Of a stretch of 46,982 bases of DNA, positions 1 through 46,982 are shown one piece after another. The notes beneath the pieces are model-generated. The model had not been told where the DNA came from. It did no database searches and saw only the letters and a list, made by a program, of their open reading frames with translations. Positions within the stretch are counted from its first letter, which is position 1. Each line of letters begins with the position of its first letter. Source of the stretch: a virus; IMG/VR virus record IMGVR_UViG_3300030746_000023, positions 1 through 46,982 of that record; one strand, 5' to 3'. The position numbers and the translations under genes were made by a program.

Positions 1-4
1 CATA

Positions 5-1897
5 TTATATTACCTCGCAATAGCCCGAAGAGCAAGCGTACTCTTGGGAGCCTGTTGTGTTGTCTTCTTGTTCGTAGGTCTTTAGCAAATCCCAATCGAT
101 CTGCTTGGGCATCCTACTTACCCATTCGTTGTATTGTTCTTCTGTGATCTCTTGGTAGGGAGCCTGTCGATAGGTGTGTTCAGAATAGGGTAGAAAAGCC
201 ACACCAGAAAGAATATCGAAATTATCCCACACCCAAGATCCCACACCAATCCATTCATTTTCTTTTACATTCACCGTTATACTGGGTTTATGTTCACACC
301 AATGTTCTTGGACATTACGCCAGATTTCAAGGTGCTCGATTGCAGTGATATCCGACCTGCACAAACTAGCATCTGGGCTTGCGATGGGGAAAGAGAAGAC
401 AGCCGTATGGTCTGGGTTTGTGACATCTGGTTCAAAGGGTACACCTTGGTCAATTAGGAATGTGGTTAGCGGATCTTTTACATCTCCTCGTACCGTCCTA
501 ATATAAAAAGGACTATGCCGAGGGTGAATGCCAGAACTACTGTCCACCAACTGGGAGACGGTACCTGAAGGCTTAACACAAGTAATAGCCACAGACTGCT
601 GAATACCAAGAGTAGTAGCCAGATTCTTATTTGTTGCAACTGCTATCTCCCGAAGGCGTTGGAGCCACAGACAACCTTCACCAGTTCGTCCGAGGATTGG
701 GTGGTCGAGGATTCCGGTAAGGCTAACGCCAAGTAGACGTTCTTCTTCTGTATTTTTCCGCCAGCAACGTCTGAGATACGCAAACTGAGTAAGAGTGGAC
801 TGAAAGGTCCCAAGAATGGTGGCCAGTCGCACTTTTCGTTCCAGGTCTGACAAGTTATCTCCAGATCGTACAACGACTTCAGTGAGGTTACAGAACTGAT
901 TAGGTCGAAGAATGATCTCGCTGCAAGGATTAGTCCCGTACTCGAAAGAGACATCTCGTCTGGCATTTCGACTAGCTTGTCGCACGCTTGCCTTACGGTT
1001 GAATATCCCTCGCTCCCCACTTTTACTGTCGTATAGAGATTGCCACTCTCGTAGGAATTCTCCGACGGATGGTTTTCCCAAGTACACCGCGCTGTTATTA
1101 GATAGACCTCGTTGTCCATTCTGCTCCCACCAAGCTCCGTGCTTTGCCTGCCTTGCTCCTTCATCACTTAGATCGCTTAGACTGATCATGGCTGACCGTC
1201 TTACACCACCGACAACAACAACCTCTGCAATCTTACACAAAAGATCGTGGCACTCTAGCGACGATAGTTGCCTTCCTCGGGCTCGATTACAAACTTCTGT
1301 AGCATAAGTAAATAACTCGACAAGCGGCTCAGGTCCGCTAGCACGACCCCCAAAAGTCTTGAGTCGAGCGCCTGCAGGCCGTACTCGCGAAACGTCCCAT
1401 CCAGGTGTGTAACCCTCAAAGAGGTAACTGAGGAGGGTTCTAAGGGCTGATGCCCACCCTTCCTTACTGTCTGGTACTGTGACAATTGGTTGATCTTGTC
1501 CACCAATAGTTTCTCCGATGGTTGGAAGTTGATCCACATATTTCTTTTCCACGCTGAAACCAACACCAGTCCCACAAAGTAGGATGTACATGGCCTCATC
1601 GAAGGCGCGTAGGTTGTCAACTACAAGATAAGCACAATTATAACCAGCTACGTGAGTCCTGTCAAGAGCTGGACCAGCAGTCATAAGACATCTCATTGAT
1701 GGCATGACTTCTAGATTAATTATCGCATCTTCAATTTCAAGCCATTCTTTTGAACCTAGAGAACCACCTTTGGTGTAAAGCATCATCCAATCAATATAGC
1801 GTCGGACAGTTTCTTCCCAGGTTTCTCGTCGGTTCTCATCAGGTATCCACCTAGCGTAGCGACTTGTGTGTATAAATCTTTGATAATCAGTTAGAAT
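5..1897 (-). CDS. nrdJ: Adenosylcobalamin-dependent (class II) ribonucleoside-triphosphate reductase
   Basis: Reduces ribonucleotides to deoxyribonucleotides with a cobalamin-generated thiyl radical, supplying dNTPs for phage replication. About 630 residues, versus about 740 in the monomeric Lactobacillus enzyme, which it resembles throughout. Visible motifs, numbered from the proposed start: NCAY (Cys88, first redox Cys), NPCSEI (Cys325 thiyl radical, Glu327), CNLTEV (Cys336, 11 residues later as in the family) and a C-terminal CSSGYCEV pair for re-reduction. The first ATG (1786) would remove conserved sequence: the frame upstream reads RYARW..DENRRETWEETV, matching the family N-terminus, and is open only to a stop at 1918-1916. 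It contains no ATG, GTG, TTG or CTG. An ATT at 1897-1895, seven bases after AGGAG, is the proposed start. The gene overlaps the upstream one by 7 nt. Another ATG (3-1) follows the stop and may begin the next gene. The product is certain; the start codon is inferred. Confidence 0.93.
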   Translation of the reverse strand: MLTDYQRFIHTSRYARWIPDENRRETWEETVRRYIDWMMLYTKGGSLGSKEWLEIEDAIINLEVMPSMRCLMTAGPALDRTHVAGYNCAYLVVDNLRAFDEAMYILLCGTGVGFSVEKKYVDQLPTIGETIGGQDQPIVTVPDSKEGWASALRTLLSYLFEGYTPGWDVSRVRPAGARLKTFGGRASGPEPLVELFTYATEVCNRARGRQLSSLECHDLLCKIAEVVVVGGVRRSAMISLSDLSDEGARQAKHGAWWEQNGQRGLSNNSAVYLGKPSVGEFLREWQSLYDSKSGERGIFNRKASVRQASRNARRDVSFEYGTNPCSEIILRPNQFCNLTEVVVRSGDNLSDLERKVRLATILGTFQSTLTQFAYLRRCWRKNTEEERLLGVSLTGILDHPILGRTGEGCLWLQRLREIAVATNKNLATTLGIQQSVAITCVKPSGTVSQLVDSSSGIHPRHSPFYIRTVRGDVKDPLTTFLIDQGVPFEPDVTNPDHTAVFSFPIASPDASLCRSDITAIEHLEIWRNVQEHWCEHKPSITVNVKENEWIGVGSWVWDNFDILSGVAFLPYSEHTYRQAPYQEITEEQYNEWVSRMPKQIDWDLLKTYEQEDNTTGSQEYACSSGYCEVI

Positions 1898-2451
1898 AGG
1901 TTTTCTCCTGCTGGTTCAATATTAAAAGCTAGATCGAACCCTTTAAATTGTGGGTTAAGCCAGCCGTACTTATCTGCTTTCTTTTGTGCCCGTGCCAAGG
2001 ACTTAGCAACTGCTTTAGGTTCTTTATTCTTGCTAATGTACTCAATAGTTTCATTCTGTACGGATTCAAAAGCCTTACGATGAATGAACATACCTTTATT
2101 GCTGAACACACCAAGAGTTAGACTATGATCAAAGGATTTGAAATGCTGCTTTGGGTCAATAAAGTGCACACCTATTAGTTGTATCCTATACACCCCATCA
2201 ACTAGATAATCATAGACAGATCCGATGTGATTACCATTACCTTGTTCATACTCATTCTGATTATCCTGATCAAGTTTTACCCAATTAGGTGGTAGAACTG
2301 GTAGACCAACCTGATATGTATAAAAGATATCGTAGTCTTTCGGTTGAAGATGTACACTATATGCGTAGTCAACAACTGCTCCACCCATCAGAACAGAGTT
2401 CTTTGGGGCCTCAGAGATCAATTTCATCCAGAGTTTCGGACCGTTCGCCAT
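1891..2451 (-). CDS. Predicted nucleotidyltransferase-fold protein
   Basis: A 186-residue protein whose N-terminal part has the signature of the polymerase-beta-like nucleotidyltransferase superfamily: MGGAVVDY (Gly23-Gly24) followed 15 residues later by PKDYDIF with the metal-binding pair Asp39/Asp41. The C-terminal half is Lys/Ala-rich and helical and gives no second recognisable domain. Substrate cannot be read; such phage proteins could add nucleotides to RNA, protein or small molecules. ATG start with AAGGA six bases upstream. It lies directly before ribonucleotide reductase (7-nt overlap), so the two are probably translationally coupled. Superfamily call moderately sure; function unknown. 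Confidence 0.7.
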   Translation of the reverse strand: MANGPKLWMKLISEAPKNSVLMGGAVVDYAYSVHLQPKDYDIFYTYQVGLPVLPPNWVKLDQDNQNEYEQGNGNHIGSVYDYLVDGVYRIQLIGVHFIDPKQHFKSFDHSLTLGVFSNKGMFIHRKAFESVQNETIEYISKNKEPKAVAKSLARAQKKADKYGWLNPQFKGFDLAFNIEPAGENLF

Positions 2452-2560
2452 CCCAGTTCCTTTTGGGTTTCTGTCGTTGTTGTTTAGGTAGTTTCAGATC
2501 CTTATCAAAGTGATTCTGCCTACGCTGTCTTCTACGATCCTTAAGATCGAACTTGTTCAT
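2411..2560 (-). CDS. Small very basic hypothetical protein (49 aa)
   Basis: ATG at 2560-2558 opens a 49-residue frame that overlaps the end of the upstream gene by 20 nt and the start of the nucleotidyltransferase-like gene by 41 nt. The N-terminal 35 residues are rich in Arg, Lys and Gln (DRRRQRRQ) and the tail is acidic, suggesting nucleic-acid binding. It fills what would otherwise be a gap in a tightly packed operon. The ribosome-binding site (AAGGG) is very close to the ATG and poor. No family recognised; may be spurious. Confidence 0.4.
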   Translation of the reverse strand: MNKFDLKDRRRQRRQNHFDKDLKLPKQQRQKPKRNWDGERSETLDEIDL

Positions 2561-2894
2561 ACCCTTGCTCAACGTCGTACTCCGATAGTTCCCAAATCTT
2601 GAGGCTAAGGAATTTAGCTAGTGCCACTTCTGCCGCAACCCCTTTTGACTTCTGCCACCCAGGAAGAAGAGCAATTGCGTCCGCTTCATTTGCAATATAA
2701 TTGAGATCATCCATAATCATACAACGCATAACCTTACCATCAAGTTCTAGTTTATCATAACCTTTTTGGCGATCATTATCCGCTGGACTAAAAACTTCAT
2801 GTCCATGTTTTCTTAGTGTCAGGGCAGCCATATCAAAGGCTGGAAAGTTAAACTCTGGAATGCCTCTCATAGGGCCAGCTAGGTAGACGTTCAT
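2541..2894 (-). CDS. DUF4406-type nucleoside 2-deoxyribosyltransferase-like protein
   Basis: 117 residues from the chosen start. Begins MNVYLAGPMRGIP and continues with FNFPAF and GHEVFSPAD, the hallmark of the DUF4406 family, a Rossmann-like relative of nucleoside 2-deoxyribosyltransferases. Many phages carry one next to nucleotide-metabolism genes, as here (dNTP pyrophosphohydrolase-like gene upstream, ribonucleotide reductase downstream). The family fold suggests binding or cleavage of a nucleoside N-glycosidic bond; activity is unproven. The start at 2894 (not the in-frame codon at 2927) is chosen because GGAG lies five bases upstream and the protein then begins at the first beta strand. 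Confidence 0.8.
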   Translation of the reverse strand: MNVYLAGPMRGIPEFNFPAFDMAALTLRKHGHEVFSPADNDRQKGYDKLELDGKVMRCMIMDDLNYIANEADAIALLPGWQKSKGVAAEVALAKFLSLKIWELSEYDVEQGYEQVRS

Positions 2895-2987
2895 TGGTTC
2901 TCCAATATTTCGAATAACCAATACCACAATATTTGGTTTGGTTCTATATTTTTATGCCGGAAATAAGCATAACTACTCGTCCAATAA

Positions 2988-3311
2988 TCAAGATTTTTGT
3001 TCAAGAATTAGTTCCAAACGAGCTAGACTATTCCAGGCAACGTGGGCAGCATGTAGAAGTTCACTATCAGCATCACAAACCTCTCCAGATGCTTCCTTGA
3101 GCAGGTGTCGAGCCAGTGCGTCAGTGTAACGATTAAGTCCGTCTGGGACATGTCTCCAACCAGCCCAGGCATATTTTCTGGCACCAAATTCACTGACACG
3201 AGATAGTTCTTCAATTGCTCGCGGAAAGTATCCGATTGCTCCACGATAGACTGGAGCCTTTCCTTGGTCATACTTAACTGCGCCAGGTATTGACCCCTCG
3301 GCATCAGACAT
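2988..3311 (-). CDS. dATP/dGTP diphosphohydrolase-like protein (DUF5664 type)
   Basis: 107 residues, all-alpha. The sequence KYDQGKAPVY, then FGARKYAWAGWR, DGLNRYTDALARHLL, and DADSELLHAAHVAWNSLARLE is typical of the phage family related to MazG-type NTP pyrophosphohydrolases (dATP/dGTP diphosphohydrolase N-terminal family). The acidic and His residues in the last two blocks would hold magnesium. Likely role: trimming the dNTP pool, in keeping with the neighbouring DUF4406 protein and ribonucleotide reductase. ATG overlaps the upstream stop by 8 nt. No PurZ- or DatZ-like gene is visible, so there is no evidence here for 2-aminoadenine DNA. Confidence 0.8.
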   Translation of the reverse strand: MSDAEGSIPGAVKYDQGKAPVYRGAIGYFPRAIEELSRVSEFGARKYAWAGWRHVPDGLNRYTDALARHLLKEASGEVCDADSELLHAAHVAWNSLARLELILEQKS

Positions 3312-3459
3312 TATCTTCCATCACACCAAATAGATTGGTTGGGTCTTCAATCGGTACGATCATAAAACCCCATTCAGCAAGTTCTCGTTCGAGAGTCTTA
3401 GCATCAAAGGGTTCGCCTTCGTAGATACGATCAATGATGTCATTCAGCATATCATCCAT
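3304..3459 (-). CDS. Small acidic hypothetical protein (51 aa)
   Basis: The ATG at 3459 follows the exonuclease stop codon (3463-3461) by one base and has AAGG six bases upstream, so it is preferred over earlier in-frame starts at 3564 or 3606 that would overlap the exonuclease by more than 100 nt. The product is acidic, starts MDDMLNDIIDRIYEG and includes an amphipathic helix. No family recognised. Overlaps the next gene by 8 nt. Confidence 0.6.
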   Translation of the reverse strand: MDDMLNDIIDRIYEGEPFDAKTLERELAEWGFMIVPIEDPTNLFGVMEDNV

Positions 3460-3460
3460 C

Positions 3461-4165
3461 TCAAACCTTCTTTCTGGCGCCTGTATGCCAAGAACCACAG
3501 TCAATGCACTGAAGTCGTTGTACTTTAAAAAACTTCGTCCTTCGAAATCCTCTAGATTGTACATGATTACTCCCACAAGCTCCACAAGCTCCCTTGTTAT
3601 CCCCAAGATGCGGGTGATCTTGAATGAAAGGTTTAATTCGCTGATAGAGATTAGCAGTTACCTTGACATCCTGAATACAATACTTCTGCATCCGCTTCTG
3701 GGCCTTGACATCGCCTTCAAGAACAGACCGCCAGAGTGCAAAGCCTTCATGCTTCATCTTAGATCCAACACCAAGTAAGGGGCCAATATAAGCCAACTTG
3801 GCCATCACAAATCCCAAGCCTTTTACGGTCTTAATCAAATCGATAGAGGTAGGTGGTGCAAAAGGTTTCAAACCCTCAAGCATTAGATGGCCTTTAATCT
3901 TAGGCAAATCATATCGATTGCCGTTGTAAGTAATTACAGCGTCTGCCTCATCAAGAAGATTGCGAAGAACATATGCCATGTCTGTTGCACCATACTCCCA
4001 CTTAGAGAGGAAGATGAACTCTTTAGAGCCAACCCAATGAGCACAGAAGCAGAGAAGACCGCCGCTATCAATCAACTGATCAGGACTAATATTCTCATCA
4101 TACATCCGCCAGACATAAGCCTTGGCAGGTGCCCATTCGATATCTATAACTAGGATTTTACTCAT
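3461..4165 (-). CDS. DnaQ/RNase H-like 3'-5' exonuclease with C-terminal zinc ribbon
   Basis: 234 residues. The three DEDDy exonuclease motifs are present: VIDIEW (Asp8, Glu10), ITYNGNRYD (Asn81...Asp86) and YCIQD (Tyr162xxxAsp166). This matches the YprB-like RNase H fold branch. The last ~40 residues carry CGACG and CIDCG, a four-Cys zinc ribbon likely to bind nucleic acid. Probable role in recombination, primer removal or host DNA degradation, consistent with endonuclease I immediately upstream. The start at 4165 gives an 8-nt overlap with endonuclease I and begins at the first beta strand; the earlier in-frame ATG at 4318 would only add antisense-like sequence. Confidence 0.85.
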   Translation of the reverse strand: MSKILVIDIEWAPAKAYVWRMYDENISPDQLIDSGGLLCFCAHWVGSKEFIFLSKWEYGATDMAYVLRNLLDEADAVITYNGNRYDLPKIKGHLMLEGLKPFAPPTSIDLIKTVKGLGFVMAKLAYIGPLLGVGSKMKHEGFALWRSVLEGDVKAQKRMQKYCIQDVKVTANLYQRIKPFIQDHPHLGDNKGACGACGSNHVQSRGFRRTKFFKVQRLQCIDCGSWHTGARKKV

Positions 4166-4508
4166 CAATCCACTCCTGGGGTACGACACCAACGGCCCAC
4201 TTGTAGCCGTTCCGGTCTGCCCACTTCTCGTGGGTCTGCTTCTGAAAGGGAACTTTCTTGTTGGCCTCCATAAATAGGAAGCGAATGTCATGATCAGGAT
4301 ATTGTTTACGTACCGCAATCATCTTGCGAATACTCTCCCGATCTAGTCTACCTTTGACTTCGATAATAATTCCGTTGTCTAGTATGAAGTCTGGATGATA
4401 AATTCCGTTTAAAGTGTAAGGAAGTTCCAAAGTCTCGTAGGTATATTTCACCCCACGAGACCTTAGATTGGCATCGACCGTGCGCTCGAAGCCTGACTTA
4501 AAAGCCAC
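4158..4508 (-). CDS. T7 gp3-like endonuclease I (Holliday junction resolvase)
   Basis: 116 residues aligned by eye with T7 endonuclease I over nearly its full length. The catalytic set is present: Glu8 in KSGFE, Asp40 in YHPDF, Glu50 and Lys52 in IIEVKG. The end PQEWI matches the T7 PAEWI end. It resolves branched DNA during replication and packaging and may degrade host DNA. Starts with GTG sharing a base with the endolysin stop codon (TAGTG), indicating coupled translation. Somewhat shorter than T7 gp3 (149 aa). Confidence 0.92.
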   Translation of the reverse strand: MAFKSGFERTVDANLRSRGVKYTYETLELPYTLNGIYHPDFILDNGIIIEVKGRLDRESIRKMIAVRKQYPDHDIRFLFMEANKKVPFQKQTHEKWADRNGYKWAVGVVPQEWIDE

Positions 4509-4933
4509 TAAGGATATTTAGCCGGATCAAGTTGGTAATGGCCCCAGTCCTGGAAGTGACTAACCACACCGTCTACCCAAGCACCAACTGCTTGGCCACC
4601 CCACTGAACGTCAATACCCAACTCCTGAGCAGCAGCCAAGACTTGTTTACTTACCGCAGTGTAGACCACAGCCACAGTGGGACCAGAGCCAAGATAGACG
4701 CCATTGACAAAAACCCCAATATCAACAGCCATAGCAAGATTATTGTAATGACTGTCTGGGAGGTGTCTCGAATGAAGTGTTTGGGAAAATCCCTCAAGAA
4801 CCAATTGCTTTTCTTCGGCGAGAGTTCTAATTCCATAGATCACCTGAAATGGTTGTGGAGTTTGACTAGCAGCGTTGATGACTTTGACAAGATCGGGATG
4901 AACTTGAGAAAGAAGATTATGTGGATCTAACAT
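4508..4933 (-). CDS. Endolysin: M15-family L-alanyl-D-glutamate-type peptidase
   Basis: 141 residues. GIRTLAEEKQLV...SRHL...MAVDIGV...DWGHYQL is the M15C/VanY-like zinc peptidase pattern (as in phage T5 endolysin), with metal ligands His57, Asp71 and His132. It would cut the peptide stem of peptidoglycan at lysis. No signal peptide or wall-binding domain, so it should need a holin. Unusually for a lysis gene, it lies in the leftward replication operon between a secreted ClpP-like gene (7-nt overlap) and endonuclease I, far from the structural genes. Confidence 0.88.
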   Translation of the reverse strand: MLDPHNLLSQVHPDLVKVINAASQTPQPFQVIYGIRTLAEEKQLVLEGFSQTLHSRHLPDSHYNNLAMAVDIGVFVNGVYLGSGPTVAVVYTAVSKQVLAAAQELGIDVQWGGQAVGAWVDGVVSHFQDWGHYQLDPAKYP

Positions 4934-5364
4934 GTCTTGTAAAACTTCCCAGCTTCGCTCTGATTCAATATCAACAAATGACCACTATTAGGTTTAGGAA
5001 GCCCACCTCGAGATTGAATGTACTTATTCAACCCTGGTGTCTTGTAAATAATGTCTCCGTACTCAGGTCCATCTTCTGTCATCATAACTGATTGATGATA
5101 ACCTAGTACCGCGTTCTTAGTGATACAAACATTATCACGAGCTTCATCGACCAAGATAGTGCAAGCACTCAAACAAGGACCATCCACGATTACAGGCGTC
5201 TTGTCAGCAGCAAGTTGCCTACCTTGAGCGGCAAATAGATCGATGATACCACCAGGACTAAACTCAACCACACAGGGAACTGAGCAAGGGACCGGAGGAT
5301 AACTAAAGTCAGACTGACCTAGACCAAAAATCGAAAGAATAAGAAGACTAATCATAAATATCAT
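4927..5364 (-). CDS. Secreted ClpP/crotonase-fold serine protease-like protein
   Basis: 145 residues from the ATG at 5364. Residues 1-18 are hydrophobic (MIFMISLLILSIFGLG) and look like a signal peptide or anchor. The rest has the core of the ClpP-like periplasmic family (COG3904-like): a PGG turn, a VIVDGPCLSAC strand-turn with candidate nucleophile Ser66, and VLGYHQS with candidate His90. Several Cys (27, 31, 64, 68, 80) suggest disulphides outside the cytoplasm. A later ATG at 5355 is an alternative start. Sits directly upstream of the endolysin with a 7-nt overlap, so a role in lysis or envelope remodelling is possible. Catalytic activity is inferred only. Confidence 0.65.
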   Translation of the reverse strand: MIFMISLLILSIFGLGQSDFSYPPVPCSVPCVVEFSPGGIIDLFAAQGRQLAADKTPVIVDGPCLSACTILVDEARDNVCITKNAVLGYHQSVMMTEDGPEYGDIIYKTPGLNKYIQSRGGLPKPNSGHLLILNQSEAGKFYKTC

Positions 5365-5626
5365 CACTCTCTTCTTCTTCCAATTCGTCGCACATCTGAG
5401 CGGCCTTAACGCGGCCAATGGGTATAACAATATCAGGAACCGCACCGAGTTCTGTAGTCTTCATGATGGCAACGTGATGCGGGGTGAAGATCAGAAAACC
5501 CTCGGCGAACCATTCCACATCTTCGATGTCTGTAATTACGTAATGATTACTCGGAAACTTAGCCTCTTCTTCCTTACCCTTACCACCATTAATGGTACCG
5601 AGATGAAAGATGTTATCGTCGTCCAT
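5348..5626 (-). CDS. Hypothetical acidic protein (92 aa)
   Basis: Strongly acidic at both ends (MDDDN and EEEESDDIYD), with a hydrophobic beta-rich middle (GFLIFTPHHVAIM). No signal peptide and no recognised family. ATG with AAGGAAG at good spacing. Its stop overlaps the secreted ClpP-like gene by 17 nt. Function unknown. Confidence 0.6.
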   Translation of the reverse strand: MDDDNIFHLGTINGGKGKEEEAKFPSNHYVITDIEDVEWFAEGFLIFTPHHVAIMKTTELGAVPDIVIPIGRVKAAQMCDELEEEESDDIYD

Positions 5627-5641
5627 ATTTGCTTCCTTGCT

Positions 5642-6478
5642 CTAGAAGTTCACTTTTTCGAATACCTTCGGTTCTCTTTTTACTGTCGTGAAAAACTTAG
5701 GGCCATTAGAATAAAGAAAGGTCCGAAGACCCAAACCACCATTGCTATCAGCCCAACAACGCCTCTTATGATCACAGTAGGAGCAATTTGTTCCAAGAAC
5801 TCGGTTACCACTTGCTCCATCTTCTTCATCGGGGTAGCACCTTTCAGGTTCGACATCTGACTCAACAGCAGACTTTAAATAGTCAATACGTTCTTCAACA
5901 TTAACTGTGGCAGCAAGTTCGTCCTTAGTGAATGGAAGATAAGCTAGGTGTCCGCTGACTTTGTCCATTGCAAGAAATGCACCGTCTGTGTTTCTTGCTT
6001 TACTATAACCGGCGATCTGTTCAATATAACCGAAGGCGTCGTCTTCAGCCAAAGATCCATTAGCGAACTTCTTAAACGAATAGGGGCTAGCACTCTTGAC
6101 ATCAACAGTTACTCCGTCGATGTCGGCGTCGATATGTCCTTTAATTCCTTGGATAGCCACTTCATCTTGGCGAGCCGTAACATTGTGGCCCGACACGCTG
6201 GCGAGGAATAGTAGGACAGACTCTGTAATGTGGCCAACGAGGAACTTGAGGAGAGTGTGGCCTTTGAGTGGTTCTTCTGGTTCATATCTCTTTTGGTACC
6301 AAAGTTGACGTGCGCCTTTTCCGAGGTTGGACATACGAAGGGTGAATGGTCGTTTACCTTCTTCTAGACTGTCCCGGATAATGGTAGCAAGTTCAGACCC
6401 AAATTCAGTTGCTTCGGCGTCGGTAACTTGCTTACCATTTTCCAGGACAGAATAGATGTCATCTACTAAAGTTGAGAT
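5642..6478 (-). CDS. PD-(D/E)XK (Cas4/RecB-like) nuclease, with probable ATC start
   Basis: About 278 residues from the proposed start. The catalytic core reads H-ITESVLLFL, GIKGHIDADIDG and VDVKSAS, the Asp...Asp-x-Lys arrangement of RecB/Cas4-like nucleases. It ends with a CSYC...C cluster resembling the Cas4 iron-sulphur ligands. The first ATG (6334) starts in the middle of a conserved segment (LRMSNLG). Upstream the frame continues with STLVDDIYSVLENGK, typical of related phage nucleases as I recall them, to an ATC at 6478-6476 that overlaps the SSB stop (TAATC) and has GAGGA nine bases upstream. No ATG/GTG/TTG exists back to the stop at 6508-6506; a CTG at 6499 and one farther in are weaker alternatives. 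Likely recombination nuclease acting with SSB. Confidence 0.82.
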   Translation of the reverse strand: MSTLVDDIYSVLENGKQVTDAEATEFGSELATIIRDSLEEGKRPFTLRMSNLGKGARQLWYQKRYEPEEPLKGHTLLKFLVGHITESVLLFLASVSGHNVTARQDEVAIQGIKGHIDADIDGVTVDVKSASPYSFKKFANGSLAEDDAFGYIEQIAGYSKARNTDGAFLAMDKVSGHLAYLPFTKDELAATVNVEERIDYLKSAVESDVEPERCYPDEEDGASGNRVLGTNCSYCDHKRRCWADSNGGLGLRTFLYSNGPKFFTTVKREPKVFEKVNF

Positions 6479-6918
6479 TAAGCGACTTCCTCGGCCCAGG
6501 GCTTGTCATCTTCTCTAGTTGGGAATTCACCGCCTTCAAATGCTACCAAGTCCCAGACCTGAAGCGATAGAATATTAGCCGACTTCTGATTCTTACCATA
6601 CTCGTTAATAGCAAAGTTGACATTGACCGTAGAACTATTACCGATCTTGGTCTTCGGATTCCACGCTTCACCATGATGGTCAACCACACGAATGGGTTGG
6701 TTCGGACTGCCGTCTTGCTTCAGTTCACGACGCTTGAAGGTCATATAAGGACCATTACCCTTGTCCTTGATCTTCTCTTTCAGACCTTCAACTTCCAGCC
6801 GATGAACAGTTTCCTCGTCGAGATACACATCAATGCTCCACTCCTTGTGAGCATTTTGATAACCCCAACCAGGTTCACCGGTAATCTTGGCCCACTTGGC
6901 CTTTCCACGAATGAGCAA
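6478..6918 (-). CDS. T7 gp2.5-like single-stranded DNA-binding protein
   Basis: 146 residues. GKAKWAKITGEPGWGYQ, FKRRELKQDG, IGNSSTVNVNF and QVWDLV follow the OB-fold phage SSB family. The C-terminus is acidic and ends near Trp (REDDKPWAEEVA), as needed for contacts with polymerase and helicase. Start is TTG, six bases after AAGGAG. First gene behind the promoter at 7005-7033, so probably transcribed both from this promoter and by readthrough from the polymerase. Confidence 0.85.
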   Translation of the reverse strand: MLIRGKAKWAKITGEPGWGYQNAHKEWSIDVYLDEETVHRLEVEGLKEKIKDKGNGPYMTFKRRELKQDGSPNQPIRVVDHHGEAWNPKTKIGNSSTVNVNFAINEYGKNQKSANILSLQVWDLVAFEGGEFPTREDDKPWAEEVA

Positions 6919-7004
6919 TAGATGCTCCTTTCTTTCTTGTTATTTTCTTATTGTTTTATTGTCTTCGACATTAAAGTAGATGATCTCTCATCACCATATT
7001 CAAT

Positions 7005-7033
7005 ATTGTACCTTATGATACTTTACTTGTCAA
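7005..7033 (-). promoter_or_regulatory. Sigma70-type promoter upstream of SSB
   Basis: On the minus strand TTGACA (7033-7028) and TACAAT (7010-7005) are separated by exactly 17 bases. The -10 box is about 87 nt before the SSB start. The -35 box overlaps the end of the 58-codon reading frame. Confidence 0.75.
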
Positions 7034-7199
7034 CCAATTTATCGAATATTCTCAAATGAAATGTGCCATTACCGTTGTCGTGGAACTGAACACACTCAGA
7101 ATCTACAAAGTCGCCCACTATTTCGAGTGGTACTGTAATGTATGGTCCTATTTCATCATTGCATTCAAATTGTTGATAGTAGTCTGGTCCTTGTCTCAT
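7023..7199 (-). CDS. Small hypothetical protein (58 aa)
   Basis: ATG at 7199-7197, stop TAA at 7025-7023. Fills the space between polymerase and SSB. The sequence (MRQGPDYYQQF...ITVPLEIVGDF...LRIFDKLVDK) looks like a compact beta-rich fold. A purine-rich AGGGAAAG lies about 14 nt upstream, rather far. Its end overlaps the -35 box of the SSB promoter. No family recognised. Confidence 0.5.
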   Translation of the reverse strand: MRQGPDYYQQFECNDEIGPYITVPLEIVGDFVDSECVQFHDNGNGTFHLRIFDKLVDK

Positions 7200-7244
7200 G
7201 CAAATAGATCACTTTCCCTGCAATATTTCTCGTATTTATTTAGA

Positions 7245-9074
7245 TCAATGGCACTCTGCCCAGTTGAGTCCAACTTTGTAGTTACCCGTGAGCGGGACTT
7301 TAAATCCAATAGCAAGCCCTGCACTTGTGATTGCGTCAACACAGGTCTTTCCAACTTCCTCAGAATCCTCGGTCTTTGCATCAAGTTGTCCTTCATCATG
7401 AATGTTACCCACATAGAAGCCATCAAGCCCGCGCCGTTTAATCTCATTACGGGCTATGATAGCCGCCTTCTTCATAACTATTGCCCCCGCACTTTGGAGC
7501 TTATAATTAAGGCTAGCGCTTTTGGAGTGGCACCTGACGAATCCCCCATCAATAGTTCGGAGAAGTCCGCCAGTTCCTCGAAACTCATCTTGGATATCTG
7601 CGACCAATCTGGCCAGTCCGGGCGTACCTTTTTCAAGGACTCCACGAGCCCATTTACCGTATGGTCCAGCTTCACCTTTACGAAGTTCAGGTTTAAGCGT
7701 GACTCCGAGTTTACCATCTCCAGCTCCATAGAGATAAGCGTAGAATCCATTCTTGACCGTGAGATCACGCATTTCATCTGGGAGTTCGAGGTTTCTAGTG
7801 TTAAGGAGGTGGGGGTCTCCTGTAGTGAAGAGAAGGGTGGCCTCAGCATTGTTAAGATACTCAGCAAACATACGCATTTCAAGGCCGCTGGCATCATAGC
7901 CAACTTCTCGTCGGTTGGGTCTAGCTTGCCAGAGCCTTCGACATTCAATTCCATACTTTACCTTCTGCTTTGCCTTAGGGATATTGGCTGTGTTTGGACC
8001 AAAATGTGTCATCCGACGGGTTGTTGCACCACAAGTCAGAACACTACCGTGCATACAACTGTCTTCATAGTTAACATTATTCAACCAAGTGTCAATCATA
8101 GATGACCGACCCTGAAGTACAAGCCACTCAGCAATAGCAGTTGCTTCAGGTCTTCTCGAACTCTCAGCGAACGCTAGAAGGCTTTCTTCGTCAACCTTGG
8201 GGAAACCCTTCTCAGTGAAATCTTGGGGTTCCCAACCTAGTCCAAGTAGGCGTTCTACTCTCTGCTTAGGCGATCCAATATTGAAGGCTTGCCAATCGAG
8301 AGTGCTGTAGGTTCCGTCTCCGTTTTCACGGAGTTCAGGATATGTTGCAAGGTGCCTGAGGCGGCTCGCATATTCTCCTCCGTCCGCTTTAACTCTTCGA
8401 TTGTATGTTCCGACAACTTCAAGCTTGGGTGGGAATAGCTCCAGTATTGGACCTTCCAGAGCTGCTTGCTCAGCTCGGAGTTGACCGACAAGAGATTGTG
8501 CACCTGGGATGTCAAATGCCCAACCAGCTCGCTTTTGCTCATCTACTACCTCTCTGATTTCATGTTCAATTTCACAAGACAGCTCACTAAAACCAAGCCG
8601 CAACATACGCTGCCACAGAGCACGAGCCACTTTCTTTCCGAGCCGAACGTCTTGTTGGCAATACCTGTCCATTTCGGGGCTGTAGCCACTGAAGTCGTCG
8701 AACTGCCCTTTCGGGTCTCCAAGACGTTCGCCCCAAGCTTCCAGGCTGTGGCCGCCGCTGAGAGCAGGATCGTACAGGTATGAAAGAACAAGAGTGTCGA
8801 CGATATTACCAGTGTGAATGGGAGCGCCAACCAATCTCGCCGTGTGAGGTCCGTCGTAACTGATCGCGTTATGACCGACAAAATATACCCCCTGTCCCCG
8901 TAGTTCATCGAAAAATCTCCGTATCGCATCATGGCCAACGAAACTATGAACTTCATCAGAGTCCATTCGACTGGCACACATCATCCAAAGTTTAGATGGG
9001 TACAGGCTGTCTGCTTCGCAGTCTATGTACCAATATTTGTGATAGTCCTCAACGCGGGGAAGGTATTTTACCAT
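7245..9074 (-). CDS. T7-like family A DNA polymerase with 3'-5' exonuclease
   Basis: 609 residues. Exonuclease motifs: YIDCEAD (Asp18, Glu20), GHNAISYD (Asn69, Asp74) and YCQQD (Tyr138, Asp142), so proofreading should be active. Polymerase motif A is GYDASGLEMR (Asp394), motif B includes Lys441 and Tyr445 before LYGAG, and motif C is NIHDEG (His559-Asp560-Glu561). Shorter than T7 gp5 (704 aa). The start overlaps the primase-helicase stop by 7 nt. Acts with the gp4-like helicase and gp2.5-like SSB encoded on either side, forming a T7-type replisome. Confidence 0.96.
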   Translation of the reverse strand: MVKYLPRVEDYHKYWYIDCEADSLYPSKLWMMCASRMDSDEVHSFVGHDAIRRFFDELRGQGVYFVGHNAISYDGPHTARLVGAPIHTGNIVDTLVLSYLYDPALSGGHSLEAWGERLGDPKGQFDDFSGYSPEMDRYCQQDVRLGKKVARALWQRMLRLGFSELSCEIEHEIREVVDEQKRAGWAFDIPGAQSLVGQLRAEQAALEGPILELFPPKLEVVGTYNRRVKADGGEYASRLRHLATYPELRENGDGTYSTLDWQAFNIGSPKQRVERLLGLGWEPQDFTEKGFPKVDEESLLAFAESSRRPEATAIAEWLVLQGRSSMIDTWLNNVNYEDSCMHGSVLTCGATTRRMTHFGPNTANIPKAKQKVKYGIECRRLWQARPNRREVGYDASGLEMRMFAEYLNNAEATLLFTTGDPHLLNTRNLELPDEMRDLTVKNGFYAYLYGAGDGKLGVTLKPELRKGEAGPYGKWARGVLEKGTPGLARLVADIQDEFRGTGGLLRTIDGGFVRCHSKSASLNYKLQSAGAIVMKKAAIIARNEIKRRGLDGFYVGNIHDEGQLDAKTEDSEEVGKTCVDAITSAGLAIGFKVPLTGNYKVGLNWAECH

Positions 9075-10675
9075 GAATGCTCAACTATTGTAGTTCCTCC
9101 GTTGTTGTACTGTATAATCTGTTCTTTGTCTAGTTCTGTGAGTCGCCCGGTGAATTCGTTATAATGAAGGTAAGCGCCAGGACCAGTCCTGCCACAAAAC
9201 CTGTTCTTTTCTACAATAAGTTTCACCACATTACGCCTCCACGGGTCTTCGGAGAGACGTTCTCTATGAAGTTTGATTACAATATTGGCCAGTTGTTCCA
9301 CACCAGCAGTGCCCCTAATTTGACCCTGCCTATTCTGGTGTATTACAGCAAGTACCGCGATATTTAATTCCATTGTCAAAGTTTTGAGCTTAGTGCTAAT
9401 CTCATCTAGTTGCTTACGCTCATCCCCTGATTGATCAGACACGACAATACTAAGATGGTCCAAGATAATATACTTGCAACCAAGATTGTGCATATGGCGG
9501 ACTTTATTGAGTATCTCCTGAATGGAGTTACTCCCGAAATGATCATAAATAACCAGCTTGTCAGTATTAACACTCCGATCAAAATACTCACGCATCTCCT
9601 CCTGTTTAATTGTGTCCCTTACATCTGGAAGATGGAGAGGTAGATTAGCCTCAAGTGACATCAAACCTAGTGCTGTGTCGCCGTTAGTCTCTTCCAGGTG
9701 AAGGAGTCCGATACCCGCATCGGGGCTAACCTTACGGATATTGAACTCTATTTCCTTGAGTACTGATGTCTTTCCAACACCTGTTTCCGCAGTGAAGACC
9801 ACGAACTCCGAAAGCCTAATGCCGTATGTCTGAGTATTAAGCAAGTCCCAGGGATACGGTACTGTCTCATACGCCTTCCGTTCGCTGATCTCACCCCACA
9901 TGTCGCGGCCAAGTTTGAGGCCGCTTGGAGTAAACGTCGGGCTGGACCACCATTCACGGTTGAACTGCTCCCGCTTACCAGCTTTAAGATAGTCGTTCGG
10001 GTCTTTGCCGTCTGCAAGAGTAAGAATCTTAACCTTGCCGATGGGGAACATACCAGCCACAGCAAGAGCCGCCTCTTGGCCGGGGTAACGGATTTGTCCC
10101 GTTCTCTCATTTACTTTCGGATCGTCCCTGTCGAAGCAGACAACGACGTTTGCAAAGCTGTTAAGGTATTCAAAGTTGTCTGCAACATCTCGACTAGCTC
10201 CGTCCGCTCCATATCGAACAGACACGACCGGCCACCTGCTTCCCATGAGCTCAAATGCCGCGCAAGCGTCATATTCGCCTTCAACAATTGTAATGAACTT
10301 CGCACTACCTCCAGGAAAAAGCTGGCTTCCGAAGAGTCCGGAGTGTTTGATGTCACCTTCAACATTAAATTCTTTATCAGGGTGTCTGACCTTGTTTGCA
10401 AGGTGTTTTCCATCATTGAAATATGGGAAGTATGTCGTGTCACCATTACGCCAAATGCCATACTTCTCAGCACTGGCGCGGGATATCTTTCGATCAGTTA
10501 AATCTTTGTAGTCTTTACCGAGTTCTGTGAGGATATTACTGTCCTCCTTCTTATTGTTATTCGGAAATGTCGTGTTACCGCAACTGAAGCAATGAGTGTG
10601 TCCATCATCATACAAAGAATTGGCATCACTACTATCACATTCGTTACAGGCAATGTGCCTTAGAAACTGACTTAT
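9068..10675 (-). CDS. T7 gp4-like primase-helicase, with probable ATA start
   Basis: About 535 residues. Zinc-binding domain: Cys10/Cys13 (ACNEC) and Cys29/Cys32 (CFSC), with the same 16-residue offset as T7 gp4. Toprim primase: TIVEGEYDA and CFDRDD. RecA-like helicase: Walker A AETGVGKT, Walker B YIILDHLS, and VIHQNR. The nearest standard start, TTG at 10615, would delete the first Cys pair. The frame upstream (SQFLRHIACNECDSSDAN) matches the T7 N-terminus and holds no ATG, GTG, TTG or CTG back to a stop at 10690. ATA at 10675-10673, ten bases after GAGG, is the likely initiator; ATT at 10654-10652, within the conserved HIAC segment, is a less likely alternative. The product is certain; the start is inferred. 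Confidence 0.94.
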   Translation of the reverse strand: MSQFLRHIACNECDSSDANSLYDDGHTHCFSCGNTTFPNNNKKEDSNILTELGKDYKDLTDRKISRASAEKYGIWRNGDTTYFPYFNDGKHLANKVRHPDKEFNVEGDIKHSGLFGSQLFPGGSAKFITIVEGEYDACAAFELMGSRWPVVSVRYGADGASRDVADNFEYLNSFANVVVCFDRDDPKVNERTGQIRYPGQEAALAVAGMFPIGKVKILTLADGKDPNDYLKAGKREQFNREWWSSPTFTPSGLKLGRDMWGEISERKAYETVPYPWDLLNTQTYGIRLSEFVVFTAETGVGKTSVLKEIEFNIRKVSPDAGIGLLHLEETNGDTALGLMSLEANLPLHLPDVRDTIKQEEMREYFDRSVNTDKLVIYDHFGSNSIQEILNKVRHMHNLGCKYIILDHLSIVVSDQSGDERKQLDEISTKLKTLTMELNIAVLAVIHQNRQGQIRGTAGVEQLANIVIKLHRERLSEDPWRRNVVKLIVEKNRFCGRTGPGAYLHYNEFTGRLTELDKEQIIQYNNGGTTIVEHSW

Positions 10676-10893
10676 TTTATAATGGCCTCATAGTAAACAT
10701 AAAAAAGACCGTGCCAATATGCTCTGAGATTTTTGTTAGGATAAGCTACTCTAAGAGCTTTGTTCATTTCGGAACAGCGTTCATTATTTGTTAATCCAGA
10801 CGGGACGTTGATAATTCTAATCTGACTACCTGGTAAAAGGTTACCTGCCTCAATAAGCCAATGACTCCAATCAGTTTTTACGGTAATTGTCAT
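10672..10893 (-). CDS. Hypothetical protein (73 aa)
   Basis: ATG with AAGGAAA seven bases upstream; overlaps the metallophosphoesterase by 23 nt at the 5' end and the primase-helicase by 4 nt at the 3' end. The product (MTITVKTDW...LRVAYPNKNLRAYWHGLFYVYYEA) has an alternating pattern compatible with a small alpha/beta domain. No family recognised. Confidence 0.6.
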   Translation of the reverse strand: MTITVKTDWSHWLIEAGNLLPGSQIRIINVPSGLTNNERCSEMNKALRVAYPNKNLRAYWHGLFYVYYEAIIK

Positions 10894-11407
10894 GCACTTT
10901 CCTTTTTAACGCTTCATGAATTTGAATTGGCGAGTAGTCTGTATGTTCAAGACTGACACACACATACCTTGGATCATCTATTTTCTGGTAGTGAAGGTGA
11001 CCATGGATGTTGGTTCCGAACCTTCCCACACTATCAGGATGTATAGGTATGTGGGAAAGAATGACCTTATTACCTTCGCCGTCCTTTTGAACCACATACG
11101 AACGAATGTCATCAAAGAACGGAAGATAGTCTGGCAACTTGAAAATATCATGATTGCCTTTGACTAGAACAAGGCGACCAACAAAGCGAGATAGCAAATG
11201 CCTGCTATGCCGATTGATACACACGTCTCCAAGCATGTAGACCCGATCTTCGGGCTTGATAACTGCATTGTGACGTTGGATGATTGTTTCATCATGTTCC
11301 TCTATAGTTTTGAAAGGCCGAAGTGGCGTTCCGTCTTCTCGTTTGAAATTGAGAATATTAGCATGGCCAAGGTGATGGTCAGCAGCCACCCACGTCCTGC
11401 CGCTCAT
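10871..11407 (-). CDS. Calcineurin-like metallophosphoesterase
   Basis: 178 residues with the full motif series: ADHHLGHANIL, MLGDVC, KGNHD, SHIPIH and NIHGHLH. These carry the two-metal ligands of phosphoesterases of the YfcE/phage type. Likely a phosphodiesterase or phosphatase; substrate unknown. Begins with ATG overlapping the preceding stop by a base. Confidence 0.88.
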   Translation of the reverse strand: MSGRTWVAADHHLGHANILNFKREDGTPLRPFKTIEEHDETIIQRHNAVIKPEDRVYMLGDVCINRHSRHLLSRFVGRLVLVKGNHDIFKLPDYLPFFDDIRSYVVQKDGEGNKVILSHIPIHPDSVGRFGTNIHGHLHYQKIDDPRYVCVSLEHTDYSPIQIHEALKRKVHDNYRKN

Positions 11408-11631
11408 TATGGATTAGGTTCTCCTTCATAAATCTTCTCTCCGTAGAACCGGGTATTCCAGCCCTCATGCCAGTCCTCCCAGCGTTGATCCCGCAACCCA
11501 CCGTCCATCTGTGGAAACGGATTGTGATGACGACTAATTGAGCGAGCACAGGCTCCGTAGCCCTCAAGAAACTCCGTAGAGCGTTCAGCTCTGCCGAACT
11601 TGTCCGTCGAATGTTCCGCTGTCTTGGGCAC
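11407..11631 (-). CDS. Rmf/CrpP-like small protein
   Basis: 74 residues, GTG start with GGGAG seven bases upstream. The middle and end (FLEGYGACARSI...NPFP...RWEDWHEGWNTRF) resemble the ribosome modulation factor fold: a Gly-Tyr...Asn-Pro-Phe block followed by W..GW. Cellular Rmf silences ribosomes by forming 100S dimers. Phage relatives are common but uncharacterised. A role in biasing translation is possible but speculative. Confidence 0.5.
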   Translation of the reverse strand: MPKTAEHSTDKFGRAERSTEFLEGYGACARSISRHHNPFPQMDGGLRDQRWEDWHEGWNTRFYGEKIYEGEPNP

Positions 11632-11782
11632 GATTGATCTCCCTTACAGTATAACCACGTTTGGCAAGAGCAATTCGAAGATTTTGAAGGTCGTCCCAAG
11701 TACGTTGAAGATATTCAATAGCTTCAATTTTGTTACCCTCCTCGGCAATATTGTTAATGAATGCGGCATTGTATTTAGCCAC
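11585..11782 (-). CDS. Hypothetical helical protein (65 aa)
   Basis: GTG start with AAGGAG eight bases upstream. The sequence MAKYNAAFINNIAEEGNKIEAIEYLQRTWDD... is almost entirely predicted helix. Overlaps the next gene by 47 nt and the previous by 8 nt. No family recognised. Confidence 0.6.
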   Translation of the reverse strand: MAKYNAAFINNIAEEGNKIEAIEYLQRTWDDLQNLRIALAKRGYTVREINRAQDSGTFDGQVRQS

Positions 11783-12011
11783 TTATCGCTCTCCTTATTA
11801 GGGGATCAAACTGCGCAAGACGGATAGCGGACAAACTAGGGGCTTTGTTATAACCATTCCAATGATCTTGGTGGCGAAAGACTTGCCCAGCAACAGCGCT
11901 CTTAGTTATACCGAGCTTATTTGCACACTTACTAAATGAAAGACCAAAATAACGTAGGTCACGCAAAATGAGAAGTTGCTCTTTAGACCAATCAGGCCGT
12001 TGCTTGTTCAT
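11775..12011 (-). CDS. GcrA-like helix-turn-helix regulator
   Basis: 78 residues from ATG 12011. The pattern W-x3-QL-x2-LRDL-x3-GLSFSKCANKLG-x-TKSAVAGQV-x-R resembles the DNA-binding end of GcrA, the alphaproteobacterial cell-cycle regulator that cooperates with CcrM methylation and sigma70. The protein is much shorter than GcrA and lacks its C-terminal sigma-binding part. ATG overlaps the stop of the zinc-ribbon gene (ATGA). Could equally be a generic phage HTH protein. Confidence 0.55.
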   Translation of the reverse strand: MNKQRPDWSKEQLLILRDLRYFGLSFSKCANKLGITKSAVAGQVFRHQDHWNGYNKAPSLSAIRLAQFDPLIRRAISG

Positions 12012-12145
12012 CCCCAACCATCTTCAATAAGATCTTCATCTTGCTCTTCTTCATTAAAATATTCAACAGTTTCCTGTATAATCTCACTACAAGAAAGACA
12101 GTCCCAAAAACTATTAGTATCACGATCACAAATCGGGCAGCGCAT
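12008..12145 (-). CDS. Small zinc-ribbon protein (45 aa)
   Basis: Reading frame from ATG 12145 (TAATG overlap with the preceding stop, GGAG five bases upstream) to TGA 12010-12008 (ATGA overlap with the next gene). Two CxxC knuckles, RCPIC and DCLSC, ten residues apart, then a highly acidic tail (NEEEQDEDLIED). The well-placed signals on both sides argue that it is a real gene. Function unknown; a zinc ribbon with an acidic tail suggests binding to protein or nucleic-acid machinery. Confidence 0.7.
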   Translation of the reverse strand: MRCPICDRDTNSFWDCLSCSEIIQETVEYFNEEEQDEDLIEDGWG

Positions 12146-12519
12146 TACTTCTCCCGTACTTTCTTATATTCGTCTTGTTCTGGGAAGTTCTCTTCCATGT
12201 AGTCTAAAACAAACTGTTGTTGAACGGATTCAAGTGCTTGGGCGAGATTATGAAGACGCTGACGAACAGCCATAGTGGTTGCATATGGATCGGGAAAGAA
12301 GTTAACAATGTTGTCACAGCGTTCAGTCAGCTTCTTCTGCTGGGCTTCGTCAAGAGCCGGACCAAATTTGATAGTCGGGTTAGGCTTTCTCTTGGCTGAT
12401 CTTGACCTGATGAAGATAATATGTTGATTGTACTCACGCCTCTCAACAACCCAACCATATTTGTTAACAAGCTTACTTTCAAGATAAAGTGGAAGACTGT
12501 ATTTAGTCTTTAACTTCAT
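12145..12519 (-). CDS. Hypothetical protein downstream of the ATP-grasp gene (124 aa)
   Basis: ATG 12519 is chosen because it follows the ATP-grasp stop by seven bases; longer in-frame starts would lie entirely inside the ATP-grasp gene. N-terminal third beta-rich and basic (RRE...IIFIRSRSAKRKPN), the rest helical, ending EEKFP-like acidic and DEYKKVREK. No recognised family. Membership of the amidoligase operon is suggested by spacing only. Confidence 0.6.
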   Translation of the reverse strand: MKLKTKYSLPLYLESKLVNKYGWVVERREYNQHIIFIRSRSAKRKPNPTIKFGPALDEAQQKKLTERCDNIVNFFPDPYATTMAVRQRLHNLAQALESVQQQFVLDYMEENFPEQDEYKKVREK

Positions 12520-12526
12520 TGGTCCA

Positions 12527-13408
12527 CTACCAACCGAGATTGAGGTTGCGGATACCACTTCCAATTCCGGCCACGGAAGCAGGGGCGGCAACCCACAATC
12601 CAGGTCCAGCTTGTTGTTCTGCGGGCTTATGATCATAGGCAATTGCCTTCGGTTTAATACCGGTTCGTAAACTTTCTGCAAGACCTCTGAGGGCGACGCC
12701 GTACTGCTGAACAGTTGTCCCTTCGATGCCCGGTGCAGTATTAGCTTCCAGGACATAAAAATCTCCCTTTTTGTCCTCGATGATATCCAGACCACCAAAA
12801 TCCAAGCCCAGCGCCTTGATGGTCTGTATTGCCAAGGCGTCGCGTTTAGCACTAGGAATTATGTTCTTGCGCTGAAAGATAAAACCATTTTGCCAGGAAC
12901 GAACTTTCCAGCTAACAACTTCACGCTTAGGGTCACGGACCTTTTGTTGGGTGTCAATAATATCATATGGCGTTGCATGAACGCGAAATTCCTTTTCCTT
13001 GAAAATGTATTGGGTGTAGAGGGGAGCTTCTATGAGCTCATTACCTGGCTCTACTATTACAATACCATCGCCTTCATGGCCTGTCAAGGTCTTCCGGGCC
13101 ACAACCGTCTTGCCAGAAGCCAGCCACTCCTTGGCCACAGCCTTATTAGCTGTCCAAGGAACTGTGGGTATATTCTTTCCCGCCAGCATCTGAAATGTCA
13201 TTAGCTTATTAACAGCCTTAGCAACCGCACCCGGTTGATTTAGTGGCCGAAATTTAGTAACTGCAATAGCAGCGCGACATTTACCCCAGTTAACAATCAC
13301 ATCGTCCGGCTTAACAACCTTATTAAGATGAAGACGACGAAAACCCTCCTCTTTAGCGAGCAAGGCGGCTCCGTCGGACGGTCGGCCACTGTAAATCCAA
13401 ATGGTCAT
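12527..13408 (-). CDS. RimK-like ATP-grasp ligase
   Basis: 293 residues. ATP-grasp landmarks: VARKTLTGHEGDGI (nucleotide-binding strand and loop), LYTQYIFKEKEFRVH, and the metal-binding block GLDFGGLDII...FYVLEANTAPGIEGTT. Such enzymes activate a carboxylate as acyl phosphate and join it to an amine, as in RimK or D-Ala-D-Ala ligase. The C-terminal ~40 residues are an Ala/Gly/Pro-rich extension. ATGA overlap with the amidoligase upstream. Predicted to perform one ligation step of the amide product made by this operon. Confidence 0.88.
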   Translation of the reverse strand: MTIWIYSGRPSDGAALLAKEEGFRRLHLNKVVKPDDVIVNWGKCRAAIAVTKFRPLNQPGAVAKAVNKLMTFQMLAGKNIPTVPWTANKAVAKEWLASGKTVVARKTLTGHEGDGIVIVEPGNELIEAPLYTQYIFKEKEFRVHATPYDIIDTQQKVRDPKREVVSWKVRSWQNGFIFQRKNIIPSAKRDALAIQTIKALGLDFGGLDIIEDKKGDFYVLEANTAPGIEGTTVQQYGVALRGLAESLRTGIKPKAIAYDHKPAEQQAGPGLWVAAPASVAGIGSGIRNLNLGW

Positions 13409-14274
13409 TCGGTCAAAGCCCCTTCATTCCACGCAGAACAGAACGCCAAATCTTGAGCGATCCTCATGCCGTCTCGCAACATCTCTTCAAATCCAGCAAC
13501 CTTAAGATACTTGATAGCATATGGCCCAAGAGAATTCTTCAGGAATTCAGTCGAGTCCATCATGCTGAATTGCTGGATGATTGCAGTAGGATTTTGAAAT
13601 GTCCTAGCCCTTTCCTTGATCTGCTGGAGGGTACCAATCCAATGCATAAGACGACCCTCATGCAATGTGCATTCCAAGGACCGATACTCAATACTGCCAA
13701 ACTTCAACAGACTGGCGAAATTAATTGAACTATAGCGATTATTCTGTTGAATACCGAAGAAGTCTGAACCCTGGGAAATGGAGTTTACAAGTTCAACAAT
13801 TTGTCCCATCGCATCCTTGGCGCGGAAACAGAAATTATTACCAACTCTGTGTTCTCCGTTCTGAGACACTAGAAGTTCGTCAAGTATCACAGACAACACC
13901 ATCGAATTGTAGATGGTTCTGAATGATTCTTGAGAATAATTAACGTGAACATGGATTGAAGTCCGGTACGAGTCGAACACCTCAACCCCTGGACCGGTAA
14001 GGTAACCAAACAGAAGTTGGATAGCTTTCTCAGTATTTTTCAAATTATATGGTGAACGACTGACGTACTCAACAGCCTGAGATCCTGGTACGATTTTCCG
14101 AAGACTGCCATCATTATGTTGAGCCCACAAAATCTTAACCCGCTCTTCAGGGCTCATAATATTCTTGCCTTCGAGCTCAACTTCAATACCGAAAACGTCT
14201 GTCACACTAGCCGCATTCGCAATAGGAATATGACGAGTTAAGGTGTCGTCCAGTTTCATTCTCTTTGTAAGCAT
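13405..14274 (-). CDS. Amidoligase_2-type (glutamine-synthetase-like) amidoligase
   Basis: 289 residues. Characteristic blocks: FGIEVELEG (Glu31, Glu33 metal ligands), HNDGSLR, EYVSRSPY, RTSIHVHVN (His108, His110), NNFCFRA, NRYSSINF and FGSIEYRS. These match the Amidoligase_2 family of COOH-NH2 ligases described by Iyer, Aravind and colleagues. It would form an amide or peptide bond using ATP. Its substrates are unknown. Begins with a TAATG overlap with the upstream gene; ends in an ATGA overlap with the ATP-grasp gene. Confidence 0.88.
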   Translation of the reverse strand: MLTKRMKLDDTLTRHIPIANAASVTDVFGIEVELEGKNIMSPEERVKILWAQHNDGSLRKIVPGSQAVEYVSRSPYNLKNTEKAIQLLFGYLTGPGVEVFDSYRTSIHVHVNYSQESFRTIYNSMVLSVILDELLVSQNGEHRVGNNFCFRAKDAMGQIVELVNSISQGSDFFGIQQNNRYSSINFASLLKFGSIEYRSLECTLHEGRLMHWIGTLQQIKERARTFQNPTAIIQQFSMMDSTEFLKNSLGPYAIKYLKVAGFEEMLRDGMRIAQDLAFCSAWNEGALTE

Positions 14275-14903
14275 TATGCGAGAGCCTCCTGCAATGCTTC
14301 ATTGAGGTGTTTGTACTCATTCAAAATCTTGTACTCACCAAGATTACCATTAAGACTTACGCCAACCTTGGTACCACGATATTCAAGAATAAAATCCTGG
14401 TGGATGTAATCATACGACAATGCGAAATCCTTATGAAAAGCAATAGTCTTAGCTTCTTTGTCTTTCAAGACCTTTTCGACAACAGGAATTTCAGGATAAA
14501 CATTCTCTAGCATATTTACATACGGACGTGAAAAATTGAAATTCTCTTCTGGCATCATAACATTTTCTGAAGATGAAAAGCCGAGTTGGGAACGAATCAA
14601 ACCCTGCCGATATTGCTTGATTGGTTTTCTATACCACCAAAGACAGTGATTATTAGTATTGGCATAACCAATATTGTACTTCTTATATGTGAACGCTTTG
14701 TCTTCGAGATTTATATTTTTATTGCGCATATTGAAAGCACAGACGACTAGACGAAACTTATCTGGAATCTGTTCACTGTTATTAGGATCTATCTGATGAC
14801 TAACTTGCTTGACGAAAACAGCTTTATTCTCATAATAACAGATAGTTTGACTGAACTTGGAACTAACGTCTTCTAGGTTGTCGAACTGTATTTCCTTAGG
14901 CAT
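14274..14903 (-). CDS. Hypothetical protein between the two amidoligases (209 aa)
   Basis: Coupled by TAATG junctions on both sides to the two amidoligase genes, so almost certainly part of the same pathway. The sequence is rich in Asn, Lys, Tyr and Phe (SQTICYYENKAVFVKQ, FRLVVCAFNMRNKN, WWYRKPIKQYRQG). It is beta-rich in the first half, and ends with VGVSLNGNLGEYKILNEYKHLNEALQEA. No recognised motif or signal peptide. A substrate-binding or acceptor protein is a possibility only. Confidence 0.65.
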   Translation of the reverse strand: MPKEIQFDNLEDVSSKFSQTICYYENKAVFVKQVSHQIDPNNSEQIPDKFRLVVCAFNMRNKNINLEDKAFTYKKYNIGYANTNNHCLWWYRKPIKQYRQGLIRSQLGFSSSENVMMPEENFNFSRPYVNMLENVYPEIPVVEKVLKDKEAKTIAFHKDFALSYDYIHQDFILEYRGTKVGVSLNGNLGEYKILNEYKHLNEALQEALA

Positions 14904-15745
14904 TAAGCCGCCTTAAGTAGTGTTAGTGGATCCAAGTGCAAGTCACACTCGGGATAGTGTTCAGGCCAATCAACATCATTGGTGTTGATCACAGTCTGTG
15001 CGATGTCACCATAGTTGTCCTCGGCCCAGAGCCCGCTAAAGCCGTCGGCCATAGCGACCTGAGTAGTGTTATAGACCCAACGCATCAATGGGTCTGAATC
15101 CAACCATCTATTTGAGAGAACGCGATACTCCAACCCGTAGGATTTCGGACGAAACGCACCCGCTTTCCCGTATAGTGAACGACGAACCGGGTCTTTATCC
15201 CAAAAAAGTGAATACATCCCAAGATAGTAGTCCAACTGACGTGCAAAACGACAACAAAGCATGAACCAATCTTTATCCTCAATGTCTTTGTCCTCTGTCC
15301 AACCAATGTGAATGTGCCCGCTAGCGGTCCTGAAAGGCTCCCCAGCGGGATCGGGGGCCGGATTGGTAGTCATGGTCCAGCCACTATAGTCAGGGTTACA
15401 GCCGAGCTCCTGGGCATGACTAGGGACTTGAAACTTGAAGTAGTCTGGCTCAAACCGAGCAACAGGTTCAGCCACAACATTATAGCCGGGGACCATATTG
15501 ATCATGGTGTTCATAACGGATTGAATATTGTGAACAAACTCATCACAGGTTTTAGCAGGATCAATGTTAAACTCAAGTGCGGTTCCGTCAATTTGGACCG
15601 CCCCAAATGGAACTTTGTGAGGTTCCCACTTAGTTCCGGGAATTCTTGGTCCATGTTCCAGGTCGTCAGCAGACACAAAAGCACCCGTATTAGGGTTACG
15701 CATAAAGAGTTCTGGGTCGCAACCGACCAATACTGTTGATTTCAA
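14903..15745 (-). CDS. phiEco32-type COOH-NH2 ligase (glutamine-synthetase-like amidoligase)
   Basis: 280 residues. Recognisable blocks: VGCDPELF (Asp10, Glu12), GTKWEPHKV, GAVQIDGTALEFN, GCNPDYSGW, FRTASGHIHIGW (Arg139, His144, His146), DPVRRSLYGKAG-FRPKSYGLEYRVLSN. This is the ligase family named after phage phiEco32. TTG start with AAGGA eight bases upstream. With the Amidoligase_2 protein it gives the operon two different GS-like ligases. Expected to couple a carboxylate to an amine or ammonia, the ammonia possibly from the neighbouring amidotransferase. Confidence 0.92.
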   Translation of the reverse strand: MKSTVLVGCDPELFMRNPNTGAFVSADDLEHGPRIPGTKWEPHKVPFGAVQIDGTALEFNIDPAKTCDEFVHNIQSVMNTMINMVPGYNVVAEPVARFEPDYFKFQVPSHAQELGCNPDYSGWTMTTNPAPDPAGEPFRTASGHIHIGWTEDKDIEDKDWFMLCCRFARQLDYYLGMYSLFWDKDPVRRSLYGKAGAFRPKSYGLEYRVLSNRWLDSDPLMRWVYNTTQVAMADGFSGLWAEDNYGDIAQTVINTNDVDWPEHYPECDLHLDPLTLLKAA

Positions 15746-15757
15746 CTCTTGTTTCCT

Positions 15758-16831
15758 TCACATCACATGTCGGAGGGTTTCATAGCAATCAACATCGCCA
15801 TAACAAACTTCACACATGAATGGAGTATTCTTGGCCCCATTCCAGTTACCCATTATCTGAATAAAGTCACCCCATTCTTGACTGTTGTCATTACAGAACG
15901 CACAGCCTTCGGCAACCATGTGCTCAAACTGCTGCTTGTTGATGGTGTGGCCGTAGATGTCTTTGTATGGGGGGCGAAATCGCTTGGTATCGAATTTTTG
16001 ATTAAACGATAGAACATTGCTATCACTCTTCTTATAACCAGCAAACGTCTTCACCGTCGTCGTAGTTGTAGCCCCACCTGTAAAAGGGACTGTGGCATAA
16101 ACACATGACTTCCCTTCAACTTTAGACTGCTCGGGACTGTCAAATTTCTTGGTAACAACCGTGGGGACTTTCCACTTATAATGGGTGTCCTTGGTTATCG
16201 TGAAGAACTCGTCGCCTTCCGTTTTCTTGCGACGACGACCTAGAACGTACTTAAGCATCTCAGGTTCAGACGCCCAAATAAGCGTGCAACGATCTGCAGA
16301 ATAGCAATAGTGAAGTGGTCGCTTGTCATTACGCAGGAAGTTTAGGGTTCCGTCTCGCTTGTCAAACCACGTAAGAGCCCAAGCGCCAGTCACACGCTTC
16401 ATGGTTTCAACAACACCAACTTCATTTATTGTCGAAAAAATGGCCTGACTGTCTGTGTCATAGAGATTCGCATCATGAAGATTTTTAATAGTAAATTTGT
16501 CAAGCGTACCATTATGAGCACCCATAACATGTTCAAAAGCGAATGGATGAGCATTCTCTTCAGTGTGAGCCCCAAGAGTGGCATATCTGTTATGCCCTAT
16601 GAGAACTTTAACAGGATTATTGATGTCCATAGCGTCTTCGAACGCCTTGGAGTGAAACAAGTTGAAAGGGTGTCCGGGCGCTCTTGCTAGAGTGAACTCG
16701 TTCGTGGCTCTGTGAACAAATCCAGCACCAGTTGAGTGTGCACCTCTAACACTGTCAACTAGTAGTAGTTCATTAAAAACGTCTTTCCAACTTCCATAAA
16801 TGTCTCCCGCGACTCCGACTAGCCCGCAAAT
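15758..16831 (-). CDS. Class II glutamine amidotransferase with ATT start codon
   Basis: 357 residues from ATT 16831-16829. Class II (Ntn) amidotransferases need Cys as residue 2. Here ATT is followed at once by TGC GGG CTA GTC GGA GTC GCG GGA (CGLVGVAG), the exact family N-terminus. AGGAG lies eight bases before the ATT. The frame upstream has a stop at 16867-16865 region and no ATG, GTG or TTG. The TTG at 16660 would remove the nucleophile and the RGAHSTG block. Further motifs: GHNRYATLGAHT (Arg82), GAHNGT (Asn107-Gly108), DTDSQAIF. It releases ammonia from glutamine, probably for the adjacent ligases. Overlaps the C26 gene by 13 nt. Confidence 0.93.
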   Translation of the reverse strand: MCGLVGVAGDIYGSWKDVFNELLLVDSVRGAHSTGAGFVHRATNEFTLARAPGHPFNLFHSKAFEDAMDINNPVKVLIGHNRYATLGAHTEENAHPFAFEHVMGAHNGTLDKFTIKNLHDANLYDTDSQAIFSTINEVGVVETMKRVTGAWALTWFDKRDGTLNFLRNDKRPLHYCYSADRCTLIWASEPEMLKYVLGRRRKKTEGDEFFTITKDTHYKWKVPTVVTKKFDSPEQSKVEGKSCVYATVPFTGGATTTTTVKTFAGYKKSDSNVLSFNQKFDTKRFRPPYKDIYGHTINKQQFEHMVAEGCAFCNDNSQEWGDFIQIMGNWNGAKNTPFMCEVCYGDVDCYETLRHVM

Positions 16832-17487
16832 TGCAAACTCTCCTGCATGAATTCTGACATTAGTTCAAAACAATAATCAGCAAAACGAGAACCGGGAACA
16901 TATTCTGGATGACCCTGAATGCAGAGGGTCCGGGTTTGCGGATACCAAACGATCTCAGTGTCCTTGTGGTCGTCTGGGTAGAAAAGACTATGCCCAGCTT
17001 CCCAATGATCAGGATTCGCAAGCTTTCTGGTTGATTCGTCAGCCGTTGCAATGACAACACCAGTCTTGTAATTGGGTCGCATCATCTGGTGGTGTGTGCT
17101 GGTGGCTCTGATCTTTTCACCAGTTCGGGTGTCAACGATCATATGGTCGCGAGTGTGACGATCAACATCTTGCCAGAGGGTGCCACCATTAAGGCAATTG
17201 AGAAGTTGAGCTCCACGACAGATACCAAGTTTGAAAGTATTCGGAAAACGATTAAAGATGGCAATCTCTTCTTCATCACGACGAGACGGTTCGAACGGAA
17301 CACCACGATAAGCCGGTCGTTCGTGGTAGATTTTGGTACCAATATCGGCACCGCCGTTAAAGACAATCAAAGTAGCAGACTCGGGATCTTTGATAGGACG
17401 CATACCAATTCCACGGAAAAGATGGCTGGAACTGTCCAAACCACCATATTCGTTAAGGCTAGTAAACGGCATGTCTTTAAAGTTCAT
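16819..17487 (-). CDS. Class I glutamine amidotransferase-like (peptidase C26 type)
   Basis: 222 residues from ATG 17487 (11-nt overlap with the preceding gene; ATG 17472 is an alternative). Motifs: VFNGGADIGTKIY, LGICRGAQLLN (nucleophile Cys90), TSTHHQMM, and QGHPEY with the His and Glu of the triad. This is the gamma-glutamyl hydrolase-like branch (PuuD/C26) that cleaves gamma-glutamyl amides. In the operon it could remove a glutamyl group, recycle the product or supply ammonia. Its end contains the Shine-Dalgarno and ATT start of the class II enzyme. Confidence 0.9.
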   Translation of the reverse strand: MNFKDMPFTSLNEYGGLDSSSHLFRGIGMRPIKDPESATLIVFNGGADIGTKIYHERPAYRGVPFEPSRRDEEEIAIFNRFPNTFKLGICRGAQLLNCLNGGTLWQDVDRHTRDHMIVDTRTGEKIRATSTHHQMMRPNYKTGVVIATADESTRKLANPDHWEAGHSLFYPDDHKDTEIVWYPQTRTLCIQGHPEYVPGSRFADYCFELMSEFMQESLQFAG

Positions 17488-18448
17488 CAAAGGCGTCGTC
17501 GTCGTCAAGGTCGTCGAAATCAAAATCGTGTTCCTCTATGTGTGGTTGTGGTTGTGGTTGTGGTTGTGGTTGTGGTTGTGGTTGTGGTTGTGGTTGTGGT
17601 TGTGGTTGTGGTTGTGGTAGATCATCCCAAATATGCAAGGGAGGTTGAACAAATAGTGGAGGCATTGGAACAAACTTTTTAATCTTTGGTTCAGCTATTG
17701 GCTTGATAATGGGTAGACCAAACAACTCCGAGATCTTTTCGTCGTCCATAGTCTTCATACCCCGAATAGTATTATAATCGGTACTACCCCAAATTTTGTC
17801 ACACGGACGACAATTTTTAGGATTTACCTTAAAAGATTCTGACATTGAAGTCATATCACCTTTTATGATCCGACCCCAATCGGACGACGGAGCGAACCAA
17901 TAGTGACCATGTACCGGGAAAAATCTGTTGTCGCCATTAAATGGCTCACCACGAGTAGAATAAGACAGCAGAAAGGCTAGAACAGTGTCGAACCCAGCTT
18001 GTGTCAACAACTTCCATTGTTTAAGAAACTTTGAATGTTCTATTGGAACTCGGGTGGCAATACAGAAGTTGTAAAGAACATTGCTTGGCCATTTGTCTAG
18101 ATCAGTAATATGAAGATAATAAGTCGCTCTCGATTTCTTAAGACTGACAAGATCACTAAAAGCTTTGAAGGGACCATTTATCAACATTCGAATATAGTCT
18201 ATAGAAACCTCATTAGACTTTGGAACAGCAGTAACCATCTCTTCAAAACCAGGTTTGTGCATTTGCATACTAGCGTGACATATACGCATGTATTCCTTGA
18301 TAAGAACACCTTGAGAATTCCAAATGAACCAAGAAGATGGACTAGCATGATTCAAGCTTTTATACGTGTCAAACAAAGAGGGTAGGTTCTCTTCTATAAC
18401 ACTCTTACTATCAACTAGGATTTCTTCGGGGATTTTCTTATTCACCAA
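17477..18448 (-). CDS. Unknown protein with Pro-Gln repeat and acidic tail (323 aa)
   Basis: First gene after the promoter at 18565-18592. About 240 residues of unrecognised globular sequence (SPSSWFIWNSQGVLIKEYMRI, FFPVHGHYWFAPSSDWGRI, NCRPCDKIWG) are followed by a linker, about 13 Pro-Gln dipeptides and an acidic end (DFDFDDLDDDDAFDEL). The repeat is probably a flexible extended spacer presenting the acidic tail. Start is TTG or the next codon GTG; AAGGA lies upstream inside a short inverted repeat. Being in the amidoligase operon it could be an acceptor or scaffold for the product; that is inference. Confidence 0.7.
   Translation of the reverse strand: MVNKKIPEEILVDSKSVIEENLPSLFDTYKSLNHASPSSWFIWNSQGVLIKEYMRICHASMQMHKPGFEEMVTAVPKSNEVSIDYIRMLINGPFKAFSDLVSLKKSRATYYLHITDLDKWPSNVLYNFCIATRVPIEHSKFLKQWKLLTQAGFDTVLAFLLSYSTRGEPFNGDNRFFPVHGHYWFAPSSDWGRIIKGDMTSMSESFKVNPKNCRPCDKIWGSTDYNTIRGMKTMDDEKISELFGLPIIKPIAEPKIKKFVPMPPLFVQPPLHIWDDLPQPQPQPQPQPQPQPQPQPQPQPQPHIEEHDFDFDDLDDDDAFDEL
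17541..17617 (-). repeat. Hexanucleotide tandem repeat coding Pro-Gln
   Basis: About 13 perfect copies of a 6-base unit (GTTGTG on the plus strand, coding CAACCA on the minus strand). In frame, so slippage would lengthen or shorten the Pro-Gln linker by two residues without frameshift. Confidence 0.95.
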
Positions 18449-18460
18449 TTATTGGTCTTC

Positions 18461-18475
18461 CTTAACGGAGTTAAG
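18461..18475 (-). promoter_or_regulatory. Inverted repeat covering the ribosome-binding site
   Basis: CTTAAC TCC GTTAAG on the minus strand is a perfect 6+3+6 hairpin whose 3' arm contains the AAGG ribosome-binding site of the 323-aa gene. It could limit translation of the first gene of the operon. Confidence 0.4.
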
Positions 18476-18528
18476 AACTTCTACGTTGAGGGTAAAGAGA
18501 TCTTTATATATTATTATATTATTTAGTC

Positions 18529-18563
18529 TCTTTAAAGAACTCTCTAAGAGTCTCTTTAAGAGA
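18529..18563 (-). promoter_or_regulatory. Three tandem palindromes just downstream of the operon promoter
   Basis: Perfect inverted repeats TCTTTAAAGA (18529-18538), ACTCT-N3-AGAGT (18539-18551) and TCTCTT-N-AAGAGA (18551-18563) lie end to end, immediately after the -10 box at 18565-18570. They share the AAGAGA/TCTCTT core. Either operators at the transcription start or a hairpin series in the 5' leader. Confidence 0.5.
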
Positions 18564-18564
18564 T

Positions 18565-18592
18565 ATTATATACCAAAATATTAAGCTGTCAA
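18565..18592 (-). promoter_or_regulatory. Sigma70-type promoter of the amidoligase operon
   Basis: On the minus strand TTGACA (18592-18587) and TATAAT (18570-18565) with a 16-base spacer. It overlaps the end of the small membrane-protein gene and precedes the 323-aa gene by about 115 nt. Confidence 0.75.
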
Positions 18593-18757
18593 GATAATAA
18601 ATCCAATTACAGCAGAAACAGCACCGGCATAACACCAATGCAACCCTGTAATTGTGGTACGTCTTCCGTCTTCAGGAAAGTCGTTCTTCATAGCAGATAT
18701 GCCTGCTAGGAACATACAAACAGCACAAATAGCGAAGAAAAGACCCGCGATAGACAT
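18581..18757 (-). CDS. Small two-helix membrane protein (58 aa), holin candidate
   Basis: ATG 18757 shares a base with the preceding stop (TAATG); stop TAA 18583-18581. Residues ~3-23 (IAGLFFAICAVCMFLAGISA) and ~39-57 (GLHWCYAGAVSAVIGFIILTA) are hydrophobic membrane segments joined by a short charged loop (MKNDFPEDGRR). Size and topology fit a class II holin, but it is far from the endolysin and other roles, such as a membrane-targeted host takeover protein, are as likely. Confidence 0.6.
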   Translation of the reverse strand: MSIAGLFFAICAVCMFLAGISAMKNDFPEDGRRTTITGLHWCYAGAVSAVIGFIILTA

Positions 18758-19152
18758 TATGCCGCCAGCTTCCAGGTTTTGCTTTTGTCGCGAAGGAACA
18801 AACCTTGGGGGCTACCGCGCGGTGTGGCTTCCCCGATCTTGACAAAACCACACTTCTTGATGGCGTCCATGATCTTCTTGCTAGTCATTTGACCAGAATT
18901 GAGGGTCAACCAAGTCATGGCAGGTTTCATTTGTTCGTGCTGAAAGATCTGAAAATCTGGCCGAGGAACAGTACAAATATGTTCAATCTGTTTAACCAAC
19001 TCGTCGTCCGACAAGGTGTTAACAGACTTAAAACCACTGATAATTGACATCCCGCAGCACAACGGCCACATTTGGCGTCGCATTTCAGGTGGGAAATGAC
19101 CCTCGAAAGTTGGGCCAAAAACTGTCGGAAGTTCTTTCTTTTCGTCAGCCAT
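18757..19152 (-). CDS. Hypothetical protein (131 aa)
   Basis: ATG with AGGAG at good spacing. Sequence contains GHFPPEMRRQMWPLCCGMSIISGF and a C-terminal winged-helix-like segment (SKKIMDAIKKCGFVKIGEATPRGSPQGLF). No family recognised. A TTTGACCTGAG motif lies about 50 nt upstream of its start, shared with two neighbouring genes. Confidence 0.65.
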   Translation of the reverse strand: MADEKKELPTVFGPTFEGHFPPEMRRQMWPLCCGMSIISGFKSVNTLSDDELVKQIEHICTVPRPDFQIFQHEQMKPAMTWLTLNSGQMTSKKIMDAIKKCGFVKIGEATPRGSPQGLFLRDKSKTWKLAA

Positions 19153-19210
19153 TGTTTTCTCCTAGTTGGATTAAGTGAGCCTTTTAATGACATGCTCAGG
19201 TCAAAAACAA

Positions 19211-19876
19211 TTACGCGGCGATTTGTTCGGGGAAAACCCAGCCACGATGCTTGGCGACCTGCTCAATCTCGTAGCGCCGCAGAGTGTGGCCGCCGACCGT
19301 CACCTTGTCCATGGTGAAGTAAGCAGTCTTGCGACCAAGGGGTGTGGTCAGCATCATCGACTGACTGGCCTTGGGTATGTTCGCCCAATATTTGGACACA
19401 TTGGACCAAAGTCCAAGGAACTGGGCGGGCGACAGATAGAACTCGGTGCCATCACCAAAGCCGTTCGGCAGTTTGCGCTTGATCTTCGTCTGACCAAGGC
19501 TCATGTTATTGCCAATCGACCAGCCGTCAGGGACTTCAGCGAACTGATAGCCGCCGATGGCATTTGCTGGGGCCTGGGGGGCCTCTACAGCCTCAAGAAC
19601 CTCCTGTACTACCTGAGGTGCCACAACAACGTTTTGGGCTCCACCGAGCTTCTCAGCGACCAAGTTGAACCTGCCATCTTTGAGTTGCACCAGCTTGATC
19701 AGGTTTTCGACCGTGAAGAACTGCTCCGCATCGTCCACCACCAGCAAGGGCTTCTTGTTGTTGGAGATTGCCGTGATGGTTTCGGCCATCAAGTCCGCAC
19801 CGAACTGTCGGAAGATGGTCCTGTCCAACACAATCCCTTGTTGAAGAATTGTGAGAGCTTGATTTTTATCAGCCAT
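19211..19876 (-). CDS. Hypothetical protein (221 aa)
   Basis: ATG 19876 with AAGGAA eight bases upstream is chosen; the longer in-frame opening lies antisense-like in the neighbouring Ala-rich repeat. N-terminal half helical with LLVVDDAEQFFTVENLIKLVQL, a middle Ala/Pro/Val linker (EVLEAVEAPQAPANA), and a C-terminal domain ending RYEIEQVAKHRGWVFPEQIAA. Not recognised. GC is higher than in the adjoining repeat gene. Confidence 0.65.
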   Translation of the reverse strand: MADKNQALTILQQGIVLDRTIFRQFGADLMAETITAISNNKKPLLVVDDAEQFFTVENLIKLVQLKDGRFNLVAEKLGGAQNVVVAPQVVQEVLEAVEAPQAPANAIGGYQFAEVPDGWSIGNNMSLGQTKIKRKLPNGFGDGTEFYLSPAQFLGLWSNVSKYWANIPKASQSMMLTTPLGRKTAYFTMDKVTVGGHTLRRYEIEQVAKHRGWVFPEQIAA

Positions 19877-19928
19877 AGCTGAAATTCCTTGTTTTGTTTG
19901 TGCATGACTTAGGTCAAATGTAATCTTA

Positions 19929-20492
19929 TTAACTAAAAATTCTAATAAAGATTTTTCGTTGTTCGAGTTCCTCAGCAGACCTAGCAGCAGACCAAGTAGC
20001 AGACCAAGTAGCAGACCTAGCAAACCCAGCAGACTCAGCAGCAGACCTAGCAGACCAAGCAGCAGACCTAGCAGACCAAGCAGCAGACCTAGCAGACTCA
20101 GCAGCAGACCTAGCAGACCAAGCAGCAGACCTAGCAGCATACCTAGCAGCAGACTCAGCAGCCTCAGCAGCCTCAGCAGCCTCAGCAGCAGACCTAGCAG
20201 ACCAAGCAGCAGATTTAGATGGTGAGTCTAGCCAAGCCTGTACTGCTCGAAGAGCTTTTGAAACTCTTATATCAGTATTATTGTGAGAAACTCTTTGTGC
20301 ACATTCCAAAGCAAACCGAACACAAAGATCTTTTCTACCAAGTTTGCCAGCCACCCAGAGAAGATCGTCAACGCTAACACCTTTGTCAAGTGCCTGTTCG
20401 GCCGTTAAATACTTTCGACGACCAAAATCAGGTATTTTATTACGAGAACATGGCTGTAGCTTTAGAACTTGGTCATATGTCAGTTTAATCAC
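19929..20492 (-). CDS. Ala-rich heptapeptide-repeat protein
   Basis: GTG 20492 is chosen because AAGGTG lies six bases upstream; GTG 20501 has no good site. The first ~90 residues form a helical domain with Cys (LTYDQVLKLQPCSRNKIPDFG..., LLWVAGKLGRKDLCVRFALECAQR). The rest is ~80 residues of near-repeats of SAAWSAR, SAAESAR and AAEAAEA, predicted as a long Ala-rich helix or coil. Similar Ala-rich repeats end many bacterial and phage small proteins of unknown role. No function assigned. Confidence 0.65.
   Translation of the reverse strand: MIKLTYDQVLKLQPCSRNKIPDFGRRKYLTAEQALDKGVSVDDLLWVAGKLGRKDLCVRFALECAQRVSHNNTDIRVSKALRAVQAWLDSPSKSAAWSARSAAEAAEAAEAAESAARYAARSAAWSARSAAESARSAAWSARSAAWSARSAAESAGFARSATWSATWSAARSAEELEQRKIFIRIFS
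19975..20215 (-). repeat. Degenerate 21-nt coding repeats
   Basis: Direct repeats with a ~21-base period built from AGCAGACCTAGCAGACCAAGC-like units (plus strand), with shorter 9- and 12-base sub-repeats. They encode the SAAWSAR heptads. The units touch each other, so there are no CRISPR-type spacers. Confidence 0.85.
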
Positions 20493-20575
20493 TTTAACCA
20501 CCTTATAAGGTTGACATAAGTATAGTTAGAGTATAAAATAATGATATCAAAGTAAAAATGATCTATGACGTAGTA

Positions 20576-20881
20576 TTAGGCCGCGGCAGCAACCTGTTCG
20601 TGGTTGAACTTGTCCGCCAGGGCCGTCTTGGCCGCCGCCAGATACTTCTCGATCTGCTCAGGAGTGGCCACATTGGTTTCCACGCAGTTACCGTTATGCA
20701 TCGCCCACCAATGGTGGTTCTGGAGCCAATTGCGGGTCCCGAAGTGGTACATGTCCACGATGCGGAACCCAATGTCCTTGCCTTCGGGATTGAAGGTTTG
20801 GACACTAATGTAGAGGTTGTTGGGGTTTTGTGCCACTGGGGCTTGTTGCTCGCCGGTGGTCTTGGTGACTTGCTTGGTCAT
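20576..20881 (-). CDS. Hypothetical protein (101 aa)
   Basis: ATG 20881 with GGAA upstream. A polar N-terminus is followed by LYISVQTFNPEGKDIGFRIVDMY and NHHWWAMHNGNCVETNVATPEQIEKYL, then an Ala tail. Compact alpha/beta appearance; no recognised family. Follows a GC-rich hairpin that probably ends the upstream transcript. Confidence 0.65.
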   Translation of the reverse strand: MTKQVTKTTGEQQAPVAQNPNNLYISVQTFNPEGKDIGFRIVDMYHFGTRNWLQNHHWWAMHNGNCVETNVATPEQIEKYLAAAKTALADKFNHEQVAAAA

Positions 20882-20955
20882 TTCATTTCCATATATGTGA
20901 GGACTGATTGACGATTGTGGTGTTATGAAAGCAAGTCAAAATAAAGGTTAAAATA

Positions 20956-20976
20956 TGTTGCCCCCCCGACGGGGGT
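20956..20976 (-). terminator. Possible terminator hairpin
   Basis: CCCCC-GTC-GGGGG stem on the minus strand, followed by GGCAACATATTTT. The stem is strong but the T-tract is short and displaced, so it may be a processing site rather than an efficient terminator. Confidence 0.4.
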
Positions 20977-21004
20977 TCCATTTCTTCCCCGATTTTGAAC
21001 TAAA

Positions 21005-21280
21005 TTAAACGTTATTCAGATAAGCAAGAAGACTGTCTTCACTCTCCCAACGAGTGTAGGGATACGACTTCACGACGTTGTGAAGATACTTACCCATGGA
21101 CTCCGCATGGACGAGACCCATGTAGATGTCTAATGGGGCCATGTAACTATAAAGACCACCATTTTTGAATCGAACACAGAGGGTCTGTGACGGTTCATGG
21201 AAGAATGTGGCACTGATATTGGAAGAGTCGCTATCAGCCCACCCAATTGCTGTCAGTTGTTTTTGTGATTTGTAAACCAT
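21005..21280 (-). CDS. KTSC-domain small protein
   Basis: 91 residues from ATG 21280, where AGAGG lies just upstream. The pattern IGWADSDSSNISATFF...LCVRFKNGGLYSYMAPLDIYMGLVHAESMGKYLHNVVKSYPYTR fits the KTSC domain: a strand, ngg.Y.Y, then a helix with A.S.G.y.n..ik. The domain occurs alone in many phages and in a lysyl-tRNA synthetase context; function unknown. A longer in-frame start at 21328 would enter the stem of the adjacent structured element. Confidence 0.7.
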   Translation of the reverse strand: MVYKSQKQLTAIGWADSDSSNISATFFHEPSQTLCVRFKNGGLYSYMAPLDIYMGLVHAESMGKYLHNVVKSYPYTRWESEDSLLAYLNNV

Positions 21281-21310
21281 AACCTCTCTAACCCCACACC
21301 ATACCCATGA

Positions 21311-21417
21311 TTGAGTATGAGAGAACACACAGAAAGTTTCGACATAGAGCTTCCCGCTGCATCCGCGCGGACTTGTTGGGAAGATACCCGCTGATCTGTG
21401 TGTTCACTGATACTCAA
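21311..21417 (-). ncRNA. Structured element 1 of 3, long closing stem
   Basis: TTGAGTAT (21311-21318) pairs with ATACTCAA (21410-21417), and AACACACAG (21324-21332) pairs with CTGTGTGTT (21396-21404). The five bases between are partly complementary, giving a ~22-bp closing stem with two mismatches. Inside are CTTCCC/GGGAAG and the palindrome TCCGCGCGGA. Strand is assumed from the leftward neighbours; whether it is transcribed is unknown. Confidence 0.5.
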
Positions 21418-21452
21418 CGTACTTCATTCAAAGTAAGGTTGTATGTCTTACC

Positions 21453-21581
21453 TTCAATATAATTGAGCACACAGAACACCTAGTAGTCCGATGTACCGAC
21501 TTCACATCCCGACCTAGGGTCTGAGGGTCTTACCTCTAGCAGTCTGCGGTCTGGCCTGTCTGTGTGCTCAATTATACTGAA
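21453..21581 (-). ncRNA. Structured element 2 of 3, 22-bp closing stem
   Basis: TTCAATAT plus AATTGAGCACACAG (21453-21474) pairs with CTGTGTGCTCAATT plus ATACTGAA (21560-21581): 22 bp with one mismatch, of which 14 are consecutive and perfect. The 85-nt interior holds several short hairpins (GCAG-A-CTGC, GAGG/CCTC, GACC/GGTC, GATGT/ACATC on the minus strand). The stem shares the ACACACAG and ATAC-T-AA pieces with element 1. Confidence 0.55.
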
Positions 21582-21582
21582 C

Positions 21583-21690
21583 ATAGGAGACCACCTGTAG
21601 GGATCGCCTTACGGGTCTTCGATCGTGTAGCACCCAGGGCTTACACGCCTGCTTTACCGACTATTGGTCGATGTGCAGATGGTCACCTAT
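21583..21690 (-). ncRNA. Structured element 3 of 3, branched
   Basis: ATAGGAGACCA (21583-21593) pairs with TGGTCACCTAT (21680-21690) with one mismatch. Inside are at least three hairpins: CGAC/GTCG, CGTGT-A-AGC/GCT-ACACG and GATCG/CGATC, giving a multibranched, cloverleaf-like outline. It lacks a tRNA T-loop (GTTCGA) and the right arm lengths, so it is not called a tRNA. Confidence 0.5.
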
Positions 21691-21870
21691 ACTCAACCTA
21701 ACGAATAAACAAAGACAAGGGAAAAGACCCCAAACCCACTGCCAGTTTGACGCCCCGGCGAGGCAGTTTAACGACAAGACAACGTAAGGGGGGTAAGTTT
21801 ACGTAGTCAATGCCCAGGTCGCTTGCAGGTGCCCCAAAAGGGTAGTTCAACGCTTACACCTGCGAAGTTA

Positions 21871-21969
21871 CTAAACCCAATTGTCGAATATGTAGTCAAT
21901 TAACCAGTTGATAATGATAGTTGTTATCAACCACGCTAGAAGGATGAGACCAACTGCAATATAGAACAT
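21871..21969 (-). CDS. Tiny single-span membrane protein (32 aa)
   Basis: ATG 21969-21967 preceded by GGAAGGGGA at good spacing; TAG 21873-21871. The sequence MFYIAVGLILLAWLITTIIINWLIDYIFDNWV is one hydrophobic helix with aromatic ends. The duplicated leader element lies directly upstream, as for the 50-aa gene, which supports real expression. Role unknown; small phage membrane proteins can be holin helpers or superinfection-exclusion factors. Confidence 0.6.
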   Translation of the reverse strand: MFYIAVGLILLAWLITTIIINWLIDYIFDNWV

Positions 21970-21984
21970 AAAAGTCCCCTTCCT

Positions 21985-22034
21985 TTTGTAGTTGAGAGAA
22001 GAGACAATTGCTGTCAGCCTCACTGAACGACAAA
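21985..22034 (-). repeat. Duplicated leader element, copy 2
   Basis: Shares a 22-base identical block (22013-22034) and the 10-base block GTTGAGAGAA (21991-22000, plus strand) with 22242-22287. Both copies end just before the ribosome-binding site of a very small leftward gene. Contains TCAG-CCTCA-CTGA. Confidence 0.8.
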
Positions 22035-22072
22035 ATAAATGGTTAGTTTAACGACATAACCGGGTCATAAAA

Positions 22073-22225
22073 TTACTTATTGCCGTGCCAGATATTGTAT
22101 TTCCGCGTATTCCTCATCTTGAAAGAGGCGTGAGCGTTGCGAACTCGCGGGGTATAATCCGCCGACAATTTGGACTTCGGTTTGGGCTTGCTATTGCGCC
22201 CGTAGGTATGATTGTTACAAGCCAC
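22073..22225 (-). CDS. Small basic protein (50 aa)
   Basis: GTG 22225-22223 with AAGGAG seven bases upstream is the start; the longer frame upstream crosses the leader repeat and terminator. The product (MACNNHTYGRNSKPKPKSKLSADYTPRVRNAH...MRNTRKYNIWHGNK) is strongly basic with Lys-Pro repeats, suggesting nucleic-acid or ribosome binding. No family recognised. Confidence 0.6.
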   Translation of the reverse strand: MACNNHTYGRNSKPKPKSKLSADYTPRVRNAHASFKMRNTRKYNIWHGNK

Positions 22226-22241
22226 AATAAATCTCCTTCTA

Positions 22242-22287
22242 TTTGTGGTTGAGAGAAACTGACAAGTCAGCCTCACTGAACGACAAA
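22242..22287 (-). repeat. Duplicated leader element, copy 1
   Basis: Companion of 21985-22034: identical 22-base block at 22266-22287 and GTTGAGAGAA at 22248-22257. The segment between the blocks differs but is self-complementary here (CTGAC...GTCAG on the plus strand). Lies between a terminator and the 50-aa gene. Confidence 0.8.
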
Positions 22288-22288
22288 T

Positions 22289-22337
22289 GAAAAAGACGGT
22301 CGCGAAGACAGCCAAGTGTGACCATCCCCGCGACCGT
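22289..22337 (-). terminator. Rho-independent terminator
   Basis: On the minus strand ACGGTCGCG (22337-22329) pairs perfectly with CGCGACCGT (22304-22296), followed by CTTTTTC. The loop is 24 nt. It ends the transcript of the 236-aa gene, implying a new promoter (perhaps in the leader repeat) for the small genes downstream. Confidence 0.75.
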
Positions 22338-22350
22338 TAGATGTGCTAGA

Positions 22351-23058
22351 TTATTGCTTGTCGCCAGCCGCCGCCGCCACCTCAAGCTCGGCCTTCTTCA
22401 TGGCCTCGCGAGCGGTGTAGACGTCCTTAGTCTGGTCAGCGAAGGCCAGAATTTCGGTGACGGTCTTTTCGATGGCGTCGAAGCCAAGTTCCATCTTGTC
22501 CAGATGGATACCGTTGTAGAAGGGCTTGCCGGCGACCTTCGGTTGAGGAGGTTGACCGGGAACAATCAGCGTGTTGTCGATAGCCGCCCGATATTCCTTG
22601 ATCGCCCGTTCAATCTTGGACGTGAGATTGTCCTTGAAGATCGGCCGGTACGGGACCATCTCCTTGCTCTCTTCCAGGGTCCAGAAAGGTATCTCATAAG
22701 CCTCCTTGACCCTGAAAGCCTGACGAATGTCGCCAGTCAAGCCGGACAGATTGATGTTGTCCTTGGTGAGGCGCATGGGGCTGAAGTGAGCCATCCACGC
22801 GATCAAACCACGACGACGGTAACCGGACTTCGCATCAACGATGTCGATCAGCAGACGACGAAACAGACTCGTGTCGCCATGCTTTTCGGCGTGCATCATG
22901 CACTGAACGGCGTTCTTGTGGATGCGGAGGTCAAGACTGGCCAGACTCGCACGAATGTGATTCTGGTCCTCCTTGATAAACTCCTTGGTCCATAGGTCGG
23001 CCATGAAGTCAGCTTCCACAACCACATTGGCGGGAAGTTCGATGTTATCTTTGGTCAT
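22351..23058 (-). CDS. Conserved phage hypothetical protein (235 aa)
   Basis: ATG 23058 with GGAA upstream; an ATG four codons earlier is possible. Contains LRIHKNAVQCMMHAEKHGDTSLFRRLL and YRRRGLIAWMAHFSPM, a block I associate with uncharacterised early proteins of several podovirus groups, and an Ala-rich helical tail. GC content is high and coding bias strong. No enzymatic motif is visible. Ends just before a clear terminator, so it may be a separately expressed early gene. Confidence 0.75.
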   Translation of the reverse strand: MTKDNIELPANVVVEADFMADLWTKEFIKEDQNHIRASLASLDLRIHKNAVQCMMHAEKHGDTSLFRRLLIDIVDAKSGYRRRGLIAWMAHFSPMRLTKDNINLSGLTGDIRQAFRVKEAYEIPFWTLEESKEMVPYRPIFKDNLTSKIERAIKEYRAAIDNTLIVPGQPPQPKVAGKPFYNGIHLDKMELGFDAIEKTVTEILAFADQTKDVYTAREAMKKAELEVAAAAGDKQ

Positions 23059-23126
23059 TTTAGGTTCCATTGGTTCCAGTGTTATGCAGTCACGTTAGTG
23101 CTGCGAGAGACTGATGCCAATGGGTT

Positions 23127-23342
23127 TCACTCGCGCTCTCTTCGGATCAATTGGGCCACTTGATGGCCTTCCTGAACCTGGAAAGGTTGCAGCATTACTG
23201 TCCGACAGAAGCCGCTGTCAGTTGGGAGAGGAAGATTGGCCTTAAAGTAATCGGCCACACTCTCAGACACAAAGGGACCAAAGTAACGCGTCTTAGCATT
23301 TCTGTGATCCTTATAGCCAACGATGTAGGATGTGGGTTTCAC
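23127..23342 (-). CDS. Hypothetical protein (71 aa)
   Basis: GTG 23342 gives a GTGA overlap with the preceding stop and has GGGAGG seven bases upstream. Contains YIVGYKDHRNAKTRYFGPFVSESVADYF, an alpha/beta pattern, and ends in a charged helix. Translationally coupled to the 72-aa gene. Function unknown. Confidence 0.6.
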   Translation of the reverse strand: MKPTSYIVGYKDHRNAKTRYFGPFVSESVADYFKANLPLPTDSGFCRTVMLQPFQVQEGHQVAQLIRRERE

Positions 23343-23557
23343 CACACCGCCTCCCACTCCTCCAGTACCTCAACACCGTTGTTAAGGTCCCAGATAGCGA
23401 GATAGATTTCATGGTTCTCTGTCAGCAATTGTTCCGCCAAGATAACGGCGGGACGCAGACTGGAGAACCACGCGAACACGTCAAACGACGCCACACTAAA
23501 GTCATGTGACGCGCTAGTCGTTACCCCATAGCGGGGCTCATTCTTTTGGATTTTCAT
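23339..23557 (-). CDS. Hypothetical protein (72 aa)
   Basis: ATG 23557. Sequence includes VASFDVFAWFSSLRPAVILAEQLLTENHEIYLAIWDLNNGVEVLEE, an alpha/beta pattern. Its start codon abuts the stem of a leader hairpin (23559-23612), and no strong Shine-Dalgarno is visible, so translation may be controlled by that structure. No family recognised. Confidence 0.55.
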   Translation of the reverse strand: MKIQKNEPRYGVTTSASHDFSVASFDVFAWFSSLRPAVILAEQLLTENHEIYLAIWDLNNGVEVLEEWEAVW

Positions 23558-24113
23558 TGATAGGCCGTCCGCTTTCTGTCACCAAGAAGTGACTAAAGGG
23601 CATCAGCCTATCGCAACACTAACGGTTGCGTTGCAATCAACCACGTTGCGCTTGTTGCATTGTGAATGATTGCTAATGCGGGCTTCGCTTCCAGCCAACG
23701 CTCATTGTTCCACATTGACAACCTATAGCCAATTGATTGCTAATCAACCGAGATTGTTGTCGCATGGTGATGCGTTGGGATGGCAACCTAACGTCTTCGG
23801 ATTACACACGGTCAAGAACGTGCCACGCTCACAGTTAGATTGTTGCCCTTACGGGATACTGCATTTGCAGCGTTACCGTTCCAAGCCACTACGGTTGTCA
23901 GCCTTTTGACGGTTAGACACGAAACTCGTATGTACCCCTAGCAAAGATTGTAAGGGGGAGTTATGGCCTAACCACAGGCTAACAAACCAAGCTTAAAGGC
24001 TTGGCGACATTGCACGCGGATCACGCGGCCTGTCTGGTATTACCTGACGCACATTAGGGCGTCGGCTGGAGACGGCCAGGACAAAGCCCGGCCGCTCCGA
24101 GATGATTTTAACC
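23558..24113. other. Gene-poor 556-nt region with many hairpins
   Basis: No convincing gene on either strand; a 79-codon plus-strand frame (23670-23909) has no ribosome-binding site and opposes all neighbours. Inverted repeats include GATAGGC/GCCTATC (23559-23612) enclosing GTCAC/GTGAC, CCAAGC/GCTTGG (about 23987-24005), CGCG-GATCA-CGCG (about 24015-24027), GACGC/GCGTC (about 24046-24063) and CGGCC/GGCCG (about 24070-24094). It may hold structured RNAs, operators or an origin. Confidence 0.55.
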
Positions 24114-24524
24114 CTAGCTCTTGTTTGACCGGGCGAGATTTAGCTTTGCAGCCTTGTCTCGCAAGGTGTCTGGAAACGCTACGGATACTCTCCGCGCGTC
24201 AGATGGTGATGGACCGTTCTCGAAATCTTCGAGCTTACGGACCACTAAGCCGTCGGCGGTCATGGACTTGCCTTTCGGCCTGACCAGATGACCTTTGACA
24301 GACTTGCCACGTTGTCCCGAACTCCCCAAAGATGACATATGGGGTGCGTAGCGGCTTGTCTTACCCGTACCGGGTTTCGACAAGTCAACAGGAGGCATGG
24401 TTTTTGACCATACTGACCTGACGCGGCCCTCAGACGCAATCGTGCTTGGGTTTCGTGACGTGGCCAGAAGGGCAATCGCGAGCTTGCGCTTACGACTACG
24501 CTTCTGCCGCGCGTTGAGCGACAT
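24114..24524 (-). CDS. Very basic hypothetical protein (136 aa)
   Basis: ATG 24524 with GGGAG seven bases upstream; first leftward gene of the divergent region. N-terminus MSLNARQKRSRKRKLAIAL and the middle (KGHLVRPKGKSM) are highly basic, as in nucleic-acid-binding or host-takeover proteins; the rest is low-complexity Ser/Pro/Gly. Early position and charge suggest an immediate-early gene. No family recognised. Confidence 0.65.
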   Translation of the reverse strand: MSLNARQKRSRKRKLAIALLATSRNPSTIASEGRVRSVWSKTMPPVDLSKPGTGKTSRYAPHMSSLGSSGQRGKSVKGHLVRPKGKSMTADGLVVRKLEDFENGPSPSDARRVSVAFPDTLRDKAAKLNLARSNKS

Positions 24525-24604
24525 AGCGAATCTCCCATGATCCAGGGTTAAGGTACTGCACGCTTCCGCGGCCTCACCTGGGGGGCTGCCCCTTCAACAC
24601 ACTA

Positions 24605-24633
24605 GGTATAGCACTACGTTTTGCAAAGTTCAA
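24605..24633 (-). promoter_or_regulatory. Leftward sigma70-like promoter
   Basis: TTGAAC (24633-24628) and TATACC (24610-24605) on the minus strand with a 17-base spacer. About 80 nt before the basic 136-aa gene; likely early promoter for the left arm. Confidence 0.5.
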
Positions 24634-24693
24634 ATCACATGTTCGTGATGTCATTCATCGACTATCAATCAATCCTTATCGTTATTCGATATG

Positions 24694-24713
24694 GTGTGTA
24701 ACAGTGTGTAACA
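24694..24713. repeat. Tandem 10-bp direct repeat
   Basis: Two adjacent perfect copies of GTGTGTAACA (24694-24703 and 24704-24713), about one helical turn apart, upstream of the leftward promoter; a possible activator site. Confidence 0.6.
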
Positions 24714-24929
24714 AGTGTATTGCATTATGATGATACGTTATTGCAAAGGGTAGAGTATTGCGTGTAATGCCTGGCGAGGGGGCATGGTTGACCCCGGTAG
24801 GGGGTGGGGTAGGGTGAAATCTTGCTGGTCGAGACGCGTAATTGGGGTAACCTCATTTGTTTTATAAAAAATCAAGGTTTTAGGTATGTACATATATAAA
24901 ATTATTTCTGGGTTATTGTACGATTTTAC

Positions 24930-24958
24930 TTGACATGGGTCGGGGGAAATAGTATAAT
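24930..24958 (+). promoter_or_regulatory. Rightward sigma70 promoter P1 (consensus)
   Basis: TTGACA (24930-24935) and TATAAT (24953-24958), both perfect consensus, 17-base spacer. About 320 nt upstream of the first rightward gene. Confidence 0.85.
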
Positions 24959-24999
24959 AGTCTTATAGAAAGCCCCAAATAAGGTTTCTACTTATCTGA

Positions 25000-25100
25000 G
25001 AACTAATCAATTATCATAATCACAAAATACAAACATTGATTAATATTATATCAATTGATGATTAAATAACATGATTTACGTACATCAATCAAGAAAAGAA
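25000..25100. repeat. AT-rich segment with repeated ATCAA/TTGAT
   Basis: At least six copies of ATCAA or its complement (25006, 25036, 25050, 25055, 25084, 25088), including the palindrome ATCAATTGAT at 25050-25059. Candidate repressor-binding or unwinding region between P1 and P2. Confidence 0.45.
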
Positions 25101-25188
25101 CTCGATTAGAGTCTCAAATAAGTACATAGAACTCTTGATTTTTTTATGTCTTTATATAACACAGCCGTTAGGCTGGGTGGCCGGGGTG

Positions 25189-25217
25189 TTGACATTCCAT
25201 TAACAATATGTTATAAT
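25189..25217 (+). promoter_or_regulatory. Rightward sigma70 promoter P2 (consensus)
   Basis: TTGACA (25189-25194) and TATAAT (25212-25217), perfect consensus, 17-base spacer; about 60 nt before the first rightward start codon. Likely main promoter of the virion and packaging genes. Confidence 0.85.
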
Positions 25218-25281
25218 ATGGTATTGAATTGAATATACACAGGCATCACACTTCTACAAACTATGTCAAGGGGTTAAATAA

Positions 25282-25674
25282 TTGTCTAGTCTATTTGGGT
25301 TTCTAGGAAGTATGCTTGGTGGTGGTGGATCTGGTGGGAGCCAGGCTGGAAGTGGTGTTCCCGCGTACTATAAAAATCTCACCCAGAATGTGCAGGCGGA
25401 AGATAGTTTTGACCAATATCTGATGGGCCTTGGTCCTGAACATGACACCAATCCACGATTCACAAAAGCAGTTGCTGGTGGCCCACAAGCCTGGTCTGAC
25501 TACTGGGCAGGTGCTCCTCCTACTGGTGTACAACTCCCATATAATGGCCAGATGACCACACGAGTCACAGGCCAAGGAGGGGTTACTGGGGCTAATTCGG
25601 GTATGGCAGGCGGGGGACAAGCAAAAATAGATCCACTTCTTCAGCAACTATTTTCTCAACAACAACAACAATAA
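25282..25674 (+). CDS. Gly/Gln-rich hypothetical protein (130 aa)
   Basis: TTG start with AAGGGG eight bases upstream. Begins MSSLFGFLGSMLGGGGSGG and ends with a poly-Gln tract after DPLLQQLFSQ; the middle holds AEDSFDQYLMGLGPEHDTNPRF. The low-complexity ends and the N-terminus resemble the small ejection protein at 41782-42279 (MSSLFGSGSG). Its place before terminase suggests a packaging or minor virion protein. Stop overlaps the terminase small subunit (TAATG). Confidence 0.65.
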   Translation: MSSLFGFLGSMLGGGGSGGSQAGSGVPAYYKNLTQNVQAEDSFDQYLMGLGPEHDTNPRFTKAVAGGPQAWSDYWAGAPPTGVQLPYNGQMTTRVTGQGGVTGANSGMAGGGQAKIDPLLQQLFSQQQQQ

Positions 25675-26222
25675 TGCCCTATCTCTCTATTAAAGACGGC
25701 CGCACCGAGTCAGCTCGTAAAGATAGTTTTGGCCGCAAGCTGACCCCAAAGATGTTAAGTTTCATTAATGCTTATTTTGGGGCAGCTAATTTCAACGGAC
25801 AACGGGCGATTGAACTGTCTGACTACAACTGTAAAACCAAATACAGTGTCCATCAAACCTATGCCGAACTAATGAATCATCCTTTAGTTGTCGAAGAAAT
25901 TGCTAAGCGTCAAGCTAAACGAGAACAGAAATCGGAAGTAAAAGCTGAACATCTTATCGCTAAACTTCTCCAAATTATCGAAGACACCCAGGTTGACAAT
26001 CCCCAGGCGGCCCTACGAGCTATCGAGCTGGCGGGCAAATCCATCGCCCTTTGGAAAGATCGCCAAGAGGTCACAGGAGCAGACGGTGGTGCAATCAGAC
26101 ATGAACAACAAGTAAAGGAAGACGTTGCAGACTTCACCGGCAGAATTGCTAGCCTCGTTAAGCGAGGAGGAGCGACAAACGTTGTTGAGTTCCCTGAGCG
26201 AGCAAGCCCAGGCGGAACTTAA
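25674..26222 (+). CDS. Terminase small subunit
   Basis: 182 residues. Typical layout: LTPKMLSFINAYFGAANFNGQRAIELSDYNCKTKYSVHQTYAELMNHPLVVEEIAKRQAK is an N-terminal helix-turn-helix-like domain of small terminases, then a helical oligomerisation region and a C-terminal tail. It recognises phage DNA and recruits the large subunit, whose gene starts within its 3' end (98-nt overlap). The family is diverse, so the call rests on motif pattern and position. Confidence 0.75.
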   Translation: MPYLSIKDGRTESARKDSFGRKLTPKMLSFINAYFGAANFNGQRAIELSDYNCKTKYSVHQTYAELMNHPLVVEEIAKRQAKREQKSEVKAEHLIAKLLQIIEDTQVDNPQAALRAIELAGKSIALWKDRQEVTGADGGAIRHEQQVKEDVADFTGRIASLVKRGGATNVVEFPERASPGGT

Positions 26223-27549
26223 GTGGCACTGGGACTTCTGGGCCAGACCCAATCAAAAGGCCCCCGACGGGCTGTGGAATACCTGGCTGGTCTTGGCTGG
26301 TCGTGGTTTTGGAAAGACTCGTATGGGGTCGGAGTGGATCAGAAATAATGTATGTGGAACATCACCCCTTGCGGCTCCCCCCAGCGGATTCAGCCGGATT
26401 GCCCTCGTGGCTGAAACTGCCGCTGATGCGAGGGACGTTATGGTACTCGGCGACTCAGGCATCCTCGCTTGCCACCCGAAAGATTTCCGGCCAGAATGGT
26501 CACCAACCAACAGACGCCTAACGTGGCCAAACGGAGTACAGGCTTGGGTCTACAATGCCACGGAACCGGATCAGCTTCGTGGCCCCCAGCATCATGCGGC
26601 GTGGGTGGACGAACTAGCGAAGTTCAGATATATGCAGGAGATCTGGGACCAATTGCAGTTTGGTCTTCGTCTAGGGGAACACCCCAGGGCCCTGGTTACG
26701 ACAACCCCCAGGCCCCTACCACTTATCAAGCGTCTTATGGCAGATGCGGACACTGTAGTGACCCGTGGTGCCACACTAGACAACCAAGCGAACCTGGCTG
26801 TAAATACTGTCAAGCAACTCTACGAAAGGTACGGGGGGACTCGTCTAGGTAGGCAAGAACTTTCGGGGGAAGTCCTAACTGACATTCCGGGAGCCCTCTG
26901 GAACCGTGACATGATTGACGCGTGTAGGGAAAAAGAAGTCCCAGAAGACCTTGAACGAGTTTATGTAGCCGTTGACCCCGCCGTCACAAACACCGAAGAT
27001 TCCGATGAGCATGGGATCGTGGTTGTGGGTCTCGCCCGAGACACCGAGGGCTATGCGCAAGGCTACGTACTGGCGGATGGGTCTTGCCGGGGAAACCCAG
27101 AGGAATGGGCTAAAAAGGCAATAAGTCTCTATCGTTTCTGGTCCGCAGACAAAATCATCGCGGAAAAGAATCAGGGTGGTCTAATGGTTGAGTCCACACT
27201 TAAGGCGGTCGATCGTTCGGTCCCAGTTGAATTGGTTACTGCAACTCGTGGTAAGGTGGTTCGGGCTGAACCAATCAGTGCTCTTTACGAACAAGGTCGT
27301 ATCCATCATGTGGGAAGTTTTCCCGCGCTAGAGGATCAGATGTGTCTCTTTTCGGTGGATTTTGTACGTTCAGCAGCTAACGGAAGTCCTGACAGGGTTG
27401 ACGCCTTGGTTTGGGGTCTTACAAAGATATTTGACAAGATTACTGGTCGTCGTCTTACCACTAAGGGTATGGGGCCAGACCAAGAATCGGAGTCACACAA
27501 CATTGATTGGCGTGACAGAGAAGTCCCAAATGGCTGGATGGCCAATTGA
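26125..27549 (+). CDS. Terminase large subunit
   Basis: 474 residues. ATPase: AGRGFGKTR (Walker A, residues ~58-66) and AAWVDELAKF (Walker B with Asp-Glu); then TTPRPLP (coupling motif). Nuclease: YVAVDPAVT with Asp, DEHGIVVVG, and DRVDALVWGL near the C-terminus. Pumps DNA into the prohead and cuts concatemers. TTG start with AAGGA five bases upstream. Together with the P22-like portal this forms the packaging motor. Confidence 0.95.
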   Translation: MQTSPAELLASLSEEERQTLLSSLSEQAQAELKWHWDFWARPNQKAPDGLWNTWLVLAGRGFGKTRMGSEWIRNNVCGTSPLAAPPSGFSRIALVAETAADARDVMVLGDSGILACHPKDFRPEWSPTNRRLTWPNGVQAWVYNATEPDQLRGPQHHAAWVDELAKFRYMQEIWDQLQFGLRLGEHPRALVTTTPRPLPLIKRLMADADTVVTRGATLDNQANLAVNTVKQLYERYGGTRLGRQELSGEVLTDIPGALWNRDMIDACREKEVPEDLERVYVAVDPAVTNTEDSDEHGIVVVGLARDTEGYAQGYVLADGSCRGNPEEWAKKAISLYRFWSADKIIAEKNQGGLMVESTLKAVDRSVPVELVTATRGKVVRAEPISALYEQGRIHHVGSFPALEDQMCLFSVDFVRSAANGSPDRVDALVWGLTKIFDKITGRRLTTKGMGPDQESESHNIDWRDREVPNGWMAN

Positions 27550-28112
27550 AAGTTCTTATAGCTTGCGAATTCTCCGGGATTGTCCGTGATGCATTTAGGA
27601 CTAGAGGCCATGATGCTTGGTCTTGTGATATACTACCTTCTCGATCTGATACATATCATATTCAAACCGACGTATTGAGTATATTAGATCAAGGTTGGGA
27701 TCTGATGATCGCACACCCACCTTGTACTCACCTATCCTCTAGTGGAGCTAGGTGGTGGAAAGATAAGATTGATGAGAGTGAGAAAGCCCTTGTATTTGTT
27801 CAGACCTTAATGGACTCACCAATTAATAAAATCGCTATCGAGAACCCAATCGGGATGATTAGTACAAGAATTAAACGACCAACTCAGATAATTCAACCCT
27901 ATCAATTCGGTCATCCTGTGTCTAAATCTACGTGCCTTTGGTTGAAGAATTTAGCAGAACTAGTTAGTACTGAAATTGTTGAGCCTAAGTGGCAGTACCT
28001 TAAATCTGGTAAACGGATTGACGCGTGGTATAGTAATAATAAAACAGAGCGATCTGTCACATTTAAAGGAATAGCCGAAGCGATGGCAGATCAATGGGGA
28101 ACTAATGTCTGA
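27546..28112 (+). CDS. Cytosine-C5 methyltransferase-like protein (short phage form)
   Basis: 188 residues, TTG start overlapping the terminase stop. Has LIACEFSGIVRDAF (AdoMet-binding motif I-like), GHDAWSCDILPS, IAHPPCTHLSSSGARWW (motif IV, catalytic Cys60) and IENPIGM (motif VI-like ENP). The target-recognition domain and the late motifs of normal Dcm enzymes are missing; such short forms are common in phages. Base composition is clearly more AT-rich than terminase and portal on either side, suggesting later insertion. DNA methylation for defence evasion is plausible but activity is uncertain. Confidence 0.8.
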   Translation: MKVLIACEFSGIVRDAFRTRGHDAWSCDILPSRSDTYHIQTDVLSILDQGWDLMIAHPPCTHLSSSGARWWKDKIDESEKALVFVQTLMDSPINKIAIENPIGMISTRIKRPTQIIQPYQFGHPVSKSTCLWLKNLAELVSTEIVEPKWQYLKSGKRIDAWYSNNKTERSVTFKGIAEAMADQWGTNV

Positions 28113-30363
28113 AGAAGCTGCAGACACAGATGGTCTAAACCACAAGAAGGTTGGGAAAGCTGCACAGAACTTGCGGCGTCCTGATCTTATTGATGTTGAA
28201 CCAGTCAAAAAGAATTATGTCCCAGAAGGATTTGAAACTGCTGAAGAATTCATTCAAGACATGCGTGCTCAGTATCAGCACGACGTTGACTTTGATCGTA
28301 TCAATCGCTACGAAGCAATGGACGACCTTCGATTTGCCGCCGGTGAACAATGGGATCCCGTTGTACTCCTACAGCGCAAAAACCTTCCCTGTCTTGTAAT
28401 TAATACAATTCCGCAGTTCACCGCACAGTTGGTCGGTGACTGGCGAGAAAGCCAAAAAGCTATCAAAGTTGTACCATCTAATGATGAGGACAGCGACGTA
28501 GCCAGTGTTCGGGAAGATCTTGTTCGTAATATCGAAATGACATCCCGAGCTGATCGTTCGTATGATCAAGCTTTTGAGAGCATGATTCAGTGCGGGGACG
28601 GTGCTTTCAAAGTCGCAGTGGAATACGCTAGAGATACTGTTTTTGATCAAGACATTTGCATTCAGCCCGTCGAAGATGTGATGGCAACTGTCTGGGATCG
28701 TTTCTCCGTAGATCCAACTGGACGCGATGCACGACGTGTATTCGTTGACGACCGCATACCTAAAGACGAATTTACCCGTAAGTGGCCCCAAGCAGCCGGG
28801 GGAAGTAATCTTCTTGAGGTTGATAAGATTGATCGCGTTACCATGGCTGGTTGGTACGATCAAGAGTCTTATCGCGTCACAGAATATTGGCGTATGATTG
28901 AACGCCAGAAGACTCTCGCCTTGTTTGAGTCTGGTAAGATGTATGAAATTGATGACAGTGTGGACATCAATGAGCTGATCCAAAAGAATGGTGAAGTTCA
29001 GAAGACACGAGTTGTTTGGTGTCGGTACGCACAGATGCACTATTGTACTGGTTGGTGCATTTTGGCCGGACCTTACGAGTATCGCCTTAACCGCCTTCCC
29101 ATCATTCGTATGTCTGGGCGAATTGTTAATATTGCGGGCCGTAGGGTTCGGTATGGTCTAGTCAGGTTTATGAAAGACCCCGCACGTCTGAAGAATTTCT
29201 GGCGGTCTATTGCTGCGGAGCAACTTGGGTACGCCCCCAAAGCTCAGTGGTTAGCCACACAGTCGGCAATTGAAGGACGACAGGAGTCTTTCCGCCGGGC
29301 ACACCTGACCCGTGACCCTCTACTTATCGTCAATGACGAGGCAATAATCGGGCAGAATATTCAGCGGATTGAACCCCCAGCTCCGCAGGCTGCCATTTTC
29401 CAAGAAGTGCAAATGAATACCCAAGACATGAAAGATGTCAGCGGTATTCAAGATGCCAGTCTTGGTATCAGGTCTAATGAGACTAGTGGCAAGGCGATTT
29501 TGAATCGTCAACACGAGGGAGACATCGCCAGTCAGACCTATTATGACAATGCGGACGCGAGTCTTCTGGAGGCGGGAGACGTTATCAACCAACTTATTCC
29601 GCAGATCTATGATGGCACCCGTGTCATTCGTTTGATTGGAAAAGACGAGTCAATTAAGTTTCAACGTATTAATGATCCTATGGACCCACACGCTATTGAT
29701 CTAGGCGCGGGAATGTTTGATGTTGCCCTGTCTACTGGTACGTCTTACACTACCCGTAGGGTTGAAGCTGCCGCCGCTATGATGGACGCTATTCAGGTGT
29801 GGCCACAACTCATGCAGATTGCTGGTGACCTTGTGGTTAAAGCTCAGGACTGGCCCGGTGCTGAAGAACTCAGTGAACGTCTACAGAAGACCGTACCGCC
29901 GCAGTTTCTGTCTCCTGAACAGCAGAAAGAGAATGGTGGTCCTCCTCCGATTCCGCCCGAAGCTGTTCAGCAAATGCAACAAATGCTGCAACAACTCCAA
30001 CAAGAGAACACACAACTTAAGCTCGACAAGACAATTGAATTTAAGAAACTTGAGGTTGAGTCTTACAATGCGGAAACTAAACGTATTGCAGCACTCAATC
30101 AGGACAAAGGTACTGAAACTCCTAGTGATCAGGGGGCACTTGATAAGCTTCTTGAAGGTGCTAAGACCATTGATGAGCATGACATTCAACGTGCTCAGCT
30201 CGAACATAGTATCGTCATGGATCACGCTAAAATGGGTCTGGAACATCAAAAATTGGCCGTCCAGGCACAGCAAGTCCAGAACCAACATGAGATGGCACAG
30301 AAACAACTATCCGCACGACCCACACCAACTGCTCGGTCTGGTGGGTCGAGTAAAGCGAAATAA
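28105..30363 (+). CDS. Portal protein (P22 gp1-like)
   Basis: 752 residues. Blocks NRYEAMDDLRFAAGEQWD, INTIPQFTAQLVGDWRESQ, IQCGDGAFKVAVEYARD and VWDRFSVDPTGRDA follow the P22-type portal family; the C-terminal ~150 residues are a Gln-rich helical barrel-like segment (AVQQMQQMLQQLQQENTQL). Forms the dodecameric DNA channel at one vertex and docks terminase and the gp4-like adaptor. Starts 8 nt inside the methyltransferase gene. Confidence 0.93.
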   Translation: MSEEAADTDGLNHKKVGKAAQNLRRPDLIDVEPVKKNYVPEGFETAEEFIQDMRAQYQHDVDFDRINRYEAMDDLRFAAGEQWDPVVLLQRKNLPCLVINTIPQFTAQLVGDWRESQKAIKVVPSNDEDSDVASVREDLVRNIEMTSRADRSYDQAFESMIQCGDGAFKVAVEYARDTVFDQDICIQPVEDVMATVWDRFSVDPTGRDARRVFVDDRIPKDEFTRKWPQAAGGSNLLEVDKIDRVTMAGWYDQESYRVTEYWRMIERQKTLALFESGKMYEIDDSVDINELIQKNGEVQKTRVVWCRYAQMHYCTGWCILAGPYEYRLNRLPIIRMSGRIVNIAGRRVRYGLVRFMKDPARLKNFWRSIAAEQLGYAPKAQWLATQSAIEGRQESFRRAHLTRDPLLIVNDEAIIGQNIQRIEPPAPQAAIFQEVQMNTQDMKDVSGIQDASLGIRSNETSGKAILNRQHEGDIASQTYYDNADASLLEAGDVINQLIPQIYDGTRVIRLIGKDESIKFQRINDPMDPHAIDLGAGMFDVALSTGTSYTTRRVEAAAAMMDAIQVWPQLMQIAGDLVVKAQDWPGAEELSERLQKTVPPQFLSPEQQKENGGPPPIPPEAVQQMQQMLQQLQQENTQLKLDKTIEFKKLEVESYNAETKRIAALNQDKGTETPSDQGALDKLLEGAKTIDEHDIQRAQLEHSIVMDHAKMGLEHQKLAVQAQQVQNQHEMAQKQLSARPTPTARSGGSSKAK

Positions 30364-30399
30364 GACAGAGCGAACGGTTAAAGGACCGCAAATACCTAA

Positions 30400-31377
30400 A
30401 TGAGTGAGACCCAAGTAACTACTGAATTCCAGGAAGATCTTGACGCCTTCGAGAACGACTTCTTTGGTCGGACGCCAGTTGTCGAAGATAAAACCCCGGT
30501 AAACGAGACCAAACCGGAAGTGGAACAGGAAGAACCTGAGAGTGTAGTTGATGAGACTCAGACCAACGAAGAGGACGAAGAAGAACTAACCCAAGAGGTT
30601 AAGGAACCTCCGAAGAAGAAGACCGTCCAAGATCGTATCGATGAGGTTGTACGCCAACGTGAAGAACTTCGAAGAGAGTCGGCCGCTGAGGTTGCCAAAC
30701 TTCGACAAGAGTTGGAAGATTATAAGAAGAGTCTGCAGGTTAAGGAGCCGGTTGCGGAAGCGGCGGGAGAACCCAAACCTGACGCCCTAGATAAAGACGG
30801 TAATCCTGTTTATGGTCTAGGGGAGTTTGACCCACAGTACATTCGGGATTTGACTCGGTTCACTCTTAATCAAGAGAGAGCTAGGTCTGATGCTGAAGTG
30901 GCTCAAATTAATCGTCAAGCTGCAATACAACAAGAACAGCAAGCTCTTCAGACGAGTTGGAATACGAAGATTGTGGAGGCTACTAAGGAGTACCCAGACC
31001 TTACAGAAAAAGGTCAAGCACTACTTGCTAACTTTAATAATCTCCCCACCGACTACGCTGGCTATCTTTCCACTCTTCTGATGTCTATGGACAAAGGTCC
31101 TGACGTTCTGTACTATCTTAGTAATCACCCTGAAGAAGCTAATTCAATCGTAAATAGTGGCGCACAAAAAGCGACCCTCGCCCTAGGTCGGATTGAAAGT
31201 CGTTTTCTGAAGAGTGAACAGGACGCCCCTAAGCCCAAACTAACTAAAGCTCCTGCTCCGCCTCCGCGTGGTGCACAAGCTAGGGGCACTAATGGTGCGT
31301 ACATTGCAGTGGCTCCTGACACCGACGATCTAGACGCCTTCGAACAAGAGTTCTTCAAACCTCGAAAATATAAATAA
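30400..31377 (+). CDS. Scaffolding protein
   Basis: 325 residues, acidic N-terminal third (EEDEEELTQEVKEPPKKK), central coiled coil (DRIDEVVRQREELRRESAAEVAKLRQEL split), Gln-rich helix and a basic C-terminus (KPRKYK). Position between portal and coat and helical, charged composition fit a scaffold that guides coat assembly and then leaves. The motif DLDAFENDFF near residue 13 recurs as DLDAFEQEFF near the C-terminus. Confidence 0.8.
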   Translation: MSETQVTTEFQEDLDAFENDFFGRTPVVEDKTPVNETKPEVEQEEPESVVDETQTNEEDEEELTQEVKEPPKKKTVQDRIDEVVRQREELRRESAAEVAKLRQELEDYKKSLQVKEPVAEAAGEPKPDALDKDGNPVYGLGEFDPQYIRDLTRFTLNQERARSDAEVAQINRQAAIQQEQQALQTSWNTKIVEATKEYPDLTEKGQALLANFNNLPTDYAGYLSTLLMSMDKGPDVLYYLSNHPEEANSIVNSGAQKATLALGRIESRFLKSEQDAPKPKLTKAPAPPPRGAQARGTNGAYIAVAPDTDDLDAFEQEFFKPRKYK

Positions 31378-31409
31378 ACTAATACACTCATAAAAGGAAT
31401 TAATTGATC

Positions 31410-32792
31410 ATGACTACTGGTGGCGCTAACGTCTCCGTTGATCAGGCTAAACTTGTCCTTAACTCGTTTGCCGCGATCTTCCAAAATAACCTGACTTCTG
31501 CTGAACTTGTTACCTGGCGGAAGTTTGATAACGAAATGAACGATCGAAATGCTTTGACCGTTGTCGAGCAAGTTGTGCCTCGCTATCTGGTGACTCACAC
31601 CACCAATGGCGTCAACAATCTGACTACGAATGACGTTCAAAACACTGTGTTCGGTTCGCAACAGTACAAGATCCAAGATGTCTTTGGTTCGTCCATGGGT
31701 TGGCAAGACTTCGTGAAGATTCGCGATTTGGGTGCTGCTCGTGAGTCCGAAGCACTTAAAGGTGCTGCCCTGAACCTCGCGGAACAGATCGACGCCTATA
31801 TTCTCGGCTTTGCTACTGAAGCGTCTAATAACTGGCTTGGTACTCCTGGTGATCCGGTGTCTCAGTACAACGACATTGCCAGCGGCTATACTCGTCTGAA
31901 AGAAGAAGGCGTTGAGGACACGGACTTCCGAGCCGTACTTAACTACTATGACCGACAGGCACTCGGTGCGAATGTTATTAACCAGCAAAGCATTGGGGCT
32001 AGTTTTGGTCCTCAAGGTAATGCGAGTTTGCCGTCTGAAGCGTCTGGTATTTATCGTAAGGGTTTCAGTGGTAGCATTGATGGTATTCCCACCATGTTTA
32101 CCCAACAACTTCCTACGATGACCTTGGGTTCCCGTAATGCGTCTGACACGGCGATGAATGGTGCTAATCAGTACTCTGACTACGCCAGTGTTGCTATTGC
32201 TAGCGGTCCTGGTCTCTTTCTGACTCAAACGATCAACATGACTGTTGGTACCGGTACTGAGACTGTCAGCGATGGCGAAGTGTTTACGATTGCCAACGTG
32301 TTTGCTTGGGATAACCGCCTGCAGGCTAAACTCCCCCACCTCCAGCAGTTCCGGGTTATCGGTAACTATACGGCGGTTAGCGGTGTTGTGGCTGCAATGA
32401 CTGTGTTCCCGGCTCTGGTTGTGCAGGGTGCGAGCCCCAGCGGTTCGGACTTCAATACCATCTCGAACAACACCGCTAATGCGACTGTTGACTCGATCCC
32501 TGGTTCCACCGCTGCGGTTACCTTCCTTGGTACGGCCAGTTCGGCTGTTCGTCCGCGTGTCATCCTGTCCAAGGATGCCATTGTGGTTAATACGGCTGAT
32601 CTGATCATGCCTGCGACTGGTATTGGTTCTCGTAAGAGCCTTACCAAGGTTCCGATCAGCGTTCGTATGTGGCAGAACTCCGTGTTTAATACTGGCGAAC
32701 ACCAAGTCCGCTTCGACGTGGCCCTCTCGGCTAACGTGGTTGATAGGCGTCGGATCGTCCGTATTAACGGCACCTCTGGCACTGATGCGTAA
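31410..32792 (+). CDS. Major capsid protein (P22 coat-like)
   Basis: About 460 residues. The pattern of an N-terminal NSFAAIFQNNLTSAELV helix, DVFGSSMGWQDFVKIRDLG, the long central region with LQTI-like beta segments and the C-terminal VRMWQNSVFNTGEHQVRFDVALSANVVDRRRIVRI fits HK97-fold coat proteins of the P22 type. ATG 31410 is chosen; TTG 31404, closer to AAGGA, would add two residues. Codon use is the most biased in the window, as expected for the most abundant protein. Followed by a strong UUCG hairpin. Confidence 0.9.
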   Translation: MTTGGANVSVDQAKLVLNSFAAIFQNNLTSAELVTWRKFDNEMNDRNALTVVEQVVPRYLVTHTTNGVNNLTTNDVQNTVFGSQQYKIQDVFGSSMGWQDFVKIRDLGAARESEALKGAALNLAEQIDAYILGFATEASNNWLGTPGDPVSQYNDIASGYTRLKEEGVEDTDFRAVLNYYDRQALGANVINQQSIGASFGPQGNASLPSEASGIYRKGFSGSIDGIPTMFTQQLPTMTLGSRNASDTAMNGANQYSDYASVAIASGPGLFLTQTINMTVGTGTETVSDGEVFTIANVFAWDNRLQAKLPHLQQFRVIGNYTAVSGVVAAMTVFPALVVQGASPSGSDFNTISNNTANATVDSIPGSTAAVTFLGTASSAVRPRVILSKDAIVVNTADLIMPATGIGSRKSLTKVPISVRMWQNSVFNTGEHQVRFDVALSANVVDRRRIVRINGTSGTDA

Positions 32793-32799
32793 TTGGAAA

Positions 32800-32823
32800 G
32801 GGGGATGACTTCGGTTGTCCCCC
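32800..32823 (+). terminator. UUCG-capped hairpin after the capsid gene
   Basis: GGGGGATGAC-TTCG-GTTGTCCCCC, a ten-base-pair stem (two G-U pairs) with a stable UUCG tetraloop. No T-run follows, so it is more likely an mRNA-stabilising, processing or partial-termination element than a full terminator. Confidence 0.6.
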
Positions 32824-32843
32824 GACCACTTTAGGAGAAATCA

Positions 32844-33446
32844 ATGACTGTCCCTACCGTCCTTAATACCTATATTCGCCCGGAGAACGGCTGGGTCCAA
32901 CTTACGTCAGCCGCTATTGCCCAATTCCTTCGGGTTAATCATACCCCTCATCATATACCGCTATTCCTTGGTTTTGGAACGAGTGCTCCTAGTCTCGTTG
33001 GTTCTGCAGCCACAGGTACCGTTACCTTTAGTACTGGTGTGCCGACTGCAACTCAAACTGTTACTGTTGGGTCCGAGACCTATACTTTTGTTGTTACTCG
33101 TACCGCTAAATATCAAGTCGCTATCGGTGCAACCAATCTTCTAACTGCAACTAATTTTGCAGCCGCAATTACGTCTGATAGTGCTCTTGTTACTTCGTCT
33201 GATACCGGAGGTGTTGTTACACTAACTAGTATTCTTGAAGGTGCTGTTGGTAATTATGCTCTTGCAACTACCGGAACTAATGTTGCTGTTAGTGGTGCTG
33301 CTATGACTGGTGGTGTTAATCCTAATACTGGGTTCCGTGTTGATTGTGGTTCTACTTACTTTACTGGTCCTTTCACAGGTAATGTGTACGGACGTATTGC
33401 TAACAACTCTAATGATAAAGTTTTCGTTTCGGTGTTTGCCAATTAA
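32844..33446 (+). CDS. Beta-rich virion protein (decoration or head-fibre candidate)
   Basis: 200 residues, AGGAG at good spacing. Residues 1-50 hold LNTYIRPENGWVQLTSAAIAQFLRV; residues ~55-155 form a Thr/Val-rich beta module (GTVTFSTGVPTATQTVTV, YTFVVTR, NFAAAITSDSALV, GNYALATTG, MTGG); the end is TGFRVDCGSTYFTGPFTGNVYGRI. The middle module resembles segments in the gp10-like and LamG proteins downstream. Directly after coat, so a capsid decoration or vertex protein is likely. Confidence 0.65.
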   Translation: MTVPTVLNTYIRPENGWVQLTSAAIAQFLRVNHTPHHIPLFLGFGTSAPSLVGSAATGTVTFSTGVPTATQTVTVGSETYTFVVTRTAKYQVAIGATNLLTATNFAAAITSDSALVTSSDTGGVVTLTSILEGAVGNYALATTGTNVAVSGAAMTGGVNPNTGFRVDCGSTYFTGPFTGNVYGRIANNSNDKVFVSVFAN

Positions 33447-34234
33447 TGTCTAGCTCCCCCATTCTCACTATCATCACAGAAGCTCTTCGTGAAACTAATC
33501 TAATTCCGCTTGGTGTGATCCCCACAGAGAATCAACAAGCGGAAGCCTTTACCTTGCTTCAGTCTATTGTGTCTAGTGTTCTTGGTAATGAGGTGGGGGA
33601 GAACCTTAATCCAATGCCATTGGGTCAAGACAATATAACCAGTCCTGTTGGTTATCCTTGGTGGAATAACAGTCTTCCTGGTAATATGTTCATTCAGACT
33701 AATGTCAGGATTATGTGTAACCTGACAGCCGAAGGATTTGTTAATCTTCACCCTAAACCACATGATGGTGCCCGTATGGGTGTTGTTGACGTTAGCGGCA
33801 ACTTTGGTGTGAACGAATTCACAATCTTTGGCAATGGTCGCCAGATTGAGGGTGAGAGTGAAATGACCTACAACACTCCGGGTGAAATCCGTGAGTGGAT
33901 CTACCGAGAAGATCTCGGTGATTGGGTTGTTGTAAGTCCACTTGATCCTAGCGGAAATATGCCGTTTCCCAGTGAATTTGATGACTTCTTTGTTATCCGT
34001 CTGGCTATGCGCCTTAATCCGCGTTATGGTCAGATCATGCATCCGGCATCTATGGAGACCCTAAAGGAGATGACTAGTAAACTTACTGCCCGTTATAGTC
34101 AGACTACCACACAACGTCCTGTCGAAAGTGGTCTCCTATATCTCACCCACTGGAATAGGTTCTGGGGTTATGGGGCTTATGGTCCTACCTACGGTGACCC
34201 TAATGATATGTTTAATTCCGGGTTCCCTTACTAA
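33446..34234 (+). CDS. P22 gp4-like head-to-tail adaptor
   Basis: 262 residues. Starts MSSSPILTIITEALRETNLIPLGV, has ENQQAEAFTLLQSIV and a late block FPSEFDDFFVIRLAMRLNPRYG that matches gp4 tail accessory factors, which bind beneath the portal. About 100 extra residues between these are a beta-rich insert (MCNLTAEGFVNLHPKPHDGARMGVVDVSGNF). Adjacent to the gp10-like protein, its expected partner. ATG overlaps the preceding stop by one base. Confidence 0.8.
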   Translation: MSSSPILTIITEALRETNLIPLGVIPTENQQAEAFTLLQSIVSSVLGNEVGENLNPMPLGQDNITSPVGYPWWNNSLPGNMFIQTNVRIMCNLTAEGFVNLHPKPHDGARMGVVDVSGNFGVNEFTIFGNGRQIEGESEMTYNTPGEIREWIYREDLGDWVVVSPLDPSGNMPFPSEFDDFFVIRLAMRLNPRYGQIMHPASMETLKEMTSKLTARYSQTTTQRPVESGLLYLTHWNRFWGYGAYGPTYGDPNDMFNSGFPY

Positions 34235-34521
34235 TGCCATACAGCCGAGGAAAAGAACGTAGAGCTGCTAAACTAGTTAAGTGGCCTGATCTTCGCTACG
34301 ATCCAAATACTGGGGTCACAAAACTATTTTATTGTGCAGAAGAAGTTCCGGTTGGCTGGGTTGAAAAAAAACCTCGTATTGTTGAAGCGCCTGTTGGAAC
34401 AACCCTAGATAGAGAAGAACTTGTGTCAGAACTTTATAAAAGAGGTTTAGCAATTGATCCTCTTTGGTGCAACGCCCACATGAAGAAAGTGATTGATCTT
34501 GACATCAGTACCCATAGGTAA
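34234..34521 (+). CDS. Hypothetical small tail-region protein (95 aa)
   Basis: ATG overlaps the gp4-like stop (TAATG). Basic N-terminus (MPYSRGKERRAAKLVKWPDLRYD) then LFYCAEEVPVGWVEKKPR and a helical end. Position between gp4-like and gp10-like genes suggests a tail assembly role. No family recognised. Overlaps the next gene by 29 nt if that uses TTG 34493. Confidence 0.6.
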   Translation: MPYSRGKERRAAKLVKWPDLRYDPNTGVTKLFYCAEEVPVGWVEKKPRIVEAPVGTTLDREELVSELYKRGLAIDPLWCNAHMKKVIDLDISTHR

Positions 34522-35827
34522 AGGTGCTTACGAGCGTCTTTACGCTGGAGCTCCGATAGTAGAACTACTTAATCGCTGGTTGGAACAAAACCCTGCCAAT
34601 CTTCGGGAAGGTACTTCTGTATTAGCCCGCCCAGGTACTACACAAATTGTACCCGCATTCAACCAAGGCTCTTTTACAGGATTTGGTTCTATGCGAGGCA
34701 ACTACAGTCTTAGTGGTCTTTTTGGTGGCGATCTCTTTGTTGTCTGTGGTTCTAATCTTAATCGCCTAACTGACAACGGTAATGGTACGATAACTGTCAC
34801 ACCAATCACTGGGACTATAGCTGGGACAGGTTGCCCAGAAGTTGCCTGGCAAGCTGGAGCTGGTTATCAGCGTCTTTGGATTTCAGACGGACTTCTTCTA
34901 CAATATTATGCTGGTCTGTCTACTGCTAATGGTACCTTGACACTGGTTCATGCTGTTGTTGATGGTACAGACGTATTTGAAGTAGGTGGTGTGTACTACG
35001 GTTTTGGAACCACATTTAGCGGATCTGATGCTGGTACAATCACTAATCCATTTATTGTCAATCCGACTACAATCGGTACAATTCTAGACCCGCTCAATCA
35101 GGTGGTTCTCGCTGTAACTGCTACTGGCACCCCAGGTACCGATTATAGTACCACACTGACTGGACCTAATACCTTGGTCACAGCGGCAAATAATAGTGGC
35201 GTTACTCCTGCAACGTCAATACTGTTTAACGCTCTGACTGCCGGAACTGGTGGCGACACTATTACCTTCACAGTGACCTCAGGAAGCGCACTGACGGCAA
35301 GCGGTACAGGTACCCTAGCCAATGGTGGTCTCAATGTTCTGCAGGGCTGTACAATGCCTGGAGGGGTTACACCAGGATCTATTACTCAGGTGTCTAGTTA
35401 TGTACTTGTAGCCGAGTCAAATACTCAAGAATTCTTTTGGGTTGAACCTGGTAATATTACTATTGACCCACTTGACTTCGCTAGTAAGGAGAGTAGTCCC
35501 GATCCTATTATCTGTATGAGAGCGGTTGGTGATCAGGTGATGATAATGGGCTCTAAGTCAACAGAGAATTGGTATGCTACCGGTAATCTCGCTGCACCTT
35601 TTGCGCCTATTGAAGGTCGTGTGTACGCTAGAGGAGTTATAAATGGAACCCCAGTGGTCGTGGACGATGGTGTTGTTCTGGTCGGCGATGACGGTCGAGT
35701 GTATAGTATTGGTTACCAGCCTGGCGATAGTACTGACACGCCTTGGGGTGTGAATAGAATTTCAAATAATGGTATCGAGGAAAGAGTCCGATATCAGATC
35801 AGACGAGAGGACGGACTAACCCCATGA
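34493..35827 (+). CDS. P22 gp10-like tail hub protein, N-terminal part
   Basis: 444 residues, TTG start. Matches the first ~60% of P22 gp10 (packaged-DNA stabilisation): YAGAPIVELLNRWLEQNP, LARPGTTQ, LFVVCGSNLNRL, VAWQAGAGYQRLWISDG, then PDPIICMRAVGDQVMIMGSKSTENWYATG and VVLVGDDGRVYSIGYQPGD. About 120 residues (165-290) are an inserted Thr/Gly-rich beta module. The protein stops after GIEERVRYQIRREDG, exactly where P22 gp10 would continue with its last domain; that domain is encoded separately at 38017-38844. ATGA overlap with the LamG gene. Confidence 0.82.
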   Translation: MILTSVPIGKGAYERLYAGAPIVELLNRWLEQNPANLREGTSVLARPGTTQIVPAFNQGSFTGFGSMRGNYSLSGLFGGDLFVVCGSNLNRLTDNGNGTITVTPITGTIAGTGCPEVAWQAGAGYQRLWISDGLLLQYYAGLSTANGTLTLVHAVVDGTDVFEVGGVYYGFGTTFSGSDAGTITNPFIVNPTTIGTILDPLNQVVLAVTATGTPGTDYSTTLTGPNTLVTAANNSGVTPATSILFNALTAGTGGDTITFTVTSGSALTASGTGTLANGGLNVLQGCTMPGGVTPGSITQVSSYVLVAESNTQEFFWVEPGNITIDPLDFASKESSPDPIICMRAVGDQVMIMGSKSTENWYATGNLAAPFAPIEGRVYARGVINGTPVVVDDGVVLVGDDGRVYSIGYQPGDSTDTPWGVNRISNNGIEERVRYQIRREDGLTP

Positions 35828-38013
35828 CAGCTTTGTGGCTAGACGGATTTGATCACTATGGTCCGGGCGGAACTGGACTAACTAATATGCTCGATGGGGC
35901 CTATGCTCAGGTTGGGGCTCAACCTGGTCCAGGTGTGCCTTCTTTTGGCGCTAGAACGGGCGAGTATGCTCTTTCAGGCACACAAGTAACCTATGAAGGT
36001 GCAAGCTATTTCGGTGGTTATCGTTATGTTCTACCCGCAAGTCAAGCGAAACTATTCGCATCTTTTGGGTTTGCAGTTAACAATCTTCCGACTAATAATT
36101 TCCTAAATCAGATCTGTTCTTTCTGTGATAGTGGCAACAATATTATAGCCAGTTTGTTTGTTCAGTCTACTGGAGCAATTGTACTTGCAGATGCTAGTGA
36201 TGATGTCCTAGCAACTACTCAAGGTCCGGTGATTGTTGCGAGTAATTGGCATCTTATAGAGTTCGAATATGATGAAACTGATCAGACATTTACACTTCGT
36301 GTTGACGATGCTAGTGGTACTAATACACCTGCAATAGCGGCCACAGGACTTTCGTTGTCTGGATCTGTTTATCAGTTGAGACTGCTTGACGCACAAGAAG
36401 TGTCTGGTGGTCCAGCCCCTGCAGTTACGTGGATGGACGATCTATTCATCCGTAATGCTAGCGGTTCAGTTAACAATAGTTGGCTCGGTGATCGTCGTGT
36501 GACCACAATGTTTGCAGACGCAGACACGACTACTATGGGTTGGACACCAAACTTCTACCAGAAACTTGGTGCAGGTATTCTCAATAATACTTTTGTGAGT
36601 GGTACTCAAGGAGGAGCTGCGTGGGCTAATTCTGGTACTCAGCAAAATCTTGGTTCTGGTGATTTTACTATTGAAACCTTTGTTCGCTTCAAGACTCTGC
36701 CAACGGGTGCTGGTGTGTACTCGACTATCTTTGGTAAGTGGGATGAAACTTTCAATGAGCGCAGTTATCAATTGTTTCTTGGTTCAACCGCACTGAATAA
36801 TGGTAACCTATGTTGGAGGTATTCCACTGATGGTACTACTGTTGTTGAACCCATCTCGTATCCATGGACCCCAAACCTAGATCAATGGTACAATGTAGCT
36901 ATTGTACGCGCAAGTGGGCAAGATCTCCTGTTCATTGATGGTATTCAACAAGGTCTTCCTCAGACCGACTCTGCCACCTACTTCAATAGTACTGCGATAT
37001 GGCAGATTGGTGGTAAGGCTGAAGTGCCTGGTCCGCCGACAGTTAGTACGAGTCTTGATGGATGGTTTGACGAACTTCGTCTAACTGTTGGATTTGCTAG
37101 ATACACAACAAACTTTACCCCAACTACTGTTGAATTTCCTCGTGGTTCCTCGGACCCTCACTGGGCAGATGTCGGTCTTCTCTGCGGATTTGACACAGCT
37201 ATTGTGGATGAAAGTTCGTTCGCAACTGCTATGTCTGAATATGGTGCTGTACAGCAAACTGTAAGTGATGGTCCGTCAGTGGGGAACTGGTCAACTCTTG
37301 GTACGACTAAACAAGTTCCAGACGACAACACCTTTATGTCTGCCCCATTCATTCCTGCCACAAGTGTGCTGACTGTTACTGTTAATCCTAGTAATGGCAA
37401 CACCGTAACTGTTGGTACTAAAAATGGTAGCACAGCCGCTGTGTACACATTTAAAACCGCTATTACTACCGCATTTGACGTACTGATTGACACTAATATT
37501 CAGAACAGTCTTCAGAACCTCTTCAATGCTATTAATACTGGCTCTGGCGCGGGTACTAAATATGGTACGGGAACGACCGCTAATTTTGATGTTAATGCAA
37601 TACAACTACCTGCTGGTCAAATGAAAGTAAGTGCTAACATTCCCGGTACTGGTGGTAATAGTATCGCCACATCTGTGTCTGGGATTACAGGCAGTTGGAC
37701 AGGTTCCACACTAAGTGGTGGTGTCAATATTCCTGGTCCCAGTAATTTTCTGACTCAACGTCTTCCCCCGACTACCACTATCATTAGTGCTATCCAAATT
37801 AATACACGATCATATAAGTCAGACGCTGGTGCTGGTTCGATCAATACGGCCTTCATTGGTCCGCTAGGTGGTGTGGTTACTGGTCCAACACATTCTCTTA
37901 CGGTGAGTCCTGTGTACTACGGAGACATCTATGAGACTGACCCTGACACGTCTGGACCAATTTCCCCGACGACTCTCACGAGTGGTAAGATTGAGATCAA
38001 TAGGGACGCCTAA
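35824..38013 (+). CDS. LamG/concanavalin-like adhesin (tail protein)
   Basis: 729 residues. N-terminus ALWLDGFDHYGPGG is typical of podovirus tail proteins. Residues ~60-215 look like one concanavalin-like sandwich (IIASLFVQSTGAIVL, WHLIEFEYDETDQTFTLRVD, WMDDLFIRN). Residues ~270-440 are a LamG-type domain (GDFTIETFVRF, NLDQWYNVAIVRASGQ, LFIDGIQQG, SLDGWFDELRL). The C-terminal ~190 residues include a Thr/Gly-rich beta module (GTGGNSIATS...LSGGVN). Likely binds host surface glycans. It sits between the two pieces of the gp10-like protein. Confidence 0.78.
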   Translation: MTALWLDGFDHYGPGGTGLTNMLDGAYAQVGAQPGPGVPSFGARTGEYALSGTQVTYEGASYFGGYRYVLPASQAKLFASFGFAVNNLPTNNFLNQICSFCDSGNNIIASLFVQSTGAIVLADASDDVLATTQGPVIVASNWHLIEFEYDETDQTFTLRVDDASGTNTPAIAATGLSLSGSVYQLRLLDAQEVSGGPAPAVTWMDDLFIRNASGSVNNSWLGDRRVTTMFADADTTTMGWTPNFYQKLGAGILNNTFVSGTQGGAAWANSGTQQNLGSGDFTIETFVRFKTLPTGAGVYSTIFGKWDETFNERSYQLFLGSTALNNGNLCWRYSTDGTTVVEPISYPWTPNLDQWYNVAIVRASGQDLLFIDGIQQGLPQTDSATYFNSTAIWQIGGKAEVPGPPTVSTSLDGWFDELRLTVGFARYTTNFTPTTVEFPRGSSDPHWADVGLLCGFDTAIVDESSFATAMSEYGAVQQTVSDGPSVGNWSTLGTTKQVPDDNTFMSAPFIPATSVLTVTVNPSNGNTVTVGTKNGSTAAVYTFKTAITTAFDVLIDTNIQNSLQNLFNAINTGSGAGTKYGTGTTANFDVNAIQLPAGQMKVSANIPGTGGNSIATSVSGITGSWTGSTLSGGVNIPGPSNFLTQRLPPTTTIISAIQINTRSYKSDAGAGSINTAFIGPLGGVVTGPTHSLTVSPVYYGDIYETDPDTSGPISPTTLTSGKIEINRDA

Positions 38014-38016
38014 TGA

Positions 38017-38844
38017 ATGACAGCAGTTGTTTCTCAGCTCTCTCTACTAGGAGCTATAGACACTAATGATGGCAAACCACGAGTCAGCCAACTATCTGTA
38101 CTTGCTGCTTACGGACCACCTGAAGCAAGATTTGGTTACATTTCGCAGGGAGTTCTTCTTGCAGCTATCGCCCAAGGACATAATGTGACTACTAAAGTTA
38201 GCCAACTAACACTTCTAGGCGCATATGGTATGGGTGTGCCAAGTACTGCTAGTCAAGCAGCTTGGACATTCGTGCTTGATGGTCACCGTTTTTATGTTCT
38301 GCCGCTTGGACCTGAAGGTGATTGGGCCTACGACATGACAACCCAGGAGTGGTGCCAATTACAGACCCAAGGATTCCCTGGAATGAACTTCACTCATGGC
38401 GTTATGTGGGGTCTTCGGGTGATTGGCGGGGACGCACTTTACACCTATCTCTATGAACTTGACCCTAATCAACCCCTAGATGAACAATGGCGTGCGGTTC
38501 AACATATGGTGACTGGTGGTATTCCAACTAGAACTCGTTCAGTCATCGGTGTGGCTAACTTCACCGTTACCGCGTCTGTGGGTCTTGAGTCTGAGGATAT
38601 GGACATTAGTCTTGCCTACAGTGATGATAATGGTATGACCTGGAGTCAAGAGTTTGACATTCCACTAACAGACGCGACTACCCAATCTCTTATTTGGAAT
38701 GCGCTTGGTAGTTTCGCAGCTCCTGGTAGAGTATTCCGTATTACTGATTATAGTGGTCCTATACGACTGGACGGGGCAGATGTTGTTCTAACTGTTGGTA
38801 CGGGTGCTGATAGTGGTCAAGATCAGGATGGTCAGCATAGATGA
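38017..38844 (+). CDS. P22 gp10-like tail hub protein, C-terminal part with beta repeats
   Basis: 275 residues. First ~70 residues are four repeats of ~19 residues (VSQLSLLGAI, VSQLSVLAAY, ISQGVLLAAI, VSQLTLLGAY). From residue ~75 it aligns with the end of P22 gp10: AAWTFVLDGHRFYVLPLGPEGDWAYD, TTQEWCQLQTQGF, then ISLAYSDDNGMTWSQEFDIPL, WNALGSFAAPGRVFRI and LDGADVVLTV. The N-terminal gp10 half lies 2.2 kb upstream. The two products presumably assemble into one hub, with the repeats replacing the covalent link. Confidence 0.78.
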   Translation: MTAVVSQLSLLGAIDTNDGKPRVSQLSVLAAYGPPEARFGYISQGVLLAAIAQGHNVTTKVSQLTLLGAYGMGVPSTASQAAWTFVLDGHRFYVLPLGPEGDWAYDMTTQEWCQLQTQGFPGMNFTHGVMWGLRVIGGDALYTYLYELDPNQPLDEQWRAVQHMVTGGIPTRTRSVIGVANFTVTASVGLESEDMDISLAYSDDNGMTWSQEFDIPLTDATTQSLIWNALGSFAAPGRVFRITDYSGPIRLDGADVVLTVGTGADSGQDQDGQHR

Positions 38845-40934
38845 CTAAACAGCTAGGTCCTCTTGATTGGCGTATTGCTATTACCGATGGTAATGGTAGA
38901 CCAACACCCGAATTCCAACGTAGATGGGCTATCCAAAATCAGAATAATCTCCTGGTAGGGGTCACACTGGGGAACGGTCCACCGCCAATCACACCTGTTC
39001 CAGTCGATGGACAAGAATACGTAAATACAGCTACAACTCCGTGGACTCTATACGTAAGTCAGAACGGTACGTGGACTATTGTGGGTGTGTACAAATTTAC
39101 ACAGTTGTCAGACGTACCGCATAACTATAGTGGTGCGGCCAACAAACTGGTTGCAGTTAATGCGGGTGCTACTGGTCTTACATTTATCGCCCCTCCAGTA
39201 ATCCCACCTCTTTTGTCCTATAATGGTCCCCCAGGGTCAGACGGCATTGACGGAGAAGATGGATGGTCAATTCCTGGTCCTCCAGGTAAGGCAGGGGTCG
39301 CTGGAGTTAGTGGTCTGTCTGGATACCCTATTCCAGGTATGGATGGGATGGATGGCGATGATGGCTGGACAATTCCTGGTCTGACCATCTCTAATCCTTG
39401 GACCATCGGATCAGCAAAAGTGTACTCTGGTTCTGGCGCACCTGCCCCCAATTCACCTCCCGAAGGTTCTCTATATATGAGAACAGATACGGGAGTTGCA
39501 TACAACTATTTCGGCGCAGGAACCTTAGTGCCTATTGTTGTTATATTAACATCAGGGACTTCGTGGACAGTACCCTCTAATTGGGCGAGTGGTAGTAATA
39601 CTATTGAATGTATTGGGGGTGGTAGTAATGGTGCCGGTTTTGCCGGTATTGGCGGCACTGGCGGTACCTACTCTAAAATTACAAATCTCGCCCTAACTGC
39701 GGGCGGGACTGTGACTTACTCTGTTGGGGCAAGTGGAGGAGGCGACACATGGTTTAATGGTACTTCTGCTTCTGTCGCTTCTGTTACCGCTCCTGGCGGT
39801 GGTTCTGCGACTACTGCGATTGGTTCTGCTATTAATTCTGGCGGTGCTGGTGTAAATGGTAGTTCGGGTGGCGGCGGCGGTGGTGGTGCTGGCGGTCCAC
39901 ACGGGGTTGGCGCTAGTGGTGGTTTTATCTCCGGTAGTCCTAATGGCGGCGGTGGTGGCGGCGGCGGTGGTGGTACTGCTGGCTCTAGTGGGACCGGTGG
40001 TAATAACTATCTAGGTGCTGGTGGCGGTTCTGCCGGAGGCGCTGCGGGCACTAATGGCGGCGGCGGCGGCGGGGGTCTTAGTTTCTCCAGTGCTGGTGGT
40101 GCTGGTGGTGCGGGTGCCGAATGGGTAACTGCTGGTTCTGGTGGTGGCGGTGGTGGCGGTGGTGAAGATGAAACCGGCGGAGCTGGGGGCAACTACGGCG
40201 GTGGTGGCGGTGCTGGCGGTAATATCACAGGCGCCTTTGGTTCAGGTGCTGCCGGTGTAATTGTCATCACATATCTGATATCTGCTGCGGGAGCACTTCA
40301 GAACTGGGAACCACTATCTAATCTGACTACAATAAAGTCTAGAGGAGTTACAACAACTTCTGGAGCTCAATCCCTGAACTTTACGTCAGGTATGACTGTT
40401 TCAGATGACGGGTTTGGTAATGAAACCGTATCTCTCTCCGTTCCATTTCAGGGTATTCCCGGCATGGACGGAGCAGATGGCGACGATGGGTGGTCTATCC
40501 TCGGCCCCGCTGGTCCTGTAGGCGCTACTGGCGCGACCAGGGTCTCGGGCTATCCCATTCCGGGGATGGACGGAACTGATGGCGATGATGGATGGCCAAT
40601 TCCTGGTCCTCCTGGCCCAGTAGGTGCAACAGGACCTTCTGGCGGATTTACAGGTACATATCACACCGTAACCGGGTCAAGGTCTGTTGGCACCACATAC
40701 ACAAACTCTACTGGTAATGTTATGTTCATAGCCGTTACATTCTATCAATCCGGCGGCGCTGGCGTGACTTTGGAGATGGAGATAAATGGCGTTGCGGTCA
40801 ATGCTGAAACAACCACCGTCGCCGGTGGATATAATAAGACATTATACGGATTTGCTAATCCCGGCGACACATATGCCGTTATCCAGTTTGGCGCCGGTAC
40901 TATTGTTCAAAATGGCTGGGTTGAACGCTACTAA
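38841..40934 (+). CDS. Collagen-like and glycine-rich tail fibre
   Basis: 697 residues. N-terminus LDWRIAITDGNGRPTPEFQRRW is a virion attachment region. Two collagen-like segments (Gly-x-y runs with IPGMDG-x-DGDDGW repeats, nt ~39220-39390 and ~40450-40640) flank a Gly-rich domain (nt ~39600-40260) with GGGGGGG runs, like poly-Gly sandwich adhesins. The last ~95 residues are a globular receptor-binding-like end (FIAVTFYQSGG...EMEINGVAVNAETTT, NGWVERY). Likely trimeric receptor-binding fibre. ATGA overlap with the previous gene. Confidence 0.82.
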   Translation: MTKQLGPLDWRIAITDGNGRPTPEFQRRWAIQNQNNLLVGVTLGNGPPPITPVPVDGQEYVNTATTPWTLYVSQNGTWTIVGVYKFTQLSDVPHNYSGAANKLVAVNAGATGLTFIAPPVIPPLLSYNGPPGSDGIDGEDGWSIPGPPGKAGVAGVSGLSGYPIPGMDGMDGDDGWTIPGLTISNPWTIGSAKVYSGSGAPAPNSPPEGSLYMRTDTGVAYNYFGAGTLVPIVVILTSGTSWTVPSNWASGSNTIECIGGGSNGAGFAGIGGTGGTYSKITNLALTAGGTVTYSVGASGGGDTWFNGTSASVASVTAPGGGSATTAIGSAINSGGAGVNGSSGGGGGGGAGGPHGVGASGGFISGSPNGGGGGGGGGGTAGSSGTGGNNYLGAGGGSAGGAAGTNGGGGGGGLSFSSAGGAGGAGAEWVTAGSGGGGGGGGEDETGGAGGNYGGGGGAGGNITGAFGSGAAGVIVITYLISAAGALQNWEPLSNLTTIKSRGVTTTSGAQSLNFTSGMTVSDDGFGNETVSLSVPFQGIPGMDGADGDDGWSILGPAGPVGATGATRVSGYPIPGMDGTDGDDGWPIPGPPGPVGATGPSGGFTGTYHTVTGSRSVGTTYTNSTGNVMFIAVTFYQSGGAGVTLEMEINGVAVNAETTTVAGGYNKTLYGFANPGDTYAVIQFGAGTIVQNGWVERY

Positions 40935-40953
40935 CTAAGAAAGGAACTAAACA

Positions 40954-41373
40954 ATGGCTTCTCCTAACAAAATCGTTCGTATCGGCCCGGTGGCCCTTAC
41001 CACGACCACGACTACCAATATCTTCAACCCCGGTACTACCACTGGTGGTACGGGTATGCCACTAACGTCTGGCAATCTTTACTTTGTCCTTCGCCATATT
41101 CGCGTCACTAATAACACTACTGGTGCGCTTCAGGCAGCTCTCTGGCTCGGTACTACTGGTATTAATACTACAGGTGCATCATATGTTCTTGGTGGTATTG
41201 CCAGTGCTGGTGCCTTGACTGATGGTGTCAGCATTCCTGGTTCTGGTGCTGGTAACGTGAACTACGTGGATTGGTACGGTGCTACCCGTATGGACGCTGC
41301 CGACTTCCTCGTTGGCGGTGCTAGCGGTGCTGGTCTGACCATCACAATCGACGCGGAGATGGGCGTTAACTAA
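40954..41373 (+). CDS. Beta-rich minor virion protein (139 aa)
   Basis: AAGGA eight bases upstream of ATG. Thr/Gly/Ala-rich (ALTTTTTTNIFNPGTTTGGTG, YFVLRHIRVTNNTTGALQAALWLG), predicted all beta, ending TITIDAEMGVN. Codon use is as biased as that of the capsid gene, so it is probably abundant in the virion. Could be a capsid cement or fibre-associated protein. No family recognised. Confidence 0.6.
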   Translation: MASPNKIVRIGPVALTTTTTTNIFNPGTTTGGTGMPLTSGNLYFVLRHIRVTNNTTGALQAALWLGTTGINTTGASYVLGGIASAGALTDGVSIPGSGAGNVNYVDWYGATRMDAADFLVGGASGAGLTITIDAEMGVN

Positions 41374-41375
41374 AT

Positions 41376-41789
41376 ATGAGAATCTGGGACGCCACGAAGA
41401 TTGCAGCAGCTATTAAGCATTTTCTCAAAACAGAAGAACAGGTTGATGTAATTGAGTGGCTTTCCGACCCCGCCAATATAGTATTAGAGAATGATAATGG
41501 TGATCTAGCTATATTCGAGTATGGTGTTCAGGCAAATAAAATCTATTCTGGACACTACTATTTTAAATCTCGCGGTAAGCAAGCAATAAAAGCTGGTAAA
41601 GCATTTCTTGACGAACTCTTTAATTCATGTTATAATATACACATACTGATAGGTATGGTTCCAATTGAACGCAATGAAGTAAAGTGGATGACTCGTCAAC
41701 TTGGATTTAAGTCTTATGGCCTTCAAGAAGCTCGTGGAAAACAGTACGAACTCTTTATAATCACAAAGAAAGAATTTAATAATGAGTAG
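41376..41789 (+). CDS. T7 gp13-like GNAT-fold protein
   Basis: 137 residues. IYSGHYYFKSRGKQAIKAGKAFLDELF, IHILIGMVPIERNEVKWMTRQLGFKSYG and YELFIITKK follow phage GNAT-fold proteins related to T7 gp13, which is needed for internal virion protein assembly. Its location just before the ejection proteins matches the T7 order gp13-gp14-gp15-gp16. Acetyltransferase activity is uncertain. More AT-rich than the neighbours. Confidence 0.7.
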   Translation: MRIWDATKIAAAIKHFLKTEEQVDVIEWLSDPANIVLENDNGDLAIFEYGVQANKIYSGHYYFKSRGKQAIKAGKAFLDELFNSCYNIHILIGMVPIERNEVKWMTRQLGFKSYGLQEARGKQYELFIITKKEFNNE

Positions 41790-42279
41790 TCTATTTGGTA
41801 GTGGTAGTGGGGCTCTTGCTGGTGGGACTAATGCTTCTAGCAGTAACCAGGCTTATCCATATCTTCAGCAAGCCCTTAGTGGAAATGTAAGTAATGGTGC
41901 GGGTGCAGGAAACCAACTTGCCAGTATGCTTGGATTGAATGGTACTCCTGCTCAGAACCAAGGATTTACTAATTGGCAAAATAGTACAGGCTATCAGTTC
42001 GGTAAACAACAAGGCATGAATTCCATTACTGGTAATGCTGCTACCCAAGGTCTACTCAATTCTGGTGGCACATTAAAGGCCCTAGACACCTACGGACAGA
42101 ACTATGCAAACACCCAATATGGGAACTACACTAATCAACTTCAAGGTCTACTGAATTCAGGTAATCAGGCAGGTAGTGTAATTGGTAATGCAGGTAATGT
42201 GAGTCAAAGTACGGGCACGAATAATATATTTGGTCAGGGCGGTATTCCTGCCGGTATCGGACAACTGTTGGGCAAATAA
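41782..42279 (+). CDS. Small DNA-ejection (internal virion) protein
   Basis: 165 residues. Ala/Gly/Asn/Gln-rich. The block GFTNWQNSTGYQFGKQQGMNSITGNAATQGLLNSGGTLKALDTYGQNYANTQYGNY (split here: TGNAATQGLLNSG, TLKALDTYGQNYA) is characteristic of phage injection proteins in the gp14/gp7 position. It would be packed in the head or portal and released ahead of the DNA. 8-nt overlap with the GNAT gene. Confidence 0.75.
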   Translation: MSSLFGSGSGALAGGTNASSSNQAYPYLQQALSGNVSNGAGAGNQLASMLGLNGTPAQNQGFTNWQNSTGYQFGKQQGMNSITGNAATQGLLNSGGTLKALDTYGQNYANTQYGNYTNQLQGLLNSGNQAGSVIGNAGNVSQSTGTNNIFGQGGIPAGIGQLLGK

Positions 42280-42282
42280 GAC

Positions 42283-43644
42283 ATGGCCCTAATGGATCTT
42301 CTTCAATCCTTAATTGACCCCCAATCTTCTCAAGGTGGTGGAGCTAGTTTTGGACAAACTCAAGGAGCTATTGCCCCAGGTCAGTCCGCTGCACCAGGGG
42401 GACAGACGAGTACGCCTCTGGCTGAGGTAGTTGTACAAGCTAAGAAAAGAATGGCGCCCCCTGCCCAGTCTGTTGCACCACCCGCTAATCCTGGCCCACT
42501 AGCCGCACCTCCTAATATTGGCACTCCTCAAGTTGATCCTGGGGTTCCAGATCAAACACCACAACCCCCAGGTATAAACTACGACAATAGTGGAGCTGCT
42601 CAAGCTGTTAATTCGGCTATTTCGGGCGAGCATCCTCGTGGTGGAATGGCTAATAGTGGTGTGTATGGGCTACTTCCTCAGGGTCTTCAGCATGGTACCA
42701 TGCGTAATATCCTCGGTGCTCTCGGGGACGCCCTTCTTGTGTCCGGTGGGCGACAACCTGCTTATGAAGAGCGGATGCAACGTCAAGAACTCGGCCAAGC
42801 TATGGCAGGGATGGATATTAATGATCCGTCATCTGTAGCTGCAGCTAGTCAACGAGCCCTAGCTACTGGTGCAACTGGTGGTGCTGACATCTATGATAAG
42901 TCTACCGCACTCGCTGAACAGGCTAGGTTGCGCCAACAGTACATGGAATACAACAATACCTATCGAACCGGAATGCTTGGTGTTAGACAGGAAGCCCAAC
43001 AAGCACAAGCCGCTGGTATTGCTGATCGATATAGACCACAAATCGGCGGAATGCTGAGCGGTATTAAAGACCCCGCTATATATGCCCAGAAGTACCAATC
43101 ACTAGCACCTCTTGCTAAACAGATTGGTGGCCCTCTTGCAACCCCAGCTAGTTTGTGGTCTATACCCGAACCTGGTGCCTGGACACCTGACCTAACTGGT
43201 ACGTATGGTATGACATCTAATAACATTCAACAGGCGTCTGATCGTAGTGCTCAACGAAATGTCAGTATGCGTAATGCTGATGTGAATGCTGGTGCTAGGG
43301 TTCAGGCTGCCGGTATCAGTGCTAGTCGTCCAAGTGCGACTACAGAAATTCAAGGACTTGAACAAGCAGTAACCGACGGTAGTGCTACTCCTGCTCAAAC
43401 TGCTCGGTTCAACTACTTGACTACACACGCCACAGGAAGAGCACCCAGACCCCTACTTAATACGGGTGGTGGTGGAACTGCTCCCCCGGCTGTACCCGCC
43501 TCCACAAATCGCAACGCTGCAGTTAGTTATCAAGGAGGAGTCCCGGTATTTACAGAGGAACAAGCTCGGGCTCATGCAACCCCCGGTAATTCTGGTAAGC
43601 ACTTCTATATCCAAGGTCAACCCGGACTACAGGTCTTCCATTAA
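42283..43644 (+). CDS. Internal virion / DNA-ejection protein (453 aa)
   Basis: Pro/Gln/Ala-rich N-terminal 115 residues (LAEVVVQAKKRMAPPAQS...), then MRNILGALGDALLVSGGRQPAYEERMQRQELGQAM, a helical block typical of phage ejection proteins, a long helical region (QARLRQQYMEYNNTYRTGML, GARVQAAGISAS) and a Gly/Pro-rich end. Occupies the gp15-like slot. Overlaps the next gene by one base (TAATG). Function inferred from composition and position. Confidence 0.7.
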   Translation: MALMDLLQSLIDPQSSQGGGASFGQTQGAIAPGQSAAPGGQTSTPLAEVVVQAKKRMAPPAQSVAPPANPGPLAAPPNIGTPQVDPGVPDQTPQPPGINYDNSGAAQAVNSAISGEHPRGGMANSGVYGLLPQGLQHGTMRNILGALGDALLVSGGRQPAYEERMQRQELGQAMAGMDINDPSSVAAASQRALATGATGGADIYDKSTALAEQARLRQQYMEYNNTYRTGMLGVRQEAQQAQAAGIADRYRPQIGGMLSGIKDPAIYAQKYQSLAPLAKQIGGPLATPASLWSIPEPGAWTPDLTGTYGMTSNNIQQASDRSAQRNVSMRNADVNAGARVQAAGISASRPSATTEIQGLEQAVTDGSATPAQTARFNYLTTHATGRAPRPLLNTGGGGTAPPAVPASTNRNAAVSYQGGVPVFTEEQARAHATPGNSGKHFYIQGQPGLQVFH

Positions 43645-46600
43645 TGGCTGACCCTTGGGGTCCTGCACAGCCTACACCAACTTCTGGGGGCAATCCCTGG
43701 GGTCCTGTAAGTGCGCCTGTACCACAGTCGAATGATCTGTGGCATGAGGTTCTTGGTTATGCTGGTGGTAATAATGACACTGTAAATAAACTGGGCAACG
43801 CTGCTGGTGCGGTGTACAAACAAGCTGTCGCCAGCGGACCAATTATGAATGGTCTTCCTGGTGTTGCTGATGTGATCTCAGCAGTTCCTGGTTTGCATGA
43901 TGTTGGTCAGAGTCAGGTTGCTCAGGGTATCCAGAAAGTCCTTCCGCCGCTTATGGGCGGCCGTACCCCTGGTGTACGTGACATCATGGAGCAGTCTGGT
44001 TTTGGTCGTCAACCGGGTGAGACGGACGCGCAGTTACATCAGCGTTACAACCAAGGTCTGACTGACATCAACCAGCAAACTACCGCCGAAGCGACTGCTA
44101 ATCAAATTGGCAATGCTAATGGTAGTCTTGGTGACAAAGCCGCTCGTGTGGGCCAACAGGTCCTCAATATTGGTGCGGGTGTTGCTGCTAATCCCCAGTA
44201 TCTTCTTGCTCCTCAGATGGGTCTTGGTGCCGGTATGGCTGGTCGTCTTGGTGGTGCTATGGCGGGTAATGCTATTATAGGCGCTGCTGGAGATGCGGCT
44301 GCTCAGATGATGGATATGGCTCAGGGTCAGAAGAAAGACTTCGACATTGAGCAGAACCTTAAGTCTGCTATGATTGGTGGTGCTGTGGGTGGCGCTATTC
44401 ACGGGGCCGTAGAGGTCAGTCCATTTGTCAAGGGCCTCTTCGGTAACAGAGGTATTGACACAACCCCACAGGCTGATCCTAGGCCCAGTCAGATAACGCC
44501 TATGACACAGGATCATGTGCAACTTAATGCACAAGACCATGCTCAGTATCAGCAACTGTTGCAGACTGGTAGTGTGGACGACATCAAGAACTTCTTCCAG
44601 GGTAGGCAAGGTCCTCAGCCTAACTGGCAGGATGTCAATACCTGGGTTGAACATCGTGATGGACAGAGCCGTACTGGTCCAGTTCAACAGACGCTGCAAC
44701 CAGATTTCAACTATCAGGATCAATACAATCAACACGCGGAGATGGTACAGAATGAACAGCACCGCCAAAATGTTGAAGATCATGTCAACAACCAGACTGC
44801 TGGCTGGACTAATGCTCCTAATGTGGAGGTTGTTCATGGGCCTGCTGACATTGCTGATCCTGGAGTTCGCGCTCAAGCACTAAAAGAAGATAGACCGGGT
44901 AGTTCTAGTGAAGGCGCTCCCGGATTCTATGGTAAGGACGGTACTGTTCGAATTTACAGTGGCCGTAACGCCACCCCTGAAGATGTGAATGCACTCTTGT
45001 ATCATGAGGGCCTTGGCCACTTTGGTCTTGCCCAACAGTTCGGGGACAAACTTGATAGTACTCTGACTAGTCTTCTTGATCGTAATGTGAACCAACTGAG
45101 TCGCGACACAGACGCTTGGCAGAAAGCAAATCCCAAGGCGTATGGTGGTAACAGATTACGGGCTGCCGAGGAAGTTCTGGCTGAACGGTCTGAGAGTGGT
45201 GCTATGCCAAAGAACTGGAAGGACGCCATGGAAAGTGCTGTCCGCCAGTTTGGTCGTAAGATGGGGCTTAATCTCAGCTATAATGATGCGGAAGTGAGTC
45301 ATATTCTTGCTATGTCTCATGACGCTGTGATTAACGGCAAGTCTGGTGCTCGTGAGAATGGGTTCAACAGTGCTGGTAATCGGTTCATGTTTATCGGAAA
45401 GAACTCTCGTGGATTTGACCCATATGATGCGGGCACTTTCAGAGCGTCTGATGGCCAACAGCGTTCTGAAATTAGCGATAAAGATGCTAAACTTATTCCT
45501 CATCTCCAAGGCCCCACACTAGCGGATCACCTAGATCACCCAGAGTTGTTTGATCGATACCCTGAGCTACGCGATATTCCTGTGTCTTATAAACCTCCTG
45601 CTGGTTCAGACGGAGCGTACTGGGCTAAGGAACAGGGTGGTCCTCACATTGCAATTAGGCCAGATTCCCCTGACGTACTTAGGTCAGTTCTGCATGAAAC
45701 GCAACACGCAATTCAAGATATTGAAGGCTATCCCGATTTCAGAAAACTAGTTAATAATGGCGAAACTACTTCTAAGAATAGTGAATTTGGTTATCGAGAT
45801 CACCCTAGCGAACAAGAAGCCTTTACCACTGAGGATAGGGCTGGTATGTCTATGCGTGAACGTGATGCTAATCCAATCAAGTTCATGCGGTCTAGAGATG
45901 AAGACGGTAAACCCCCTTATCTCGGGTTCAACCGTAGAACAGGCGATACTGATTCGCCTGCGTATCAAGACACACTAAAAGATTTTATAAATAGTGTCGA
46001 AAATTTCACCAGTAAACATACCGAGGAGATTAGTAGGTTTCAACAAAGTGCTGAACGGTATAAGAAAGACTGGGAAGAGGGGCGGAAAGGTTCATTTGAT
46101 GGGCCTCCTAGTGAAAGTCAGGAAATTGCAACCTCTCGCAGGCTTGCACTATTCAATATGCTTGATAAAGAATTGTCTGGTTTTCATGAAGCAGATATTC
46201 ATAATCTTAAGTCTAGCCTAGAAAGCCCATATAGTCATGAGAGTTATATGGATGCTCTTTATGCGAAAGCTAATGAAAGTCTATCTAAAGATCAGAATAA
46301 GTTCATGACTCGTGCCCAACAACTTCGGAATCAAATTGCTCGTACTGGTTATATCCCCGAAGATCTTCAAGGCATTCATGACGAAGTTGAGAAGTACAAT
46401 GAAGGTAAGGAACCAATCAGTTGGGAAGAAACCCGCGCCAGAGCTTTTGAACTTGGCCTCAACCCTAATAAGATTCCTCAAGTCAAACAAGGTGAACTGA
46501 CTGCTCGTATCATGCGTGCTGGTGCTAGTGCTGACTTGGCTGCCGCAAAGGCTGATGACATTTTAAGTCGTCTTGGAACTGACCAATGGAAAGAGACAGA

Positions 46601-46982
46601 TCAAACCGATCTTGCTAAAGCAATTGCAGATCGTAATTGGGCAATGCACACTTTTCTCGGTCACACCTCGGAAGCTGGTCGTGCTCTGAATGTGAGTAAG
46701 GTGTTCAGGCAATATAGTGCGGGGCATATTGGCCCACTGCTAGACGCACTTCGTGAGAATGAGAGTGGTCTAGCACTCTTGGCTGATCCTACTAATCCTC
46801 AGGCCATGTTGTTCATGCAACAACTAAAGGCTGACCTCAAGGATGGTGCTAACCCTAAGGCGGCTAATGTTCGTATGGACGCGGTTAACAAACCCTATTG
46901 GTGGCAGTATCTTACTACCTTCCATATGAATATGATGTTGAGTGCGCTCTCCACTCACGTCAAAGCACCTATTGACATGACT
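43644..46982 (+). CDS. Giant polyvalent ejection protein with two zincin-like motifs (partial)
   Basis: Open from ATG 43644 to the window end, at least 1,113 residues without stop; the C-terminus is missing. N-terminus MADPWGPAQPTPTSGGNPWG then Ala/Gly-rich helices with possible membrane-active segments (GLGAGMAGRLGGAMAG, SAMIGGAVGGAIHGA). Around residue 454 is LLYHEGLGHFGL, and around 684 is VLHETQHAIQDIEGYP, both metalloprotease-like histidine motifs of polyvalent-protein domains. A long charged helical region follows. The visible end (WWQYLTTFHMNMMLSALSTHVKAP) resembles the membrane-interacting part of gp16-like proteins. Probably injected with the DNA to cross the envelope or counter defences. 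Confidence 0.78.
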   Translation, partial: MADPWGPAQPTPTSGGNPWGPVSAPVPQSNDLWHEVLGYAGGNNDTVNKLGNAAGAVYKQAVASGPIMNGLPGVADVISAVPGLHDVGQSQVAQGIQKVLPPLMGGRTPGVRDIMEQSGFGRQPGETDAQLHQRYNQGLTDINQQTTAEATANQIGNANGSLGDKAARVGQQVLNIGAGVAANPQYLLAPQMGLGAGMAGRLGGAMAGNAIIGAAGDAAAQMMDMAQGQKKDFDIEQNLKSAMIGGAVGGAIHGAVEVSPFVKGLFGNRGIDTTPQADPRPSQITPMTQDHVQLNAQDHAQYQQLLQTGSVDDIKNFFQGRQGPQPNWQDVNTWVEHRDGQSRTGPVQQTLQPDFNYQDQYNQHAEMVQNEQHRQNVEDHVNNQTAGWTNAPNVEVVHGPADIADPGVRAQALKEDRPGSSSEGAPGFYGKDGTVRIYSGRNATPEDVNALLYHEGLGHFGLAQQFGDKLDSTLTSLLDRNVNQLSRDTDAWQKANPKAYGGNRLRAAEEVLAERSESGAMPKNWKDAMESAVRQFGRKMGLNLSYNDAEVSHILAMSHDAVINGKSGARENGFNSAGNRFMFIGKNSRGFDPYDAGTFRASDGQQRSEISDKDAKLIPHLQGPTLADHLDHPELFDRYPELRDIPVSYKPPAGSDGAYWAKEQGGPHIAIRPDSPDVLRSVLHETQHAIQDIEGYPDFRKLVNNGETTSKNSEFGYRDHPSEQEAFTTEDRAGMSMRERDANPIKFMRSRDEDGKPPYLGFNRRTGDTDSPAYQDTLKDFINSVENFTSKHTEEISRFQQSAERYKKDWEEGRKGSFDGPPSESQEIATSRRLALFNMLDKELSGFHEADIHNLKSSLESPYSHESYMDALYAKANESLSKDQNKFMTRAQQLRNQIARTGYIPEDLQGIHDEVEKYNEGKEPISWEETRARAFELGLNPNKIPQVKQGELTARIMRAGASADLAAAKADDILSRLGTDQWKETDQTDLAKAIADRNWAMHTFLGHTSEAGRALNVSKVFRQYSAGHIGPLLDALRENESGLALLADPTNPQAMLFMQQLKADLKDGANPKAANVRMDAVNKPYWWQYLTTFHMNMMLSALSTHVKAPIDMT

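Follow-up and report, generated by a model that had tools for sequence, protein, structure and literature searches.

The window, that is, the whole 46,982-nucleotide stretch of viral DNA analysed here, carries a predicted class II (Ntn) glutamine amidotransferase gene of the phiEco32-type cassette, whose AUU initiation codon is probably genuine, deliberately weak and sensitive to IF3, and for which we infer a regulatory role. The AUU lies directly before the codon of the catalytic Cys2. AUU and AUC (AUY) starts recur at this position across the family, are specific to the amidotransferase within its cassette, are compensated by stronger Shine-Dalgarno (SD) sequences, are associated with hairpins next to the SD, and precede N-termini that are under selection. 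This independent recurrence in many phages, often behind a hairpin, points to a start signal that is weak by design and built for the purpose, whereas control by IF3, coupling to the upstream C26 gene and the idea that low expression is what was selected are interpretations that would account for it.

The amidotransferase gene and its start site

On the minus strand, the frame reads ATT-TGC-GGG-CTA-GTC-GGA from position 16831 and continues for 357 codons to a stop at 15758, with a translation opening ICGLVGVAGD... The features of the locus are as follows.

15758..16831, minus strand: coding sequence of a predicted class II (Ntn) glutamine amidotransferase, 357 aa long and initiated at ATT (translation, Pfam, phrog, PDB profile)
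16829..16831, minus strand: ATT initiation codon adjoining Cys2 (TGC) (sequence; the same in L002, L003 and L004; homologue survey)
16840..16844, minus strand: Shine-Dalgarno AGGAG with an 8-nt spacer to ATT (sequence)
16819..16831, minus strand: end of the C26 gene (TTT GCG GGC TAG), overlapping the start region by 13 nt (sequence)
15803..15904, minus strand: CxxC...CxxC near the amidotransferase C-terminus, residues 310-343 (invariant in two alignments)

The product matches Pfam GATase_6, GATase_7 and GATase_4 (GATase_6 E=3.8e-18) as well as phrog_4736 and phrog_18128, and GlmS and PurF are among the matches of the family profile against the PDB. The C-terminal CxxC...CxxC is probably a zinc-binding module.

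The original prediction, made from the letters alone, held that the catalytic Cys directly follows an ATT codon with AGGAG eight bases upstream, that this start overlaps the C26 gene and that the next usable start is TTG 16660. All of this agrees with what was found: the AGGAG lies at 16844-16840, the C26 frame ends at 16819 and shares 13 nt, and TTG 16660, the earliest canonical start, falls 57 codons into the frame. The stretch from the in-frame stop just above 16864 to the Cys codon, TNVRIHAGEFAICGLVG, contains no ATG, GTG or TTG. Two more contigs of this phage, recorded in IMG/VR from different metagenomes, show an identical ATT context, and sequencing error as the source of the ATT was ruled out by independent contigs and cultured genomes. 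The gene thus combines an AUY codon with a strong, well-spaced SD, as infC does. Its upstream region has no hairpin adjoining the SD by the definition used below, and the search against Rfam for an RNA family at the gene start returned none in the window and, in four relative loci, nothing but a tRNA.

Recurrence of AUU and AUC starts

Loci were collected from viral and genome collections by a profile search with the start residue masked, yielding 126 non-redundant core homologues. Each gene starts at the codon immediately preceding the Cys, so that the alignment proposed as a check on the start reveals no extra residues. Codon 1 is ATG in 77/126, ATT in 22/126, TTG in 13/126, ATC in 10/126 and GTG in 4/126, and no other codon occurs there in any of the 126. 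Since the masked-start search found only these five codons at position 1, the presence of ATT is more than chance, and AUU/AUC starts account for about a quarter of the family members. The existence of relatives with ATG at the position of 16831, listed beforehand as a finding that could refute the AUU start, speaks in favour of the start position instead.

The nearest ATT relative (L004/L011) is 46-50% identical, has ATT at the same base and a C26 overlap that is also 13 nt long. Together with the start positions of the homologues and the constraint on the N-terminus described below, this strongly supports translation from AUU with Cys as the second residue. ATT starts were also found in the cultured coliphages phiEco32, SU7, Bas87 and Bas88 and in Klebsiella phage Asterion, and ATC starts in the cultured Pseudomonas phages O4 and IME180. 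On a tree of 135 members, 36 of them AUY, about 30 changes between AUY and non-AUY were counted, against a mean of 32 for shuffled labels; there is no clustering, which indicates fast turnover of the trait, even if all three phiEco32-like rows keep the AUY start. Well-supported branches provide 15 independent start-codon contrasts.

Cys occupies residue 2 in 135/135 rows of the tree set, the 36 AUY members included, and Cys2, Arg29 and Gly30 are present in 36/36 AUY genes; R82, H95, N107, G108 and D127 are conserved in the family. In pairs of AUY genes, dN is far below dS over codons 2-56, indicating purifying selection. Given this low ratio and the retained catalytic residues, the N-terminus is therefore translated.

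Cassette context and gene specificity

The neighbours of the amidotransferase include a COOH-NH2 ligase, an amidoligase, an ATP-grasp ligase and a C26 gene, which places it in a phiEco32-type amide-modification cassette; the order is the same in Pseudomonas phages O4 and PA11.

16819..17523, minus strand: Peptidase C26 / class I GATase-like gene, 5' of the amidotransferase (ORF listed from TTG 17523; Pfam, phrog)
14903..15745, minus strand: COOH-NH2 ligase (phiEco32-like), TTG start (Pfam, phrog)
14274..14903, minus strand: phrog_11055 cassette protein (phrog)
13405..14274, minus strand: Amidoligase_2 (Pfam, phrog)
12527..13408, minus strand: RimK-like ATP-grasp ligase (Pfam, phrog)

A (PQ)n-coding repeat run lies at 17540-17620 on the minus strand, close to where the gene preceding C26 ends, and is followed by an acidic tail.

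Specificity was assessed by searching every family for canonical starts ahead of its first conserved block. A canonical start before this block was absent in 25/126 amidotransferases and in none of the scorable members of the COOH-NH2 ligase, ATP-grasp, phrog_11055, amidoligase and C26 families, which rules out non-canonical starts throughout the cassette. In the same test, the primase-helicase showed AUA, AUC and AUU starts sporadically, preceded by strong SDs.

Elsewhere in the window phage, three further genes on the minus strand have apparent non-canonical starts. A class II ribonucleotide reductase (phrog_367, 8-1897) seems to be initiated at ATT 1897, preceded by AGGAG, with a 7-nt overlap with the upstream gene end and no canonical start near its N-terminus. 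A Cas4-domain exonuclease (phrog_1990, 5645-6478) has an apparent ATC 6478 start which overlaps the upstream stop (TAATC), with GAGGA on its 5' side, and a DNA primase/helicase (9071-10675) apparently starts at ATA 10675 within an ATAA stop-start overlap; its relatives in L125, L129, L139, L146 and L168 have ATC, ATA or ATT behind strong SDs.

Shine-Dalgarno sequences, spacers and hairpins

GGAGG precedes the start in 13/32 AUY and 2/77 AUG genes, and the SD duplex energies of the AUY genes are stronger (p=7e-5). Hairpins were scored when perfect, with a stem of at least 5 bp, and ending 0-3 nt 5' of the SD. Such a hairpin adjoins the SD in 16/36 AUY genes compared with 5/82 AUG genes (Fisher 2e-6), while about 2 and about 3, respectively, were expected from shuffles. 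The stems vary by lineage, being AACCTC-GTT-GAGGTT in O4, AAAGCC-TGT-GGCTTT in Asterion and AAGGG-TTTA-CCCTT in phiEco32, and they fall out of register in the MAFFT alignment, for which reason the shuffle test was used in place of covariation counts. A tree-corrected test, with few informative pairs, leans the same way (about 5 vs 0.1, median p 0.06).

A separate scan for the DNA pattern GGAGG-N6-9-ATN-TGYGG over 2.9 million viral contigs yielded 15 unique AUY and 16 unique AUG amidotransferases, a set which partly overlaps the first survey and whose added members are more divergent, still matching phrog_4736. Hairpins were present in 12/15 of the AUY and 0/16 of the AUG genes (p=3e-6), the spacer was 8 nt in 14/15 AUY genes and mostly 7 in AUG genes, and none of the amidotransferases retrieved in this way starts with AUA. 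When the loci were scanned for hairpin-GGAGG-8-AUY at the long frames of other genes, it was not found as a recurring feature, whereas at the amidotransferase the arrangement is repeated.

The phages O4 and PA11 form a natural pair with near-identical enzymes, in which PA11 uses TTG behind GGAGG and O4 uses ATC. O4 (L103, 7768-8001) has roughly 200 nt more than PA11, inserted after the PA11-type GGAGG; this extra DNA contains a Cys-rich frame of 63 codons as well as a new amidotransferase start of the form hairpin-GGAGG-8-ATC.

Proposed mechanism and alternative explanations

Established knowledge leads one to expect that fMet is used for initiation at AUU and that a Met preceding Cys is removed. 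At the amidotransferase gene, a strong, well-spaced SD would position the ribosome on the AUU, where the initiator tRNA would place fMet; deformylation, followed by methionine aminopeptidase, would then free the nucleophilic Cys. Being disfavoured by IF3, AUU and AUC would make a weak start with an output set by IF3 activity, and such starts may have been selected repeatedly in the amidotransferase family and not in its cassette neighbours. The weak codon would be offset by the strength of the SD and, in many relatives, also by a hairpin adjoining GGAGG with an 8-nt spacer; at a distance of 0-2 nt from the SD, the hairpin may stack on the SD:anti-SD helix. In the window phage, ribosomes terminating on C26 could take the place of the hairpin through the 13-nt overlap. 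SD strength, spacer and hairpin would thereby tune amidotransferase output.

IF3 represses non-canonical starts, infC being autoregulated in this manner, and non-canonical start codons make genes IF3-responsive, e.g. infC and sigR (PMC5472188). No phage-encoded IF3 was found in the eight phage records searched. Likewise, a search for a dedicated initiator tRNA for AUY found none, the window and G003 being devoid of tRNA genes and the other records holding only scattered Arg, Leu, Met and Ile tRNAs; control would therefore be exerted through host IF3 or other factors. Two findings weigh against a role of IF3. AUA, which is also discriminated against by IF3, is absent from the family starts, and UUG/GUG are over-represented too (17/126), a pattern consistent with selection simply for weak starts in which IF3 plays no part.

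In an extended form of the proposal, hairpin-GGAGG-8-AUU/AUC would be a dedicated module which has arisen or moved often and works as a regulated switch, either IF3-dependent or protein-bound, in which stacking on the SD:anti-SD helix makes an otherwise rejected codon acceptable; this is put forward tentatively, with somewhat less than even confidence.

Selection might instead have acted on weakness only, keeping the amidotransferase dose low relative to its partners, with AUU, AUC, UUG and GUG interchangeable, the IF3 response a by-product and the hairpin a matter of mRNA stabilisation or structure avoidance. UUG and GUG are indeed rarer in the cassette neighbours than in the family, and ATC is exchanged for TTG between the near-identical genes of O4 and PA11. 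However, the hairpin and the GGAGG-8 spacing track AUY and not UUG/GUG, so AUY looks like a distinct design, and a strong SD together with a hairpin speaks against mere weakening; we regard this explanation as possible but rather doubtful. The same modest credence is given to translational coupling, by which ribosomes leaving the overlapping C26 gene would reinitiate at the AUU and a good start codon would be unneeded. The 13-nt overlap in the window and L011 suits it, and the other non-canonical starts of the window phage (ATT 1897, ATC 6478, ATA 10675) are also at gene junctions; because all four sit there, coupling is possible in this phage, as the original prediction had suggested. As a general explanation it fails, since across the family upstream overlap is rarer for AUY than for AUG starts: AUY genes with a hairpin overlap in 0/16 cases, with a median gap of 35 nt, against a median gap of 1 nt for AUG.

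Two readings which place the N-terminus elsewhere are very improbable. A frameshift fusion with C26, or a longer proprotein cut before the Cys, the route taken by certain PurF and glutamate synthase enzymes, has a precedent in the autoprocessed propeptides known from some Ntn amidotransferases. Against it, the frame has no canonical start upstream and at most 11 residues open before the ATT, no slippery heptamer is obvious by eye at the overlap, and the ATG relatives begin exactly with Met-Cys. In most AUY relatives the upstream gene ends short of the amidotransferase start, without overlap, which excludes the frameshift fusion as a family explanation and disposes of the other finding named in advance as able to overturn the AUU start. 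Initiation at TTG 16660, giving a truncated product without the nucleophile, is what the later starts chosen by annotators in O4, IME180, Asterion and SU7 would imply, and it deserves equally little credence: it conflicts with the constraint on codons 2-56, with the invariance of Cys2, Arg29 and Gly30, and with the strong SD positioned for AUY.

Consequences for annotation

In public records (GenBank NC_031274, MF788075, PV891806 and NC_070980) the annotated start is too late by 111 nt in O4, 42 nt in IME180, 51 nt in Asterion and 30 nt in SU7, and the catalytic Cys is lost from these amidotransferase CDSs; the records of phiEco32, Bas87 and Bas88 retain the ATT start. Standard gene calling thus often drops the catalytic residue, and some public protein records are fragments without the nucleophile.

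To our knowledge, well-characterised AUU/AUC starts are very few, infC being the classic case, and a search of the literature, limited to open papers, found no report of recurrent AUU/AUC amidotransferase starts. Here such starts are found in roughly one in four members of a whole phage gene family, including phages whose hosts are tractable in the laboratory (the E. coli BASEL phages, P. aeruginosa O4), and its close natural pairs differing in start codon make the reason for an IF3-discriminated start directly testable.

Comparison with known systems

Among the phages, the closest likeness is with phiEco32 gp83 and the other amidotransferases of Gordonclarkvirinae and Zobellviridae, which belong to the same family and cassette and have ATT or ATC at the Cys. 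The hairpin-class relatives are arranged as hairpin-GG(A/T)GG-8 nt-AUY, while the window gene has AGGAG-8 nt-ATT and the C26 overlap. With GlmS and PurF, which match by profile, the phage enzymes share a catalytic Cys right after the initiator Met; they differ in carrying the C-terminal CxxC...CxxC, and searches with the phage amidotransferases gave no match to a GlmS isomerase or PurF PRTase domain.

The resemblance to Streptomyces sigR lies in its being a gene other than infC, starting with GTC, which is repressed by IF3 and misannotated in genomes (PMC5472188). It differs in its codon and in being a single gene of a bacterial stress circuit. We know of no hairpin module at sigR. The E. coli gene for IF3, infC, starts with AUU, the same IF3-discriminated codon as the amidotransferase (PMC5472188). 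As read from the E. coli genome, its start is GGAGG-AATAAGGT-ATT, with the 8-nt spacing of the AUY module. No hairpin is visible by eye next to the infC SD, unlike in the hairpin-class amidotransferases, and the product of infC is IF3 itself, which closes an autoregulatory loop, whereas the searched phages have no IF3 of their own.
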